Shown one piece after another: positions 1 to 64,000 of a stretch of 64,000 nt of DNA; position 1 is the stretch's first letter, and each line of letters starts with the position of its first letter. The notes below the pieces were generated by a model. The model did not search any database. It saw only the letters and a list, made by a program, of their open reading frames with translations, and was not told the DNA's origin. Source of the stretch: Allofustis seminis DSM 15817 (GTDB lineage: Bacteria; Bacillota; Bacilli; Lactobacillales; Carnobacteriaceae_A); contig NZ_KB894079.1 of the NCBI RefSeq assembly GCF_000374325.1, forward strand, positions 156,910-220,909. The letters are read 5' to 3'. The translations under genes were made by a program, and so were the position numbers.

Positions 1-2082
1 TTCGCACCTTATGAATATCCACTTATTCATCGTGTGGTACCACGTGATTATCCGAAAGAAAAAGCTGAAAAAGAAAAAATATTCCGACCGCCTTTTGAAA
101 AAAGGATAAATCAATGGCATATGATGGATCTGATATATGAAAATTTTTCTAAAAAAGAAGGTACTCCAATTGCAATTGAGGCACCAGCAGGGATTGGAAA
201 GACTTTAGGATATTTATTTCCGATGAGTTTTTTTATTGATGATAATACGCCACTCATTATTAGTACACAAACTACGTTGCTTCAAGAACAAATTAAAAAA
301 ACGATCCATTATCAATTAAATCCTTTGACGGGATTTGATTTTGAAGTTGCGATCGTTAAAAGTGCGAACCATTATTTGAACGTTGAACGTTTTGCGCAGT
401 GGATCGCAAGAATTGATGCCAATGATCGCTCTGCTTTTAGTTGTATGCGTATTTTGGTCTGGCTGACAGAAACCTATACGGGAGATATTGAAGAAATTGG
501 CTATGGAAGCGAGAAAGAATTAGAACTTTGGGATATGGTTACTGGTGAGTCTTATTCAGGCATTAATCCGTACTGGAGTCAAGTTGATTTTTTAGCACGT
601 CGCAGATGGAAAATTAATCATGCACATATTCTTGTAACTAACCACACCTTTTTATGCCATGATTGGTCCAGTGAGTATCCACTTTTGAAAAGTGATACGC
701 TAACTATTTTTGATGAGAGTCATCATATGCCAGATATCGTCTTAAAACAGTCATTAATTCAATTTGATGCATATAAGATGGATCAGTTATTGAATCATTT
801 GTTAGAAATCATTGACGAATTCAGTGTTCGTAATCGAATGAATCCAGACGAGTATCATCAGGTGAACTTTAATTTGAAATGGCAATTAGAAGCTTTTTCA
901 ATTTATTTTGGAACATTTGAAAAATATTTAACGAAATTACCTTTAACACAAAAGCGGAATGGTCGGCACGAGTATGATGTGAATATGATAGATCAAACGC
1001 TTGACCAAAAAAGGCTGTATCGGGAAATTATTAAGAGTGGTACATCATTACTAAAAATTATAAATAAAGTATTGAAACGTCCTATTAAAAATGAATATCA
1101 TTATCGTCAACATCGCCTATATATCCAAAATAAATTAATCAAAATATGTGAACAATATCAGCAGTATCTTTACAATTTCCGTGAAATATTTTTAGCACAC
1201 GGTGCAGATAAATATCAGCGCTGGCTAAGTGTTATAACAATGGATCATAACTCAAGACTTGTCTTTAAAATGGCAAAGACGGACAAAAATCATTTACTTT
1301 TTGAACGACTTAAAGCCAATACTCGTCAGATTTATACGAGCAGTTCGTTGAGCAAGGGGGAGAGTATCGCTTATTTAGCGGATAGCCTGAGACTGACTGA
1401 TTTAGCATTTTATCGTGTGGATAGTGAATATTGCTACTTTGAACAGTCGCTAGTCCTATTACCAGACTCCGCTTTATACCCTAAAAAATTAGTGGATGAT
1501 TATGCAAAAGATATTACTTGTCAACTTGAAAAAATATTAATGCATACTCATCGCAAGGCATTGGTGCTATTTCAATCGCTAGATTTAATGAATTGTGTTT
1601 ATGATTTATTGATAGAACGAGAAAATCTTCAACATTATCAACTACTAGCGCAAGGAAAATCAGGAAGCCGTTTGCGTATATTGAAGCGGTTCAAACGGAA
1701 TAAACCGACTTTATTATTAGGTAGTCATTCATTTAGTGAAGGACTTGACCTGCCTCATGACCAGCTCGAGGTGATTATATTACCACGACTGCCCTTTGAT
1801 TCACCTGAATTGCCAATTTTTGAAATTTATGAACATGCGATGTTAGACAAGAACAAGAGATTTAAAGAAATTTTATTACCGCGTGCCGTTATGCGATTAA
1901 AACAAATATTTGGACGGCTCATTCGCTCTAAAAAAGATAAAGGCTTGTTAATTATTTTGGATAAACGCTATCAAACAGCCCGTTATAAGAAATCATTTAT
2001 TCAAGCAATCCCGTCTGACACCCCACAGATTGTTCAAACGCTTGATACAATGCATCGAACCATTGAAAAATATTTTAAGTAA
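1..2082 (+). CDS. dinG: DinG-family ATP-dependent DNA helicase (5' end outside window)
   Basis: The reading frame is already open at base 1, so this is the C-terminal ~690 residues of a larger protein. Seen: a Q-motif-like RINQW, Walker A (APAGIGKT, near nt 187-204), a DEAH-type box reading DESH (near nt 712), a SEGLDLP motif (near nt 1736) and a QIFGRLIRS motif VI (near nt 1900). These define an XPD/DinG superfamily-2 helicase that unwinds DNA with a 5' overhang. The four cysteines that bind Fe-S in enterobacterial DinG are not present. In Firmicutes the family usually carries an N-terminal DEDD exonuclease domain; it would lie upstream and cannot be checked here. The gene ends in a strong hairpin terminator, separating it from ypmB, its usual neighbour in Bacillus. 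Confidence 0.9.
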   Translation, partial: FAPYEYPLIHRVVPRDYPKEKAEKEKIFRPPFEKRINQWHMMDLIYENFSKKEGTPIAIEAPAGIGKTLGYLFPMSFFIDDNTPLIISTQTTLLQEQIKKTIHYQLNPLTGFDFEVAIVKSANHYLNVERFAQWIARIDANDRSAFSCMRILVWLTETYTGDIEEIGYGSEKELELWDMVTGESYSGINPYWSQVDFLARRRWKINHAHILVTNHTFLCHDWSSEYPLLKSDTLTIFDESHHMPDIVLKQSLIQFDAYKMDQLLNHLLEIIDEFSVRNRMNPDEYHQVNFNLKWQLEAFSIYFGTFEKYLTKLPLTQKRNGRHEYDVNMIDQTLDQKRLYREIIKSGTSLLKIINKVLKRPIKNEYHYRQHRLYIQNKLIKICEQYQQYLYNFREIFLAHGADKYQRWLSVITMDHNSRLVFKMAKTDKNHLLFERLKANTRQIYTSSSLSKGESIAYLADSLRLTDLAFYRVDSEYCYFEQSLVLLPDSALYPKKLVDDYAKDITCQLEKILMHTHRKALVLFQSLDLMNCVYDLLIERENLQHYQLLAQGKSGSRLRILKRFKRNKPTLLLGSHSFSEGLDLPHDQLEVIILPRLPFDSPELPIFEIYEHAMLDKNKRFKEILLPRAVMRLKQIFGRLIRSKKDKGLLIILDKRYQTARYKKSFIQAIPSDTPQIVQTLDTMHRTIEKYFK

Positions 2083-2110
2083 GCATCTTTTAAAAGATGC
2101 TTATTTTTTT
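2081..2110 (+). terminator. intrinsic terminator of dinG
   Basis: A perfect 22-bp palindrome (arms of 11 bp, 2081-2091 and 2092-2102) begins at the dinG stop codon and is followed by a run of T. It should end dinG transcription before ypmB. Confidence 0.85.
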
Positions 2111-2158
2111 ATATTCTCTTCACTTAATATGTATTAAGTTTAAATTCAATGCAATTTT

Positions 2159-2167
2159 TGATATAAT
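2159..2167 (+). promoter_or_regulatory. extended -10 promoter for ypmB-asnS-dnaD-nth
   Basis: TGATATAAT (TGn plus a perfect TATAAT at 2162-2167) lies about 38 nt before the likely ypmB start. No good -35 is seen, which is acceptable for an extended -10 promoter. It sits just after the dinG terminator, so it probably starts the downstream four-gene unit. Confidence 0.65.
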
Positions 2168-2204
2168 AAATCAGATATCTTCAAAGGAAATGAGGCGTAG
2201 CGAA

Positions 2205-2690
2205 TTGAAATTAAAAGTAAAAAGAATAATGATCGCACTAGTAATTACCTCGGCGATACTTTTAATTTTTTTCTATGGTCAGATTAATCGTGGAATACGT
2301 CCGCTCAATCAGGCCCGCGATGAAACAATTGCTCTGGCTAAGGCTAAAGCAGGATTGAAAGATGCGAAAGATTTCTATTGGTATAATGGCACTGAGACAT
2401 ACTTTACATTGCTAGGATCCGATGAAGAAGATGAGGAAATATATGTCATTGTCAAGCAAAAAGGCGGCGACATACTCACCTTAGCTGTGGATGAGACATT
2501 ATCGAAATCAGATGCAATCCAACAGACGATTTCAGAATGTAATCCTCAAAAAATATTAGAAGCGCGTATCGGTGTAATTGATGAAGTGCCGATATGGGAA
2601 GTGAGTTTCTTGAGTAAAAACAATCGACTTGGCTATTATATTATCCAATTAGAAGATGGTCAGTGGTTACGCACATTAGAAAATATTTAA
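2205..2690 (+). CDS. ypmB: YpmB-like membrane-anchored PepSY/DUF5590 protein
   Basis: About 161 residues: a short basic N-terminus, one membrane segment (VIMIALVITSAILLIFFYG region, about residues 9-26) and an exported domain rich in K/E with the pattern of the DUF5590/YpmB family. Function is not established in this family. The frame extends upstream to 2097, but that part overlaps the dinG terminator and the -10 box. The TTG at 2205, nine bases after GAGG, is the best start; ATG at 2190 has no properly spaced ribosome site. The gene sits between dinG and asnS, the same place ypmB holds in Bacillus subtilis, which supports the name. Confidence 0.75.
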   Translation: MKLKVKRIMIALVITSAILLIFFYGQINRGIRPLNQARDETIALAKAKAGLKDAKDFYWYNGTETYFTLLGSDEEDEEIYVIVKQKGGDILTLAVDETLSKSDAIQQTISECNPQKILEARIGVIDEVPIWEVSFLSKNNRLGYYIIQLEDGQWLRTLENI

Positions 2691-2734
2691 ATGATCATGA
2701 TAATTAATTTAAGATAAAGATAAGGGGTAATAAG

Positions 2735-4030
2735 ATGGAATATATACGTATTATTGATTCAAAAGATTATGTTGAACAAAAAGTTCAAATTAAAGGATGG
2801 GTTGCGAATAAGCGCTCCAGCGGGAAAATCGCTTTTTTACAGTTGCGCGATGGGAGTGCTTATTTCCAAGGAGTGGCTTTAAAAAGTCAACTTGGAGAAG
2901 CACTTTTTGATGCAATTACTCATTTAAATCAAGAAACAGCTGTTGAAGTAGTTGGCACAATTCAAGAAGATGGACGTTCAAAATTCGGTTATGAGATCCA
3001 TATTGAAGATCTAAAAGTGTTGGGCGACTCCGTTGACTATCCAATTACTCCCAAAGCACATGGTACAGACTTTTTGATGGATCATCGTCATCTATGGCTA
3101 AGATCTTCTAAGCAACATGCTATTATGCAAATTCGTAATGAAATAATTCATGCAACTTTTGAGTTTTTCTATGAACGCGGTTTTGTGAAAATTGATGCTC
3201 CTATTTTGACAGGAGTTGCTGGTGAGAATACAACTGATTTGTTCGAAGTGGATTATTTCGGAGATAATGCTTATTTAGGACAGACAGGTCAATTATATGC
3301 TGAAGCAGGTGCAATGGCTTTTGGTAAAGTGTTCACTTATGGACCAACTTTTCGTGCAGAAAAATCAAAAACACGCCGCCATTTAACGGAATTTTGGATG
3401 ATTGAACCTGAAATAGCTTTTTGCGATCATGAAGATTCATTGAAACTTCAAGAAGAATATGTGGCCTATTTAATTCAGCATGTTCTCGATCATTGTGATT
3501 ATGCTTTGGACGTTCTAGGAAGAGACCGTGAAGTTTTAAAACGTTATACACAACTTCCATTCCCAAGAATTACATATGATGAAGCGATTGAAATGTTACA
3601 AAAAGCGGACTTTGATGTTGAATGGGGAGCAGACTTTGGATCTCCTGAAGAAACATATATTGCTGAACATTTTGAAAAACCTGTCTTCATTATGAATTAT
3701 CCTAAAGCGATTAAAGCCTTTTATATGAAAGATCATCCGGACCGTGATGATGTCGTTTTATGTGCTGACCTGATTGCACCTGAAGGATATGGTGAAATTA
3801 TCGGAGGTAGCGAGCGTGAGACAGACTATGATATTTTACGTGAAAAAATTATTAACTTTGGACTGAATCCTGATGATTATGATTGGTATTTAGATTTACG
3901 CCGATATGGTTCTGTCCCACATTCAGGTTTTGGATTAGGACTCGATCGCTTTGTGACTTGGGTGACTGGAAATAAACACATTCGCGAGTCGATACCATTC
4001 CCACGCCTTCTCAACCGCTTGTACCCTTAA
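2735..4030 (+). CDS. asnS: asparaginyl-tRNA synthetase
   Basis: 431 residues, the usual length. It charges tRNA-Asn with asparagine using ATP in the cytoplasm. Seen: an N-terminal OB-fold anticodon-binding domain (about residues 1-100, [21 protein letters not shown]), then the class IIb catalytic core with motif 2 ([15 protein letters not shown], about residue 208) and motif 3 (GFGLGLDRF near the C-terminus). The TEFWMIEPE segment is typical of AsnS rather than AspS. The start ATG follows AAGGGG. It lies 44 nt after ypmB and 24 nt before dnaD, so one transcript is likely. Confidence 0.95.
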
Positions 4031-4054
4031 TATTACAAGAAAGAAGCGATTATT

Positions 4055-4795
4055 GTGGATTATTCCTTATTTCATCAGTGGATGGCTGCCGGGACTGTAG
4101 ATATTCCGGCGCATCTGCTTTTCGATTATAAAAAAATTGGATTAACCGATGATGAATTGGTTTTTATTTTATTTATTAAATATGCACTTGATCATGGGGA
4201 TAAATTTCCTGATTTAAAAGCAATCAGTCACTATATGGGCCGCGATTTGGAAGAGATCTATCAATTAATCCAGAACCTTTTGGAAAATAAGAATTTAACG
4301 ATCCAAACGGTAAAAAATAGTGAAGGCAAAGATACCGACTTATTTTCGCTTGAGTTGCTTTGGGAGAAATTATTCATGCTGCAAACTCACCAAAAAGAGC
4401 ATCAAGAACAAGATGACCGCGTACAATTACAAAAGAAATTATATAAAATGTTCGAAGATGAATTCGGTCGTCCATTATCACCTATTGAGATGCAGACTTT
4501 GTCCATGTGGTTATATGAAGACCATTATACTCCTGATATCATTGCATTAGCGCTTAAAGAAGCAGTACTAGCTCAAGCTTATAGCTTTAAATATATGGAC
4601 CGAATATTGTTAAATTGGCGCAAAAAAAATATCACAACAAAAGAACAAGTAGAGGCGGAAAGTCGAAAATTTAGACAATCCAAAGTGGAATCTTATGCAA
4701 CAGATGAAGCGACTGGTTATTATGATCCAGTTCCTTTATTTAATTGGATCAAGCCGGGAGAGGATGCTTCTGATGAGCGAACGACTTCTAAATAA
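4055..4795 (+). CDS. dnaD: DnaD replication initiation/restart protein
   Basis: 246 residues beginning at GTG 4055 with AAGAAAGAAG upstream. The N-terminal half (about 1-100, IPAHLLFDYKKIGLTDDELVFIL) matches the DnaD winged-helix domain. The second half (about 120-210) carries the DnaB_2 helical domain with the conserved YxxD/HYTPDIIALALKEAV pattern and FKYMDRILLNW. DnaD remodels DNA and helps load the replicative helicase at oriC and at restart forks in low-GC Gram-positives. It overlaps the start of nth by 23 nt, which implies translational coupling. The asnS-dnaD-nth order is conserved in Bacilli. Confidence 0.92.
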   Translation: MDYSLFHQWMAAGTVDIPAHLLFDYKKIGLTDDELVFILFIKYALDHGDKFPDLKAISHYMGRDLEEIYQLIQNLLENKNLTIQTVKNSEGKDTDLFSLELLWEKLFMLQTHQKEHQEQDDRVQLQKKLYKMFEDEFGRPLSPIEMQTLSMWLYEDHYTPDIIALALKEAVLAQAYSFKYMDRILLNWRKKNITTKEQVEAESRKFRQSKVESYATDEATGYYDPVPLFNWIKPGEDASDERTTSK

Positions 4796-5429
4796 AAAAG
4801 AAACAACAGAACTTATTGAAGCAATGGGTGTATTATTTCCAGAATCTAAAGCAGAATTGAATCATAAGAATTCATTTGAGCTTTTGATTGCAGTTATTTT
4901 AAGTGCGCAGACGACAGATGTTGCGGTAAATCAAGTGACAGACAAACTATTTAAAAAATATCCAACGCCACAACAATTAGCGGCGGCAGATCTTAAAGAT
5001 TTGCAACAAGACTTGAAAACAATTGGACTATATCGCAACAAGGCGAAATTCATCAAAGAAACGGCAAAAAAATTACTTCAAGATTATAATGGACAAGTTC
5101 CACAAACAAGAGAAGAGTTACAAACATTGCCTGGTGTCGGAAGAAAGACAGCAAATGTTGTGCTAAGTGTAGCATTTCACATCCCAGCGATTGCAGTAGA
5201 TACACATGTTAATCGTATAAGTAAGAAATTTAAGATTGCAGCGGAAGATAGTACTTTTGAAGAGGTAGAACATGCTTTAATGGATAAATTGCCAGAAGAC
5301 TTGTGGAGTATCGCCCATCATCGCTTAATATTTTTTGGCCGCTATCAATGCCCAGCGCGCAAACATGATCACCAAGAATGCATTGCTAAAATTGAAAAAG
5401 CAAAAGCGAAATTAAAAAAGAATATTTAA
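4773..5429 (+). CDS. nth: endonuclease III-family DNA glycosylase, iron-sulfur cysteines incomplete
   Basis: 218 residues. Nth removes oxidised pyrimidines and nicks abasic sites. The helix-hairpin-helix with catalytic lysine (LPGVGRKTANVV) and the catalytic aspartate (VDTHVNRISKK) are present. The start is placed at ATG 4773, nine bases after GAGG (4760-4763); an upstream ATG at 4764 is too close to that site. Odd: the C-terminal [4Fe-4S] loop, normally C-x6-C-x2-C-x5-C, holds only two cysteines (about residues 193 and 203), so the cluster is probably absent. The rest of the fold looks intact. Last gene of the operon, followed by a strong terminator. Confidence 0.9.
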   Translation: MSERLLNKKETTELIEAMGVLFPESKAELNHKNSFELLIAVILSAQTTDVAVNQVTDKLFKKYPTPQQLAAADLKDLQQDLKTIGLYRNKAKFIKETAKKLLQDYNGQVPQTREELQTLPGVGRKTANVVLSVAFHIPAIAVDTHVNRISKKFKIAAEDSTFEEVEHALMDKLPEDLWSIAHHRLIFFGRYQCPARKHDHQECIAKIEKAKAKLKKNI

Positions 5430-5437
5430 TTCAAAAT

Positions 5438-5486
5438 AAAACCCCCGAAAGTTAGAGTGTTACTCTTTTTCGGGGGTTAATTTTGT
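5438..5486. terminator. bidirectional terminator between nth and the lipoprotein gene
   Basis: Arms at 5440-5450 and 5468-5478 (AACCCCCGAAA and its complement) enclose a smaller inner hairpin. A/T runs on both sides suit termination of nth (+) and of the convergent lipoprotein gene (-). Confidence 0.85.
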
Positions 5487-5553
5487 TACGTTGAATAAGA
5501 TGGAAGAGAAGAGTATTTGTTATAAAATATATCGTAATGGGTGTGATACATGC

Positions 5554-5958
5554 TTACTCTTTTTCTGATTGATCTTTGCTAAGAGGTGTTATCCTATATT
5601 GGTTGCTATCCAAATCTTCCAATAAGTCATCGTCAATTAATTCAAATGAAAAAAGTACCTCATTATCATAAATGACAAGATAGCGTTCATCTTCATCTTT
5701 AAATTTTATATTTTTATAGGTCCCATCTATCTTAGGCTCTGTCATTTCTTCAGGATTTTTAACGACGGGCGGTATATAATCATTTTCAGCATACATATCA
5801 TTATTGACAAAAGTCACTTTGTCAGGCCCATTTCCAGAAACTTTATTGAGCATGGTACCTTTTAGAAGATCACTAGCTGCTGAGTGATTAGAGCATGCAG
5901 ATAAAAAGAAAATAAGACTAACAAGTAGTAGAGAAGATAGTAACTTTTTTATATTCAT
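5554..5958 (-). CDS. putative lipoprotein of unknown function
   Basis: 134 residues. A signal peptide with two lysines, a hydrophobic core and a lipobox LSAC (Cys about residue 22) predicts a lipid-anchored protein on the outer face of the membrane. The mature part is small, acidic and rich in Asp/Glu/Asn, with no motif I recognise. AAGGAGG precedes the ATG by a good distance, so the gene looks real and translated. It stands alone between a bidirectional terminator and rqcH, which reads in the same direction 94 nt upstream. Confidence 0.75.
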   Translation of the reverse strand: MNIKKLLSSLLLVSLIFFLSACSNHSAASDLLKGTMLNKVSGNGPDKVTFVNNDMYAENDYIPPVVKNPEEMTEPKIDGTYKNIKFKDEDERYLVIYDNEVLFSFELIDDDLLEDLDSNQYRITPLSKDQSEKE

Positions 5959-6052
5959 CTAAAACGCCTCCTTTTAATATATTCACTATAAGTATACTAA
6001 AAATTGGGGGGGATGGAAGCGTTATCTTTAAGTTGCTTTATAAGTAAAAAAA

Positions 6053-7732
6053 TTATTTTTTGCGGCGCATTACTTTTTTTTCAATTGGTGTAACAAATAA
6101 TGTACGTTGCTGGTCATATGTTACAAAACCAGGACGTGCACCATTGGGCTTATGAACATTTTTAATTTGCGTGATGTCAACGGGGACGTTGCTTGATTGA
6201 CGATATTTACTAAAATAAGCAGCAATTTCAGCGGCTTCTATCATCGTTTGTTCGCTCGGATGTTCATCAACGATAACAACATGACTGCCTGGAATATCTT
6301 TGCTATGAAGCCACCAATGATGGGAATTTGCAATGTTGTTTGTTAGTTGATCATTTTGATAATTATTTTTTCCGACACGAATTAAGGTACCATCCGTTGC
6401 TTGATATTCATCATAAGGCACTTTTTTAGGAGCTGTTGAACGCATCTTTCTTGCTTTTTCTTTTAAAAAACCTTCAGCAATCAATTCTGTACGAATTTCT
6501 TGAATTTCTTCCAAATCCGCATGATAAAGGGCAGATTCGACCGATTGTAAATAAGCAAGGTCCTGTTGGGCTTGATTTAATTGTTGGCTTGCATAATTTT
6601 TTCGATTTTTTAATTTTTGATAGGTAGAAAATAATGCTTGAGCATTTTGTGCAGGGGTTTTCTGTGGTGCTAATTCAATTGTGAGTGGTTCATTATCTTG
6701 ATAGAAGTTAGGCAATATGACAAATTCAGCACCTGCTTTCACCTCATGTAAAAAAGCAGTCAACACTTCTCCTTTAATTCGATAAGATTCTTTATCATGA
6801 GTAGTTGCTAATTCATCTTCAATCTTAACAATTTTACGCTTCATTTTCTTTATTTCATTTTGTAGCGTTTGAGAAAGATCGTGGAAGCGTTGCTTAGTCA
6901 AGGTAAGCCGCTGTTGCTGACGATAGAAGTGGTCTAGCATCTCGCTTAAAGATGGATATGGCATTTTTTCTCCTTCCATTTGACCGAAAGGAATTGCCGA
7001 AAATTGTTGTGTATTGTCTTTATAGGCAATTGTCGGCTGAAATGGCGGATTATCATGTGCCACTATAAATGCTTTGAAAATATGTTCATCTGATGTCGAA
7101 TGTGTCCGAAATTGCCAGACGATTTCACGTGCAGAATCAGCGCCTAATCCTTGAAACGTTTTTTGCAATGTATTCCATGAAGGACTCTCACTGAATGGCC
7201 AAGAAAAATCATCGAATGGATTAATTTTATCTTGTGTTGGGGGCATTTTGTAAAAAGCGCCTGGTAACAATGTCCGGTAAGAGTTCTGTGAAATAGGAAT
7301 ATGTCGAATTACTTCTAATATTTTGTTCGATTCATCGACTAAGATTAAATTGCTATGTCGCCCCATAATTTCCAAATGTAGCTGATATTGTGCAGGATCT
7401 TGCAACTCATTATAGCCTGAAAAATAAAAAATAACATGCCGATCATTTTGAACTTGTTGAATGTCCACTAAAGTAGTACGTTCTAAATATTTACGCATAA
7501 CCATAAGAAATTGCGGTGCTTTAATAGGGTTATCATATTTTTCTTGTGTCAACTGCATACGTGCGCCAATTGGATCGGCCACAAGTAATAGCTGATAATT
7601 CTTTCTCTGATGACGTATACGTAAAATAAGTTCATTATGATAGGGTTGATAAATTTTTGAAACTTTTCCATTTAAGATTATAGGCTTAATTTCATTAATT
7701 ATTGCATGTAAAAATATTCCATCAAATGACAT
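6053..7732 (-). CDS. rqcH: RqcH/NFACT ribosome quality-control protein (Rqc2 homologue)
   Basis: 559 residues. RqcH binds 50S subunits carrying stalled nascent chains and recruits tRNA-Ala to add C-terminal alanine tails. Seen: the NFACT-N domain starting MSFDGIFLHA, the Asp-Arg pair at residues 97-98 (QNDRHV) that is essential in B. subtilis RqcH, a central charged coiled coil (about 280-440) and the C-terminal NFACT-R domain with HHWWLHSKDIPGSHVVI. Older names are FbpA or fibronectin-binding protein; adhesion is not implied by this sequence. The start is ATG 7732 after GAAGGGAG; the frame runs 14 codons further upstream without a ribosome site. Confidence 0.9.
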   Translation of the reverse strand: MSFDGIFLHAIINEIKPIILNGKVSKIYQPYHNELILRIRHQRKNYQLLLVADPIGARMQLTQEKYDNPIKAPQFLMVMRKYLERTTLVDIQQVQNDRHVIFYFSGYNELQDPAQYQLHLEIMGRHSNLILVDESNKILEVIRHIPISQNSYRTLLPGAFYKMPPTQDKINPFDDFSWPFSESPSWNTLQKTFQGLGADSAREIVWQFRTHSTSDEHIFKAFIVAHDNPPFQPTIAYKDNTQQFSAIPFGQMEGEKMPYPSLSEMLDHFYRQQQRLTLTKQRFHDLSQTLQNEIKKMKRKIVKIEDELATTHDKESYRIKGEVLTAFLHEVKAGAEFVILPNFYQDNEPLTIELAPQKTPAQNAQALFSTYQKLKNRKNYASQQLNQAQQDLAYLQSVESALYHADLEEIQEIRTELIAEGFLKEKARKMRSTAPKKVPYDEYQATDGTLIRVGKNNYQNDQLTNNIANSHHWWLHSKDIPGSHVVIVDEHPSEQTMIEAAEIAAYFSKYRQSSNVPVDITQIKNVHKPNGARPGFVTYDQQRTLFVTPIEKKVMRRKK

Positions 7733-7846
7733 AATAAAACTCCCTTCAGCTAAAAGTATACCATTCCTTATCATTTATTGTTAGACCATATGATAATTGT
7801 TTAATTGATATAAAAAATATGATATAGTTGACTCATGCAAATATAA

Positions 7847-7863
7847 AGTTTGACTATCAAACT
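7847..7863 (+). promoter_or_regulatory. palindromic operator upstream of marR
   Basis: AGTTTGACTATCAAACT: two perfect 7-bp arms around CTA, ending 23 nt before the MarR start. MarR-family proteins bind such palindromes and usually repress their own gene. It closely resembles the published FabT consensus (AnTTTGATTATCAAAtT) of lactic acid bacteria, but the adjacent regulator does not look like FabT and there are no fab genes here. Confidence 0.65.
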
Positions 7864-7886
7864 AAAAAGAGCAGGAGATGATTATC

Positions 7887-8327
7887 ATGAGCAAAACGGT
7901 CGATATAAAAGCCTTATTAAAACAAATGGAAGAGGTGGCCATTTCATTTGATGCCGCAAAAAAAAGAATGCTTGCCAAAGAAAAATTAAATGCATCCACC
8001 ATCTACCTCATTTCAATTATTGGAGAAGATACACTTACATTGAAACAAATAACAGAACGTGCACAGTTAGATAAATCAACTGTAAGCCGTCAAATGAACA
8101 CTTTAGAAAAATTACAATTAGTCGAAAGAAAAGCAGGGGAAGATAAGCGATTTGCCTTTTTTAATTTAACATCTGATGCTAAAATGCATTATAATAATTA
8201 TATAAGATCTTTTACGGCCTACCTTAATCAGACGCTCATTGCATGGAGCGAAGAAGAAAAACAAATGCTTCTCGTCCTTTTAGGGCGCTTGGATTATAGT
8301 TTGCACCAGTCCATGAAAGACAATTAA
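7887..8327 (+). CDS. MarR-family transcriptional regulator
   Basis: 146 residues. The winged helix-turn-helix is clear: a recognition region QLDKSTVSRQMNTLEKLQLVERK (about residues 62-85) followed by the D-x-R wing (GEDKRFAFFNLT). The N- and C-terminal helices would form the MarR dimer. The start is ATG 7887, nine bases after AGGAG; ATG 7878 is too close. A perfect palindrome lies directly upstream, suggesting autoregulation. Two downstream genes (membrane protein, GTPase) follow with gaps of 18 and 7 nt and may be co-regulated. The ligand and target are unknown. Confidence 0.85.
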   Translation: MSKTVDIKALLKQMEEVAISFDAAKKRMLAKEKLNASTIYLISIIGEDTLTLKQITERAQLDKSTVSRQMNTLEKLQLVERKAGEDKRFAFFNLTSDAKMHYNNYIRSFTAYLNQTLIAWSEEEKQMLLVLLGRLDYSLHQSMKDN

Positions 8328-8345
8328 TGGAGAGATGATGAATTT

Positions 8346-8963
8346 ATGAGTAAATCAAGTAAAGAAACACGTATGGGACGTGCCGAAAATCGCCAAGGAG
8401 ATTCAGGGATCAAATTAGATTCTATCTATTATAAAGTGGTCGCTGGTCTATTGGTAATTTTGGCTTCTCTTATTATATATATTGTATGGCAGGACTTTTC
8501 CGCCAATACATCCAAAGAACCTATAGATGACCGAAATACTGACGTTCAAGAACAAAAAGATGCCTCAGACTCTGATCAAGAACAAGAAAATCAAGATGAA
8601 TCTTCACAAGAAAGTGAATCATCAAAAGAAAATACTAAAAAGCAAGTAAAAAAAGAAAAAGCAGAGCATCACACACCCAAAAAAGAAAAAATTACTGAGG
8701 GCGTTGAAAAAAATGCACCGCTTGATGAAACACATGAAGTCAGTTATGAAGAAGGATCCAGTGACATGAATGAAGTACTAAAATTATCCAAACAAGTAAC
8801 GGGGTTGGGAGAGGATATGTATCCTGTCTGGATTGGAAATAATGGCCCTGGAAAAGTGCAGGCGACCGTTTCAAGCCAGGATAACTCGAAACAATTTGTT
8901 GTCGATTTACAATTTGGCGAAGGCACGTGGCACGTAACTAATGTAGAGCAAGTATCTGAATAG
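8346..8963 (+). CDS. YrrS-like membrane-anchored protein (DUF1510)
   Basis: 205 residues: a short cytoplasmic N-terminus, one membrane segment (VVAGLLVILASLIIYIVW, about 31-48), a long low-complexity linker rich in Gln/Glu/Ser/Lys (about 55-125) and a compact C-terminal domain (EVLKLSKQVTGLGEDMYPVWIG to the end) resembling DUF1510 of B. subtilis YrrS. YrrS is linked to cell-wall genes there, but its biochemical role is not known. Here it lies between marR and a GTPase gene with small gaps, so operon membership is likely. The family call rests on architecture and the C-terminal pattern. Confidence 0.65.
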   Translation: MSKSSKETRMGRAENRQGDSGIKLDSIYYKVVAGLLVILASLIIYIVWQDFSANTSKEPIDDRNTDVQEQKDASDSDQEQENQDESSQESESSKENTKKQVKKEKAEHHTPKKEKITEGVEKNAPLDETHEVSYEEGSSDMNEVLKLSKQVTGLGEDMYPVWIGNNGPGKVQATVSSQDNSKQFVVDLQFGEGTWHVTNVEQVSE

Positions 8964-8970
8964 GGAGTGG

Positions 8971-10185
8971 ATGGTCATTTTAGATCATGAAAGAGCAGCA
9001 CGTCATTTACTTGAACAAGCAAATGATGAAATTAGTAAAATGAAACCCCTACATATTTTGTTAATTGGCAAGAGTGGTGTAGGTAAATCGACACTTATCA
9101 ATTGTCTATTTCGTGAAAATTTGGCAACGACAGGAATAGGCAAACCTGTCACAAAGCATCTCATAAGAATTGAAAAAGAGAATGTCCCTATTGTCCTATA
9201 TGACACACAGGGATTAGAGCTGGATGAGATGATTCAGGATAAAGTGAAAAATGAAGTGTTCGATGCAATCGCAGCCCAACGCGGAACAGATGATGATATT
9301 GATGTCGCATATTATTGCATTCAGTCAATGAGTAATCGTATTGAGAGTATTGAAATAGAATGGACCGAACAACTTGCTAAAAAGATGCCAGTGCTATTAA
9401 TTCTAACGCAAGCTATTGGAACTCAGGCTGAAGCATTTATTACCTATTTGAACTCGCTTAATCTTCCAGTTTCTGGTATCCACCCCGTACTAGCCAAAGA
9501 TTTTCCCGTTGATGATAATTACACCATTCATTCATTTGGTCTAATGGAATTAATAGACAAAACATGGCAAGTCATTCCAGAAGATACAAAAAAGTCTTTT
9601 AATAATGCGCAACAAGTCGATTTAGATAGAAAAGTCAAAGCCGCCGAAAAATGGTCTCGAAAATATATCGCAATGACATTTGGTGTCGGCTTTACGCCGA
9701 TTCCATTTTCAGATGCATCCGTACTCGTCCCGATGCAAATCACCTTGCTTGCGCATATCACAGCGATTTTTGGAGTTCCAATAGAATATTCAACGGTTGT
9801 TAGTATTATTGCAGCCGTAGGAGGGACTGGATCAGCAACATATTTAGGAAAAAGTATCGTTTCTAATGCTTTTAAATTAATTCCTGGTGTAGGAACAGTT
9901 GTTGGAGGCTTTATTAGTGGTGTAACTGCAGCTATCATTACATCGGCACTTGCGAAAAGCTACATTTCTGTATTAAAATTAATAGCAGAAAGTAATCGCT
10001 CGGGAAATGGCTTAACGCCTAAAACAATAGTGAAATTAGTCCAAATAGAATTTGAAAAACGATTGAAAGCTGAAGCAACAACATTAAAAAAAGAAAGTCA
10101 CACATTAAATATGACAAATAATCGCCCTAATAAAAAGACAATTCGTGAAACGTTGCGCCATATTTTCAAAAGAAATAAAAACTAG
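8971..10185 (+). CDS. dynamin/Era-like GTPase with C-terminal DUF697-type membrane domain
   Basis: 404 residues. G1 is GKSGVGKSTLIN (about 32-43), G3 is DTQG, and the G4 region reads LILTQA in place of the usual NKxD, as in the YcjF/DUF697-linked GTPase group. After about residue 225 there is a hydrophobic, Gly/Ala-rich domain (IAMTFGVGFTPIPFSDASVLVPMQ, then VVGGFISGVTAAI) typical of DUF697, implying membrane association. The basic tail ends RHIFKRNKN. It follows the YrrS-like gene by 7 nt. Cellular role unknown; related proteins are often linked to envelope stress. Confidence 0.75.
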   Translation: MVILDHERAARHLLEQANDEISKMKPLHILLIGKSGVGKSTLINCLFRENLATTGIGKPVTKHLIRIEKENVPIVLYDTQGLELDEMIQDKVKNEVFDAIAAQRGTDDDIDVAYYCIQSMSNRIESIEIEWTEQLAKKMPVLLILTQAIGTQAEAFITYLNSLNLPVSGIHPVLAKDFPVDDNYTIHSFGLMELIDKTWQVIPEDTKKSFNNAQQVDLDRKVKAAEKWSRKYIAMTFGVGFTPIPFSDASVLVPMQITLLAHITAIFGVPIEYSTVVSIIAAVGGTGSATYLGKSIVSNAFKLIPGVGTVVGGFISGVTAAIITSALAKSYISVLKLIAESNRSGNGLTPKTIVKLVQIEFEKRLKAEATTLKKESHTLNMTNNRPNKKTIRETLRHIFKRNKN

Positions 10186-10221
10186 TGCGCATGATACTTA
10201 TGAATGAAAGGACTGTTGTCT

Positions 10222-10656
10222 GTGGAAAATAAGAAAAAAATAGAAGAATATATTCAAATTCTAAGAGACAACAAAATTCGTGTAACAGATCAACGTGTTG
10301 CCATTTTAAATTATATGATTGAAAAAGAATCGCACCCGACGGCACGTGAAATATATGAAGCGTTAAAAGATGATTATCCAAGTATGAGTGTTGCGACCAT
10401 TTACAATAATTTAGAAATTTTTGTGGCATTAGGTTTTGTGCTTGATCTGCATTATGGAGCAGAATCAGCGCGTTTTGATCTTACAGATTGTATGCACTAT
10501 CATGCCATTTGCGAAAAATGTGGAAGAATTGTCGACTTTAATTATCCAAAGCTTAACCAAGTAGAACATGATGTAGCGGAATTGACTGGTTTTGAAGTGC
10601 GTAGTCATCGTCTAGAAATTTTTGGTGTATGTCCAGCTTGCCAAAAAAATAAATAG
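10222..10656 (+). CDS. perR: PerR peroxide-sensing repressor (Fur family)
   Basis: 144 residues. PerR is a dimeric metalloregulator that represses peroxide-defence genes until its iron centre oxidises a histidine. The Fur winged helix (VTDQRVAILNYM, SVATIYNNLE) is followed by the metal site (RFDLTDCMHYHAICEKCG and IVDF), where Asp, two His and Asp match the PerR regulatory ligands. Two CxxC motifs (CEKC, CPAC) bind structural zinc. The match to B. subtilis PerR is close (HRLEIFGVC), which favours PerR over Fur or Zur. GTG 10222 is preferred because AAAGGA lies nine bases upstream; in-frame ATG 10204 lacks a site. Gap to the GTPase gene is 36 nt. Confidence 0.88.
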   Translation: MENKKKIEEYIQILRDNKIRVTDQRVAILNYMIEKESHPTAREIYEALKDDYPSMSVATIYNNLEIFVALGFVLDLHYGAESARFDLTDCMHYHAICEKCGRIVDFNYPKLNQVEHDVAELTGFEVRSHRLEIFGVCPACQKNK

Positions 10657-10736
10657 AAAAACAGCTTGCATTCATCAGTAACACTTGTTAAAATATTCCT
10701 TGTGGCGTTAATTATATTAAAGCGCAACTTTATTTT

Positions 10737-10823
10737 GGAGAAGTGTCCGAGTGGCTGAAGGAGCTCGCCTGGAACGCGGGTAAACGGTAATCCCGTTTCG
10801 AGGGTTCAAATCCCTTCTTCTCC
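10737..10823 (+). tRNA. tRNA-Ser(GGA)
   Basis: 87 nt. The acceptor arms GGAGAAG (10737-10743) and CTTCTCC (10817-10823) pair fully. The anticodon stem CTCGC/GCGGG holds the loop CTGGAAC, giving anticodon GGA. A long class II variable arm and a T-arm containing GGTTCAAATCC are present. CCA is not encoded. An integrase remnant follows directly, so the 3' end probably served as a phage attachment site. Confidence 0.95.
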
Positions 10824-10879
10824 TTTTTAATATAAAAGGGAACAAACATTCCCTTGTTAAACGATGGGTAAGAATAGCT

Positions 10880-10920
10880 ATACACCACTAATTTATGAAG
10901 TTAGCGGTGTATTTTTTGTT
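10880..10920. terminator. hairpin downstream of tRNA-Ser / integrase remnant
   Basis: TACACCACTAA pairs with TTAGCGGTGTA (one mismatch) and is followed by TTTTTTG. It could end transcripts coming from the tRNA side. A smaller hairpin (AAGGGAA/TTCCCTT, 10837-10856) lies just before it. Confidence 0.6.
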
Positions 10921-11166
10921 ATGAGAAAAGAATAAAACGAAATAGAATATAAAATCATTTTCTTGTTCTTCAAATTCTTTAATGAGATGCGAATAAGTAT
11001 CAAATGTAATTGATGTGTTTGCATGTCCTAATCTCTTAGAAATGTATTTAATGTTAGCTCCTGCATAGAGAAGCAACGAGCAGTGGGTATGTCTTAAATA
11101 ATGAAAATTAATAGGTTGGATATCTGCACGTTTGCATGCTTTATTAATAGCACTATAAAGAGGTGA
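10888..11166 (-). pseudogene. tyrosine recombinase (phage integrase) C-terminal remnant
   Basis: The open frame encodes the end of a site-specific recombinase: HYLRHTH (the HxxR box), RLGHANTSIT (second His) and the nucleophile tyrosine in DTYSHL, followed by EFEEQEND. The N-terminal arm, core and first catalytic Arg/Lys are missing: there is an in-frame stop at 11167-11169 and no sequence beyond that resembles the family. The last ~20 residues (FIFYFVLFFSHNKK) do not look native and run into a hairpin. Its position against tRNA-Ser with the C-terminus toward the tRNA is the usual arrangement for an integrated prophage end. Confidence 0.8.
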
Positions 11167-11171
11167 TTAAT

Positions 11172-11372
11172 ATGGATTTTATGAAATATATGGGGGAAAA
11201 AATAAAAGTGGTTTCTAAGAGCGGAATCGTACAGGTTGGAAAAGTTATTTCCTATACTGGTAAGCAAGATACTGAAGGTGGAAAGTACGATGAGTTAACT
11301 ATAGAAACTAAAGATTATCCATACATGTCTTTTAATGAATCAGAAATCAAGAGTATAAAAGTGATAGAATAG
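11172..11372 (+). CDS. small phage-type protein, possible SH3/Sm-like barrel
   Basis: 66 residues from ATG 11172, six bases after AGAGGTG. The pattern MDFMKYMGEKIKVVSKSG then GKVISYTGKQD is strand-rich and acidic at the end, resembling small Sm/SH3-like proteins found near phage head genes. No function is assigned. The N-terminus resembles that of the broken gene at 11942-12138, so the two may be paralogues on either side of the toxin-like tail. The ATG lies just beyond the truncated end of the integrase remnant, and the 3' end overlaps the next frame by about 34 nt. Confidence 0.5.
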   Translation: MDFMKYMGEKIKVVSKSGIVQVGKVISYTGKQDTEGGKYDELTIETKDYPYMSFNESEIKSIKVIE

Positions 11373-11941
11373 AAGAAAGAATAGAGTTTAGTGATGAACG
11401 AAATAAATTTAACTTTAGCTATTCTCAGTTTGGAAAGAAAGCTAAAAAACATATAAAAGATTTTAATCTTGATGTAAAAAATGAAACTGTAGATAAAAGG
11501 TTACTTAAGAATTACCGTAAAATCCTTGGCAGAGAGGTACCTAGAAATCTTTCAAAGTTCCAAGAATTGAAGTATAACAAGCTTGAACAATGGATACAGT
11601 TACAAGACCATTATTATGTAAAAAGTAGGTTAGAAGATGGAAGATGGACTTCTGTCATAAACCCAGAAAAACAAGCGCCACATATGGAGTCTACGGCAGG
11701 GAGCAATAAAAGCTATTTCTATGATGGCGTAAACGTTCAAGAGCTGTTCGATAAATATGCAGGAACAGGGACAGTCATCAAGAGAAAAAGCAGAAGAACG
11801 TGGGTAGAAGTTGTTGATGTTACAGATGACAGAAAAATAGGAGTGGACATATATACAGGAAAACATGCAAACGCATTGTCAATTCACTACTCAAAAAAAG
11901 AACACATATTGTTCCAACCTATTTTGAAAAGGAGGATTAAA
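11339..11941 (+). pseudogene. C-terminal tail of a phage head (MuF-like) protein with toxin-50-like domain
   Basis: A frame with no start codon of its own opens at 11339 and runs through this block. The first part (IEERIEFSDERNKFNFSYSQ, KKAKKHIKDFNLDVKNETVD) resembles the helical tail of phage minor head proteins. The second part (VNVQELFDKYAGTGTV, IGVDIYTGKHANALSIHYSK) has the LxxKYAGTG ... VDxxTG ... IHYSK pattern I associate with the polymorphic toxin type 50 domain (PF15542-like). The bulk of the head protein is missing. The frame runs on into the next gene without a stop, so its end has also mutated. Family call is from memory of the motif, not a search. Confidence 0.55.
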
Positions 11942-12138
11942 ATGGATATTAGAAAATATGATGGAAAAAAGTATCTGTCCTGTCAAGAGAGGGCGTTTTG
12001 TTGACGGGGATGGCTAAGTATATAAATACAGAAAACAATGATAACTTAGGCTCGGTTTTATGGGTCAGAAGTCAACAAGCAATTTATGAGTTTTCTCCTG
12101 AAGATATTGAGGAGATTACAGAAATAGAAAAGCAATAA
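11942..12138 (+). pseudogene. small frameshifted gene after the toxin-like tail (possible immunity partner)
   Basis: ATG 11942 follows AGGAGG by six bases, a strong start. The N-terminus MDIRKYDGKKY resembles MDFMKYMGEKI of the gene at 11172. That frame stops at 12002-12004, but the frame one base off continues from about 11983 (GVLLTGMAKYINTENNDN, then VRSQQAIYEFSPEDIEEI) to a TAA at 12136-12138. A single indel near 11975-11990 would restore one protein of about 64 residues. Its place directly after a toxin-like domain suggests an immunity role; this is inference only. Confidence 0.5.
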
Positions 12139-12168
12139 CACCTCCAAGGAAACTTGCGGGTGTTTTTT
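12137..12168 (+). terminator. intrinsic terminator of the toxin-tail cluster
   Basis: AACACC...GGTGTT outer arms with an inner CAAG-GAAA-CTTG hairpin, followed by TTTTTT. It overlaps the stop codon of the preceding broken gene. Confidence 0.8.
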
Positions 12169-12235
12169 AATGTCTTTAATTTATAATCTAAGTACAAAAA
12201 ATGATTCATAGTTTTCTGATAAAATAGTGTTTGCA

Positions 12236-12462
12236 ATGACATCTAAAAAAATCATTACAAAAAGAATTACCTCCAAAGGGCAGGCTTTACTTGGAAAAGA
12301 ATTAGAAAAGTTAATGGAGTTGGATCAATGATGAATTATGAAAATTTAATAGAAGATGTATGCAAGAAGTTTAACGAAGTTAGAGTTCTTTGTGAAAAAG
12401 AATTTGAAAGGGGAGGTCTAGATTCTAATTCTGGCCCCCATACTGTCCCATACTGTATTTAG
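12236..12462 (+). other. two tiny overlapping reading frames, doubtful genes
   Basis: A 31-codon frame (12236-12331, MTSKKIITKRITSKGQ start) and a 43-codon frame (12331-12462, MNYENLIEDVCKKFNEV start) overlap as TGATG. GTTTTCTGATAAAATAG just upstream could be an extended -10 box. Ribosome sites are weak. The composition is protein-like but I recognise neither; they may be pieces of small phage genes. Confidence 0.25.
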
Positions 12463-12481
12463 TTTTGTTTTTGTTCCCATA

Positions 12482-12703
12482 TTGAAGCGCGCAATATGCA
12501 ATGACGAAGTTTTAGCAAAAGAAATGTTTAACTATTTAGAGGAAATGGAGAATGCGGATGATGGATATGTTTCCGAAGTTTCTGAATTTACTGTTTTGGA
12601 AGAAATAGCCGATGAATTTAAAGATATTGCGATTAAAGGTTATATGGGCCCTGAGACTTTGAAAGCTTTTAAATTAATTAGGCGATATATAACGGGACCA
12701 TAA
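12482..12703 (+). CDS. small acidic hypothetical protein in prophage remnant
   Basis: 73 codons from a possible TTG start at 12482 (no clear ribosome site). It is rich in Glu and Asp and predicted helical (EVLAKEMFNYLEEMENADDG, LEEIADEFKDIAIKGYMG). No known motif. The missing ribosome site and the upstream decayed sequence suggest this may be the tail of a longer phage gene. A GCCC-AAGA-GGGC hairpin followed by AATTTTT (12733-12752) lies after it. Confidence 0.35.
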   Translation: MKRAICNDEVLAKEMFNYLEEMENADDGYVSEVSEFTVLEEIADEFKDIAIKGYMGPETLKAFKLIRRYITGP

Positions 12704-13070
12704 AAACCGCAAATCTGGGCATGATGTATTGTGTCGCCCAAGAGGGCAATTTTTAATGTACGCCCGACATAGTGGACATTTAGAGCGCTTTTTTAAAGAA
12801 ACATCTTGAATTAGTTTGGGATGAAGATAGCGAGTTGATTCCAACAAGATAGCACTTAACTGTAAACGTTAGGTGCTATTTTTATATTCAAAATAATGTC
12901 AGCACTCTTATATGTAGTGGCTCTTTTTATTGTCCAGAATGACAGTAAACTAGCTCATGCCCAAGAATAAATGGAAATTCCAACTGTGGTACCAACCATA
13001 ATAAAAAGAGAGGGGAGAATTGTCAAAATAGAACGATTGACATAAGGAAAACAGTGTTCAGCTGCCAAGA
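12704..13070. other. noncoding end of the island
   Basis: About 370 bases without a convincing gene. It holds a short GCCC/GGGC hairpin (12733-12752) and a strong terminator (12850-12884). The rest is AT-rich and shows no repeat of the tRNA-Ser 3' end, so I could not place the right attachment site of the lost element. Confidence 0.5.
12850..12884 (+). terminator. strong hairpin terminator
   Basis: Eleven-bp arms (12850-12860 and 12868-12878, one G-T pair) around the loop TGTAAAC, followed by TTTTTAT. Confidence 0.75.
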
Positions 13071-13073
13071 GTG

Positions 13074-13082
13074 TGCTATAAT
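13074..13082 (+). promoter_or_regulatory. extended -10 promoter for the small membrane protein gene
   Basis: TGCTATAAT, 30 nt before the ATG at 13113. A perfect TTGACA at 13037-13042 is too far away (34 nt) to be its -35. Confidence 0.6.
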
Positions 13083-13112
13083 ATCTTCATTGAATATAGA
13101 AGTGGGGATAAT

Positions 13113-13346
13113 ATGTATCATAAAACATCAAATATCTTACTCATTTTAGGGATACTTATTACAATGGCTGGAGGTTATGTATTTACCTTTGATCAGTTGA
13201 TTGGTGGTCTTGGAATGGCAGTTGGTATTTGGAATATTTATAAAGGTTACCGTTTGAAAAGTAATCCAGTGCCATATATGATTGAAAAACATGAGCAACA
13301 AAAAGAAGAGAAGCTCCGCCAAATGTTTAAAGATAACAAAAAATAA
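13113..13346 (+). CDS. small two-helix membrane protein of unknown function
   Basis: 77 residues from ATG 13113, just after GTGGGGATA. Two hydrophobic segments (ILLILGILITMAGGYVF and LIGGLGMAVGIWNIYKGY, about residues 8-24 and 29-46) are followed by a basic/acidic cytoplasmic tail (EKHEQQKEEKLRQMFKDNKK). It has its own extended -10 promoter and shares a terminator with the convergent pbp1A. It marks the return to normal chromosomal sequence after the island. No family recognised. Confidence 0.65.
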   Translation: MYHKTSNILLILGILITMAGGYVFTFDQLIGGLGMAVGIWNIYKGYRLKSNPVPYMIEKHEQQKEEKLRQMFKDNKK

Positions 13347-13379
13347 CTCATGTGATGAATGCATTGGTCATAATATAAA

Positions 13380-13420
13380 AAATAGCCCCGCAACTTATAA
13401 AAAAGCTGTGGGGCTTATTA
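13380..13420. terminator. bidirectional terminator between the small membrane gene and pbp1A
   Basis: AGCCCCGCAACTT pairs with AAGCTGTGGGGCT (one mismatch, one G-T) between two convergent genes, with T-rich flanks on both strands. Confidence 0.75.
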
Positions 13421-13422
13421 TA

Positions 13423-13455
13423 TTACTAATTAATTACTAATTAATTACTAATTAA
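13423..13455. repeat. three tandem 11-bp repeats at the end of pbp1A
   Basis: TTACTAATTAA is repeated three times head to tail. The last copy contains the pbp1A stop codon (13452-13454), so each unit places an in-frame or near-frame TAA after the coding region. Confidence 0.8.
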
Positions 13456-15899
13456 TCATCGTCTTCATCTTCATCTGTTTCTTCCTCATTTTCACTCGGT
13501 TTTTTCTTTTCTTTTGTCTTTTCTTGGACTGTAAGTGTGAGGACAGAAGGATTGCCTTGATTATGTTCACCACGTCTTATATAAAGTGAGATGTCATAAG
13601 TACCTGGTTTTGGATGTTTAATTTCATAATGTGTATCGTCAATTACTTTTTCTTCGCCATTAATCGTTAATACGAATTCAGGGTCAATGGTTGTTTTTTC
13701 AAAATCTTTAAAAGCACTCCATTGAATGTGAATAGTATCTTCACTTGCTGAATAGCGTGCTTGTAAGCCACTTGGTGCTGGAAGTGGTTTATCATCTGCA
13801 CCGTCATGAACTTTTGTTGGTTCTGTTCCTTTAATAAATAATTCATGCACAATTTTTTCGTCTGGTGTGTTCTTACTTGGAAGTTCTGCTGGATTGGATC
13901 CTTTATAGACAGGACTTGCCACAACAGAGCTTGGCCGTTCCCAGTCGCTACCACCGACTTCAGCAGACAATGCGATCATTGCTTGGACGAATATTCTTCG
14001 TGCGAGCATCATGGAGCCATCTGAGATGGTAACGTAGTGACCTGGTTTGAATGGTTCATCATAGCCGATCCAAACTGAAATAGAAAAGTTCTTCGAATAA
14101 CCAACGTACCATGTATCTGGGGCAGCTTCAGCAGGGATATTATGTTCAGCTAATTGCTGATCAGTATAGTTAGTCGTTCCTGTTTTTCCTGCATGGACCA
14201 CTCCAGAGATCCCCATATCGCGATATTGTCTTGGTACTTCTTTTAACATATCTGTAATCATGTAGGCGGTGTAATCTTCCATTGCTTTATTTGTCTCAGG
14301 GATGAGATCGATTTCTTCCCCATCTGGTGTGATGATTTTGCTGACAGTATATGGCTTAGTAAAGTGTCCGCCATTAGCAAAAGAAGCATAGGCACTTGCC
14401 AGTTGAATTGGTGATATATTTCCATTAATGGCACTTGAAGGAACTAATCCTTCAGCACCAGGTGTAATTTTTGTAGGATCAATGCCAAGTCGTGATAAGA
14501 ATGTTTCGACATCACTTCGGTTCAAATCCTCATTAAAAATTCTTGCTGCAACAGTGTTACGTGAATCGACAAGTGCTTCACGTAAAGTTAATTCACCGCG
14601 GAAGTTATTGTCATAGTTATTCGGCTTCCAATCATCTAATGAATAAGGTTCATCTTTTACTAAGTGATAGGTAGAATATTTGTTGAATTCAATAGCTGGT
14701 CCATAGTCCATCAGCGGTTTAATGGTTGAGCCGATGCTTCGACTATTAGAAAGGGCGCGGTTTTCGGAGAGTTGTCCTTCTTGATTTCGCCCACCGATAA
14801 TACCTAATACCTTGCCAGTATCTGGATCAACGATAGAGATGGCAGTTTGAATGTCTTCATCTGGGAAATAGACATAATCATTTGTATTTGCGATATCATA
14901 AATTGCTTGTTGAACGGACATATCGAGGTTTGTTTCGATTCTTAGTCCCGCTAGATAAGGATCAAAATCTGTTTTCTCCTCAATTTCTTTAAGCACTGCC
15001 GTCAAATATCCATCAAAGACGAGATTGTTTCCATTTTTTTCGACAGGCTCAATTAGCCCGTCTTCTACAGGGATTTTTTTAGCTTCTTCGGCTTCTTCTT
15101 TAGATAATTTTTTGTTTTTTACCATTGCATCGAGTACTTGGTTACGGCGTTCAGTAGCAGCTTCTGGGTTCTCACGTGGGTTGTAATAGTTTGGCGCTTG
15201 TGGCATTCCAGCAAGTAGGGCCGCTTCATGTAATTTAAGCTCTGAAGGGGACTTACCAAAATATTGTTCCGCTGCGGTAGCCATACCGTAGATATTTCCT
15301 CCCATATGAATTTTGTTCAAGTAGAAGGTTAGAATTTGGTCTTTTGAATATTGGCGTTCAATTTTCAGCGATAACCAAGCTTCTTTTGCTTTACGTTCAA
15401 GCGTTTGATCTGATTTTAATGTTGAAAAGACGGAGTTCTTCACTAATTGTTGTGTAATTGTACTTCCGCCACCAACGATTGTTCCTTTGTTGAGAATGTA
15501 TCCTAATGCCGCTCGAGCAATTGCGAATGGGTTGATGCCAAAATGTTTGTAAAATTGTTGGTCTTCGGTTGAAAGAAGCGCATCGATGAGCGTCTGATTA
15601 TATTCATCGAGTGTTGCATATTCTCTTTCTTCACCGCCTAAAGTATAAAAGACATTGCCATGAATATCGACGAGTTCGGAAGAATATGTTCCTTCCAAAT
15701 CAGCTTCGGTAATATTTGGTGCATCTTTTGCGTAGTAGAAGAATAATCCACCCCCCGCTAAAATGCCTACTGCTATAAGAACGGCAAATGCTAATAGGCC
15801 TTTTTTAATCCAGTAGCCGACCGATTTTTTATTTTGTTTCTTTTTATTTTTTTGAACTTGTTCGCGCGTTTCTGGATTTTTTTGTTCTTTTTTATCCAT
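13452..15899 (-). CDS. pbp1A: class A penicillin-binding protein 1A (transglycosylase/transpeptidase)
   Basis: 815 residues. It polymerises and cross-links peptidoglycan at the outer membrane face. Seen: a basic cytoplasmic N-terminus, a membrane anchor (about 33-56), the GT51 domain with catalytic Glu112 (STEDQQFYKHFG), then the transpeptidase with SxxK (STIK, Ser391), SRN (about 443) and KTGT (about 572). A C-terminal FN3-like region and a very acidic tail (ENEEETDEDEDDD) follow. The start is ATG 15899 with GAGGTG inside the end of recU, four bases downstream of the recU stop. recU-pbp1A pairing is conserved in Firmicutes. Confidence 0.93.
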   Translation of the reverse strand: MDKKEQKNPETREQVQKNKKKQNKKSVGYWIKKGLLAFAVLIAVGILAGGGLFFYYAKDAPNITEADLEGTYSSELVDIHGNVFYTLGGEEREYATLDEYNQTLIDALLSTEDQQFYKHFGINPFAIARAALGYILNKGTIVGGGSTITQQLVKNSVFSTLKSDQTLERKAKEAWLSLKIERQYSKDQILTFYLNKIHMGGNIYGMATAAEQYFGKSPSELKLHEAALLAGMPQAPNYYNPRENPEAATERRNQVLDAMVKNKKLSKEEAEEAKKIPVEDGLIEPVEKNGNNLVFDGYLTAVLKEIEEKTDFDPYLAGLRIETNLDMSVQQAIYDIANTNDYVYFPDEDIQTAISIVDPDTGKVLGIIGGRNQEGQLSENRALSNSRSIGSTIKPLMDYGPAIEFNKYSTYHLVKDEPYSLDDWKPNNYDNNFRGELTLREALVDSRNTVAARIFNEDLNRSDVETFLSRLGIDPTKITPGAEGLVPSSAINGNISPIQLASAYASFANGGHFTKPYTVSKIITPDGEEIDLIPETNKAMEDYTAYMITDMLKEVPRQYRDMGISGVVHAGKTGTTNYTDQQLAEHNIPAEAAPDTWYVGYSKNFSISVWIGYDEPFKPGHYVTISDGSMMLARRIFVQAMIALSAEVGGSDWERPSSVVASPVYKGSNPAELPSKNTPDEKIVHELFIKGTEPTKVHDGADDKPLPAPSGLQARYSASEDTIHIQWSAFKDFEKTTIDPEFVLTINGEEKVIDDTHYEIKHPKPGTYDISLYIRRGEHNQGNPSVLTLTVQEKTKEKKKPSENEEETDEDEDDD

Positions 15900-15903
15900 T
15901 CGG

Positions 15904-16524
15904 TTACACCTCTTCACTCTGTTTTAAAATAAGGTCATCCACTGCATCTAAATAAGCAAGACGCGGGGAATATCCCATTGGAATAAGATAACAATTTTTG
16001 ACAATTTCTTGGTAAGGGATTGATTTTCTGCCATTTTCTGACTGCATCTGCTGCCACCATTCAATGATAAATGTGGCAGGGCATACATAAGTTTCTTCCA
16101 ATGATCTGAAACGAATTAAAACGAAAACGATCCCACCATGCTTAATACATTGTTGCATATGTTCAATTTGATGTCTATGAAAGTTATTCAAAGGAAAGCG
16201 AGTTGCATTTTTTGTTTCTTTTGCTTCAAAATCCAGATAATACCCACGATATAATCCATTATAATCCGTTGTCGATGCTGTTCGGTAATAAGCTTCCGTA
16301 ATTTTAGCAGCGGAGCGCTTAGGATAGTCCACAGCAACGACTTGAATGGGCGTTGGTTTTTTATGAATAACCGCTTTTTCTAGTGCAAGATATTGACGAT
16401 TGGTAAGATTAATATCTTCTTCCAGAGTCATTCCACGATTACCATAAGTAACATTTTGGGGAGAGTTAGACACGTCATTTTGCTGTTGAAATGGTGTTGA
16501 ACCATTCGGATATTTGACAGTCAG
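15904..16524 (-). CDS. recU: Holliday junction resolvase RecU, probable CTG start
   Basis: 206 residues if begun at CTG 16524. RecU cuts Holliday junctions during recombination and chromosome segregation. Motifs seen: NRGMTLEEDINLTN, the nuclease core YYLDFEAKETKNATRFPLNNFHRHQ and GGIVFVLIRF. Start: AAGGAGG (16540-16534) lies nine bases before CTG, and the product would begin MTVKYPNG, matching the usual RecU N-terminus (Mxx-YPNG). The only upstream ATG (16557) lies before that ribosome site and at the predicted transcription start. A TTG touches the site directly. Operon with pbp1A; divergent from ypsA. Confidence 0.9.
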   Translation of the reverse strand: MTVKYPNGSTPFQQQNDVSNSPQNVTYGNRGMTLEEDINLTNRQYLALEKAVIHKKPTPIQVVAVDYPKRSAAKITEAYYRTASTTDYNGLYRGYYLDFEAKETKNATRFPLNNFHRHQIEHMQQCIKHGGIVFVLIRFRSLEETYVCPATFIIEWWQQMQSENGRKSIPYQEIVKNCYLIPMGYSPRLAYLDAVDDLILKQSEEV

Positions 16525-16564
16525 TGGACTCAACCTCCTTTTTACATTAAGATACATTATGTAT

Positions 16565-16583
16565 ATTATATCAAATTATACCA
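16565..16583 (-). promoter_or_regulatory. promoter(s) for recU-pbp1A
   Basis: On the minus strand TGGTATAAT (TATAAT at 16580-16575, extended -10) is followed by a second TATAAT at 16570-16565. Predicted transcript starts fall at about 16568 or 16558, leaving a 25-30 nt leader before AAGGAGG. Confidence 0.6.
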
Positions 16584-16609
16584 GTTTTCTAAATGATAGG
16601 AGCATTATT

Positions 16610-17182
16610 ATGAAAAAATTGTTGATGAGTGGATACCGCTCGTATGAACTGCAAATTTTTTCTGAACAGGATATAAAATTAAAATATTTGAAAGCTTATT
16701 TAAAAAATGAACTCAAGCGATTAATTGAAGAAGGGTGGGGATGGTTTATTTGCTCTGGACAATTAGGGGTAGAGCAGTGGAGTGCGGAAGTCGTCAATGA
16801 TCTAAAAATGGAGTACCCCCATATAAAGTTAGCGATATTTTTGCCATATATGGACTTTGGTCATAATTGGAATGAAGATCATCAGCAGAAATTACAACTT
16901 TTATTACATCAAGCTGACTATGTGAACTACACCTCCAAACATCCCTACACTTCTCCAACACAACTCAGTGCCAATCAACAATTTCTTATACACCACACTG
17001 ATGGACTTTTATTCATTTATGATGAAGAATATCCTGGTAAAGCGAAGTATTTAAAACAGACCATTGAGCGCATGAATTTAGAAAGAGAGTATTCCATTAT
17101 GCAAACGCATTTGAGCGAGTTAGAATTATTTGTAGCAGATCATCCTCATTTGTTTTCGCAAAAACCGAATTCCGACTTTTAA
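16610..17182 (+). CDS. ypsA: YpsA-like SLOG/DUF1273 protein
   Basis: 190 residues from ATG 16610 with AGGAG upstream. The Rossmann-like SLOG fold is visible as SGYRSYEL near the N-terminus, GWGWFICSGQLGVEQWSAEV (about 44-63), LAIFLPYMDFGHNWNEDHQ and NQQFLIHHTDGLLFIYDEEYPGKAKY. SLOG proteins are thought to bind nucleotide-related ligands. In B. subtilis and S. aureus YpsA is linked to cell division together with GpsB. Here gpsB is the next gene, with its own extended -10 promoter between them. Confidence 0.85.
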   Translation: MKKLLMSGYRSYELQIFSEQDIKLKYLKAYLKNELKRLIEEGWGWFICSGQLGVEQWSAEVVNDLKMEYPHIKLAIFLPYMDFGHNWNEDHQQKLQLLLHQADYVNYTSKHPYTSPTQLSANQQFLIHHTDGLLFIYDEEYPGKAKYLKQTIERMNLEREYSIMQTHLSELELFVADHPHLFSQKPNSDF

Positions 17183-17196
17183 ATCCGTATAAAAGT

Positions 17197-17205
17197 TGCT
17201 ATAAT
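17197..17205 (+). promoter_or_regulatory. extended -10 promoter for gpsB
   Basis: TGCTATAAT (TATAAT at 17200-17205) lies 38 nt before the GTG start, between ypsA and gpsB. Confidence 0.65.
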
Positions 17206-17243
17206 AATAAATAGCATAATGACAATTAACTGGGGTGAATTCC

Positions 17244-17585
17244 GTGAGAAAATTAACACAACGAAAAATATTGGATAAAGTATTTGATACCAAATTTAAA
17301 GGCTATAATCCCGAAGAAGTCGATCAATTTTTAGATATTATTATTCGTGATTATCGCTCTTATGATGAAGAAATCGAGAAATTGCGGGAAGAAAATGAAC
17401 GCCTTATCAAAAAATTGGAAGCTGTTGATGAAGAGCCAGCCGTAAAAGAGCAGACAATTGTAGCATCGGCTCCTTCTTCCGTAACAAATTTTGATGTGTT
17501 GAAACGTCTCTCCAATTTGGAACGTGAAGTATTCGGATCAAAACTTGAAGAAGAATCACCTGCCCAACCATCAGATGATCAATAA
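17244..17585 (+). CDS. gpsB: GpsB cell-division/cell-wall coordinator (DivIVA-like)
   Basis: 113 residues. GpsB is a small coiled-coil adaptor that links penicillin-binding proteins and division proteins at the septum. The DivIVA-type N-terminal domain (FDTKFKGYNPEEVDQFLDII, about 14-33) precedes a coiled coil (EEIEKLREENERLIKKLEAV), an acidic linker and a C-terminal trimerisation helix (FDVLKRLSNLEREVFG). The start is taken as GTG 17244, eight bases after GGGG; another GTG at 17235 overlaps that site. It lies directly before rnpB, the arrangement seen in Bacillus (ypsB-rnpB-ypsC). Confidence 0.9.
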   Translation: MRKLTQRKILDKVFDTKFKGYNPEEVDQFLDIIIRDYRSYDEEIEKLREENERLIKKLEAVDEEPAVKEQTIVASAPSSVTNFDVLKRLSNLEREVFGSKLEEESPAQPSDDQ

Positions 17586-17589
17586 AAAA

Positions 17590-17977
17590 CAACATGTAAT
17601 TTATGGATAATTGCGCGTGTATACGTGAGGAAAGTCCATGCTCACACAAGCTGAGATGCTTGTAGTGTTCGTGCATAGTGAAACCATAAGCTATGGCTCT
17701 ATTGTTTGCAATAGATGATGGCAGCAAAAAAAGCTAACCCTATAAGGTATGCTTGAGTATGCTTGAAAGTGCCACAGTGACGAAGTGACTAAGGAAACTT
17801 AGCCAGTGGAACGCGGTAAACCCCACGAGTGAGCAACCCAAACAAAGGTAGGGGCACTTTTATCCCGAAAATGAACGGAGATAAGAGGTTGCAATCGCAA
17901 CAGACAGATAATTATCGTCAAAAAATCCGCCTATGATTTTTTGATACAGAACATGGCTTATAGTAAATTACATGTTA
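17590..17977 (+). ncRNA. rnpB: RNase P RNA, B-type
   Basis: The signature GAGGAAAGTCC (near 17627) and ATGCTCACAC follow, then GTGCCACAGTGACGAAG, TGGAACGCGGTAAACCCC and GGTAGGGG. All match the Bacillus-type RNase P RNA in order. The ends are set by P1: ACATGTAATTTA (17592-17603) pairs with TAAATTACATGT (17964-17975). The catalytic RNA matures tRNA 5' ends. A frame entering from inside the 3' part of this RNA (17941) joins that of rlmL, but it is not coding. Confidence 0.95.
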
Positions 17978-18001
17978 TCTTTAAAGATAGAATAGGCAGA
18001 T

Positions 18002-18046
18002 TAAATCCTCCTACGATTTCGATATTGCTGGGGGATTTATTTTTTG
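18002..18046 (+). terminator. terminator of rnpB
   Basis: Ten-bp arms (18002-18011 and 18030-18039; TAAATCCTCC with GGGGGATTTA) followed by a T run, between rnpB and rlmL. Confidence 0.8.
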
Positions 18047-18081
18047 AGCATTTTTATGCTTCTTTTAGAAAGGAAGTTTCT

Positions 18082-19215
18082 ATGAATCAAAGAAAATATC
18101 AACTCATCGCCACATGTGCAGCAGGAGTTGAAGGATTAGTAGGAGACGAACTGCGACAACTAGGGTATGACGTTCAAGTTGAAAATGGTCGCGTTCGTTT
18201 TGAAGGAACACAAAAAGATATTGCTAAGACCAATCTATGGCTACGTATTGCTGACCGTGTCAAAATTATTATCGGAGAATTTCAAGCATACACCTTTGAT
18301 GAATTATTCGAAAAAACTAAAAGCCTCCCTTGGGAAGAATATATTCCAATGAATGGGGCGTTCCCAGTTGCTGGAAAATCTATTCAGTCCAAGCTCCACA
18401 GCGTTCCAGATGTTCAGCGATTAGTGAATAAAGCCATTGCCGAAAGAATCAAACAGATCTATCATCGTCGCGGTATGTTGCCAGAAACAGGTGCAAAATA
18501 TCCGATTGAAGTCGCACTTCGTAAAGACCATGTCCTTATAACGTTAGATACAACAGGAGATGGTCTATTCAAAAGAGGCTACCGCACAGAAAAGGGTGGT
18601 GCACCACTCAAAGAAAATTTGGCTGCCGCATTAGTTAAATTAACAACATGGACCCCAGATCGCCCTTTCGTAGACCCTACATGTGGTTCGGGAACAATTG
18701 CGATTGAAGCTGCTATGATAGGACTTAATATTGCACCAGGATTTAATCGTGATTTTTTATGTGAAAGCTGGGAATTAATGGATCCCAATGTATGGGAAGA
18801 AGTACGAGCAGAAGCAGAAGAGCTTGCAGATTATGATCAAGAATTGGATATTTTGGCTTTTGATATTGACGGTCGCATGATTGCAATTGCAAAGGCTAAT
18901 GCTGAGGCTGCGGGATTAGGTTATGCTATCGAATTTAAACAAATGCAAGTTGCCGATTTCAAAACAGACAAATCTTTTGGAATTATCGTATCGAATCCGC
19001 CATACGGTGAACGACTGAGTGATAGTGAAGCTGTGCACAAATTGTATCGCCAAATGGGAGAAGTATTTGCCCCTCTTAAAAATTGGAGTAAATATATCTT
19101 AACAAGTGACTTAGAGTTTGAGAAATATTATGGTAATAAAGCTACCAAAAAGCGGAAATTATATAATGGCCCACTGCGTACAGATTATTTCCAATATTGG
19201 GGCAAACGTTACTAA
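18082..19215 (+). CDS. rlmL: THUMP-domain 23S rRNA guanine-N2 methyltransferase (YpsC/RlmL type)
   Basis: 377 residues from ATG 18082 (AAAGGAAG upstream). An N-terminal ferredoxin-like/THUMP region (about 1-160, YQLIATCAAGVEGLVGDEL) precedes a class I SAM methyltransferase with the binding loop FVDPTCGSGTIAIEAA (about 194-209) and the catalytic SNPPYGERL (about 303-311). Such enzymes make m2G in 23S rRNA. Length is that of the Gram-positive single-domain form, without the RlmK half found in E. coli. It lies behind the rnpB terminator. Confidence 0.88.
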   Translation: MNQRKYQLIATCAAGVEGLVGDELRQLGYDVQVENGRVRFEGTQKDIAKTNLWLRIADRVKIIIGEFQAYTFDELFEKTKSLPWEEYIPMNGAFPVAGKSIQSKLHSVPDVQRLVNKAIAERIKQIYHRRGMLPETGAKYPIEVALRKDHVLITLDTTGDGLFKRGYRTEKGGAPLKENLAAALVKLTTWTPDRPFVDPTCGSGTIAIEAAMIGLNIAPGFNRDFLCESWELMDPNVWEEVRAEAEELADYDQELDILAFDIDGRMIAIAKANAEAAGLGYAIEFKQMQVADFKTDKSFGIIVSNPPYGERLSDSEAVHKLYRQMGEVFAPLKNWSKYILTSDLEFEKYYGNKATKKRKLYNGPLRTDYFQYWGKRY

Positions 19216-19233
19216 TTTCAGAAAGAGGTTATT

Positions 19234-19893
19234 ATGAAACAAATATTTTCAAAAAATTATTTATATAAAGTGTTTATCTTTTTTATAATGGTCATTGTGT
19301 TCGCTTTTAGTGGATCGTTATCCATTAAAGCAAATGTTGGTCTTGGTGCATGGGATGCAGTCTCTCGATCGCTTTCTTATGTCACTTCGATTAAAATTGG
19401 CACACTGATTATGATATTAAATGCACTTTGTGTATTGGGACAAATTATCTTACTCCGTAGCAAATTTAACTGGATAAATATATTACAATTTGCTGTCAGT
19501 TTTACAGTGGGTACTTTTTTCAATTTCTTTTATTATGATGTACTTGCAGCATTTGATACAGAGCAATATATGGTACGCGTACTGATGCTCGTGGTTGCCT
19601 GTGTACTTATGGCAATGTCCTTGAGTATCATTGTTACATTAGATGTCATCGGAATGCCAGTAGAGTTCTTCTGTGCAGCTATTGCACGTGTATTGGATAT
19701 GGATTTTGGAAAAGTTCGCCAATACTATGATTTTGTAACGATGGCTCTTGTCATCATATTAACATTAATTTTTAAAACCCCCCTAACTATTCGTGAAGGA
19801 ACGCTCATTATCGCATTATTACTTGGTCCCATGATTACATTTTTCATTCCTTATGCTGAATCCTTATTAATTAAAATAGGAGCCATTCAATAG
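19234..19893 (+). CDS. YczE/YitT-type membrane protein
   Basis: 219 residues with about five or six hydrophobic helices. Motifs of the YczE/YyaS group are visible: SIKANVGLGAWDAVSRSL (about 30-47), a repeat-like IVTLDVIGMPVEFFCAAIA, and an amphipathic FGKVRQYYDF. Substrate and role are unknown. It follows rlmL by 18 nt with AGAAAGAGG, so it may be co-transcribed; a strong terminator comes about 95 nt later. Confidence 0.75.
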   Translation: MKQIFSKNYLYKVFIFFIMVIVFAFSGSLSIKANVGLGAWDAVSRSLSYVTSIKIGTLIMILNALCVLGQIILLRSKFNWINILQFAVSFTVGTFFNFFYYDVLAAFDTEQYMVRVLMLVVACVLMAMSLSIIVTLDVIGMPVEFFCAAIARVLDMDFGKVRQYYDFVTMALVIILTLIFKTPLTIREGTLIIALLLGPMITFFIPYAESLLIKIGAIQ

Positions 19894-19987
19894 GACTATA
19901 TTAGATTTATGTGTAGATAGACTAGACAGAAGAGTAGGAAATAAATTATTGAATATTCTTTTTCTGGTAAAAAATAAAGAACAGCAA

Positions 19988-20035
19988 TAAAAACACCGCA
20001 AGTTTTGACTAAAATTTGCGGTGTTTTACTTTTTT
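19988..20035. terminator. long hairpin terminator after the YczE-like gene
   Basis: AAAACACCGCAAG(TTTT) pairs with (AAAA)TTTGCGGTGTTTT across the tetraloop GACT, a stem of about 17 bp, then TACTTTTTT. Confidence 0.85.
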
Positions 20036-20080
20036 AAAATAGAAGTACAAGCGCTTTCTGAGTATAGATAATCCTATATA

Positions 20081-20143
20081 TCACCATTTTATCTCAGATC
20101 CTGACAGACAATCTTCAAGCAGTGTATTTAATCCTTTGAAGGG
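20081..20143 (-). pseudogene. C-terminal scrap of a Phd/YefM-like antitoxin
   Basis: The minus strand reads PFKGLNTLLEDCLSGSEIKW followed by a stop. This aligns with the C-terminus of the complete antitoxin at 21001-21249 (EGLNTSLDDCISESKVAW, stop). Nothing upstream continues the family. It is a remnant of a second, diverged antitoxin gene about 0.9 kb away. Confidence 0.6.
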
Positions 20144-20340
20144 TCAAGGTACTAAGGAGTGTCCAGTAGAAGGTGCTGACTTTATTTTTTATTAGGATTC
20201 TTTACTTTTATTTAAGATACCTCTATAATTAGATTCATACAGAGATTCCCTCATTTTGTTGGGCAATTGGAGCCCTTCCACTTGAAGGAAATGCTCTGTT
20301 TTTTCGTTTTAGATCAAATAAATGTTGATCCACAAGTGTG
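20144..20340. other. noncoding stretch with terminator-like hairpin (20268-20303)
   Basis: No gene supported. A GAGC...GCTC stem with an inner CCTTC/GAAGG hairpin (20270-20296) is followed by TGTTTTTTC on the plus strand. It looks like the end of a lost gene or of a small RNA. Confidence 0.4.
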
Positions 20341-20660
20341 TAGATAAGTAAGATACGTTAAGGGGATAAATCCCCTTAATATGACGTTTTTTGACAATTA
20401 AATAACGTTGTGGTAAAGAAACAACCCAAATAATTCTTAGACGTGGGGCTTCCCGAGAGGCAGATGACGTGACACATCTAAATCAAGATCAGCACAGGTC
20501 TATTCCTTGAAGAAACAAGGTGCTATTGTCGTGATAAGTATACCGAAGCGAGAGCTTCACCATCGACTATGACCTTGCTATGAGGCACAGCGTGCGGAGC
20601 GAGATCGGAGACGCTTACCGATAGACAAAAACTGTCGGGCGAATGAAATACACTTATAAA
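20341..20660. other. structured noncoding region of unknown role
   Basis: No convincing reading frame on either strand. A 10-bp inverted repeat (TTAAGGGGAT/ATCCCCTTAA, near 20358-20379) followed by TATGACGTTTTTTG is terminator-like. From about 20440 to 20640 the sequence is richer in G+C than its flanks and holds several hairpins: GAAGC-GAGA-GCTTC (20544-20557), AGCGT...ACGCT (about 20589-20615) and CCGATAG/CTGTCGG around ACAAAAA (20618-20638). It could be a structured RNA, a plasmid origin or transfer origin remnant, or mobile-element end. I cannot decide. Confidence 0.4.
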
Positions 20661-20741
20661 AATATAAAATAAACTATTAGTAGATGATATGGTTTAATAA
20701 ATAGGAGTGCTTCATTTTGTATTGTAAGTGCGATATTTGTT

Positions 20742-20816
20742 ATCCTTATAGGGTAACATAAGATATAATTGATACATCCTATATTTTTTTATTCTTATAG
20801 GGTTACATAATATATA
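20742..20816. repeat. 26-bp imperfect direct repeat pair
   Basis: Copies at 20742-20767 and 20791-20816 share 23 of 26 bases (core CTTATAGGGT.ACATAA), offset 49 bp. The first runs into AGATATAATTGATAC, which includes a TATAAT. These may be operator or iteron copies of a lost replicon. Confidence 0.55.
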
Positions 20817-20875
20817 TTATACGAAGCGAATAGTTTTACATCAACTGCCTCAACGGTTGTCATGCCCTCTTTGTA

Positions 20876-21001
20876 TTAATGAAAGTCTATTATTCTCTCT
20901 GGACACTCTACAGTAGTTTTTAATCTGAAATCGTAGCGTGGTGGTGTTTGAAATGGTTTTTCTCTAACAAGTGCTATATTAGTGTAGACAACGTTATACA
21001 T
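20876..21001 (-). pseudogene. internally deleted RelE/YoeB-type toxin remnant
   Basis: A 41-codon frame starts at an ATG that overlaps the antitoxin stop (TAATG), the standard coupling for this kind of pair. It begins MYNVVYTNIALV and continues REKPFQTPPRYDF. In intact toxins these two motifs are separated by about 25 residues (helix region), and the catalytic C-terminal strands follow. Here the middle is missing and the end (LKTTVECPERIIDFH) does not match, so the toxin is very likely inactive. Confidence 0.6.
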
Positions 21002-21249
21002 TACCACGCTACCTTAGACTCTGAAATGCAATCATCAAGCGAGGTATTCAATCCTTCTATAATTTTTTCTTTTGTTGCAGGCATAGAAGATAAATATAAA
21101 CTTTCCGTCATACTGTTGTATTTTTCTTCACTCAAAAGCACCACATTTTCCTCTTTGGTACTGATATTGACCGGCTCATTATATTTTATTGTCTGCTTCA
21201 ATATCTTAAAAATATTCTTTCTAAAATTTGTGATGTTAATATTTAGCAT
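21001..21249 (-). CDS. Phd/YefM-family antitoxin (toxin partner broken)
   Basis: 82 residues with the family layout: an N-terminal DNA-binding fold (MLNINITNFRKNIFKILKQTI), a conserved EPVNISTKEENVVLLSEEKYNSM segment typical of Phd/YefM, and an acidic C-terminal toxin-binding tail (EGLNTSLDDCISESKVAW). AGAGGTG lies before the ATG. It would bind its own promoter and neutralise an mRNA-cutting toxin. The following toxin frame is deleted internally, so this is an orphan or near-orphan antitoxin. Confidence 0.8.
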   Translation of the reverse strand: MLNINITNFRKNIFKILKQTIKYNEPVNISTKEENVVLLSEEKYNSMTESLYLSSMPATKEKIIEGLNTSLDDCISESKVAW

Positions 21250-21274
21250 GATTTACACCTCTTTTATACATACA

Positions 21275-21412
21275 TTATAAGACGTTAGAGCGTTTCACAG
21301 TTCTACCATCTAAGTTTTTAATAACCCAGTGCTTGATAACTTTTACTGTATTATTTTTATCGAGTTTCTTTAAAGCGTTGAATGCGGAGTATGCAAATTC
21401 TACTCTGTACAT
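21275..21412 (-). pseudogene. truncated RelE-type toxin, N-terminal half
   Basis: 45 codons from ATG 21412: MYRVEFAYSAFNALKKLDK, then VIKHWVIKNLDGRTVKRSN and a stop. The N-terminus fits the RelE/ParE pattern (MYxVEFxxSAxKALKKLDK). The C-terminal half with catalytic residues is absent. It ends just upstream of the Phd/YefM antitoxin gene in the same orientation. Confidence 0.6.
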
Positions 21413-21570
21413 GATTAAGCATCCAACATTTCATAAACTTCTGTACGACCATACTTTTTCTCGTGTTTATCCTTTTTGTGAGTTTGTGAGCCTCTAAAAT
21501 TATCGTTTCGTCAAGCACAAACTCTTCTTAAAGCTTATTCACGATAAGCTATTTGATAAGTAGTCATGAT
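21413..21570 (-). pseudogene. decayed antitoxin ahead of the truncated RelE
   Basis: A start-like MTTYQIAYRE (ATG near 21565) is soon stopped. A separate frame reads KDKHEKKYGRTEVYEMLDA and ends with TAA, one base before the ATG-containing TCATG of the RelE fragment. The ending VYEMLDA and position fit a RelB/DinJ-type antitoxin, but the middle is destroyed. Low confidence. Confidence 0.4.
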
Positions 21571-21643
21571 GACGCTCTCCATAATTATTGTATTGCTTAT
21601 ATTACAAATGCTATATATTGCCCAATTATTTGTCAAGTACTGC

Positions 21644-23466
21644 CTAAATTTTTTGACATTCCATGGTCACATAGCGTTGGGTTTGGCGGTCGTAAATCTT
21701 AAAGTGGGCATGGTCCATTGTAATGGTTTCGCCGCTTTCAGCGTCCACTTTCACCACTTGGAGGCGTTGGCGGATCGGTTGATTTTCCACATTTAAGTAA
21801 TACGTCCAACGGTCTTGCGTTAACCCTTGGGTGATCGTTGTCATAGGATAATACCCTGCGGGAGTACGCTCTTTTAGCGTATACGTATCCAAGCGTAACC
21901 AATCACTTTCAGCAGCCCTTGTTTGTCAGTGGTAAGTGTTTGAATCAGGCGACCCATAGGGTCTAAGACCTCAAATACAATCCCTGCCAGTGGGGGCTTG
22001 ACCCCCTCATTTTGATAATCACGGTCATCGACTTTGGTGATATGAATTTTAGCTTTCATCGGTTCATTTGTAATCGTGACGGTGGTTGTTTGTTGTGGGG
22101 TGATGGTAATGCTTTTCGGACTTTTTAGCGGACGATAATTTTTCGGGGCTTTGAGTTCATGCAAGGTGTAGTCGCCCATCGGAATATCTTTAAAGACGAA
22201 TTTCCCGTTGCGATCCGTTGTGGCACGGGCAATAGTTTTTGTCCCGTCCTTTAAGACAAAGACCGCTCCCTCTAAAGGCTGTCCCGTTTCAATGTCCTTT
22301 TTATTCCCTTCTAAATCTCCTGTTCGTTTAAAAAATTTAGCGGAAATCTTGACCGATTGAATCGGGTCAGTTTTCATATCAGGTGCAACAAGCTGTTGTA
22401 GTTCTGGACGAGGAGGTAAAAATAAAAACATAGGACGAATCATATCATTTGTTTTAACCGTTGTATTGACCGTTACGGTCTTATCCAGCGGTGCAGATAG
22501 CCAGAAGTCTTGCGAACCTTTAAGGGTAACCTTGCCCGTCTGGGTTTTCCCATCACGGGTATGAAGTGTTACACCACTTGGGAGTGAAAAGCTGAGCGTA
22601 GTATTTTTAACGCCTGATACTTTGTACCAGTCCGTCACTTGACGCTTGGTTTTCCCGATAGTGGCGGTTTGATTTGGGGAGCTAATGCTTAATTTTCCAA
22701 AAGGAGCCGTTTTGTCTTTTGCTTTTTGAAGCAATTTATCGACTCCAGCGTCTTGGACATGGTATGCCATATTACCTGCTTGAATATTTAAGGCAATATG
22801 GGTTCGCACATAGTTTGCCCCCGGTTTATCCCAGCCCCACTGATGAGCATAATAGATAATATTAAAAATACCCTCATCTTCATAAGGTTTTTTTATATAG
22901 CTATCATTGGCTGGAAATTTTTTCTTGTTCTCTAAACAATACGCTAATTTTCCATTGACCGTAATATAAGGACAGGCATAGCGTTCTCCCCGTTGATCGG
23001 TAAAGGAATAGCTACCCAATGAGTTGGCATTGTATCCACTTGCCCGTAAGACTTGAATGGACATTAAGGGATCACTGATTTCAAGTGCGGGTTCTTCTTC
23101 ATCTTCTGCTTCCACCATCGGTGGCGCTTGACTCTCCTGTTCTTTTCCTAATGTTTTCTCTTTGGCTTCTTTTGTTTCAGGAGCAGTAGCTTCATTTTCC
23201 CCTGTGGGGGTTAGGGTTTCGTCCTCTACTGAATGAACAACGGATGGTATTTCTTCATCCGCTATGATTTCAGTTGAGTTCCTCTCAGATGGATCGTTCG
23301 CTTCAGGCAGCGACTGAATGACTTCAATCGGTTCTGCCGTCCGCTCGGACGGTTCACTTGCCCAAGCATTTAAGGGCAAGACTCCCGTTAGCGTAATGAT
23401 CCCTAAAAGGAGCGACGCTAACCACTTCTGAAACACTTTGTGTGGTGTTGACATAAAATGTGTCAT
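21644..23466 (-). pseudogene. Cna-B/thioester-type surface adhesin, frameshifted and truncated
   Basis: The first frame (23466 or ATG 23454 to 21874) has a signal peptide (WLASLLLGIITLTGVLPLNAWAS), an acidic Pro/Glu linker, an N-terminal adhesin domain with YCLENKKKFP and RTHIALNIQAG (TQxA-like region but with His for Gln), and Cna-B repeats (GQPLEGAVFVLKDG, GDYTLHELKAPKNY, LAGIVFEVLD). A one-base loss in the run of A near 21905 shifts the frame; restoring it gives KSDWLRLDTYTLKERTPAGYYP in the second frame, which continues another repeat to 21644. It then stops in AT-rich DNA, so the remaining repeats and LPxTG anchor are lost. G+C is visibly higher than in the flanks. Confidence 0.8.
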
Positions 23467-23490
23467 CCTTTCTTTTTGATTTTTTGTATT

Positions 23491-23525
23491 AAAAAAACAC
23501 GCCTATTTAAAATAAACGTGTTAGT
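23491..23525 (-). terminator. terminator of the lipoprotein gene
   Basis: Arms AACACG/CGTGTT (23496-23501, 23517-23522) followed on the minus strand by TTTTTTT, between the lipoprotein gene and the adhesin. Confidence 0.65.
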
Positions 23526-23557
23526 GAAATACCATATTAAATTTTTAAAGTCAGTGA

Positions 23558-24187
23558 TTAATCGTTATTGTAGTTAAAGTCAGCAAACAATGAGTCATAT
23601 TCACTTTGATTCATTTTTGTTGTAATTTCCCATTCTTCAGTTGTTCCACCATGGGCGGATTCAAATTCATTTACTTTTTCAGCTTCAAAAGTCCATGAAC
23701 TTCCCCCGCTATTTGTATTACTTGTACTTGCGGCAGCTGTTGATGACGTATCGTGACTTGATTCAGTTGGCGTACTGGTCGCTCCACTGCCTGTATGGGC
23801 ACTGGCGACCGCTGAAGATGTGGTATGATGAACTTCACTATCAGTCGTCCCCTGTGTGGCAACGGCAGGATCATGCTCTGTCATTTCTGCCTTAGCAGGG
23901 GCGGTATGTTGAGCTGCCTCTGCCAATTGGGTGTCTGACAATTGACTCTTGTCTTCTTTTTTGGCACTCGCACTGACCACCGTGGAGGTGTCGCCCGTTA
24001 AGAGGGCAATCTCTGCCAATTTATGTTCTTCCAATGTTTGCTGTTGCTGTGCTTGATAAGTTTTTTGAATTAATGCCTCAGATACCCCTGCCTGTTGTCC
24101 TGATGGCTTACATGCCACTAAACCTGTGCCTAAAAGACACAACACTACCCCAAGGGTTAAGGAATGTAATGACTGTAAAGGTTTCAT
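23558..24187 (-). CDS. Ser/Thr-rich lipoprotein of unknown function
   Basis: 209 residues. The signal sequence ends in a lipobox LVAC (Cys about 26). A Gln/Ala/Glu-rich helical segment (about 38-75) is followed by a long low-complexity Ser/Thr/Ala/His stretch (about 90-165), which would form an extended wall-spanning stalk. A short acidic C-terminal motif follows (EWEITTKMNQSEYDSLFADFNY). AGGAGG precedes the ATG. It shares the G+C-richer composition of the adhesin downstream, so both probably came from one conjugative element or plasmid. No function recognised. Confidence 0.7.
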   Translation of the reverse strand: MKPLQSLHSLTLGVVLCLLGTGLVACKPSGQQAGVSEALIQKTYQAQQQQTLEEHKLAEIALLTGDTSTVVSASAKKEDKSQLSDTQLAEAAQHTAPAKAEMTEHDPAVATQGTTDSEVHHTTSSAVASAHTGSGATSTPTESSHDTSSTAAASTSNTNSGGSSWTFEAEKVNEFESAHGGTTEEWEITTKMNQSEYDSLFADFNYNND

Positions 24188-24253
24188 GATAATGTCCTCC
24201 TTTTAATTTTTAGGGTTCACTTAAAACATTTAGACACAGGGGTGTTCACACTC

Positions 24254-24282
24254 AGTGTAGCACACCTCTTGCCTAAAACCAA
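24254..24282 (-). promoter_or_regulatory. promoter of the lipoprotein gene
   Basis: On the minus strand: TTGGTT (24282-24277), 17-nt spacer, TGC-TACACT (-10 at 24259-24254), about 65 nt before the ATG. Confidence 0.5.
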
Positions 24283-24285
24283 GCT

Positions 24286-24591
24286 TTATTCCAACAAAAT
24301 ATCGGGATTATGAATAAGCTCCGCAAGATCTGCCGACAGTTCCGCTTGCCCCATCGACTGCTGGGAACGTCCATAGTCTAAAAATAAACGCTTGAATGCC
24401 ATAAAGAGATAGTCGTTCGGACGCTGAACCTGTCCTTGACGAATCTGATACATGCACGATTTAAACGTTTTCGCCAGCATTTGGTGTAAGTATGACCCGC
24501 TAGGATCAATCTCAAAACCCACACCCAAACTATAGCCCAAGTCTTTCTCCGCCGACTGCTGTGCAAACATCACCTTATCCGCATAAAGCGG
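24286..24591 (-). pseudogene. C-terminal tail of a gene from a mobile element
   Basis: A frame opening after a stop at 24592-24594 and reading PLYADKVMFAQQSAEKDLGY, then MYQIRQGQVQRPNDYLFMAFKRLF to the end. It has the G+C-richer composition of the adhesin block, while the DNA to its right turns AT-rich at about 24585. This, and the lack of a good start, make it the cut-off end of a longer protein. Family not recognised. Confidence 0.5.
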
Positions 24592-24822
24592 TTATAATAT
24601 CTAAAAAAACTATAATTCTTTATAGAAAGTATCTCAAAACGATTCTGTTATAATACAGATGATTTATAAAAATTAAAACTTTCATTCACTTGTTGAATGG
24701 AAACTTAAATGCTATGAAATCAACCTTTTTAAAAAGAAAAACAGCCTAAGTTTTAAAAATTGTTAAGGTTTAATTTTGCTTTTTTTCGTAAAATGATTAT
24801 AATAAAAGCGTATTCATTTACT
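24592..24822 (+). promoter_or_regulatory. ppdK upstream region with two candidate promoters
   Basis: AT-rich, no gene seen. Candidate 1: TGTTATAAT at 24646-24654, set in a small palindrome. Candidate 2, nearer: TTGCTT (24776-24781), 16-nt spacer, TATAAT (24798-24803), predicting a start near 24810. A CATTCA/TGAATG hairpin lies near 24693-24709. Confidence 0.55.
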
Positions 24823-24829
24823 AAGGAGG
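24823..24829 (+). promoter_or_regulatory. orphan Shine-Dalgarno near the 5' end of ppdK mRNA
   Basis: AAGGAGG lies about 13 nt from the predicted transcription start and 61 nt before the true ppdK ATG, which has its own AGGAGG (24880-24885). The only ATG nearby (24831) is one base away, too close for normal initiation. This fits a stabilising (STAB-SD) element as known in Bacillus cryIIIA; inferred only. Confidence 0.4.
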
Positions 24830-24890
24830 AATGTGTTATAGAATAGTTTATTTGCTTTTAATATTTTTTAAAAAATTTTAGGAGGTATTC

Positions 24891-27521
24891 ATGTCTACTC
24901 AATATATCTATTCATTTAACGAAGGAAATAAAAACATGGCTGCTAAATTGGGCGGAAAAGGTGCAAACCTTGCTGAAATGACACAGTTAGGATTGCCTGT
25001 TCCTGCCGGATTTACGATAACTACAGATGCATGTATCCGTTATTTAAATAAGGATCAACAATTATGGGATTCTCTAAAAGAAGATATTAAACACCATATT
25101 CAATTAGTGGAACAAGATTTAGGGAAAGAATTTGCAAGTGTGAGCAACCCTCTCCTCTTCTCCGTTCGTTCTGGGGCAGCTATTTCGATGCCAGGGATGA
25201 TGGATACCGTTTTGAACTTAGGACTTAATGATGAGACAGTAAAAGGGCTGGCACTTTCGACCAATAATGAACGCTTTGCATTGGATTCGTATCGCCGTTT
25301 TATTCAAATGTTTGGCGATGTTGTTAAAGGAGTATCCAGTGACAAGTTTGAAAAAGCGTTAGAAACGGTAAAAAAAGAAGCGAATGCTACAGAAGATAGT
25401 GAATTACACATTAATCATTTGAATACATTAATTGATGAATATAAAAAGATTTATGAAAATGAAGTAGGATGTCCATTCCCTACGGATCCATTTGACCAAT
25501 TATTCCAAACGGTTGAATCCATTTTCAAGTCATGGAACAATGAGCGTGCACGTATCTACCGTAATCTGCATGATATTCCACATGATTTAGGGACAGCAGT
25601 AAATGTTCAGTCCATGGTCTATGGTAATATGGGAGATACTTCTGGGACTGGGGTGGCTTTTACACGTAACCCAGCGACAGGTGAAAATGATCTTTATGGC
25701 GAATATCTTATCAATGCACAAGGTGAAGATGTTGTGGCAGGTGTTCGTACACCGAAAGATATTCATGGTCTGAAAGAACAGATGCCAGATCTTTATGATG
25801 AATTCAAACATATTGCAACAAAATTGGAAACTCATTATAAAAATATGCAAGATATTGAATTTACGATTGAAAATGGTCGCTTATTCATCTTGCAAACACG
25901 TAATGGAAAACGTACCGCTCAAGCGGCGATCAATATCGCCGTCGATATGTATGATGAAAAATTAATCAGTAAAGAAGAAGCATTAATGTTAGTGGATCCT
26001 CATACATTAATTCAGCTACTCCACCCTACTTTTGATGAAAAAGTATTAGAAAATGTTCCAGTGCTCGCAAAAGGATTAGCTGCTTCTCCTGGTGCAGTAA
26101 GTGGGAAAATTTATTTCCACTCTGAAGATAGTGTGGTCGCTTCCGAATCAGGTGAAAAAGTGATTATTGTTCGCCAGGTTACTTCTCCAGAAGATTTAGC
26201 GGGAATGGTTGCTGCTGAAGGAATATTGACAGCTCAAGGTGGGATGACATCACATGCAGCCGTTGTTTCACGCGGAATGGGTAAATGCTGTGTTGCAGGT
26301 GCTTCTCAACTTTTAATTGATGATGAATTGAAGACTATGCGAATTGGCAATCGAACATTTTATGAGGGTGATGTTATTTCTCTTGATGGTTCAACAGGTT
26401 GTGTATATGAAGGCGCTCTTCCTTGTGTTGAACCGACATTTACTGGAAAATTCAAACAATTTATGGATTGGGTAGATGAAGTGCGAACGCTTGGTGTTCG
26501 AGCCAACGCAGATACACCAAAAGATACTGCAGCGGCCCTTAATTTCGGAGCAGATGGTGTCGGATTATGCCGAACAGAGCATATGTTCTTTAATGATGAG
26601 CGAATTACGGCAGTTCGTGAGATGATTTTAGCGCATTCACTGGAAGAACGTGAAACTGCCTTAGCGAAGTTACTACCATTTCAAGAGGAAGATTTTTATG
26701 GTATGTTCTTAGAACTTGATGACTTGCCAATTACTATTCGTTTGCTAGATCCACCACTTCATGAATTCTTACCACATACAGAAGAAGAAACCATGCAATT
26801 AGCGAAACATCTAGGTAAGTCAACAGATGAAGTGCGCGATCGTATGATTACATTACATGAAGTGAATCCGATGCTCGGACACCGGGGATGTCGTTTAGCA
26901 GTTACTTATCCGGAAATTTATCGTATGCAAACACGTGCGATTATCCAAGCAGCTATTCGTGCTCAAGCTAAAGGAATCGATGTAAAACCAGAAATCATGA
27001 TTCCACTTGTCATGGACGTAAAAGAATTGAAATATGTTAAAGATCACGTTATTGCAGAAGCAGAAATGGTCTTATCTGAACAAAATAAAGAAGTAGAATA
27101 TCATGTCGGCGCGATGATTGAAGTACCACGTGCGGCGCTACTCTCTAATGAAATTGCTGAAGAGAGCGATTTCTTCAGTTTTGGAACAAATGACTTATCC
27201 CAGATGACCTTTGGCTTTTCACGTGATGATGCAGGCAAGTTTCTTGCCGAATATGAAGAAAAAGGCATCATTGAAAGAAGTCCATTTGGGGCCATTGATG
27301 AGCATGGTGTAGGCGAATTACTTCAAATGTCTATCAATCGTGCACGCAGTACCAAAGCAGATTTAAAATGCGGTATTTGTGGTGAAGATGGTGGTGATCC
27401 AGCTTCAATCGCATTCTTCGATAAGATTGGCTACACCTATGTTTCATGTTCACCATTTAGAATTCCAGTTGCACGACTTGCGGCAGCTCAAAGTGCTGTT
27501 ACAAATAAAAATCATAATTAA
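24891..27521 (+). CDS. ppdK: pyruvate, phosphate dikinase
   Basis: 876 residues, normal length. It interconverts pyruvate + ATP + phosphate with phosphoenolpyruvate + AMP + pyrophosphate. Seen: the N-terminal ATP-grasp domain (GGKGANLAEMTQLGLPVPAGFTI; SVRSGAAISMPGMMDTVLNLG), the phosphohistidine swivel (GGMTSHAAVVSRGMG, about 453-467) and the C-terminal PEP/pyruvate barrel (GADGVGLCRTEHMFF; GTNDLSQMTFGFSRDD; CGICGEDGGDP with the catalytic Cys). No PPDK regulatory protein gene is adjacent. It has a strong SD and a perfect downstream terminator, so it is monocistronic. It could serve gluconeogenic or pyrophosphate-based metabolism. Confidence 0.96.
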   Translation: MSTQYIYSFNEGNKNMAAKLGGKGANLAEMTQLGLPVPAGFTITTDACIRYLNKDQQLWDSLKEDIKHHIQLVEQDLGKEFASVSNPLLFSVRSGAAISMPGMMDTVLNLGLNDETVKGLALSTNNERFALDSYRRFIQMFGDVVKGVSSDKFEKALETVKKEANATEDSELHINHLNTLIDEYKKIYENEVGCPFPTDPFDQLFQTVESIFKSWNNERARIYRNLHDIPHDLGTAVNVQSMVYGNMGDTSGTGVAFTRNPATGENDLYGEYLINAQGEDVVAGVRTPKDIHGLKEQMPDLYDEFKHIATKLETHYKNMQDIEFTIENGRLFILQTRNGKRTAQAAINIAVDMYDEKLISKEEALMLVDPHTLIQLLHPTFDEKVLENVPVLAKGLAASPGAVSGKIYFHSEDSVVASESGEKVIIVRQVTSPEDLAGMVAAEGILTAQGGMTSHAAVVSRGMGKCCVAGASQLLIDDELKTMRIGNRTFYEGDVISLDGSTGCVYEGALPCVEPTFTGKFKQFMDWVDEVRTLGVRANADTPKDTAAALNFGADGVGLCRTEHMFFNDERITAVREMILAHSLEERETALAKLLPFQEEDFYGMFLELDDLPITIRLLDPPLHEFLPHTEEETMQLAKHLGKSTDEVRDRMITLHEVNPMLGHRGCRLAVTYPEIYRMQTRAIIQAAIRAQAKGIDVKPEIMIPLVMDVKELKYVKDHVIAEAEMVLSEQNKEVEYHVGAMIEVPRAALLSNEIAEESDFFSFGTNDLSQMTFGFSRDDAGKFLAEYEEKGIIERSPFGAIDEHGVGELLQMSINRARSTKADLKCGICGEDGGDPASIAFFDKIGYTYVSCSPFRIPVARLAAAQSAVTNKNHN

Positions 27522-27543
27522 ATGATCACCTCACCTCAATGAC

Positions 27544-27577
27544 AAAAACACCTGTAGCAATGCTACAGGTGTTTTTT
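27544..27577. terminator. terminator of ppdK (also faces metQ)
   Basis: AAAACACCTGTAGCA pairs perfectly with TGCTACAGGTGTTTT, with T/A runs on both sides, between convergent ppdK and metQ. Confidence 0.9.
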
Positions 27578-27607
27578 AATGTATTTAATAAAGCGTCAGA
27601 ATTTGCT

Positions 27608-28429
27608 TTAATCGACAGGTACGACAGCGCCTTTCCACTCTTTTAAGATGAAGTCTTTAATTTTATCTGAATGTAATACTTCGACTAATTTTTTAAGTGC
27701 TTCAGAATCTTTGTCTTCGCTACGTGCTGCAATAATATTAGCATAAGGTGAGCTTGAGCTTTCAATGGCAATTGCATCAGTTAGCGGTGAAATGCCGTGA
27801 TCTACAGCGAAGTTTGAGTTAATAAAGACGACATCTCCTTCATCTTGTTCAAGCAAAGTCGTCATCAATGCAGGGTCATATTCATAATCAATGACTAAAT
27901 TTTTAGGGTTATCTTCAATGTCTTCAAAGTCAGCCGTTGATAATTCGACGCCATCTTTCACTTTAATTAATTGAGCCTCTTGCAAAATTGCAAGTACTCG
28001 ACCATGGTCTGTCACGCTATTTGAAACAAGAATCGTGGCACCATCTGGTAGTTCGCTTAGTGATTTATATTTTTTAGAGTAAGCACCCATTGGTTCCAGA
28101 TGAATGCTTCCTAAATTAACAAAGTCATAATGATGCTCTTCTACATTCTTTTCAAAGTATGGAATATGTTGAAAATAGTTGGCATCAATGTCGCCTTCTT
28201 CTAAAGCAGCGTTAGGAAGGACATAATCATTGTATGTAATAATTTCCAAATCAATTCCTTCTTCTTTAAGCAATGGTTTTGCTTGTTCTAAAATAGCAGC
28301 ATGCGGAACATTAGATGCGCCGACTGTAATTTTTGTTGAAGTTCCTTCTTCTTTTGATCCAGACTTGCCACAAGCTACGAGTACGATACTAACAACTAAT
28401 AAAACAAAATAACGTAAATATTTTTTCAT
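27608..28429 (-). CDS. metQ: methionine ABC transporter substrate-binding lipoprotein MetQ
   Basis: 273 residues. Lipobox LVAC (Cys about 20) anchors it outside the membrane. The NlpA/MetQ fold is clear: ITVGASNVPHAAILEQAKPLL, DYVLPNAALEEGDIDANYFQH and YSKKYKSLSELPDGATILV. It captures methionine for the MetNI permease. The start is ATG 28429, seven bases after GGAG. It is the last gene of metN-metI-metQ, ten nt after metI. Confidence 0.93.
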   Translation of the reverse strand: MKKYLRYFVLLVVSIVLVACGKSGSKEEGTSTKITVGASNVPHAAILEQAKPLLKEEGIDLEIITYNDYVLPNAALEEGDIDANYFQHIPYFEKNVEEHHYDFVNLGSIHLEPMGAYSKKYKSLSELPDGATILVSNSVTDHGRVLAILQEAQLIKVKDGVELSTADFEDIEDNPKNLVIDYEYDPALMTTLLEQDEGDVVFINSNFAVDHGISPLTDAIAIESSSSPYANIIAARSEDKDSEALKKLVEVLHSDKIKDFILKEWKGAVVPVD

Positions 28430-28439
28430 ATTCAATCTC

Positions 28440-29129
28440 CTATCTTTTATCTATTTTACGAACGAGAATATCGCCCGTCCATTGAATTAAAAATACAATG
28501 ACTAAAATAATGAATGTTGCAACAAGTGTTACTGTTGCATTATTTCGCTGAAACCCTTCCAAATATGCTAAGTTGCCAAGTCCACCTGCACCAATAACAC
28601 CAGCCATTGCGGTATAGCCGACAAGTGCAATAGCTGTGGAAGTGATTCCTGATACAATTGTGGGCAAACTTTCTGGAAAATACACTTTGCTAAATTTCTG
28701 CCAAGCGGTCATTCCCATTGCATCTGCCACTTCTAGTACTCCTCGATCAATATCGCGAAGTCCTGTCTCGACCATTCGTGCAAAAAATGGTGTCGCTGAT
28801 AATATAAGTGCAGGCAAGGCAGCAGCAGGACCAGTAATTGTATTTAAAAGTAGTTTGGTAACTGGTATTAATAAAACAATGAGGTTGAGAAATGGAATGG
28901 CTCGAAAAAGATTGACAATTCCAGAAAGAAATTGTGCCACAATTGTTTTCTTATGTGATCTTTGAGTTGTTCTATAAAGCAAATAACCCACTGTAATGCC
29001 TAAAAAGAAAACCGCCAATGTCGCAAAACAAGTCATAAAAAGCGTTTCATAAGTTGCGCTAAGAATTTTTTCCCAATTGACACGATCGAAATTTGTATAT
29101 TGTTCAAAAAGTGAGGGGTTATTATTCAT
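28440..29129 (-). CDS. metI: methionine ABC transporter permease MetI
   Basis: 229 residues with five hydrophobic helices and the coupling loop [20 protein letters not shown] (EAA-type motif, about 143-162). [14 protein letters not shown] and [19 protein letters not shown] are typical of MetI. Two copies would form the channel for MetN. It overlaps the end of metN by 8 nt, so translation is likely coupled. Confidence 0.93.
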
Positions 29130-30156
29130 GATCGATCACCTCCGCTTGCACTCCCGCATTAATAAATGATTGTAGCAATTGTTTTAGTTGTGCTTCTTCA
29201 ACTTCAATATGAATGATCATTTTTCCTAAATTATCTGTCTTTAATGTGTGAATCTGGGCATAAACAATACTTATTGGGATGTCATATTTTTGACTTAAAG
29301 CTGTTACAATGGGTAAATCGACCGTCTGTTCATCAAAGGTTAGCTGAATTAATGTTCCCTTAGGATAGACATTTGAATATTGCGCCCATAGATCAATCAA
29401 CGATTCATTCATATCAATTCCAGTGGACTGAACCATTTGCCGTGTTAGCGTATGTTGCGGATGTTTGAAAATATCAACAACTTCACCCATTTCGATAATT
29501 CTGCCATCACTCATTACAGCCACATGATCACAGATTTGTTGAATGACATCCATTTCATGGGTAATCAAGACAATAGTAATTTTTAATCTTTTATTAATAT
29601 TGATAAGTAGCTCTAGTATTTCCTGTGTCGTTTGTGGATCTAAGGCACTAGTGGCTTCATCACATAATAATATTTTAGGATCATTGGCTAGCGCTCTAGC
29701 AATGCCTACACGCTGCTTCTGTCCTCCTGATAACTCGGAGGGATATTTATCTTCAAGCCCTGCCAGTCCTACTAGTTCAATTAATTCTTTCGCTTTTTGA
29801 AGGCTTTGTGTCTTTGGTGTTCCAATAATCTCAAGCGGCAACTGAACATTCTCGATGACAGTTCGGCTCCATAATAGATGAAATTGTTGGAAGATCATGC
29901 TTACATTTTGACGCGCTTTGGCAAGTTCGTTGGCAGATAATTGCGCTAAATTCTGCCCCGCAACTTCGACAGATCCGCTACTAGGAAGCTCTAATCCATT
30001 AATTAATCGAAGTAGCGTACTTTTGCCAGCACCCGAAAAGCCGATAATTCCAAAAATTTCCCCCGCTTGAATGGTTAAATTCACTTGATCGACTGCTTTA
30101 ATTTTCTGGCCATTGTTTGTTATAAAAGATTTAGATACATCATGAAAGGTAATCAT
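29122..30156 (-). CDS. metN: methionine ABC transporter ATPase MetN
   Basis: 344 residues. Walker [14 protein letters not shown] (about 38-50), signature [15 protein letters not shown], Walker [13 protein letters not shown] and the H-loop ITHEMDV are all intact. The C-terminal NIL domain (about 265-344) binds methionine and inhibits transport when the cell is replete. The start is ATG 30156 after GAGGAGGGG; a longer frame upstream would run into the T-box terminator. Expression is controlled by the T-box leader directly upstream. Confidence 0.94.
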
Positions 30157-30179
30157 TATACCCCTCCTCTTCTTTATAA

Positions 30180-30475
30180 ATAAAAAAGCTCTCGCCCCAG
30201 TCATTTAGACTGAAAAGGACGAAAGCTGTTCGTGTTACCACCTTTTATTTACCGGCTCTAAAAAGTGCCGGCCTCAAGCAATACGTAAAATAATATTGCG
30301 ACGCTTTATCGGGCGTACCCGTAATTAGCTAATGATTCACTAATTATCTACACAAGGGCCATTTTCTCAATAGTTTCTTAGTTCTCTTTCACCTAGACGA
30401 GACTCTCTGTAATTAATCTGCTATCGATACTTTCCCTTGTCTTGCAGAATATTTCATTGTTGGGCATATATTACT
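30180..30475 (-). promoter_or_regulatory. T-box riboswitch (probably methionine-specific) of metNIQ
   Basis: On the minus strand the conserved T-box AGGTGGTAACACG lies at 30243-30231, followed by an antiterminator/terminator switch: CTTTCGTCC and GGGGCGAGAG arms with a T run (30226-30182). In stem I, GAGAAAATGGCC places an ATG specifier at 30362-30360. The UGGU bulge pairs with a tRNA ending ACCA, as in tRNA-Met. Uncharged tRNA-Met would stabilise the antiterminator and switch the transporter on. The downstream genes agree with a methionine identity. Confidence 0.9.
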
Positions 30476-30496
30476 AACAATTTTCAAGCTTGTCAA
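30468..30496 (-). promoter_or_regulatory. promoter of the T-box-metNIQ transcript
   Basis: TTGACA (30496-30491), exactly 17 nt, TAATAT (30473-30468) on the minus strand. It starts only a few bases beyond the nrdG stop codon. Confidence 0.8.
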
Positions 30497-30499
30497 CTG

Positions 30500-31111
30500 T
30501 TAAGTATTTTTTTCTTCGCTTTTTAGATAATCACCATGGTTCCATAATATGACTTGTCCAGATGCTAAACTCTTTTGGACATCAATGATGCGCTGGTTGG
30601 AACTGCCGCGAAAATGCAATGTAAGATCACGCAAGGCATCAATATAGCGACCATCCACAAGAATATCGACCAATTGCAGTAACTCTTTTTTATCTTCTGA
30701 TTCTTTTAAAAGTTCTTCCCATGTATAGCCTGTCCAAGACCAGATATCTTTTTCATGGCCGAATCTTTCACGAACTTTCTGGCACAAAGGAAGCAGGATA
30801 TTAGTGTTCAACATTGGCTCGCCTCCCAATAATGTGAGGCCTTGACAATAAGGTGCTGCTAAATCGTCTAAAATTTTCTGTTCTAATTCTTCTGTATAAG
30901 GAATGCCATAATTAAAATTCTGAATGACACGATTATAACAGTTTGGACAAGCAAATAAGCACCCACTGACATAAATCGAACAACGTACTCCTTCCCCATC
31001 AACAAAATTATAAGGTTTATAGTCTGCAATTTTACCTTGAGACCAGTCTTTTGCAAGCCATTCTTTTGGCTCGGGGTTTCTGATGCCAGTTTTAGGATCA
31101 TAATGTGCCAT
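30500..31111 (-). CDS. nrdG: anaerobic ribonucleotide reductase activating protein NrdG
   Basis: 203 residues. A radical-SAM enzyme that installs the glycyl radical on NrdD. The cluster motif is CLFACPNC (about 51-58), with EGVRCSIYVSGC before it and a GGEPM motif (about 96-100) after. Length is normal. It lies 22 nt after nrdD and is co-transcribed with it. No separate promoter seen. Confidence 0.93.
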   Translation of the reverse strand: MAHYDPKTGIRNPEPKEWLAKDWSQGKIADYKPYNFVDGEGVRCSIYVSGCLFACPNCYNRVIQNFNYGIPYTEELEQKILDDLAAPYCQGLTLLGGEPMLNTNILLPLCQKVRERFGHEKDIWSWTGYTWEELLKESEDKKELLQLVDILVDGRYIDALRDLTLHFRGSSNQRIIDVQKSLASGQVILWNHGDYLKSEEKNT

Positions 31112-31133
31112 TTATTTCTCCCCTTTTCTGTCA

Positions 31134-33296
31134 TTATAATTTTGGCATATGTTTAACGCGAGCCGCAATTTCTTTATGACGTCCATGTACCATTGGTCGG
31201 AGTTGTGGATTGCCTAAGTAACCGCATGTACGTTTGACAACATCACAAGTAGCTGGGTCAGTATTCCCACATGTCGGGCATTTGAAGCCTCGCTCCGTCG
31301 GTTCAAAATCTCCATCGAAGCCACATTCATAGCAGTGGTCAATTGGTGTATTCGTTCCAAGATATCCTACTTTATCATATGCATAGTCCCATACAGCCTC
31401 TAGTGCTTTAGGGTTTTGGCGCATATTAGGATATTCACAGTAATGAATGAAGCCGCCACTTGCATAAAATGGATAATCTTTTTCAAAATCTATTTTTTCA
31501 AATGGTGTTGGATTCTTACGTACGTCATAATGGAATGAGTTCGTATAATATTCTTTGTCTGTAATATCTTTCACTTTTCCAAATTTTTCAGTATCTAGAC
31601 GGCAGAAACGGTCCGTTAAACTCTCAGAAGGTGTGCTATAAACACTGAAATGGTAGTCATATTTATCCGATAATTCGCCCACTTTGGCTTTCAATGCTTT
31701 CATAATTTCAAGTGTGAAATCTTTTGCTTCTTTATTATGCTCCCAATTTGGACCATAAAAAACAGTCGCTACTTCATAAAGGCCTATATATCCTAAAGAG
31801 ACGGTTGCTCTTCGATTTTTGAATAGTTGTTCGATTGATTCATGGTTTTCCAAGTATCCCCCATAGAAAGCACCATGCTGATATAAAATCGGCGCATTCT
31901 CAGGTGTTGCATCTAGTACGCGATGCACACGATATACTAATGCATCAGAAGCAATTCCTAAGCGTTCATCAAATATTTCCCAGAATTTATCAAAATCGCC
32001 ATTAGATTCTAAGGCAATTCTTGGCAAGTTCATGGTGACTACGCCTAAGTTCATTCGACCATCAACGATTTCATTGCCTTCTTCATCTTGATAACTTTGC
32101 AAGAAAGAACGACATCCCATTGGTGCTTTAAATGATCCTGTAATCTCAACAATTTTGTCATACATTAAAACATCTGGATACATACGTTTTGTAGCACATT
32201 CTAAAGCTAATTGTTTAATATCGTAGTTTGGATCTTCTGGTTTTAAGTTGACCCCATCTTTAATGGTATAAACTAATTTAGGGAAGATTGCCGTACGTTT
32301 TTCTTTACCCAGACCTTCTATACGAACATTTAAGATAGCGCGTTGAATTTCGCGCTCAATCCAACTCGTTCCTAGACCAAATGCAATTGTTGTAAATGGT
32401 GTCTGACCATGTGCTGTATGAAGCGTATTGATCTCATATTCCAAGCTTTGCATGGCATCATATATTTCTTTTTTAGTACGTTCCATTGCGAAAGCTTCTT
32501 GATCTTTTGGATCGCTAATCCATTGTGCAGCAATTTTTTTATTTTTTTCTAAATTAATTTCTGCAAAAGGTGCAAGTGTTTCATCGATACGATTCGCACT
32601 TGTACCACCATATTGGCTGCTAGCAACGTTTGCAATGATTTGTGCCATTTGAGCTGTTGCAGTATTAATTGAACGAGGACTTTCAACTTGGGCATTGCCA
32701 ATTTCAAAACCATTTTTGAACATATCCTTAAAGTTAATCAAGCAACAGTTTGTCATTGGTGTGAATGGCTGATAATCTAGGTCGTGGACATGAATTTCAC
32801 CTTTTTGATGAGCATTTGCAACATGTGGAGGTAGCATCTGTAAACCGAGCGCTTTAGCCACCACACCAGATGTTAAGTCGCGTTGAGTATTAAAGACGCG
32901 ACTGTCTTTATTCGCATTTTCATTGACAATTGTTTGATCTTTTTCTAGTAAGTCTTTCATTTTATAGTTGATATTGACGGCATTGGCGCGTGCTAGATCT
33001 CGATTGACACGATATTCGATATATGCTTGTGCTACTTCTTGCTCTCCAGCATGCATCAATTCTTGCTCGACAATACTTTGAATTTCATAAATTTGAATAT
33101 CTGTTGTAAATCTTCTTGCAATTTCATGCAATACATTATCTAAAATCTGAGAAACTTTAGCATTATTTTCACGATCTACTGCTTTGAAAGCTTTTTCGAT
33201 GGCAGTGGCAATTTTGGTTGTATCAAAGTCTACCTGGCGACCATCACGTTTAATGACGATGATCTCATGTAAGGCATTTTTTGTTTTAGTTTTCAT
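31134..33296 (-). CDS. nrdD: anaerobic ribonucleoside-triphosphate reductase NrdD
   Basis: 720 residues. It makes dNTPs without oxygen using a glycyl radical. Seen: the N-terminal ATP-cone (VIKRDGRQVDFDTTKIATAIEKAF), a second allosteric/core region, the zinc ribbon near the C-terminus (CYECGFDGDF; CPTCGN) and the radical glycine in RTCGYLGNP. The start ATG has AAGGAG upstream. Two NrdR-like boxes lie 25-55 nt before the start. Paired with nrdG. Confidence 0.95.
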   Translation of the reverse strand: MKTKTKNALHEIIVIKRDGRQVDFDTTKIATAIEKAFKAVDRENNAKVSQILDNVLHEIARRFTTDIQIYEIQSIVEQELMHAGEQEVAQAYIEYRVNRDLARANAVNINYKMKDLLEKDQTIVNENANKDSRVFNTQRDLTSGVVAKALGLQMLPPHVANAHQKGEIHVHDLDYQPFTPMTNCCLINFKDMFKNGFEIGNAQVESPRSINTATAQMAQIIANVASSQYGGTSANRIDETLAPFAEINLEKNKKIAAQWISDPKDQEAFAMERTKKEIYDAMQSLEYEINTLHTAHGQTPFTTIAFGLGTSWIEREIQRAILNVRIEGLGKEKRTAIFPKLVYTIKDGVNLKPEDPNYDIKQLALECATKRMYPDVLMYDKIVEITGSFKAPMGCRSFLQSYQDEEGNEIVDGRMNLGVVTMNLPRIALESNGDFDKFWEIFDERLGIASDALVYRVHRVLDATPENAPILYQHGAFYGGYLENHESIEQLFKNRRATVSLGYIGLYEVATVFYGPNWEHNKEAKDFTLEIMKALKAKVGELSDKYDYHFSVYSTPSESLTDRFCRLDTEKFGKVKDITDKEYYTNSFHYDVRKNPTPFEKIDFEKDYPFYASGGFIHYCEYPNMRQNPKALEAVWDYAYDKVGYLGTNTPIDHCYECGFDGDFEPTERGFKCPTCGNTDPATCDVVKRTCGYLGNPQLRPMVHGRHKEIAARVKHMPKL

Positions 33297-33322
33297 ATGA
33301 AGGTCTCCTTTTTCAAACTTTC

Positions 33323-33352
33323 ACAATAGATAGATATATACTATATATTGTG
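33323..33352 (-). promoter_or_regulatory. candidate NrdR boxes upstream of nrdD
   Basis: CTATATATTG (33341-33350) matches the NrdR core CWATATATWG, and CAATAGATAG (33324-33333) matches at nine of ten. NrdR represses reductase operons when ATP/dATP is high. Centre spacing here is 17 bp, shorter than the usual roughly 31 bp, which lowers confidence. Confidence 0.5.
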
Positions 33353-33411
33353 ATTAAAAAGAATTATACCACATTATAAGCATAAGTAAAGGGGTATTAT
33401 GAAAAATTTAC

Positions 33412-33457
33412 AAATAAAAAAGCTTAGTCATTCGATATCTTTTATCACTAAGCTTTT
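33412..33457 (-). terminator. terminator of ppaC
   Basis: AAAAGCTTAGT / ACTAAGCTTTT arms (33417-33427, 33447-33457), T-rich on the minus strand, about 45 nt after the ppaC stop. Confidence 0.75.
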
Positions 33458-33501
33458 CGGTTAACTTTAAAAAAATATCGTCACTAAGCTTTAAAGTTGA
33501 A

Positions 33502-34440
33502 TTAATTATTAAATGCTTCTGTTAACTGTGGTACCACTTGTTTTTTTCGTGAAACAACACCTGGTAGGTCAATAGTATTCATTTGAACAGGACGATCAAA
33601 TGCCATTTCCATTTCACGATATCCTGGGCCATAAACTAAGCCGATTGAATCGCTATCTAATATATTAGTAATAAGAAGCACAAATAAATCATAATAATGT
33701 TTATCGGTCTCTTCTTTCATTGCTTCTAATATTTCACCTTTTCGTTGGGTTAATTCTTCAAAATCTACAACATTGACTTGACCGATGCGAACGACTCTTT
33801 CATTCATGTCAAATGTTTTAGCATCAGCATTTAGAATTTCAGCAGCCGTTTTAGATGAAATATTAGTGCCTGCTTTTAGCATTTCTAGACCATATTCTTC
33901 AATATTAACTCCAGCAATTTCTGCTAATTTATTTGCGACTTCGACATCTTTTGGTGTGCAAGTAGGTGATTTGAATAATAAACTATCTGAAATAATTGCA
34001 GACATCATGATTCCAGCAATATTTTTAGGGATTTCAATTCCAGATTCTTGATACATTTTATATAAGATGGTACATGTACAGCCAAGAGGCTCTGCACGAT
34101 AAAATAGCGGATCAGCAGTCTCAAAATTTGCGATACGATGATGATCGACGACCGCTTTGACGGTTACTTCTTCAATGTCATCGACACTTTGTTGCTTTTC
34201 ATTATGGTCAACAAGCATCACTTCATCTACTTCATTTGCAGCCGTTTGGATGATGCGTGGCGCTTGAATATTAAAATATTTAAGTGCATAAGCTGTTTCA
34301 TCATTTGGATGGCCTAGCGCAACAGCTTCTGCATCTCCTCCCTGCTCATTTACAAAATGGGCAAATGAAATAGCGGCACCGATGGCATCGGTATCAGGGT
34401 TTTTATGTCCAAATATTAATGTTTTAACCAATTTCTTCAC
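33502..34440 (-). CDS. ppaC: manganese-dependent inorganic pyrophosphatase (DHH family II)
   Basis: 312 residues. It hydrolyses pyrophosphate to phosphate, pulling biosynthetic reactions forward. Motifs: FGHKNPDTDAIG (metal site, about 9-20), MLVDHNEKQQS, VKAVVDHHRIANF (DHH, about 87-99) and the C-terminal DHHA2 domain ending with SRKKQVVPQL. The start appears to be GTG 34440 with AGAAAGAAAGA upstream. It lies between pflA and nrdD, a location also seen in enterococci. Removing pyrophosphate would influence the PPDK equilibrium; a link to ppdK is inference. Confidence 0.95.
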   Translation of the reverse strand: MKKLVKTLIFGHKNPDTDAIGAAISFAHFVNEQGGDAEAVALGHPNDETAYALKYFNIQAPRIIQTAANEVDEVMLVDHNEKQQSVDDIEEVTVKAVVDHHRIANFETADPLFYRAEPLGCTCTILYKMYQESGIEIPKNIAGIMMSAIISDSLLFKSPTCTPKDVEVANKLAEIAGVNIEEYGLEMLKAGTNISSKTAAEILNADAKTFDMNERVVRIGQVNVVDFEELTQRKGEILEAMKEETDKHYYDLFVLLITNILDSDSIGLVYGPGYREMEMAFDRPVQMNTIDLPGVVSRKKQVVPQLTEAFNN

Positions 34441-34496
34441 TCTTTCTTTCTATGATTTTATATTCTTAGAATAATTGAAATGCTCTAAAAATTCAA

Positions 34497-34535
34497 TTAT
34501 AAAAGAAGAAAACCGCCTGGCTTTCTTCTTTTATA
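34497..34535 (-). terminator. terminator of pflB-pflA
   Basis: ATAAAAGAAGAAA / TTTCTTCTTTTAT arms (34499-34511, 34522-34534), immediately after the pflA stop. Confidence 0.8.
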
Positions 34536-34536
34536 G

Positions 34537-35298
34537 TTATTGATTCAGTTGTTCCCGATATTTATTTGTATTTAGAATTTTATTGGCGTTATCAATGCGC
34601 TCTTGCGTTGGAGGTTCAATTCCTTCAAGGCGATATGGAATGCCCAATTCTTTATATTTATAGACACCTAGCGTATGATAAGGTAAGACTTCAATATTAT
34701 CAACATGATCCAAATTTTTTATAAATTGGCTTAGGGCTTCTAGATCTTCATCGAAATCCGAATATTCAGGAACGAGAACATGGCGAATCCACATCGATTT
34801 TCCACGATCTGATAAATCTTTTGCCATTTCTAGAATACTCTGATTTGAAGCGCCAGTATAATAACGGTGGAACTTGTCGTTAATATGTTTTATATCCATT
34901 AATACAAGGTCTGTATATTTCATCAACTCTTCATATTTGCTATAAAAGGGTTCTTCCCTCGTAAATGGTGCACCACAACTATCAATGGTAGTATGAATGC
35001 CATGTTGTTTTGCTAATTTAAAATATTCAATGAGAAAATCAATCTGCAGTAGTGGCTCGCCTCCACTGACGGTGATACCACCATTATCCCCCCAGTACGG
35101 CTCATACTCAAGTGCCATATCCAGCATTTCTTGCGGCGTATAAGGGGTTCCTCCGCCAATATTCCAAGTGTCGGGATTATGGCAGAAGGCACATCTTAAG
35201 CGACATCCTTGCATAAAAGTTACAAATCTTATCCCTGGTCCATCCACTGAGCCAAATGATTCAATCGAATGGACATATCCGATGGTTTCTTCTGCCAT
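34537..35298 (-). CDS. pflA: pyruvate formate-lyase activating enzyme
   Basis: 253 residues. A radical-SAM enzyme that creates the glycyl radical on PflB under anaerobic conditions. The cluster motif CRLRCAFCHNPDTW (about 32-45) and GGITVSGGEPLLQ (about 80-92) are intact; LMDIKHIND follows. The start is ATG 35298, eight bases after AAAGGG; an upstream GTG (35307) falls inside that site. It is 23 nt after pflB. Confidence 0.95.
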   Translation of the reverse strand: MAEETIGYVHSIESFGSVDGPGIRFVTFMQGCRLRCAFCHNPDTWNIGGGTPYTPQEMLDMALEYEPYWGDNGGITVSGGEPLLQIDFLIEYFKLAKQHGIHTTIDSCGAPFTREEPFYSKYEELMKYTDLVLMDIKHINDKFHRYYTGASNQSILEMAKDLSDRGKSMWIRHVLVPEYSDFDEDLEALSQFIKNLDHVDNIEVLPYHTLGVYKYKELGIPYRLEGIEPPTQERIDNANKILNTNKYREQLNQ

Positions 35299-35321
35299 TT
35301 CTTTCACCCTTTATTATATTT

Positions 35322-37583
35322 TTACATATTTTTATGGAATGTACGGCTAATAACATCCATTTGTTGTTCACGTGTTAATTTAATAAAGTTAACCGCATAT
35401 CCAGAAACACGAATTGTAAGTTGTGGATACTCTTCTGGATGATCCATAGCATCAAGTAATGTGTCGCGGTTTAGAACGTTGACGTTTAGATGATGTCCAC
35501 CTTTGATGACATAGCCATCTAACATATTTGCTAAGTTACGATGTTGGTTAGCATCACCTTTTCCTAATGCATCTGGAACGATCGAGAAGGTGTTGGAAAT
35601 GCCATCTAATGAGTATTCATATGGAAGTTTAGCAACAGAGTTCAAACTGGCTAAAGCACCATTTTTATCGCGTCCATGTAATGGGTTTGCACCAGGAGCA
35701 AATGGTTCACCTGCACGGCGTCCATCTGGTGTATTACCCGTTGCTTTACCATAGACCACGTTAGAGGTAATGGTAAGAATTGATGTCGTATGAACAGCGT
35801 TACGATAAGTTTTATGTTCTTTTACTTTATTCATAAAGGTTTCAAGTAATTCGATTGCGATTTGATCGACACGATCATCATTATTTCCATATTGTGGATA
35901 ATCGCCTTCGATTTCATAATCGACAACCAAACCATTTTCATCACGGATTGTATGAACGGTCGCATATTTAATTGCGGACAATGAGTCAACAGCGACTGAG
36001 AATCCAGCAATACCTGTGGCCATCGTTCTTAAAATATTTGTATCATGAAGTGCCATTTCGCTTGCTTCATAACTATATTTATCATGCATGTAATGAATTA
36101 CATTCAATGTATTAATATAAAGTCCTGCAAGCCATGACATCATATCGTCATATTTTTCCATTACTTCATCATAGTCTAAAACATCGCTCGTAATTGGTCG
36201 ATAAGCAGGTCCTACCTGAGCTTTTGTCATTTCATCGACCCCACCATTAATAGCATAAAGCAATGCTTTAGCTAAGTTGGCACGTGCACCGAAGAATTGC
36301 ATTTGTTTACCGATTTCCATTGCAGAAACACAGCAAGCAATTCCATAATCGTCACCATAAATTGAGCGCATAATATCATCATTTTCATATTGAATAGCGC
36401 TTGTTTCAATTGAGGTTTTTGCACAAAATTCTTTAAAGCTTTGTGGTAAGTTTTTCGACCATAGTACTGTTAAGTTTGGTTCAGGAGCAGGTCCTAGGTT
36501 TACTAATGTGTGAAGGAAGCGGTAAGAGTTTTTCGTTACCATATGGCGTCCATCAACACCTACCCCACCAATTGATTCTGTAACCCATGTAGGGTCTCCT
36601 GAGAATAATTCGTTATATTCAGGGGTACGAGCAAATTTTACGAGACGAAGTTTCATTACAAAATGATCGACTAATTCTTGTGCTTCTTTTTCTGTTAAAG
36701 TGCCTTCTTCAAGATCACGATTTACATAGATATCTAAGAATGTAGAGGTACGTCCTAATGACATTGCTGCACCATTTTGTTCTTTGATTGCTGCTAGATA
36801 ACCGAGATATAGCCATTGGAATGCTTCTTGTGCATTTTCTGCAGGTCTTGAAATATCAAAGCCATAAATATTTCCTAATTCTTTGATTTCATAAAGTGCA
36901 CGAATTTGGTCGCTTAGTTCTTCACGAAGTTGAATATTTTCTTCGCTCATAACGCCATTTCCGCCCACGCGCTCTTTATCTGCTAATTTGCTTTCGATTA
37001 AGCGGTCAATTCCGTACAATGCAACGCGACGATAATCACCGATAATACGTCCACGTCCATATGCATCAGGAAGTCCTGTAATAATTTTGCTATGTCGTGC
37101 AGCGCGCATTTCAGGAGTGTATGCATCGAATACCCCTTGGTTATGCGTTTTGCGATAAGCAGTGAAAATATGTGAAACTTCTTTATCAATTTCATAGCCA
37201 TAAGACTTAGCACTTGCTTCCGACATACGAATACCACCAAATGGTTGCAGTGAACGTTTGAATGGTTTGTCTGTTTGGAAACCTACGATAGTTTCTAAAT
37301 CTTTATTTAAATAACCTGGGCCATGAGATGTAATTGTAGATACAATTTTAGTATCCATATCAAGTACACCGCCAGCTTCACGTTCTTTACGATCGAGATC
37401 AAGAACGTGTGACCACAATTGTGAGGTTGCTTCTGTTGGTCCTTCTAAAAATTCATCATTGCCATCATATGGTGTGTAGTTGTTTTGAATAAAATCGCGA
37501 ACTGCAATATCATGTTGCCATTTTGATCCTTTAAATCCACGCCAAGCTTTGTCAAATGAGGTTGTTTCTTTTGACTTTTGCAT
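35322..37583 (-). CDS. pflB: pyruvate formate-lyase
   Basis: 753 residues. It splits pyruvate with CoA into acetyl-CoA and formate, the main anaerobic acetyl-CoA source in lactic bacteria. Catalytic cysteine pair: [13 protein letters not shown] (about residue 410). The radical glycine is in [10 protein letters not shown] near the C-terminus. The start is ATG 37583, nine bases after AAGGAG; the frame runs three codons further upstream from a TTG. A sigma-A promoter with an overlapping palindrome lies upstream. Confidence 0.97.
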
Positions 37584-37639
37584 TTTATACAACTCCTTAG
37601 TTTAATAGTGTGACTTGTTTTTCATTGATTTTCATAGTC

Positions 37640-37668
37640 ATAATAGCATAATTTGTGAAGACTTACAA
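37640..37668 (-). promoter_or_regulatory. pflB promoter with overlapping palindrome
   Basis: Minus strand: TTGTAA (37668-37663), 17 nt, TGC-TATTAT (-10 at 37645-37640). TTGTAAGTCTTCACAA covers the -35 and spacer and recalls a Rex site, though its spacing is two bases short of the consensus. A separate palindrome TTCACAATGATGTGAA lies further upstream at 37768-37783. Confidence 0.6.
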
Positions 37669-37787
37669 CATAAATACAACAGATTGTATGTTAAAATTGT
37701 GTTATAAAACACTGGTGCTATAGGCTTTATCGCTATACCAAAATGTATGAAGGCGTTAACCATAATTTTCACAATGATGTGAAAAAA

Positions 37788-37850
37788 ATAAGCAAACCGC
37801 TTCACTGTGAGATTAATCACTTCACAATTATTTAGCGGTTTGCTTTTTAT
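37788..37850 (-). terminator. terminator of parE-parC
   Basis: AAGCAAACCGC / GCGGTTTGCTT arms (37790-37800, 37835-37845) with a large loop, then T run on the minus strand. Confidence 0.8.
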
Positions 37851-37869
37851 ATATTTTCAAATGTATATT

Positions 37870-40344
37870 TTATTCGGGCGATGTGCTTTCTGTTTCACTA
37901 AAAATTTTTAAAAATTTTCTGTTATATGATACAGGTTTTCCGTCCTTATTCTCATCGAAAATAAATGATCCATTACTTATGCGATCCGATATTGGCAGCT
38001 CAACTTCTTTAACTTCCTTGGAAATATTGTGTTCAGCAGTTATGGTAACTGCTTCATCTGGTAATAGAGGAATAAAAAGTTGCACATGATGCGGATTAGT
38101 TTTTAATGTTCTTAAAACACTCAATCCTCTTCTTGCTCTGGCAATTTCATCAAATGAAGAAATATTCATTTTTTTAATAGCTCCTCTTTGTGTAACAATC
38201 AATCCATAAGCAGGATTTTGTCCAACCTCAATGACCATTCCAGAAATTACTTCATCGCCTTTTTTCAAGTTAATTGATAGAACACCTGCAGCATTCAGTC
38301 CATATGTGGAAACTTCACTTAGAGGATATTTCAGACCGAATCCTTCACGCGTTACTAAGAATACATCATAATGTTTTTGTTCATCTACTTTATAAATAGC
38401 CACTACTTCATCTGTATCACTTTGAAGTTTAATCGCTTGATAGCTTTGTGTCATATGGGAGCGTTTTGCTTCAAATTCAGTAACATCTGTTTGCTTAATG
38501 CGGCCTTCTTTCGTTATGAATACAATCTTTTCAGTTGATGACAATTTTTTAAATGCAAAAACTGACAATATGAATTCATCTGCTGCAAGTGAGATATCAT
38601 GAGAAATATGGTATCCCATGTCTTTCCAACGAATTTCTTTTAATTCATGTACGTAGCGATTAATAAAGTTACCTTTATTTGTATATAGAATAAGTTGATC
38701 TAATGTATTTAATTGGTCAACAAAAATTAATGCATCCCCTTCACGAATTCCAGCATCATCGCTATTAGATGCAGCATAGGAACGCAGACTTGTTCGTTTC
38801 AGATAGCCTTCGCGCGTTACTGTAACAATAACGTCCTCTTCTGTTACTAAGACTTCTTTTTCAATTTTAATTTCAGTGATTTCATCTTCGATGGTAGATA
38901 ATCTTGGAGAAGGATAGCTATTTTTAATGTCTTTTAATTCAGTGATTACAACTTGATCCAACGTTTTTTTATTGGCAATGATTTCTTTATAGTTTGAAAT
39001 ATCTTGAGCTAACTGTGCCGCTTCTTCTTCCAATTCTATAATATCTGTATTTGTTAAGCGATAAAGCTGTAAGGTGACAATAGCTTCAGATTGCTTTTCA
39101 GTAAATGAAAATTCATTGATTAAATTGATTTTCGCATGCGATTTGTTATTGCTGGCTCTAATGACATGAATCACTTGGTCTAATAGGGAGACCGCTTTGA
39201 TTAAGCCTTGTACAATATGTTCTCTATTTTCGGCTTTTTTTAATAAAAATGCGGTGCGTTTCAAGATCACTTCACGCTTATGTTCAATATAACGATTAAT
39301 AATCGTACGTAGCCCAACTTGAGCAGGTTTCAAATGGTCAATTGCGATCATATTAAAATTATAATTAACTTGTAAATCAGTATGTTTTAATAAATAATTA
39401 AGGATGCCTTGGGCATTAACATCGCGTTTTAGCTCAATCACAATGCGTAATCCATGACGATCCGATTCATCGCGGACTTCACTAATTCCATCAATCGCCT
39501 TACTTAAACGAATATCATCAATTTTTCTTACGAGGTTACTCTTATTGACTTCATATGGAATCTCATCGATGATAATCATTTCACGGTGCGCTTTCATCGA
39601 TTCTATGCGTGTTTTGGCCCGTACGACTACACGACCTTTGCCTGTTTCATACGCTTTTTTCAATTCCGCTTTTCCTTGAATGATACCCCCAGTAGGAAAG
39701 TCTGGTCCTTTAATATAATTCATCAATGTGTCTAAGGATGCATTTGGGTGTTTTACAAGATGTATCGTAGCATCTATGACTTCTGCTAAGTTATGTGGCG
39801 GAATATCTGTTGCATATCCTGCTGAAATACCCGTTGCACCATTTATAAGCAAATTCGGAAATCTAGCAGGTAATACAACGGGTTCATATTCTGTATCATC
39901 AAAATTTAATACAAAAGGAACCGTTTCTTTGTCAATATCTTTTAATAGCTCGTCTGAAATTTTAGAAAGACGTGCTTCTGTATAACGCATAGCAGCTGCC
40001 GGATCGCCGTCCATACTGCCATTATTTCCATGCATTTCAATGAGCGGTTCACGCATCTTCCAGTCTTGACTTAGACGAATCATGGCATCATAAACCGAAG
40101 TATCGCCATGTGGATGATAATTCCCAATAACATTTCCGACTGTTTTTGCTGATTTTCTGTAAGGTTTACTAAAGGTGTTGCCCTCTTTATTCATTGCAAA
40201 AAGAATCCGACGCTGAACAGGCTTCAAGCCATCTCTAATATCGGGAAGAGCGCGCTCTTGAATGATATATTTAGAATATCTACCAAAACGGTCACCCATG
40301 ACATGTTCTAATGCAATTTCTTGAACTCCTTGTTGATGTGCCAT
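37870..40344 (-). CDS. parC: DNA topoisomerase IV subunit A
   Basis: 824 residues. It decatenates daughter chromosomes with ParE. The breakage domain holds the catalytic tyrosine in AAAMRYTEARLS (about 116-127). The quinolone-determining stretch reads NYHPHGDTSVYDAMIR, so the positions equal to S. aureus GrlA Ser80 and Glu84 are Thr and Asp. The C-terminal beta-propeller repeats start about residue 500. Its ATG overlaps the parE stop (TAATG). ParC, not GyrA, is indicated by pairing with parE and by the absence of a GyrA box (QRRGGKG) in the C-terminal part. Confidence 0.93.
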   Translation of the reverse strand: MAHQQGVQEIALEHVMGDRFGRYSKYIIQERALPDIRDGLKPVQRRILFAMNKEGNTFSKPYRKSAKTVGNVIGNYHPHGDTSVYDAMIRLSQDWKMREPLIEMHGNNGSMDGDPAAAMRYTEARLSKISDELLKDIDKETVPFVLNFDDTEYEPVVLPARFPNLLINGATGISAGYATDIPPHNLAEVIDATIHLVKHPNASLDTLMNYIKGPDFPTGGIIQGKAELKKAYETGKGRVVVRAKTRIESMKAHREMIIIDEIPYEVNKSNLVRKIDDIRLSKAIDGISEVRDESDRHGLRIVIELKRDVNAQGILNYLLKHTDLQVNYNFNMIAIDHLKPAQVGLRTIINRYIEHKREVILKRTAFLLKKAENREHIVQGLIKAVSLLDQVIHVIRASNNKSHAKINLINEFSFTEKQSEAIVTLQLYRLTNTDIIELEEEAAQLAQDISNYKEIIANKKTLDQVVITELKDIKNSYPSPRLSTIEDEITEIKIEKEVLVTEEDVIVTVTREGYLKRTSLRSYAASNSDDAGIREGDALIFVDQLNTLDQLILYTNKGNFINRYVHELKEIRWKDMGYHISHDISLAADEFILSVFAFKKLSSTEKIVFITKEGRIKQTDVTEFEAKRSHMTQSYQAIKLQSDTDEVVAIYKVDEQKHYDVFLVTREGFGLKYPLSEVSTYGLNAAGVLSINLKKGDEVISGMVIEVGQNPAYGLIVTQRGAIKKMNISSFDEIARARRGLSVLRTLKTNPHHVQLFIPLLPDEAVTITAEHNISKEVKEVELPISDRISNGSFIFDENKDGKPVSYNRKFLKIFSETESTSPE

Positions 40345-42335
40345 TAAATATCTAACCTTTCCTGATAATACTCTTTTTTATCTTCAGCCATTACGGAGAC
40401 ATCCTCCAATAAGCTACCCTTCTCATCCATCGTAAATTGAACATTATTTTCAATCCAGCGGCGTCTTGGGTCTACTTTAGTCCCCATTAATGTCGAAACA
40501 TATTTCTCGGCACTGGCATCGTTATTGATTGTTACTCTTATAAGATTTCGAGTCTCTGGATTCATAGTAGTTTCCCAGAGTTGATCGGGATTCATCTCGC
40601 CAAGGCCTTTATAGCGTTGGATAATATAGCCTTTTCCTATTTTCTCTGTTGCTTTTTGCAATTCTTCTTCTGTCCAAGCGTAGGCAATTTTTTCGGACTT
40701 ACCTGATCCTTTTGAAATCTTATACAAAGGTGGCATAGCCAAATATACTTTTCCAGCTTCAATTAATGGTTTCATATAGCGATAGAAGAAAGTTAAAAGC
40801 AAGACTTGAATATGTGCTCCATCTGTATCCGCATCGGTCATAATAATAATTTTGTCATAGTGGCTAGCACTTTCATCGAACTCCGCACCGACTCCTGCAC
40901 CAATGGTATAGATCATCGTTGCAATTTCTTCATTTTTCATAATGTCTTCTAGTGAAGCTTTTTCAGTATTTATTACTTTCCCGCGAAGTGGCAAAATTGC
41001 CTGAAATTTTCGGTCGCGTCCTTGCTTGGCACTGCCACCAGCAGAATCCCCTTCTACTAAGTAAAGCTCATTTTTCTTAGCGTTGCGACTTTGAGCAGGT
41101 GTTAATTTTCCAGACAGCATGGTTTCACGCTGATATTTTGATTTCCCACTGAGACTTGCTTCACGTGCTTTTCGTGCAGCTTCTCGCGCTTGGCGAGCTT
41201 TGATTGACTTTTGCAAAATATTTTGCGATATTTCACCATTTTCTTCTAGAAAAAAGCCAAGCTGCTCAGAAATAATTGATTCAGCTGCAGTTCTTGCATC
41301 GGGACTTCCGAGTTTGTTTTTCGTCTGTCCTTCAAATTGAAGTTTGTTTTCGGGAATTCTCACAGAAAGAATGGCGACCAGACCCTCACGTATATCTGCA
41401 CCTTCCAAGTTCTTATCTCTAGATTTCAAAAAATTATGCTTGCGTGCATATTCATTGAATGTTTTTGTGATCGCTGTTTTGGCGCCGACTTCATGTGTTC
41501 CACCATCACGCGTACGTACATTGTTAACAAAGCTTAAGAAATTCTCTGAATAACCATCATTATATTGAAAGGCAAATTCTACCTGAATTTCATCATATTC
41601 CCCACTAAAATAACCAACTGGAGTAAGTGTATCTTTATCTTCATTAACATATTCCACAAAGCTTTTAATACCATCCATAAAATGATATTCAATCGCTTCA
41701 TTTGTTCGTTCATCTTTTACAATGATTTTTGTGTTTTGGAGTAAGAAAGCAGATTCTTGCAGTCGTTCACATAAAATATCAAATGAAAAGGTTGTCACTT
41801 GAAAAATTGCGGGATCTGGTTTAAAAGTGACTAAGGTTCCACGTTCTTTTTTAGAAACTTTTTCTTTTTTTATTTTGCCAACAGGCGTGCCACCATGCTC
41901 AAAAAGTTGTGTATAACTTGTGCCATCACGATAAACCGTCACTTTTAACCATTCAGATAGTGCATTCACAACGGCAGCTCCAACACCATGAAGTCCCCCT
42001 GCTGTTCGATAGCCTCCTTCAGAATCAAACTTACCGCCAGCATGTAGTGTTGTAAAAATAACTTCAATTGTTGATTTGCCTGATTCATGCATCCCCGTTG
42101 GAATTCCGCGTCCATCATCGCGTACTGAAATGCTTTCATCTGGATGAATGGTGACAGTTATTTCCGAGCCGTAGCCAGCCAACACTTCATCAACACCGTT
42201 ATCAACAATTTCAAATACTAAATGATGCAAGCCACGACGATCTGTAGACCCGATATACATTCCCGGTCTTTTTCTGACAGCGTCCAAGCCTTTTAAAATA
42301 TGAATAGAAGAATCTAAATATTCATTTTTACTCAA
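40344..42335 (-). CDS. parE: DNA topoisomerase IV subunit B
   Basis: 663 residues. The GHKL ATPase domain shows EIVDNGVDEVLAGYG, DDGRGIPTGMH and GGLHGVGAAVVNALS (about 40-125); the TOPRIM part shows LVEGDSAGGSAKQGRDRKFQA and MTDADTDGAHI; the C-terminus carries QRYKGLGEMNPDQLWETTM. The start is TTG 42335, nine bases after AAGGAG. Divergent from plsY, as in many Bacilli. Confidence 0.95.
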   Translation of the reverse strand: MSKNEYLDSSIHILKGLDAVRKRPGMYIGSTDRRGLHHLVFEIVDNGVDEVLAGYGSEITVTIHPDESISVRDDGRGIPTGMHESGKSTIEVIFTTLHAGGKFDSEGGYRTAGGLHGVGAAVVNALSEWLKVTVYRDGTSYTQLFEHGGTPVGKIKKEKVSKKERGTLVTFKPDPAIFQVTTFSFDILCERLQESAFLLQNTKIIVKDERTNEAIEYHFMDGIKSFVEYVNEDKDTLTPVGYFSGEYDEIQVEFAFQYNDGYSENFLSFVNNVRTRDGGTHEVGAKTAITKTFNEYARKHNFLKSRDKNLEGADIREGLVAILSVRIPENKLQFEGQTKNKLGSPDARTAAESIISEQLGFFLEENGEISQNILQKSIKARQAREAARKAREASLSGKSKYQRETMLSGKLTPAQSRNAKKNELYLVEGDSAGGSAKQGRDRKFQAILPLRGKVINTEKASLEDIMKNEEIATMIYTIGAGVGAEFDESASHYDKIIIMTDADTDGAHIQVLLLTFFYRYMKPLIEAGKVYLAMPPLYKISKGSGKSEKIAYAWTEEELQKATEKIGKGYIIQRYKGLGEMNPDQLWETTMNPETRNLIRVTINNDASAEKYVSTLMGTKVDPRRRWIENNVQFTMDEKGSLLEDVSVMAEDKKEYYQERLDI

Positions 42336-42461
42336 GTCTGCTCACTCCTTTTATTACAACCAAACTTAGGTAAATGCTTTATTATTATAGCATACGCTTC
42401 ATTATACATAAAAAATAAGAATAATTTCACTTGTTTTATATTTCTTTACAAGATGCATCCA

Positions 42462-42470
42462 TGTTAGAAT
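42462..42470 (+). promoter_or_regulatory. extended -10 promoter of plsY
   Basis: TGTTAGAAT lies about 24 nt before the plsY start; no well-spaced -35 is seen. Confidence 0.5.
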
Positions 42471-42492
42471 GAAAAGGAAATGAGGAGAGTCT

Positions 42493-43104
42493 ATGAAGTA
42501 TTTATTATTTATTGTCATTGCTTATTTGTTGGGATCTATCCCCTCTGGCGTTTGGATTGGAAAGTATTTCTTCGGCAAAGATATTCGTGAATATGGCAGT
42601 GGCAACTCAGGTGCGACAAATACATATCGTGTATTAGGCATTAAAGCGGGGACAGTCGTAATTATTTTGGACATTTTAAAAGGGACTTTAGCCGTCTTAC
42701 TGCCACAATATTATGGAATTGATATGCATCCATTGTTTTTTGGAATATTTGCTTGTATCGGCCATGCCTATCCTATTTTTGCTAATTTTAAAGGGGGTAA
42801 GGCTGTCGCAACTACCGTAGGAATTATTTTAGGGACCTATCCTCTTACAACCCTTATTGGCACCGTATGCTTTGGCACTGTACTTTATTTAACAAGCATT
42901 GTTAGCATTTCCAGTATCATCTTAGGTCTCAGTTCACTTTTATGTGCCTTATTCACCCATGATGTAGTGTTTATTGCGGTCATGATTATATTGAATTTGT
43001 TTATAATATATAAGCATCGCGACAATATCCGACGAGTCAAGCAAAAAAAAGAGCGCGAGACCTCTTTTGGCCTTCATTTATTACAAAAAAAGAAAAACCA
43101 ATAA
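42493..43104 (+). CDS. plsY: glycerol-3-phosphate acyltransferase PlsY
   Basis: 203 residues with five membrane helices. It transfers the acyl group from acyl-phosphate to glycerol-3-phosphate, the first step of phospholipid synthesis with PlsX. The three conserved loops are visible: GSIPSGVWIGKYFFGKDIR (about 15-33), GSGNSGATNTYRVLG (about 36-50) and GHAYPIFANFKGGKAVATTVG (about 91-111). The basic tail is cytoplasmic. ATG follows GAGGAGAG. Plus strand, alone among minus-strand neighbours. Confidence 0.95.
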   Translation: MKYLLFIVIAYLLGSIPSGVWIGKYFFGKDIREYGSGNSGATNTYRVLGIKAGTVVIILDILKGTLAVLLPQYYGIDMHPLFFGIFACIGHAYPIFANFKGGKAVATTVGIILGTYPLTTLIGTVCFGTVLYLTSIVSISSIILGLSSLLCALFTHDVVFIAVMIILNLFIIYKHRDNIRRVKQKKERETSFGLHLLQKKKNQ

Positions 43105-43183
43105 AAAATACCCCTAAAAAGATTTTGCATGCCATCATTCATTTTAATGTTGTAGGCATATCAGTCTTTAGGGGTATTTTTAT
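43104..43183. terminator. bidirectional terminator between plsY and hslU
   Basis: A long-range pairing AAAAATACCCCTAAA (about 43104-43118) with TTTAGGGGTATTTTT (about 43168-43182) encloses about 50 nt that itself contains ATGCC/GGCAT. The apical region is unusually large for an intrinsic terminator. Confidence 0.75.
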
Positions 43184-44601
43184 TATAGAATATAACGGGA
43201 TAAATCTTGATCTTCTATGATGGATTCTAATTTTTCTTCGACATATTTTTTCGTAATTTGTACCTCACCCATGGGAACTTGTCCCGCTTCAAAGAGTAAA
43301 TCTTCCAACAATTTCTCAACGACAGTATATAGTCGGCGTGCCCCAATATTATCTGTTGCACGATTCACTTCAAAGGCAATATCCGCAATTTCTTCAATCG
43401 CATCCATTGTAAATTGTACATGGACATCTTCTGTTGCAAGAAGTGCTTGATATTGTTTGATTAGTGAGTTTTTTGGTTTGGTTAAGATCTCAACAAAGTC
43501 TTCTGCAGTTAAGTCTTCTAACTCAACACGAATTGGGAATCTACCTTGTAATTCAGGAATTAAATCGCTTGGTTTGGATAAATGAAAAGCACCCGAACCA
43601 ATAAAGAGAATGTAGTCTGTGCGAACATTTCCATATTTCGTTTTTACGACAGATCCTTCGACAATTGGCAAAATATCGCGCTGAACTCCTTCGCGAGAGA
43701 TTTGTGCTTGCCCTTGTTGATGAGTTGCAGTAATTTTGTCAATTTCATCAAGGAAAATAATACCGCTATTTTCCGCTAATGCAATGGCCTCAGCATATAA
43801 ATCACTGGACTGAATTAACCGATCTGCCTCTTGCTCCGTATAGATCTCGACTGCTTCTGCTACCGTCACGTCCCGTTCAATCATTTTAGGAGGATTGAGG
43901 CTTTGTAGCGGTCCCATTAAATCAATTCCTAATTGCTCCATTTGATCGGCCATAGGACCAGTAGGGGTTTGATGTTTTTCCTCCACATGAATTGTAACAC
44001 GCTGTTGATCCATTTGACCTGTACGGATTTTTGCAGCTAATGTTTCTCTTTTTTGACGAACTTCAGAAGAGATTGATTCTTTTCGTGGTGTTCCTGTTGT
44101 GGGGTCAATTCCTAAGTTATACATCATTTGTGCAAATGGATTATTGCCAGATGGTTGCTGAGAGTGGCGGTCATTTGTTTCAGCAGGTACTAAGTCTGCC
44201 GCTAGTCTATTTGTTGCTGCGCGAAAAGCATCTGCTCGTACTTGCTCATGCTTTACTTTGCGTACTAATTGAATGCTTACCTCGACTAAATCTCGAACCA
44301 TTGATTCCACATCACGTCCCACATATCCTACTTCTGTGAATTTTGTGGCTTCTACTTTAACAAAAGGTGCATCCATCAGATCGGCTAATCGGCGAGCAAT
44401 TTCTGTTTTACCTACGCCCGTAGGACCAATCATTAAAATATTTTTAGGCGTAATTTCTTTTTTCATGCTTTCTTCAATTTGTAAGCGGCGATAACGATTG
44501 CGCAGTGCAATGGCTACCGCTCTTTTTGCAACATGTTGTCCTACAATATATTGATCCAATTGTTGGACAATTTCTTTTGGGGTAAATTCTTTTACATTCA
44601 T
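43183..44601 (-). CDS. hslU: HslU (ClpY) ATPase subunit of the HslVU protease
   Basis: 472 residues. An AAA+ unfoldase feeding proteins to HslV. Walker A GPTGVGKTEIARRL (about 56-69), the pore motif region GYVGRD, the variable I-domain (about 110-240), Walker B GIIFLDEIDKI and the C-terminal DLSRYIL that docks into HslV are all seen. The ATG 44601 lies 15 nt from the GGAGG in the end of hslV; an ATT codon at 44607 sits at ideal spacing and could also be used. In many relatives codY follows hslU; here a terminator and plsY follow. Confidence 0.94.
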   Translation of the reverse strand: MNVKEFTPKEIVQQLDQYIVGQHVAKRAVAIALRNRYRRLQIEESMKKEITPKNILMIGPTGVGKTEIARRLADLMDAPFVKVEATKFTEVGYVGRDVESMVRDLVEVSIQLVRKVKHEQVRADAFRAATNRLAADLVPAETNDRHSQQPSGNNPFAQMMYNLGIDPTTGTPRKESISSEVRQKRETLAAKIRTGQMDQQRVTIHVEEKHQTPTGPMADQMEQLGIDLMGPLQSLNPPKMIERDVTVAEAVEIYTEQEADRLIQSSDLYAEAIALAENSGIIFLDEIDKITATHQQGQAQISREGVQRDILPIVEGSVVKTKYGNVRTDYILFIGSGAFHLSKPSDLIPELQGRFPIRVELEDLTAEDFVEILTKPKNSLIKQYQALLATEDVHVQFTMDAIEEIADIAFEVNRATDNIGARRLYTVVEKLLEDLLFEAGQVPMGEVQITKKYVEEKLESIIEDQDLSRYIL

Positions 44602-44611
44602 AGCAATCTTA

Positions 44612-45136
44612 TTAAACCTCCAATGTGATAATTTGGTCATTTGTATAGACATCAATTTCACTGGCAATCTCAAGTCCTGCTTTGGCAATTTCTTGGGCAC
44701 TCAAGTCTTGCTTGTGTTTTTTTAATGCACGTGCTGCTGCTAGTGCATAATTGCCCCCAGACCCAATACTAATAATCTGATCATCAGGTGCAATGACTTC
44801 TCCTGTTCCAGAAATAAGCAAAAGATGTTCCTGATCCATTACAACTAGCAGTGCTTCTAAGTCTTTCATAATTTTATCTTGACGCCATTCTTGCGCTAAT
44901 TGAACTGCAGCGCGCTTTAAATTTCCTTGCTGTTCATTCAAATAGCCTTCAAATTTTTCTTCTAACTTCATGGCATCGGCGACACCGCCAGCAAACCCGA
45001 CTAAAACCTGATCATGATAAATTTTTCTGATTTTTCGAGCACTCGCTTTCATAATGACGCTTTCGCCCATAGTGACTTGTCCATCACCTGCCATAGCACT
45101 CTGTCCCTTATGATGTACAGCTAATATCGTTGTCAT
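44612..45136 (-). CDS. hslV: HslV (ClpQ) peptidase subunit
   Basis: 174 residues. The mature enzyme uses an N-terminal Thr nucleophile: the sequence begins [22 protein letters not shown], so Thr2 is available (unlike the Ser of B. subtilis ClpQ). [11 protein letters not shown] and [12 protein letters not shown] are typical. It forms hexameric rings with HslU. It lies between xerC (13 nt) and hslU (10 nt), a conserved trio. Confidence 0.95.
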
Positions 45137-45149
45137 ATTATTCTTCCTT

Positions 45150-46070
45150 TCATTCTTTTTCCTGGTGAGCTCGCGGATGAAATTGCTGATAATTTTTCAT
45201 TAAATTTTCTTTTGTTACATGTGTATAGATTTGTGTAGATGATAAACTATCATGCCCTAACAACTCTTGAACTTCTCGCAAATTTGCCCCATTATTCAAT
45301 AAATGCGTAGCAAATGAATGACGCAACATATGGGGATGAATATTTGCAGTTAGACTTGTTTTTTTGATTAACTGTTTCAAAATGTACTGTATTCCGCGAA
45401 CGGTTAATGGATCACCATATTGATTAATAAATACATAATCATGTTCTTTATGATATTTTTCCATTAGAGGCGTGCGGCTCATTTTATGATAATCTAAGAG
45501 TGCCATTTGTGCATAATATCCAAAAGGAACTAGGCGCTCTTTATTGCCCTTTCCAAGAACTTTTATATACCCAATCTCCATATTAACATTATCCCATCTT
45601 AGTTGCTGACATTCTGATACACGAATTCCTGTCCCATATAAGATTTCTAAAAGAGCCTTATTCCTGAGATCCAGCGGTTTTTGTCCTTCAACGGATTTGA
45701 ACAACTCTTCCATTTCTTCGCTATAAAAGAAATTGGGCAGTTGTAATTTTTTATTTTTAACTTGAAGATAAGAAAAAGGATTTTCTTCAACTAAGTGATT
45801 CATCAGCAAAAAATTATAAAAAGCACGAAGCGCCGAAACTTTTCGCGAGATCGTCGTGCGTTCATATTTTTCGTCCGTTAGACGACTTAAATAAATTCTT
45901 GCATCATTCACTGTCACATGGGTTAAGTCGCAATCGCCCGTTTCAATTAAAAATGCAAAGAAATGATCCAAATCTTCTGCATAAGCTCTAGCTGTAAGCG
46001 CGGAGTAATTTTTTTCGTAAAGTATGCGATTCAAAAAATCATTCTTCCATGCATGTATCTGTATCTGCAT
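45150..46070 (-). CDS. xerC: tyrosine recombinase XerC
   Basis: 306 residues. With its partner it resolves chromosome dimers at dif. The SAM-like N-terminal domain (about 5-90) is followed by the catalytic domain with [14 protein letters not shown] (Arg I), [12 protein letters not shown] (Lys), [14 protein letters not shown] (HxxR), [16 protein letters not shown] (His, nucleophile Tyr). The start is ATG 46070, six bases after GAGGAGG. First gene of xerC-hslV-hslU; the position beside topA and hslVU supports XerC rather than a phage integrase. Confidence 0.93.
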
Positions 46071-46102
46071 CTTCGTCCTCCTCATCACTATTGCTACTGT
46101 TT

Positions 46103-46111
46103 ATTGTAACA
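46103..46111 (-). promoter_or_regulatory. extended -10 promoter of xerC-hslVU
   Basis: TGTTACAAT on the minus strand, about 33 nt before the xerC start and behind the topA terminator. Confidence 0.5.
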
Positions 46112-46141
46112 TATAATAAGAAAATGACAGATCATCCAAAA

Positions 46142-46180
46142 TTAAAAAACCCTTAAGTTTTGATACTTAAGGGTTTTAAT
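46142..46180 (-). terminator. terminator of topA
   Basis: AAAACCCTTAAGT / ACTTAAGGGTTTT arms (46146-46158, 46165-46177) next to the topA stop. Confidence 0.85.
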
Positions 46181-46181
46181 A

Positions 46182-48236
46182 TTATTTTTGTGGATCTTCT
46201 GCATAATCGCAGTTGGAACATTTGACCTGCTTCTGACGTGTTGTAACTTTTTCAACGAGATATTCGCCACATTTCGGGCAATTTCTAGAAAGTGGGCGGT
46301 CCCAAGATGAAAAATCACATTCTGGATAGCGATCGCAACCATAAAATATACGATTTTTCTTAGTTTTCCGCTCAAGGACGTTACCTTTTTTACATTTCGG
46401 ACATGTTACACCAATTTCTTTAACAATGGGTTTGGTATTGCGACATTCTGGGAAGTTTGAGCAGGCGTAAAATTTTCCATATTTTCCCATCTTAATAACC
46501 ATTGGTGAGCCACAATTATCACAGTCAAAACCAGCGGGCTCATCTTTGACGGTAATATTTTTCATCTCATCCATAGCTTTTTCGACATCGCGATGAAAAG
46601 GCTGATAAAATTCATCAATAACAGGCACCCATTCTCTTTTTCCTGTTTCAATATCATCCAATTCACTTTCCATTTCTGCAGTGAATTTCGTATCGACAAT
46701 CTGCGGGAAGAAGTCAATAATTTGTTCATTTACGATTTCTCCCAGTTCTGTCGGTTCAAGGCGGCGATTTTTGATTACTACATAATATCTTTTTTGTAAT
46801 GTATTTAATGTTGGGGCATAAGTCGATGGGCGACCGACTCCATTTTCTTCCAATGTTTTAATTAAAGTCGCTTCACTATAGCGTGCTGGTGGTTGCGTAA
46901 AATGCTGGCGTGGATCAATTTGGACCAATGAAACATTGTCGCCTTCATGCAATTCAGGTAAGATGATATCTTTTTTATTATTTTCTTGATAAACCTTTTG
47001 ATATCCTTCAAATAAAATCTGACTTCCATTTGCGCGAAATGTTACATCATTTTGTGTAAGATTTACTTGCATGGTGTCATAAACCGCCGCAGCCATCTGA
47101 CTTGCTACAAAGCGACTCCAAATAAGCGAATATAGTTTATATTGATCAGGCGACAAATATTTTTTTATATCCGCTGGCAAATGATTTATGTTAGTAGGGC
47201 GAATCGCTTCATGCGCATCTTGTGTCCCACTTTTGCCAACATAATGCCCAATATATTCCACGCCATATTGAGCTTGAATATATTCTTTAGCTTCTTTTTG
47301 AGCGACCGCAGAAATACGTGTGGAATCTGTACGCATATAAGTAATTAAACCCGTAGCGCCACCTCTTCCCAAACTGATCCCCTCATAGAGCTCTTGGGCA
47401 GTACGCATTGTCTTATATGTACGGAAATTTAGTTGATTAGCTGCTGTTTGTTGGAGTGTACTCGTTGTAAAAGCAGCTTGTGGTTTTTTAATACGTTCTT
47501 TTCGTGTAATTTTATCTACAACGAAAGGTTTTTCTTTATCAATCGCTTTTACAATACTTTGCACAACTTTTTCATTTGGCAGCTCTTTCTTTTGGCCTTT
47601 TAGTCGATAAAATTCCGCTTCAAATTTAGAGAGATTTTTTTTGAATTGACCAGAGATTGTCCAATATTCTTCTGGCTTGAAATTTCTAATCTCATTTTCG
47701 CGATCAATAATCATCTTCAATGCCACCGACTGAACGCGACCAGCGCTTAGACCACTTTTTACTTTTTTCCATAAAATAGGACTAATCTCATAGCCGACCA
47801 ATCGATCTAAGACACGACGAGCTTGTTGTGCATCGACCAAATCTAAATCAATTGGGCGCGCTTCTTTAAAGGCATCTTTTACAGCATCTTTTGTAATTTC
47901 ATTAAAAGTGACACGATTTTTTTCATTTGGATCTAGATCGAGCACATATGCTAAATGCCATGAGATGGCTTCCCCTTCACGATCCGGGTCAGCAGCTAAA
48001 TAAACTTTTTCTGCTTTTTTTGCTTCTTTTTTTAAATCTTGAACAACTGGACCTTTTCCACGAATTGTAATATAGTCCGGCTCATAATTATTATTAAAAT
48101 CAATACCCATACGACTTCTCGGTAAATCACGAATATGCCCTATACTTGCAACGACTTTATAATTTTTTCCAAGATATCGTTGAATAGTTTTTGCTTTTGC
48201 TGGAGATTCCACAATCACGAGATATTTAAAAGCCAA
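46182..48236 (-). CDS. topA: DNA topoisomerase I
   Basis: 684 residues. It relaxes negative supercoils. TOPRIM part: [20 protein letters not shown] (about 4-23) and [15 protein letters not shown]. Catalytic Tyr: [15 protein letters not shown]-terminal zinc ribbons: [16 protein letters not shown]..., [10 protein letters not shown]..., [11 protein letters not shown].... The start is TTG 48236 (giving [11 protein letters not shown]), eight bases after AAAGGGG; the upstream extension has no ribosome site. Confidence 0.95.
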
Positions 48237-48298
48237 AACAAAAACCCCTTTCTTATCATTCAAACAATCACTTTAAAAATAATGTTAAATCGATACAT

Positions 48299-48328
48299 AT
48301 CATAGGACAACCGATTTGAACTTGTCAA
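48299..48328 (-). promoter_or_regulatory. promoter of topA
   Basis: TTGACA (48328-48323), 18 nt, TATGAT (48304-48299) on the minus strand, directly after the dprA stop codon. Confidence 0.7.
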
Positions 48329-48329
48329 C

Positions 48330-49238
48330 TCATGGTGTTAATTTTATTTTTTGAAGGTCCCACTCTTCTATCACCGTCTGTTCATCCGCCACACAAATGG
48401 CACCTTGTTGAATTAAATGATTCGTCCCGCGACTTGTTAATGAAAAAATGTCTCCAGGAATTGCAAAAACATCACGTCCCTCATCTAATGCATAAGATGC
48501 CGTAATCAGACTTCCGCTTCGCTGCTTTGCTTCAGCAATAAGTACTCCACGACATAATCCTGCAATTATGCGATTTCTATAAGGAAAATGATGTTTTAAA
48601 GGCTTCGATTGTAAAGGATATTCTGAAAGAACAAGCTGATTTTTCATTAGGTACTGTTGTAATTTTTGATTTCGCTTCGGATAAAACTTGTCAAGCCCTG
48701 TCCCAAGAACTGCTATAGTTGGTGCTTGATATTCTAAAGCTAACTGATGGGCATGGGTATCAATTCCAGCAGCCAATCCACTGACAATCGGCGCTTTTTT
48801 ATAATGATGTATAAAATGTCTTAAAACAAGATCACATGCGCGAAGACCATAATCAGAACACTTTCTAGGACCTACTACTGCTAATTTATTAGGGAGGGAT
48901 AATAATTGAACATTCCCACAATAAAATAATAAAAGCGGTGGTGAAAAGATGGCACTCAACTCTTTTGGATATAAGTCATCAAGAATGGTAAGCCACTTTA
49001 TGCCTTTTTTATGATAATGTGCTTGAATTTCTGTAACAGATAACCGATTTAAGCGATCATCCATCTCGTCTTTTTTTCTTTTGTCAAATTGGACAGTGGT
49101 CTGATCAAACATCCAATCAAAAGGAAATATTGCTTCGGGATATTTTATTTTTAAGTAGGCACATTTTGTCTTCGGTGAGATCTCTCCAAGTTGTGCTAAT
49201 TTAAAAATATCTAAGTTTATGTCTTTCAAATTCTTCAT
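48330..49238 (-). CDS. dprA: DNA processing protein DprA
   Basis: 302 residues. It loads RecA on incoming single-stranded DNA during transformation. An N-terminal helical part (about 1-75) precedes the Rossmann-like domain: AVVGPRKCSDYGLR, SGLAAGIDTHAHQLAL, VLGTGLDKFYPKRNQ, HHFPYRNRIIAGLCRGVLIAEAK, SGSLITASYALDEGRDVFAIPG. The start is ATG 49238, eight bases after GGAGG; a TTG at 49253 overlaps that site. Third gene of rbgA-rnhB-dprA. Presence of dprA hints at, but does not prove, competence. Confidence 0.93.
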   Translation of the reverse strand: MKNLKDINLDIFKLAQLGEISPKTKCAYLKIKYPEAIFPFDWMFDQTTVQFDKRKKDEMDDRLNRLSVTEIQAHYHKKGIKWLTILDDLYPKELSAIFSPPLLLFYCGNVQLLSLPNKLAVVGPRKCSDYGLRACDLVLRHFIHHYKKAPIVSGLAAGIDTHAHQLALEYQAPTIAVLGTGLDKFYPKRNQKLQQYLMKNQLVLSEYPLQSKPLKHHFPYRNRIIAGLCRGVLIAEAKQRSGSLITASYALDEGRDVFAIPGDIFSLTSRGTNHLIQQGAICVADEQTVIEEWDLQKIKLTP

Positions 49239-49292
49239 AAATAAATCCTCCAATAATACATTTAACTGCTATATTACCTACAGATTTAAAAT

Positions 49293-50084
49293 TTATTGAA
49301 AATTTGTCACAGGTTGGAACGATTTTCGATGAATTGGACATGCTCCAAATAATTTTAGACCTCTTAGATGTTCAGCCGTTCCATATCCTTTATTCGATTC
49401 AAAACCATAATGCGGATATTTTTCGCTATATTGGACCATAAGTTCATCACGTGTTACTTTTGCTAAAATACTTGCAGCCGCAATAGAATTCGAGCGGTCA
49501 TCCCCTTTAATTAGACGAATTTGGGGGATATTCGTATCAATAGTCATTGCATCAATAAGTAAAAGATCTGCTACAGGATTTAACTGCTCAACGGCCATGG
49601 TCATGGCGCGTCGTGTCGCTTCATAAATATTAATTTGATCAATTTGTTGAGCGGATTGATAGGATATGCTATAACTTATGGCTTTGGCTTTAATTTCATT
49701 AAATAATCGCAAGCGCTCTTTCGAAGAAAGTTGCTTAGAATCTTTCAAACCATAAATTGGACACTGAGGATCTAAGATTACGGCCGCTGCAACTACAGGA
49801 CCCGCTAATGGCCCGCGTCCTGCTTCATCAATCCCTGCAATCATTTGAAACCCTTTTTGATAATTTTCTTCTTCAATTATATGGTGTGTGCGGTAGAACG
49901 CTTGTACTTCTTTTATTTTATCAGCATTTCTTTTCCACTGTTTCGCTGCTTGTTGCACACCTTTTCTTGGATCAAGTAGCAACTGTTGATAAAAAATATT
50001 GTCAAAAGAAGAATGACACTGTAAATATTTTTTTATATCGGAAATGCTATAATTTTTAAATTCTTTCATCTGTTGGTCTTTCAA
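49293..50084 (-). CDS. rnhB: ribonuclease HII
   Basis: 263 residues. It removes ribonucleotides from DNA. The active site MIAGIDEAGRGPLAGPVVAA (Asp86, Glu87) is intact, followed by LKDSKQLSSKERLRLF, LLIDAMTI and GDDRSNSIAAASILAKVTRD. Start TTG 50084 lies nine bases after AGGAG and inside the end of rbgA (29-nt overlap). An N-terminal extension of about 80 residues before the catalytic core is normal for this family in Firmicutes. Confidence 0.94.
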   Translation of the reverse strand: MKDQQMKEFKNYSISDIKKYLQCHSSFDNIFYQQLLLDPRKGVQQAAKQWKRNADKIKEVQAFYRTHHIIEEENYQKGFQMIAGIDEAGRGPLAGPVVAAAVILDPQCPIYGLKDSKQLSSKERLRLFNEIKAKAISYSISYQSAQQIDQINIYEATRRAMTMAVEQLNPVADLLLIDAMTIDTNIPQIRLIKGDDRSNSIAAASILAKVTRDELMVQYSEKYPHYGFESNKGYGTAEHLRGLKLFGACPIHRKSFQPVTNFQ

Positions 50085-50910
50085 AACTGATCGCTCCTAA
50101 TATTCCATCTCTTAACTCTTTTAAAAGCATCTGACTTCCTCGTTCATAATCATCAAAAAATCCTCTTTTTTCTGTGATTGCCAATAATAAATCAACGGTC
50201 GACAAAGCACTTTCCGAATTTTGCTCTAATTGATACCTTTTTTCTAATATATGAGGATAATGCTCAACTAAAAATGCAATTGCATAAAGTGCAATATCAT
50301 CTAAGTGCAGTAATTGATCTTTAATAGCACCTGTTACCGCTAAATTTTTACCCGTTTCAAAATCTTCAAATTTAGGCCATAAAATTCCAGGTGTATCTAA
50401 TAATTCGAATTCTTTTTTATATTTAATCCACTGTTGTGCCTTAGTTACCCCTGGGCGATTGCCTGCAGCTGCTACTTTTTTCCCAGCCAAGCGATTGATT
50501 AATGTAGACTTGCCAACATTTGGAATACCAACAATCAAGGCACGAACTGGACGGGGTTTCATTCCTTTGCTTATTCTTTTTTCATTTAGAGTTTCTGTTG
50601 CTTGATGAATGGTGTGAATTAATTTTTGTAGATCATTTTTCTTATATGCAGAGAAACTAACCGCTAACTGGTTATTTTTAGCATAATAGTTTAGCCACTC
50701 ATTAGTAATTTTTTCATCTGCTAAATCACTTTTCATCAATATTTTTATACTCAATTTGTCATGAAGCAATTCACTTAATTTCGGGTTCGCACTGGAATAA
50801 GGAATTCTAGCATCCACCAACTCTAAAACGATATCTACAAGAGAGAGTCGTTCATTTACTTCACGTAAAGCTTTTGCCATATGCCCTGGATACCACTGAA
50901 TGACTGCCAT
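50056..50910 (-). CDS. rbgA: ribosome biogenesis GTPase RbgA (YlqF)
   Basis: 284 residues. A circularly permuted GTPase needed for late 50S assembly. The order of motifs is G4-G5-G1-G3: MKSDLADEK (about 58-66), then GIPNVGKSTLINRL (about 126-139), RPGVTKAQQWIKY (G2) and LDTPGILWP (G3). The N-terminus MAVIQWYPGHMAKALREV is the family hallmark. First gene of rbgA-rnhB-dprA. Confidence 0.95.
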   Translation of the reverse strand: MAVIQWYPGHMAKALREVNERLSLVDIVLELVDARIPYSSANPKLSELLHDKLSIKILMKSDLADEKITNEWLNYYAKNNQLAVSFSAYKKNDLQKLIHTIHQATETLNEKRISKGMKPRPVRALIVGIPNVGKSTLINRLAGKKVAAAGNRPGVTKAQQWIKYKKEFELLDTPGILWPKFEDFETGKNLAVTGAIKDQLLHLDDIALYAIAFLVEHYPHILEKRYQLEQNSESALSTVDLLLAITEKRGFFDDYERGSQMLLKELRDGILGAISFERPTDERI

Positions 50911-50945
50911 AATGTTTGCTCCTTTATCCTATTAATAACAATCCT

Positions 50946-50954
50946 ATTATAGCA
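50946..50954 (-). promoter_or_regulatory. extended -10 promoter of rbgA-rnhB-dprA
   Basis: TGCTATAAT on the minus strand, about 36 nt before the rbgA ATG and directly behind the lepB terminator. Confidence 0.65.
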
Positions 50955-50959
50955 CAATA

Positions 50960-50990
50960 AAAAAATGCCCAGCACGCTGGGCAATCTTTT
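50960..50990 (-). terminator. terminator of lepB
   Basis: TGCCCAGC / GCTGGGCA arms (50966-50973, 50976-50983) followed by TTTTTTT on the minus strand. Confidence 0.85.
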
Positions 50991-50993
50991 TAA

Positions 50994-51638
50994 TTAATAA
51001 GTATCAAAATGATTAATGGGCCAATATCTTAAGCTGATTTTTCCAATCACTGAATCCTTGTCAATAAATCCAAAAGAACGACTATCTTTAGAATTTAAGC
51101 GATTGTCCCCTAGAACAAAATAAGTATCTTCTGGAACTTTCTCTTCTCCTAATAGACTCAGCAAATCAAAATCATTTGTATAATAATAAGAGAGTGAATC
51201 AATTAAATCTGCTGGTAAATATTTTTCGTTCATTTCTTTATCATTGATATACAAAGTGTCTTCTCGCATTTCGACTTTATCACCAGGAACGCCAATCACA
51301 CGTTTTATATATTGTACATTTTTACCAGGTTCAGTATCTGGTGCTTTAAATACAACAATATCAAAGCGTTCAATCGATGCTATTTTATTTAAAATCAAGC
51401 GATCACCGCTATCAAATGTAGGATTCATGGAATTACCTTCCACTTTTACACTCGCAAAGAAAAAATATTGTACGATAAAAAAGATTCCTATTATAATGGC
51501 CGCATTAAAAATAATACTAATAAGATCAATTAAAAAGCGAGGAATTCTGCTTTTTTCTTTGTGAAACTCGCTACGTGGTGGTAGCGGTGATTCTCCATCA
51601 TATTGGCTATTTTTATATTCATCATTTGTATATTTCAT
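50994..51638 (-). CDS. lepB: type I signal peptidase
   Basis: 214 residues. It cleaves signal peptides outside the membrane. A cytoplasmic N-terminus is followed by one membrane helix (about 37-60), the catalytic Ser70 in VEGNSMNPTF and the general-base Lys112 in YIKRVIGVPGD. DYFVLGDNRLNSKDSR-type box E is present (TYFVLGDNRLNSKDSRSFG). The start is ATG 51638, six bases after GGGG; the GTG at 51650 overlaps that site. It lies 18 nt after ctp. Confidence 0.94.
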   Translation of the reverse strand: MKYTNDEYKNSQYDGESPLPPRSEFHKEKSRIPRFLIDLISIIFNAAIIIGIFFIVQYFFFASVKVEGNSMNPTFDSGDRLILNKIASIERFDIVVFKAPDTEPGKNVQYIKRVIGVPGDKVEMREDTLYINDKEMNEKYLPADLIDSLSYYYTNDFDLLSLLGEEKVPEDTYFVLGDNRLNSKDSRSFGFIDKDSVIGKISLRYWPINHFDTY

Positions 51639-51656
51639 GTTGTTCCCCACTTTTTA

Positions 51657-53117
51657 TCAATTATTTCTCTCATTTAATAATGTATCAATCGCTGCTTGAT
51701 ATTGCTTGTCATCAGCTATCATTCGTTCGCGAACAGCTGTCGACAGTGCACCTGCAGTTTCTGCTTGAACCTTTCCAGTAACTTCTATTTCATGTTGTTG
51801 CTGGAAATCTCTAACACTTTCTTGTGTCTTTTCATCGAAAACATTTGTCTGATTAACATCATATCCTAAATATTTTAAGATCGTCTTAATATTTTCGACT
51901 TCTGGTCCAATATCATCGATTTCATAAGTTTTTTCAGTGTTAATCGCAAACATTGCATCTGGAACATCAGATGCTACTTCAATATCAGGCATAATCCCTT
52001 TTTCGTTAATTGGCTCACCAGTTGCTGTTAGCCAGCGCCCCATCGTAATTTTTAATTCACCTTTACTATATTGAAGTGGTTGTATGGTTTGAATTGTACC
52101 TTTTCCAAAGGTTTTTTGGCCGATAAGAGGAATATTAATTGACTGCAATGCACCTGCTAAAATTTCTGAAGCACTAGCACTTCCGCCATCAACCAATAGT
52201 ACAACATTTCCCTTAAATTTATAAGTCCCTAATGCTTTTTCAGCATAATAGATCGTTGGAGCTTTTTGTGTGCGATCAGTAGATTGCATAATAGGTTTTC
52301 CATCAGGCACAAAAACATTTGCCACTTGGAGTGCTCCAATCAAGACACCCCCAGGATTATTGCGAACGTCCAAGACAATTGACTGAATTCCTTGGTTCTC
52401 TAATTTTTTTAGCGCCTCTATTAATTCTTTAGCTGTCGGTTCGCTGAATTTTGTCAGCCGAATATGGGCAATATCTGGATGCTCTTCCTTAATCTCCACT
52501 TTAACTGTTTCAACTGGAATCTTCGCACGTGTCAGTTCTACATCAAATTGTTGCTGACCTCTTAAAATTGTTAAAGTTACTGTCGACCCTTCTTCTCCGC
52601 GAATTAGATCAACGGCTTCAGATAATTGCATACCTGTCAGCGACGTTCCATCTACGCTTAAAATGTAGTCATTCGCTTGAATTCCAGCTCTTTCTGCAGG
52701 AGAATCACTTAATGGAGCAATTACTTTAATATATTGTCCTTCCATTGTGACCTCTGTCCCAATACCTTGAAATGATCCTGAAATATCTTCTGTTAAACTT
52801 TTTGCAAAATCTTCGCTTAAGTATTCTGTATATGGATCACCTGCACTTTGCGCCATACCTGTTAATGCGCCATCAATCAGCTTTTGCTTATCCACTGAAT
52901 CAACATAGCGAGTGAGGAGTAGCTTATACATTTCTTCAAGCGGTGCTAATTCTTTTTCAGTATGGATCGTACTCATCCAAACTTCATTGTTAGCTTTTAA
53001 TTGATAATCTTTATACAAAGATGTTCCAACTATCGCTAATACGACAGCACCTACTATAGAAATAATATATTGTTTTAATGTTACTTTTTTATTCCATTGC
53101 TTTTTCGATGAACTCAC
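51657..53117 (-). CDS. carboxy-terminal processing peptidase (S41, PDZ and peptidoglycan-binding domains)
   Basis: 486 residues. A membrane-anchored (about 18-36) serine protease. Order: S41 N-terminal helices, PDZ domain (about 115-190, GIGTEVTMEGQYIKV; IQANDYILSVDGTSL), catalytic domain with LDVRNNPGGVL and the Ser/Lys dyad (GGSASASEILAGALQ; FGKGTIQ), and a C-terminal peptidoglycan-binding domain (EVENIKTILKYLGYDV). Start GTG 53117 after AAGGTG. CtpA/CtpB-like; gene name left open. Between deoD and lepB. Confidence 0.9.
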   Translation of the reverse strand: MSSSKKQWNKKVTLKQYIISIVGAVVLAIVGTSLYKDYQLKANNEVWMSTIHTEKELAPLEEMYKLLLTRYVDSVDKQKLIDGALTGMAQSAGDPYTEYLSEDFAKSLTEDISGSFQGIGTEVTMEGQYIKVIAPLSDSPAERAGIQANDYILSVDGTSLTGMQLSEAVDLIRGEEGSTVTLTILRGQQQFDVELTRAKIPVETVKVEIKEEHPDIAHIRLTKFSEPTAKELIEALKKLENQGIQSIVLDVRNNPGGVLIGALQVANVFVPDGKPIMQSTDRTQKAPTIYYAEKALGTYKFKGNVVLLVDGGSASASEILAGALQSINIPLIGQKTFGKGTIQTIQPLQYSKGELKITMGRWLTATGEPINEKGIMPDIEVASDVPDAMFAINTEKTYEIDDIGPEVENIKTILKYLGYDVNQTNVFDEKTQESVRDFQQQHEIEVTGKVQAETAGALSTAVRERMIADDKQYQAAIDTLLNERNN

Positions 53118-53138
53118 TCGCTACACCTTCTTTAGTGG

Positions 53139-53852
53139 TTAATTTTCATGATGAATGGCTGCTTCAAGTGCTATTTTTATCATATCATTAAATGTTGTTT
53201 CTCTTTCTTCCGCGCTCGTCTGCTCTCCCGTTATAATATGGTCGCTTACTGTACATACAGCAAGTGCTTTACGATTATGTTTCGCTGCAATCGTGTAAAG
53301 TGCTGCTGCTTCCATTTCAACACCTAAGATACCATATTCTGCCAATTTTACTTTATCAAGTTCTTCATTATAGAAACGGTCAGCAGTCAAGATGTTGCCG
53401 ACATGCACATTGTAGCCTGCTTTTTTCCCTGTTTCATACGCTGCTTTTAAAAGTGAGAAATCAGCAAGCGGAGCATAATCTACTTGTTGATGAAAAATTT
53501 GGCGGTTCATGCCCGAATCAGTCGTGGCTCCTTGCGCTAAAATAACATCACGTACTTTAACATCTTCTTTCAATGCGCCAGCAGATCCGACACGAATTAG
53601 AACTTCACAATCAAAATCGCGAATTAATTCTTCAACATAAATACTTATCGATGGCACACCCATTCCAGTTCCTTGAACAGAAATAGGAACCCCTTGATAA
53701 GTTCCTGTATAACCAAAAGCATTACGCACTGTATTATATTGTCTAACATCTTCTAAAAAAGTTTCTGCAATATATTTAGCGCGTAAAGGATCCCCTGGTA
53801 ATAAAACAATTTTCGCAATATCTCCTTTGCTTGCTCCAATATGTGTACTCAT
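53139..53852 (-). CDS. deoD: purine-nucleoside phosphorylase, DeoD type
   Basis: 237 residues. It splits purine nucleosides with phosphate for salvage. [29 protein letters not shown] begins the family pattern; the signature [17 protein letters not shown] (about 63-79) and [15 protein letters not shown] (catalytic Asp region) are present. Trimer-of-dimers (bacterial high-mass) class. A strong AAGGAGG precedes the ATG. Confidence 0.95.
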
Positions 53853-53929
53853 ATCGTATTTTCCTCCTTGTTAATAAATATCGTCTCCATCATATCATAA
53901 TTGAAGAAAAATCCCATATTTTTTTTGAT

Positions 53930-54175
53930 TTAAAGTACATCGACTTGATGTTGATAAGTATAGATCCCCCATGCCTCATCAAAAATTAACATCGATTCTA
54001 AGTAATTCGTAGAAAGTTCTAAATATGCACTTAATTCATCATATGACTTCGACTGCTTAGGAAAATTTGTATCTTTAAAGACCGACTCTGCAAACTGAGC
54101 AATCTCTAGATGATTCTTGCTACCTCTTTCTGTCATTAAATAGTCATAGAATGACTTTTCAAATGAATGGGGCAT
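53930..54175 (-). CDS. YozE-family (UPF0346) protein
   Basis: 81 residues. The pattern SFYDYLMTER, then FPKQSKSYDELSAYLELSTNYLESMLIFDEAWGIY matches B. subtilis YozE, a small all-helical SAM-like fold of unknown function. It lies ten nt after folA with GAGG before its ATG, so it is co-transcribed with thyA-folA. No role in folate metabolism is implied by the sequence. Confidence 0.82.
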   Translation of the reverse strand: MPHSFEKSFYDYLMTERGSKNHLEIAQFAESVFKDTNFPKQSKSYDELSAYLELSTNYLESMLIFDEAWGIYTYQHQVDVL

Positions 54176-54185
54176 TTGTATTCCT

Positions 54186-54737
54186 CTATTCTTTCATTGC
54201 AGATTTTTTAATATATGTTTCAAATACATGATCATAAATATTTTTATTATCTAATTCACCTTTTTTTGAATCAATCAGTTCAAAATTTGACCAATTCAAT
54301 TCTGGCATTTTAACATCTGTTTGAAAATGGTGCAAAAGCTTCGTACATAAAAGTAAATTCACATCATCTCGATATAATTGATACACAGATGCACCGCCAA
54401 TAATATGTATCGGCAATTGATAGGTTAAGGCATCTTCTAATAATTTGCGACTATCATGATAAATATGGCATCCAGCCGCCTCAAAATCATCTTGACGTGT
54501 TAAAATAAAATTCTTTCGATTTTTTAGTGGTGGATGAGGGATACTTTCATATGTTTTTCGTCCCATAACGACAATACCGTCCCACGTCACTTCTTTAAAA
54601 TATTGCATATCAGCGGGCAGTTTCCATGGAAGTGTTCCGCGGTTGCCTATACCACCGTCCATATCTTGCGCCCACACAAAAGTAATTGGAGTAACCCCTT
54701 CTTTTAAGCGATTAAGAATATTCTTGTTGATTGTCAT
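54186..54737 (-). CDS. folA: dihydrofolate reductase with N-terminal extension
   Basis: 183 residues. It reduces dihydrofolate with NADPH. Family motifs: FVWAQDMDGGIGNRGTLPWKLPADMQYFK, VVMGRKTYESIP, IHIIGGASVYQL. Odd: about 15 residues (MTINKNILNRLKEGV...) precede the first strand, where most bacterial enzymes start. AGGAGG is well placed for this early ATG and the next in-frame starts would lie inside the active-site region, so the extension looks genuine. Follows thyA by 14 nt, supplying the partner that recycles its dihydrofolate product. Confidence 0.94.
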   Translation of the reverse strand: MTINKNILNRLKEGVTPITFVWAQDMDGGIGNRGTLPWKLPADMQYFKEVTWDGIVVMGRKTYESIPHPPLKNRKNFILTRQDDFEAAGCHIYHDSRKLLEDALTYQLPIHIIGGASVYQLYRDDVNLLLCTKLLHHFQTDVKMPELNWSNFELIDSKKGELDNKNIYDHVFETYIKKSAMKE

Positions 54738-54751
54738 ATTATTCCTCCTAC

Positions 54752-55696
54752 TTAGACCGCAATAGGTGCTTTAATGCCCGGGTGCGGTTTATATCCAATA
54801 AGTTGAATGTCCTCTTCTGAAAAATCAAAAATACTCGCTGGCTGTTCACTCAATTGAAGTTGTGGGAGATTACGCGTTTGCCGACTCAACTGCTTATGAA
54901 TTTGATCCATATGATTTAAATAAATATGAGCATCGCCAAAAGTATGAATAAATTCTCCAACTTCCAAGTTGCATTCGCGTGCAATTAAAAAAGTGAGCAA
55001 TGCATAACTGGAAATGTTGAAAGGTACACCTAAAAATACATCAGCACTTCTTTGGTACAGTTGACAACTTAATTTCCCTTCTGAAACATAAAATTGAAAT
55101 AGACTATGACAAGGAGGCAACGCCATTTGATCGACTTGGGCAGGATTCCATGCAGAAACAATATGTCGTCTTGAATAGGGATTTTCTTTAATGGATTGAA
55201 TAACTTGTTGAATTTGATCAATCGTTTCGCCATTTTCTCCAGGCCACGAACGCCACTGATAACCATATACTTTACCTAAATCGCCATATTGTTTTGCAAA
55301 ACGGTCATCAGCTAATATTTTTTCTTGAAATTTTTTCATTTCTTGTTGATAGATTTCGTTAAAAGCTTCATCCTTTACTGCTCTTAATCCAAAATTGGTC
55401 ATATCAGGACCATTATAGTCTTTGCTACTAACATATTTTTCAAAAGCCCATTCATCCCAAATATGATTGTTTCTTTCTAGCAAATATTTAATATTAGTGT
55501 CTCCTTTTAAAAACCATAACAGTTCAGATTTTATCAAACCAAATGGCACCCTTTTGGTCGTTAAGATTGGAAAACCCTCACGTAAATTAAATCGCATCTG
55601 ATAGCCAAACACTGATTTTGTACCGACACCTGTACGATCTTTTCTTTCAAGACCATTTTCTAATATATGTTGCGCGAAATCTAAATATTGCTTCAT
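54752..55696 (-). CDS. thyA: thymidylate synthase
   Basis: 314 residues, the longer Lactobacillales/Bacillus-B type. It methylates dUMP to dTMP and leaves dihydrofolate. [19 protein letters not shown], the catalytic Cys in [12 protein letters not shown] (about 198), [20 protein letters not shown] and [15 protein letters not shown] are present. The start is ATG 55696 after GGGG; a TTG three bases earlier is possible. Next to folA. Confidence 0.96.
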
Positions 55697-55713
55697 CAAC
55701 GATCCCCCATCTC

Positions 55714-57624
55714 TTATTCTGCTAACTCACTTAAATATTCCCAACGTTCCATCTTTTCAAGCAACTTCATTTCAATTTCTTCTTTTTCATTTTGTAAATC
55801 CATTAAATCGCCATAATATTTTTCTTGATTAGGCAATAAGCTAATTTCATTCATTTTCGCTTCAATCATCTGGCTCTTTTGTTCTAATGCTTCAATTTCT
55901 TCTTCGATTGTTTCCCATTCTTTTTTCTCCATATAGGAAAGTCTTTTTTTAGTTTCCTGATGAGATGCTGAAGCATTTTTGGTAGTCGCTCTATTGATAT
56001 CTTTTGCCTGCGGTACATTCTCAACTTTTTGCTGCTTTATAGTGTATTCAGAAAGCGACCCGAAATATTCTTCAATCTGTGCATTGCCCTTAAAAATAAG
56101 AAGTTTATCGGAAATTTTGTCTAAAAAGTAACGATCATGGCTGACAGCAACTACACTTCCTTTAAAATCTTCTAAGAAAGCTTCTAAAACTTGTAAAGTT
56201 TCAATATCCAAGTCATTAGTTGGCTCATCCAACAATAATACATTTGGCTGTTCCATTAGAATACGAATTAAATGCAGTCTTCTTTTTTCTCCGCCTGATA
56301 AAGTTCGAATAAATGCTCCATGTGTTTTTTTAGGAAATGAGAAGCTTTCCAAAAGTTGAATTAAATTTATTTGCTGACCATTTTTTAAAGCAATGGTTTT
56401 GGCAGCTTCCTGCAAATACTCTATGATTCTTTTATTCTCGTCCCATTTGGGGAAAGTTTGTTGGTAAAATCCGATTTTTACAGTCTGACCTACTGTTACA
56501 GTTCCAGAATCTGGTACTAATTGTTGCGACAGTAATTTTAAAAAAGTGGATTTTCCTGTTCCATTATCTCCAGTAATTCCAATTCTTTCGTAGCGTTTAA
56601 TAATCAAACTAAAATCTTTTATTAGCGCTTTTGGATGATAAGAAAAACTTACTTTTTCTAAATCAAATACTTGTTTTCCAAGACGTGGCGTTTTGAAATT
56701 AATTGTAATTCCAGCTTGTCTTGCCTCACTATTTACTTCATCTTGTAACTTTTCAAATCGTTGAATGCGAGCTTTTTGCTTTGTTCCTCTGGCCCGCACA
56801 CCATCACGCATCCATGCTAATTCTTGCTTATAGAGCTGATAATTTTTTTCTTGGCGCAACGCTATATTTTCTAACAATTCCTGCTTTTTTTGTAAATATG
56901 CTGCATAATTGCCAGGATATTTTGTCAGCGATTGAAAATCCAATTCAACAATTTGGTTCACGACTTGGTCTAAAAAATAGCGATCATGTGTAACCAGTAA
57001 GACAGCACCTGAATAATTTTTTATGAAATTTTCTAACCAAAGAATGGAACTGAAATCCAGATGGTTTGTTGGCTCATCTAAAATTAATAAATCAGCATCC
57101 GCAATTAAAACTTGTGCAAGTGCTACTCTTTTAATTTGGCCTCCAGATAGATTGCGCATTGGTGCATGAACATCTTTTATTCCTAAACGATTTAAAATCG
57201 ATTTTGCGGTCGCATCTATAGACCATCCATCTAAGCGATTCATTTCTTCTTCAATTTTTGTATACTTTTTCTGAAGTGCTTGATCGGTCGCATTTTGACT
57301 GAGTTGTTCTAATATTAATTCATATTGCAGCACTAATTGTATCAAAGGCTGCGGGCTATTGAAGATCGTTTCTAAGACAGTCTCATCTGGATCATATTGT
57401 GGCTCCTGTTTTAAATAAGCAACAGTATAATCTTTCGGTGTAATGCGCTGTCCTTCATCAGGAAGAGCATCCCCAGCGACAATATCTAAGAGTGTTGACT
57501 TACCCGTACCATTTCGGCCGATTAAACCAATTTTTTCGCCAGTTGTTATTGAAATATTTAAATGTTTAAATAACTCTTTTACACCAATAGAATGTGTAAT
57601 ATCTTCAAGTTTTAATTCTTTCAA
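55714..57624 (-). CDS. ABC-F family ATPase (Uup-like)
   Basis: 636 residues with two ABC domains and no membrane segments. First: [37 protein letters not shown]; second: [40 protein letters not shown] linker of charged helices and a C-terminal coiled coil (about 560-636) favour the Uup branch over EttA. ABC-F proteins act on ribosomes; some give antibiotic resistance, which cannot be judged here. Start set at TTG 57624 (giving [14 protein letters not shown]), six bases after AAGGTG; an upstream ATG at 57657 has no ribosome site. Confidence 0.88.
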
Positions 57625-57700
57625 GTTAAGCACCTTTTTCGCTATGAATTCTTTCATATTTTATCATAGATAAAGAGGAGTTAAAAATTAAAGGATATAT

Positions 57701-57738
57701 AAAAAAAGCTCATGGCATTATTTCCATGAGCTTTTTTT
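57701..57738 (-). terminator. terminator of the AI-2E family permease gene
   Basis: AAAAAAGCTCATGG / CCATGAGCTTTTTT arms (57701-57715, 57724-57738), then T run on the minus strand. Confidence 0.85.
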
Positions 57739-58851
57739 CTATTTATTTGAATGAGTAGTTATCTTTTTTGATTGATAATTTTTCTTATAAAATTTAAAAA
57801 TTGCCAATACAATATCACGCGTAATCACATAGACAGGCAGCGCTAAAATCATTCCTAAAATTCCGAATAAATTCCCAGAAACAAGTAACACTAAAATAGT
57901 TGTAAGAGGATGAATACTCAAATTATTTTCCATCACTAATGGTGCAATAACATTTCCTTCCAATTGCTGAATAACCATAATTGTCACGACAACCATAGCT
58001 ACCGCAAACCATCCTTGCGTTGCTGCAACTAAAATTGCAGGCATAATCCCTAAAACTGGACCAAAATAAGGAATAATATCAAATACCCCTGCTAGCACAC
58101 CTAAAAGAATCGCATTAGGTAACCCCAATAGCATAAAAGATAAATAGGAAGCTACCGCAACATATAAACATAAAATTAGTCGTCCACTTGTATAGCCACT
58201 CACGCCATCATGAAAAATCTCCAAGATCTCTTCCACTAATGGTCGATATTCTTTCGGCGACAATTCAACAATTTTATCTGCACTTTTTGATCCATCTTTA
58301 AAGAAATAATATAAAATCACTGGCACTGTAAATAAATTAATAAAAAATGTAACGGTATAATTAACTGTTGAAGAAATGCCATCCCCTAAGCTACCTACTA
58401 CATTTTTTAAAGTATTGGACACATTGATGTCCCATTCATTTATCAGCTCATTAACTTGTTGCGAAGAAAGACCATTTTTTGAAAGCAAGTTCTCAACTTC
58501 TGTCACGACTGTATTAAAAATAGTCGGTGCCATTTTAATAAATGACGAAATTTCATCAATCAATTTAGGGAAAATGGCTAAGAATAAAAATCCAAATGCC
58601 AATATCAATACAAGAAATGAACTTAAAATGGCAAGCCATTGTCGACTAGTTTTTTCTAACACAAATTGATAAATTGGCAGTAAAGCATAATAAATGAATA
58701 AGGCCAAAATTACTGGAATACCTAATGTGCTAAATAAAGCATTTATAGGAATGAATAAAAATGACACTTGTTGATATGTTAAAACAATTAAGCCTACAAG
58801 AAAAACAAACATTAAAAATGCAATTATTTTAGAACCTTTTAAATATTTCAC
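57739..58851 (-). CDS. AI-2E family membrane transporter (PerM-like)
   Basis: 370 residues. Seven or eight hydrophobic helices with a soluble part (about 85-150), and the family motif GVLAGVFDIIPYFGPVLGIMPAIL (about 255-278) plus LVLLVSGNLFGILGMILALP. Members export small molecules or ions, including autoinducer-2 in one case and sodium in others; substrate not predictable here. Start GTG 58851 after GAAAGGAAAG. Its own terminator separates it from the ABC-F unit. Confidence 0.85.
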   Translation of the reverse strand: MKYLKGSKIIAFLMFVFLVGLIVLTYQQVSFLFIPINALFSTLGIPVILALFIYYALLPIYQFVLEKTSRQWLAILSSFLVLILAFGFLFLAIFPKLIDEISSFIKMAPTIFNTVVTEVENLLSKNGLSSQQVNELINEWDINVSNTLKNVVGSLGDGISSTVNYTVTFFINLFTVPVILYYFFKDGSKSADKIVELSPKEYRPLVEEILEIFHDGVSGYTSGRLILCLYVAVASYLSFMLLGLPNAILLGVLAGVFDIIPYFGPVLGIMPAILVAATQGWFAVAMVVVTIMVIQQLEGNVIAPLVMENNLSIHPLTTILVLLVSGNLFGILGMILALPVYVITRDIVLAIFKFYKKNYQSKKITTHSNK

Positions 58852-58979
58852 AAAAATACTTTCCTTTCTTTAAATCCCAAATCATAATATCCTTTTGATT
58901 TTACTACAATTGGCGACGATTGAAAACAATATTTTAACATGATACGATAAATAGATGAAAATGTGAGGTGACGAATAAA

Positions 58980-59642
58980 ATGCAAAATGATATACCTGAA
59001 TTGTTATTGTTGCTAATTAATGATGAAAAACATCAAAAAGCAGCAACAATTTGTAAACGCAATGGTCTAACATCTGCTACTTATTTCTTTGCACATAGCA
59101 TGGCAGATATTAAATTGTGGCAAATGCTAGGACTAGATGATATGCACCGAGAATGCACGTTAATTATTGGCCCCTCTCATCGCACAAAAAGTGCATTACA
59201 TCAAGTGGCTGAGGCGCTGCATTTAGATAAAAAGAATAATGGATTAGGATTGAGAATTTCTTTAAAAGATGTTTTAGGGATTCGTGAAGAAAATGATATT
59301 GATTCAGCCAATTTATCCATATTGACAGAGAAAGGACAACATAAAATGTATAATATTGTCATAACAATTGTAGATCGTGGAAAGGCAGATCTAGTTCTTG
59401 ATGCATCAAAACGTGCAGGCGGTAACGGTGGAACAATTATTCATGGTCGTGGCTCTGCTGCTAAATCAAAAAAGGTATTTAATATGGAAATCGAGCCTGA
59501 AAAAGAAATTGTTGCCATTATTATTGAAAATGATAAGACAGATAATATTGTCGCCACAATTGCTGAAGAATTAAAAATTGAGAAAGAAAATACGGGAGTT
59601 CTCTTTACTTTCCCACTTGAAGAAGTCCGCGGTGTTGTTTAG
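58980..59642 (+). CDS. tandem P-II-like signalling protein
   Basis: 220 residues, twice the P-II length. The C-terminal half (about 118-220) has the fold markers YNIVITIVDRGKADLVLDASKRAG, GNGGTIIHGRGSA (nucleotide-binding region) and the final GVLFTFPLEEVRGVV. The N-terminal half (about 1-105) keeps the pattern weakly (LLLLINDEKHQKAATICKRNG; NNGLGLRISLKDVLGI) and lacks a clear nucleotide site, so it looks like a degenerate copy. The T-loop has no uridylylated Tyr motif. Start ATG 58980 after GAGGTG. The stop codon overlaps the SD of the DUF1538 gene, so the two are tightly coupled. Confidence 0.8.
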   Translation: MQNDIPELLLLLINDEKHQKAATICKRNGLTSATYFFAHSMADIKLWQMLGLDDMHRECTLIIGPSHRTKSALHQVAEALHLDKKNNGLGLRISLKDVLGIREENDIDSANLSILTEKGQHKMYNIVITIVDRGKADLVLDASKRAGGNGGTIIHGRGSAAKSKKVFNMEIEPEKEIVAIIIENDKTDNIVATIAEELKIEKENTGVLFTFPLEEVRGVV

Positions 59643-59656
59643 GAGGATGATAGAAT

Positions 59657-61123
59657 ATGAGGCAAATCACTATAAAATTAAAAGAAATTAGCGCATCAGT
59701 TTTACCAATTGTTTTATTTGTTTTATTTCTTCATTTTACAATCACGCCTCTTGAATTCAGTGCATTAAAAAATTTTTTGTTTGGTAGTATCTTTGTAATT
59801 CTTGGTCTTACAATATTTCTAGTGGGGGTGGACATCTCCATCACACCCGTTGGAGAATATTTAGGTAAAGGGCTCATTTTAAGCGCAAAAACTTGGATCG
59901 TGTTAGGCATTGGTTTCATTTTAGGCTTTATGATTTCTTTTGCGGAACCTTCCTTAGGCGTGCTAGCGAACCAAATTAGCATTGTAACTCATGACGCTAT
60001 TTCTGCAAGTTCCATTTTAATTGCAATTTCTACAGGTGTCGGATTAATTGTTGGGATAGGGAGTCTTAGAATTTCAAAAGTTTTTCCCATCAAAAAATTG
60101 ATCTGGGGCTTTTATTTACTTATGTTTGCCGTTATGATTGTGACATCCAACACATTCATTTCTCTATCATTTGATGCATCTGCTGCAGTTACTGGAGCAA
60201 TTGCTGTTCCATTCATTATGGCAATTGGGGCAGGTATCGCAGAGCTAAAAAAAGGCGCTTCAGAGGCTGATAACTTCGGCTTAACGGGAATGGTACCAGT
60301 AGGTGCTGTCATTGCCATGATGTTGCTCAGCTTATTTATCGGGGCAGATGATGTAAGTGGTTCATTAGAGATTTCTAGCAGTCATGATATTCCTTTCTTT
60401 AGCTATTATTTGCAGACAATGAGCGCCCAACTTAAAGATGTTGCAATTTCGGTCTTACCTGTTACTTTCGTCTTCTATCTTTATCAAGTAACCAAATTAA
60501 AACTCAACCGTTTTAATGTCCATCGCATTACAGCTGGCTTTATTTATGTATTTATTGGCTTAGTTTTATATTTAACGGGCGTAAATGCTGGCTTTATGAA
60601 TGTCGGTGCATTAATCGGTTTTAAATTAGCTTCTTTAGATTCTCATTGGCCATTACTTTTGATTTCATTTTTATTAGGTGCAATGACCATTCTAGCGGAA
60701 CCAGCGGTCTCAGTTCAGACACATATGATTGAAGAAGTAACAGGAGGATCAGTAAAAGGCAAACCCATTAAAGCCTCATTATCAATCGGCGCTGGTTTAG
60801 CCATTTTATTTGCTGTCAGTCGTATTCTTATTCCTGAACTGGAACTATGGCATATCGTTGTTCCAGGATATATTATTGTACTTCTGATGACTTTAAAGGT
60901 ATCAGATTTATTTGTAGGTATGGCATTTGATGCAGGAAGTGTCGCATCTGGCCCAATGGCTGCAACTTTTATCTTGGCTTTTGTGCAAGGTATTGCAGAG
61001 GCTATTCCATCCGCTGATGTCTTACAAGATGGTTTCGGAATGATTGCATTAGTACTGATGGTACCAATTATTGCCATTTTAATTTTTGGGTATTTATATG
61101 AAAAAGAACTGAATAAATCTTAA
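59657..61123 (+). CDS. DUF1538 integral membrane protein (putative transporter)
   Basis: 488 residues with about 12 hydrophobic helices in two related halves. Repeat markers: FLVGVDISITPVGEYLG against YLTGVNAGFMNVGALIG, and SFAEPSLGVLANQI against ILAEPAVSVQTHMI. A mid-chain FMAIGAGIAELKKGASEADNFGLTGM matches FVGMAFDAGSVASGPMAATF of the second half. This internal duplication is the layout of a DUF1538 permease. Substrate unknown. AGGAGG precedes the ATG, 14 nt after the P-II gene, and a terminator follows at once. A P-II protein next to a permease suggests it gates transport, as GlnK gates AmtB; this is inference. Confidence 0.82.
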   Translation: MRQITIKLKEISASVLPIVLFVLFLHFTITPLEFSALKNFLFGSIFVILGLTIFLVGVDISITPVGEYLGKGLILSAKTWIVLGIGFILGFMISFAEPSLGVLANQISIVTHDAISASSILIAISTGVGLIVGIGSLRISKVFPIKKLIWGFYLLMFAVMIVTSNTFISLSFDASAAVTGAIAVPFIMAIGAGIAELKKGASEADNFGLTGMVPVGAVIAMMLLSLFIGADDVSGSLEISSSHDIPFFSYYLQTMSAQLKDVAISVLPVTFVFYLYQVTKLKLNRFNVHRITAGFIYVFIGLVLYLTGVNAGFMNVGALIGFKLASLDSHWPLLLISFLLGAMTILAEPAVSVQTHMIEEVTGGSVKGKPIKASLSIGAGLAILFAVSRILIPELELWHIVVPGYIIVLLMTLKVSDLFVGMAFDAGSVASGPMAATFILAFVQGIAEAIPSADVLQDGFGMIALVLMVPIIAILIFGYLYEKELNKS

Positions 61124-61125
61124 AT

Positions 61126-61158
61126 AAAAAAGCAGGTCAAAAAAGACCTGCTTTTTTT
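61126..61158. terminator. bidirectional terminator between DUF1538 and the ABC exporter
   Basis: AAAAGCAGGTC / GACCTGCTTTT arms (61128-61138, 61145-61155) with A/T runs on both sides. Confidence 0.88.
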
Positions 61159-62899
61159 AATCCATAAATTGACTTTCATATAATTGTGCATACATTCCTT
61201 TGGATGCTATCAATGCCTGATGGGTTCCTTGTTCAACGATTTTTCCTTTTTCCATCACAATAATCGTGTCAGCATCAACAATAGTCGACAGACGATGTGC
61301 AATTACAAAGTTTGTACGACCCTGCATTAAGTTCTTCATGCCTTTTTGAATCAGTCGTTCGGTTCGAGTATCTACTGAACTTGTTGCTTCATCTAAGATT
61401 AAAATATCTGGATTGGCCACAAAGGCTCTTGCAATTGTTATAAGTTGTCGCTGGCCTTGGGAAATATTTGTAGCTTCTTCTTTTAATATTGTGCAATATC
61501 CGTCTGGCAAACTTTCAATAAAGTGATGGGCATGTGCTTCTTTTGCTGCTTGGAAAACCTCTTCTTCTGTTGCATCTAAAGCACCATACTTAATATTGTC
61601 ATAAATTGTTCCTTGAATTAACCATGTTTCTTGAAGAACCATTCCGAAAAATTCACGAAGGTTCTGTCTGGAAACATTGCGAATATCTATGCCATTAACT
61701 AAAATTTGTCCATCTGTTACATCATAAAATCTCAGTAATAAATGGACTAATGTAGTCTTTCCAGCGCCTGTTTGACCTACAATGGCAATCGTTTCTCCAT
61801 GACGAATTTTAAATGAAATATTCTCTAAAACAGGAGCATTTTCTTCATATGAAAATGAAACATTTTTGAATTCAATTGACTGAATTGGACGTGTAATCAC
61901 TTGATTAGCATGTTTATATTCTTCTGGTGCATCCAAAAATTCAAAAACTCTTGCTGCCGAAGCTAGCATTTCTTGTAGCGTATTTGCCATATCTGCAATA
62001 ATGTCGATTGGGCGGCGAATTTCTTGACTATATTGAATAAAAGCTAAAATATCTCCTAGGAGCATCTGTTGATGGACGACTAACAATCCACCGACGACTG
62101 CAATTAGAACATATGATAAATTACCAATGAAAATCATAATAGGCTGCAAGACACCAGCCATAAAACTGGCACGATAGGAAACAGAATATAAATGATCGTT
62201 GATTTCTTTAAAAACTTTTGCTGAGTCTTCTTCATAACCATAGGCTTTGATTAAATCTGTTCCCGAAAAATTCTCTTCTACAAAGCCAACCATTGCTCCC
62301 AACCCCGCTGATTTTTCTTTAAAATAGCGTTGTGATTTTCTAGTAATCCACTGCGTTGCAAAATAATTCAACGGAATAGTTATAAGAAAAACTAAAAAAA
62401 GAGTCGGACTGATAATAAGCATCATTGCTACAATTCCTATCACTAACAAAATGCTTGAAAAAATGCGATTGACACTCAGTTGAATATTTCGACCGATAAC
62501 GTCAATATCATTCGTCATACGACTTAACAAATCACCCGTTTGTCTACTATCAAAATAAGACAGCGGGATTTTTTTGATTTTATAAGATAATTGTTGGCGC
62601 ATATCTCGAATTAAAGATTGCGACAAATACTCTAACATATAGGATTGAGCAATATCAGCAACCGTTGAAAATATATAAAGCATGCCCAAAATCATTAAAA
62701 AATGAATAATACTATCAAAATTCAATGAATCATTTTGGGTCATGACACGCTGCAAATGTGAAACAATTTTCCCCATGTAAATCGGTGCAAAGATACTGAA
62801 TAATGTGACCAATAATGTTGTAGCAATCGCAATAACACTTTGAAATTTATAAGGTGCCAAATATTTCAATAAACGTTTGATTGTCTGTTTTGCAGTCAT
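61157..62899 (-). CDS. heterodimeric ABC exporter, canonical-Walker B subunit
   Basis: 580 residues: six membrane helices (about 1-310) then one nucleotide-binding domain. Walker A GQTGAGKTTLV, Walker B ILILDEATSSVD with the catalytic Glu, but the signature reads NISQGQRQL instead of LSGGQ. Its ATG overlaps the stop of the upstream partner (TAATG). Together they form a heterodimer of the LmrCD/BmrCD/EfrAB kind, exporting drugs or lipids. Substrate not known. Confidence 0.9.
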   Translation of the reverse strand: MTAKQTIKRLLKYLAPYKFQSVIAIATTLLVTLFSIFAPIYMGKIVSHLQRVMTQNDSLNFDSIIHFLMILGMLYIFSTVADIAQSYMLEYLSQSLIRDMRQQLSYKIKKIPLSYFDSRQTGDLLSRMTNDIDVIGRNIQLSVNRIFSSILLVIGIVAMMLIISPTLFLVFLITIPLNYFATQWITRKSQRYFKEKSAGLGAMVGFVEENFSGTDLIKAYGYEEDSAKVFKEINDHLYSVSYRASFMAGVLQPIMIFIGNLSYVLIAVVGGLLVVHQQMLLGDILAFIQYSQEIRRPIDIIADMANTLQEMLASAARVFEFLDAPEEYKHANQVITRPIQSIEFKNVSFSYEENAPVLENISFKIRHGETIAIVGQTGAGKTTLVHLLLRFYDVTDGQILVNGIDIRNVSRQNLREFFGMVLQETWLIQGTIYDNIKYGALDATEEEVFQAAKEAHAHHFIESLPDGYCTILKEEATNISQGQRQLITIARAFVANPDILILDEATSSVDTRTERLIQKGMKNLMQGRTNFVIAHRLSTIVDADTIIVMEKGKIVEQGTHQALIASKGMYAQLYESQFMD

Positions 62900-64000
62900 T
62901 ATTTGGCCACCCCCTCTTCTCCTTGTGAAATCGCAATTTCTTGATAAATTTTATTATGTTTTAAAAGTTCATCATGTGTTCCAACTCCTACTAATCGTCC
63001 ATCATTTAAGACAAAAATTTTGTCCATTTGTCGAATTGTTGCAACACGTTGGGCTACGATAATAGTAATTTTATTTTTTAATTGACTGTGTAATTTCTTT
63101 CTTAGGTGATAATCTGTTCGAAAATCAAGAGCTGAAAATGAATCATCAAATAAATAGAGGGAGGCATCGCGACTTAGGGCACGCGCAATCGCTAAGCGTT
63201 GACGTTGACCACCAGAAAAGTTTGCTCCGCCACGATATATCTCCTGATCCAGCACTTTTTTATCGCTTAAATTTAAAAAAGACTGCGTTTGTGCAGTAGC
63301 TAATTCATTAAGAATTCGTTCGTCCGTTGCATATTTATTGCTATATTGCATATTTCCGCGAATAGAATCAGAAAAGAAAAAGATTTGCTGTGGTAAATAA
63401 CTAATTTCTTGCCTTAACTCTTTTGTTTTAATTGATTGAATGGGGCAATGGTTGATCTCTAATGTGCCCGATGTGGGCTCATAAAATTGCAGTAATAGTT
63501 TTAAAAGTGTAGATTTCCCACTTCCTGTTCCCCCTATAATTCCAACTGACTCTCCAGCAAAGATTTCAAAGTTTAACTGGTCCAGTGCAGGATGATTTGC
63601 ATAAGGATAATTAAATGTTAAATCCATTGCTTTTATAGACTGTATTGGGCCATCAAGCGAATGATTACCGCCTGTTTTATGAATAGGATAAGTAATAACT
63701 TCTTCTACACGATGAATGGAAGCTGACGTTCTTGGTAAAAGTGTCAACATATAAGACAACATAATGAAGCCACTAAGCATTTGTGTAATATATTGAATAA
63801 ATGCCATCAACTGTCCAATTTGAATAGTGTTTGATAATACGAAGCGGCTACCAAAATAAATGACGGCAATGATAGCGATATTCAAAAATAAAACCATTAA
63901 CGGACGGATCGTTGCCAAGTCTTTATTTAATTTTAGATTCAATTCATAATGTTTTTGACTGGCTTCATTAAAAATCTCTTCTTCCTGAGCATCATTTGAA
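62899..64000 (-). CDS. heterodimeric ABC exporter, degenerate-Walker B subunit (5' end outside window)
   Basis: The frame is open to the window edge, so the N-terminal membrane helices are missing. Visible: the last helices and an NBD with Walker A GGTGSGKSTLL, a canonical signature FSGGQRQRLAIARAL, and Walker B LYLFDDSFSALD, where Asp replaces the catalytic Glu. The partner has Glu but an altered signature, so one ATP site is consensus and one degenerate, as in TM287/288 and LmrCD. Transcribed first, coupled by a 1-nt overlap to the partner. Confidence 0.9.
   Translation of the reverse strand, partial: SNDAQEEEIFNEASQKHYELNLKLNKDLATIRPLMVLFLNIAIIAVIYFGSRFVLSNTIQIGQLMAFIQYITQMLSGFIMLSYMLTLLPRTSASIHRVEEVITYPIHKTGGNHSLDGPIQSIKAMDLTFNYPYANHPALDQLNFEIFAGESVGIIGGTGSGKSTLLKLLLQFYEPTSGTLEINHCPIQSIKTKELRQEISYLPQQIFFFSDSIRGNMQYSNKYATDERILNELATAQTQSFLNLSDKKVLDQEIYRGGANFSGGQRQRLAIARALSRDASLYLFDDSFSALDFRTDYHLRKKLHSQLKNKITIIVAQRVATIRQMDKIFVLNDGRLVGVGTHDELLKHNKIYQEIAISQGEEGVAK

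Follow-up and report, generated by a model that had tools for sequence, protein, structure and literature searches.

A tandem PII-fold protein encoded beside a duplicated DUF1538 membrane protein: a candidate PII-gated cation/proton antiporter in Allofustis seminis and other Bacillota

We analysed a 64,000-nucleotide stretch of the Allofustis seminis DSM 15817 genome (contig NZ_KB894079.1, positions 156,910 to 220,909), here called the window, in which two adjacent genes encode a PII-fold protein and a DUF1538 membrane protein (Table 1). The stop codon of the PII gene (TAG, 59640-59642) overlaps the AGGAGG ribosome binding site of the DUF1538 gene, an overlap already given in the preliminary description of this DNA. 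A GTG at 58968 falls within the ribosome binding site of the PII gene itself. The promoter-like match upstream of the pair is of a kind for which chance matches are common in this region. The hairpin downstream has a 13 bp stem and touches, at 61157, the stop codon of an ABC gene; because it lies between convergent genes and touches that stop codon, we take it as a terminator common to both operons, so that the terminator described earlier stands as a hairpin and not as one belonging to the pair alone.

Table 1. Features of the PII-DUF1538 locus, in window coordinates.
Feature	Position	Strand	Basis and details
Promoter-like TTGAAA-17-TACGAT, TG ahead of second hexamer	58920-58948	+	consensus scan only
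Ribosome binding site GAGGTGA, PII gene	58965-58971	+	sequence
Tandem PII-fold protein gene	58980-59642	+	ATG to TAG; 220 aa
First PII-fold domain, eroded in this species	58995-59264	+	model elements E7 to E94; conserved columns lost
Second PII-fold domain, conserved GGT-GRG and PEKE motifs	59346-59633	+	Pfam residues 127-217; model
Ribosome binding site AGGAGG, DUF1538 gene	59641-59646	+	sequence; overlaps PII stop codon
DUF1538 membrane protein gene	59657-61123	+	ATG start; 488 aa; repeat A followed by its homologue, repeat B
Repeat A (residues 3-228); E97 and D173 invariant; about seven helices in the membrane	59663-60340	+	alignment, model, loop charges
Repeat B (residues 254-483); E348 and D425 invariant; about seven helices in the membrane	60416-61105	+	alignment, model, loop charges
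Bidirectional terminator hairpin, common to the pair and the convergent ABC gene	61126-61157	.	-18.2 kcal/mol, z = -7.6

The ABC gene is one of two ABC exporter half-transporter genes (61157-63942, reverse strand) that converge on the pair and use the same terminator; the first is MsbA-like and the second is assigned from sequence alone. On the other side an AI-2E family membrane protein is encoded divergently from the PII gene (57739-58851, reverse strand). A member of this family is reported as a Na+(Li+)/H+ antiporter (PMC7221264); none of the frequent neighbours that the pair has at related loci is an AI-2E gene. The genome (1.44 Mb, 99.7% complete) has no other P-II gene and no other DUF1538 gene, and the AmtB family (Ammonium_transp) is absent from all of it, which extends to the whole genome the earlier remark that no amtB lies nearby.

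The Pfam P-II domain matches only residues 127-217 of the PII protein, with an E-value of 9e-6 that is barely above the cut-off. The predicted model (pLDDT 79.5) has the order strand-helix-strand-strand-helix-strand in each half, that is, the beta-alpha-beta-beta-alpha-beta, ferredoxin-like fold of the PII superfamily, and Foldseek matches it to GlnK/PII structures with probability 1.00. Because both halves have this six-element pattern and the matches are to GlnK/PII, we conclude that the protein is a tandem PII; the P-II profile also matches 25 of 26 aligned relatives. The two copies are unequally preserved: the first retains 9 of the 23 columns conserved in the first copies of relatives, and the second 26 of 34. 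Where relatives have GGT...GxGT, the first copy reads SAT...AHSM, and its tree branch is among the long ones (1.84, median 0.43). A double-length P-II protein with a degenerate first copy, as proposed from the sequence, is thus what the model, the structure matches and the conserved columns describe. Elsewhere it is the second copy that has weakened, scoring 74-81 bits in Trichococcus-type loci (L071, L081, L088, titled Sedimentibacter, L089, L106, L116, L132, L141 and L143) as opposed to about 140 in other loci, so either PII copy can decay. Some relatives, such as Atopococcus tabaci, have both copies intact.

Relatives strongly conserve two motifs of the second copy, GGT-GxG and PEKE. The canonical uridylylation motif of the PII T-loop follows the PROSITE pattern Y-[KR]-G-[AS]-[AE]-Y. 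Neither this pattern nor the GDGK B-loop that holds ATP phosphates occurs in any of the 298 PII domains examined, which makes canonical nitrogen signalling unlikely and indicates that any ligand is probably not sensed through the canonical ATP/2-oxoglutarate chemistry of PII.

Pfam finds DUF1538 twice in the 488-residue membrane protein (E 5.5e-114), and the model (pLDDT 84.8, pTM 0.84) has one helix series occurring twice. Each repeat is broken at an invariant Glu-Pro in segment 3 and again right after an invariant Asp in segment 6; the acidic residues E97, D173, E348 and D425, invariant in 20 of 20 homologues, lie at or near these breaks in the predicted membrane helices. Mean loop charges differ between repeats A and B, at -0.06 versus +4.19 for loop L1, +1.81 versus -0.94 for L2 and -0.83 versus +0.62 for L5, and the contrast is opposite for most loops in fused and split proteins alike; L3 and L4 fit it more poorly, and single-repeat forms are ambiguous. 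The simplest reading is that the two repeats probably insert in opposite directions with seven helices each, 14 in total, leaving both termini in the cytoplasm. Such a placement of the termini agrees with the C-terminal PII fusions described below, and 7+7 helices agrees with the seven membrane segments predicted for each of the homologous proteins UmpA and UmpB (PMC5484666). The internal duplication proposed earlier is therefore present, in two Pfam copies, and the 12 helices proposed with it are probably an undercount. A Foldseek search of the PDB with the DUF1538 model gave no match at E <= 0.001 (best TM about 0.2), and a profile search of PDB sequences gave no DUF1538 match; EAAT3, VcINDY and ClC, the weak top Foldseek matches, were discounted as evidence.

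Querying GTDB genomes with an alignment of DUF1538 returned 559 stretches encoding relatives. In the best-scoring 80 of these, all Bacillota by title, a PII gene of the same type adjoins DUF1538 in 80 of 80. Since the best 80 are the closest relatives, a less biased phylum-wide draw was added: DUF1538 occurs in 101 of 300 genomes spread over Bacillota, and all 40 loci taken from this draw, lower-scoring ones included, have an adjoining PII gene. The reverse search, with the window PII protein against 61 related genomes, found DUF1538 adjacent in 29 of 30 loci. Over all distinct operons with DUF1538, PII is present in 140 of 141, the lone match without it (L177) being a fragment of about 100 aa; as this total includes loci found through PII, the 80/80 and 40/40 counts are the fair figures. 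The two genes are thus kept together across genomes, not found mostly apart.

The arrangement varies around this constant association. DUF1538 comes first in 127 cases, with a median gap of -11 nt when the earliest potential start is used, and PII first in 25, with a median gap of +24 nt; PII followed by DUF1538 is frequent in the family of the window, and DUF1538 followed by PII is commonest overall. Depending on the locus, DUF1538 is a single fused chain or is split into two genes. Two related genomes (L060, L061) have a third PII domain fused to the DUF1538 C-terminus, giving proteins of 613-614 aa. Plasmid searches returned matches from Bacillota and Alphaproteobacteria only, two Alphaproteobacteria plasmids having the order DUF1538-DUF1538-PII. 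Scanning the window region and 24 related loci with Rfam gave three matches, all outside the DUF1538-PII genes and none upstream of them, and no RNA element at the operon, so an upstream riboswitch or other RNA element was set aside as a clue to the substrate. Further neighbours amounted to generic ABC genes and, for the most part, Trichococcus synteny. As no additional conserved gene or known RNA element accompanies the pair, it can be called self-contained, and the linkage and the fusions give strong support to the original proposal of a self-contained transporter-plus-sensor unit. The conserved linkage to a transporter expected of a PII-controlled transporter pair is present here, and its retention, together with occasional fusion, suggests built-in control of a cation transporter.

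Copy numbers are matched as well. Counting DUF1538 repeats and PII domains, each whether fused or present as two genes, PII domains and repeats stand at 2:2 in 123 of 141 distinct operons and at 1:1 in 6 of 141, which suggests one PII domain per repeat. Exceptions have two repeats with one PII domain (L056, L176 and Methylocystis L214; Chelativorans L215 likewise has a single PII after DUF1538) or three PII domains per two-repeat DUF1538 (L052, L060, L061 and L062). The trees place an old split between repeats A and B, and the single-repeat forms branch with B. A single clade of all first PII copies is not rejected by the AU test (p 0.63), and for this reason an independent PII duplication in the split-DUF1538 group, grouped so by FastTree, was dropped. 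Since one first-copy clade is permitted, the 2:2 rule may rest on few evolutionary events.

The only functionally studied DUF1538 pair found in our literature search is UmpAB of Halomonas zhaodongensis, for which Na+(Li+,K+)/H+ antiport is reported (PMC5484666). In that account, which comes from a single laboratory, UmpAB gave E. coli KNabc back its tolerance of salt and alkali and exchanged Na+, Li+ and K+ for H+ in everted vesicles; UmpA and UmpB were both required for the full effect and co-immunoprecipitated. UmpAB is reported there as active in E. coli without a PII partner, and the account does not mention PII. A 2026 study lists DUF1538 among Pfam predictors of growth pH, beside the Mrp, Trk and Kdp families (PMC13255231). 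The UmpA and UmpB models of NCBIfam match 20 of 20 aligned DUF1538 proteins, and the DUF1538 domain expected of an UmpAB-type antiporter is present in the window protein in two copies. The window protein scores 152.8 bits against UmpA (equivalog cut-off 490) and 125.1 bits against UmpB (cut-off 500); these cut-offs exceed what a single repeat can reach here, so the scores indicate homology to UmpA and UmpB and not identity of function, and, lying so far below the cut-offs, they allow that the substrate could differ. Cation/proton exchange is the best-supported putative activity of the window protein, judged from homology. The anion or nitrogen-linked nutrient first guessed as substrate is not the best choice, given what is reported for the sole characterised DUF1538 pair.

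We propose, with slightly better than even confidence, that the two genes encode a cation/proton antiporter gated by PII in the manner of GlnK-AmtB or SbtB-SbtA. Both genes would specify one regulated transporter, whose DUF1538 protein would be a fused version of UmpA-UmpB, with two homologous seven-helix repeats in opposite orientation that would jointly carry out antiport of protons with a monovalent cation, Na+, Li+ or K+. The tandem PII would dock onto the cytoplasmic face of the DUF1538 protein and adjust, block or permit exchange according to a small cytoplasmic ligand. This proposal draws on the conserved pairing, the natural fusion, the short or overlapping spacing, the PII fold in both halves, the homology to UmpA and UmpB and the opposite charges of the repeats in most loops; from these we infer direct binding and regulation by PII, as well as which cation is carried, which way control runs and the involvement of a ligand. 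In GlnK-AmtB and SbtB-SbtA the T-loop enters the transporter (PMC8352866, PMC10710835), and gating of DUF1538 by the T-loop, as in AmtB, would be only an analogy. A bolder version, which we think doubtful as a whole, would make the pair a class, not described before, of sensor-gated cation antiporters in which each of the oppositely oriented repeats has its own PII domain and the PII site works without the canonical nucleotide motifs. PII domains usually assemble in threes. A tandem PII would consequently have to assemble in an uncommon way, perhaps as two PII rings over three transporters.

Other readings of the pair differ in what the transporter carries or in what the PII protein does. PII might gate DUF1538 while the cargo of this branch of the family is not Na+, Li+ or K+ but, for instance, an anion or a metabolite, with coupling to protons or sodium. 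The sub-cut-off UmpA and UmpB scores, the single functional study of the family and the ammonium or bicarbonate carried by other PII-linked transporters (PMC10710835, PMC8352866) would fit such a cargo; however, the nearest functional data in the same Pfam family concern cation/H+ exchange (PMC5484666), the conserved membrane acids suit cation or proton binding, and DUF1538 groups with cation transport families in the growth-pH model of PMC13255231, and we consider a different cargo rather unlikely. Less probable again is a PII protein that serves as a permanent structural subunit or assembly factor, holding an oligomer together with little or no ligand sensing. The nearly one-to-one number of domains and repeats, the natural fusion to the transporter, the lack of canonical ligand motifs in 298 of 298 domains and the erosion of one copy in the window and of the other in Trichococcus-type loci are all compatible with that role, but GGT-GxG and PEKE are strongly preserved in the second copy, as a ligand or contact site would be, and UmpAB is reported to function in E. 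coli without PII (PMC5484666).

Ordinary nitrogen control, with a GlnB/GlnK-type PII beside an unrelated permease by chance, is what the automatic annotation of relatives as 'P-II family nitrogen regulator' would imply. It is already contradicted by linkage in 120 of 120 DUF1538-sampled loci, and the DUF1538-PII fusions, the missing uridylylation and GDGK motifs and the absence of AmtB from the genome also stand against it, leaving it highly improbable. The preferred reading, a PII-gated cation/proton antiporter, shares with GlnK-AmtB the gene for a PII-fold protein adjoining that for a membrane transporter, but here the transporter is unrelated, the PII chain has two domains without the uridylylation motif or GDGK B-loop, and the genome, with no AmtB and no second P-II, offers no Amt partner. 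The closest mechanistic model is SbtB-SbtA of cyanobacterial bicarbonate transport, which likewise combines a PII-like protein with an ion-coupled inverted-repeat transporter; SbtA, however, has 5+5 helices, whereas the DUF1538 model matches no solved structure and the window PII is tandem. UmpAB has Pfam DUF1538 in both parts and two homologous parts of seven predicted helices (PMC5484666), and differs in that the window protein is one chain scoring under the equivalog cut-offs and has an adjacent tandem PII, of which the Halomonas account makes no mention.

The transport processes that PII proteins are known to gate are those of ammonium and bicarbonate. The DUF1538-PII pairing, apparently undescribed until now, sets PII beside a family of cation/proton antiporters, and a full-text search on DUF1538, covering literature outside subscription, returned passages with no link to PII. 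One in three of the sampled Bacillota genomes has DUF1538, as do some plasmids of Alphaproteobacteria, but all 14 well-known genomes used as controls lack it; this may be the reason that the pair escaped notice. If the proposal is true, many bacteria would couple their balance of sodium, potassium and pH to a signal in the cytoplasm through direct protein contact. The pairing also supplies a definite partner for a family of transporters without a solved structure and with a single functional study. PII beside a cation/proton antiporter has a precedent in PII-NG with CzcABC (Sant'Anna 2009, as cited in PMC7726332), although CzcABC is another transporter class, for metal export. A PII-like cytoplasmic cap is reported on AexB (YvjA), where, as in the L060 and L061 fusions, a PII-like domain is joined to a Bacillota membrane transporter; AexB differs in that it exports aromatic amino acids, comes from a different family of membrane proteins and has the cap in the same chain (PMC13170310). 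The pair would thus belong to a known theme of PII-controlled transporter pairs.

A few loci depart from the usual layout in single details. At L110 (2480-3247) an in-frame stop lies inside the first PII domain, the second remaining open and the operon being otherwise 2:2; this could be decay or an assembly error. L117 (5001-8004) has DUF1538 followed by two tandem PII genes, with four PII domains, and its contig ends shortly beyond. The DUF1538 copy at L053 is truncated, and an intact one (L054) exists elsewhere in its genome. At L058 (5682-5996, reverse strand) a lone single-domain PII of the same clade has no adjacent DUF1538 and lies upstream of a gene resembling a glutamate racemase fusion; a DUF1538-PII pair of the usual kind (L059) is present in that genome too.
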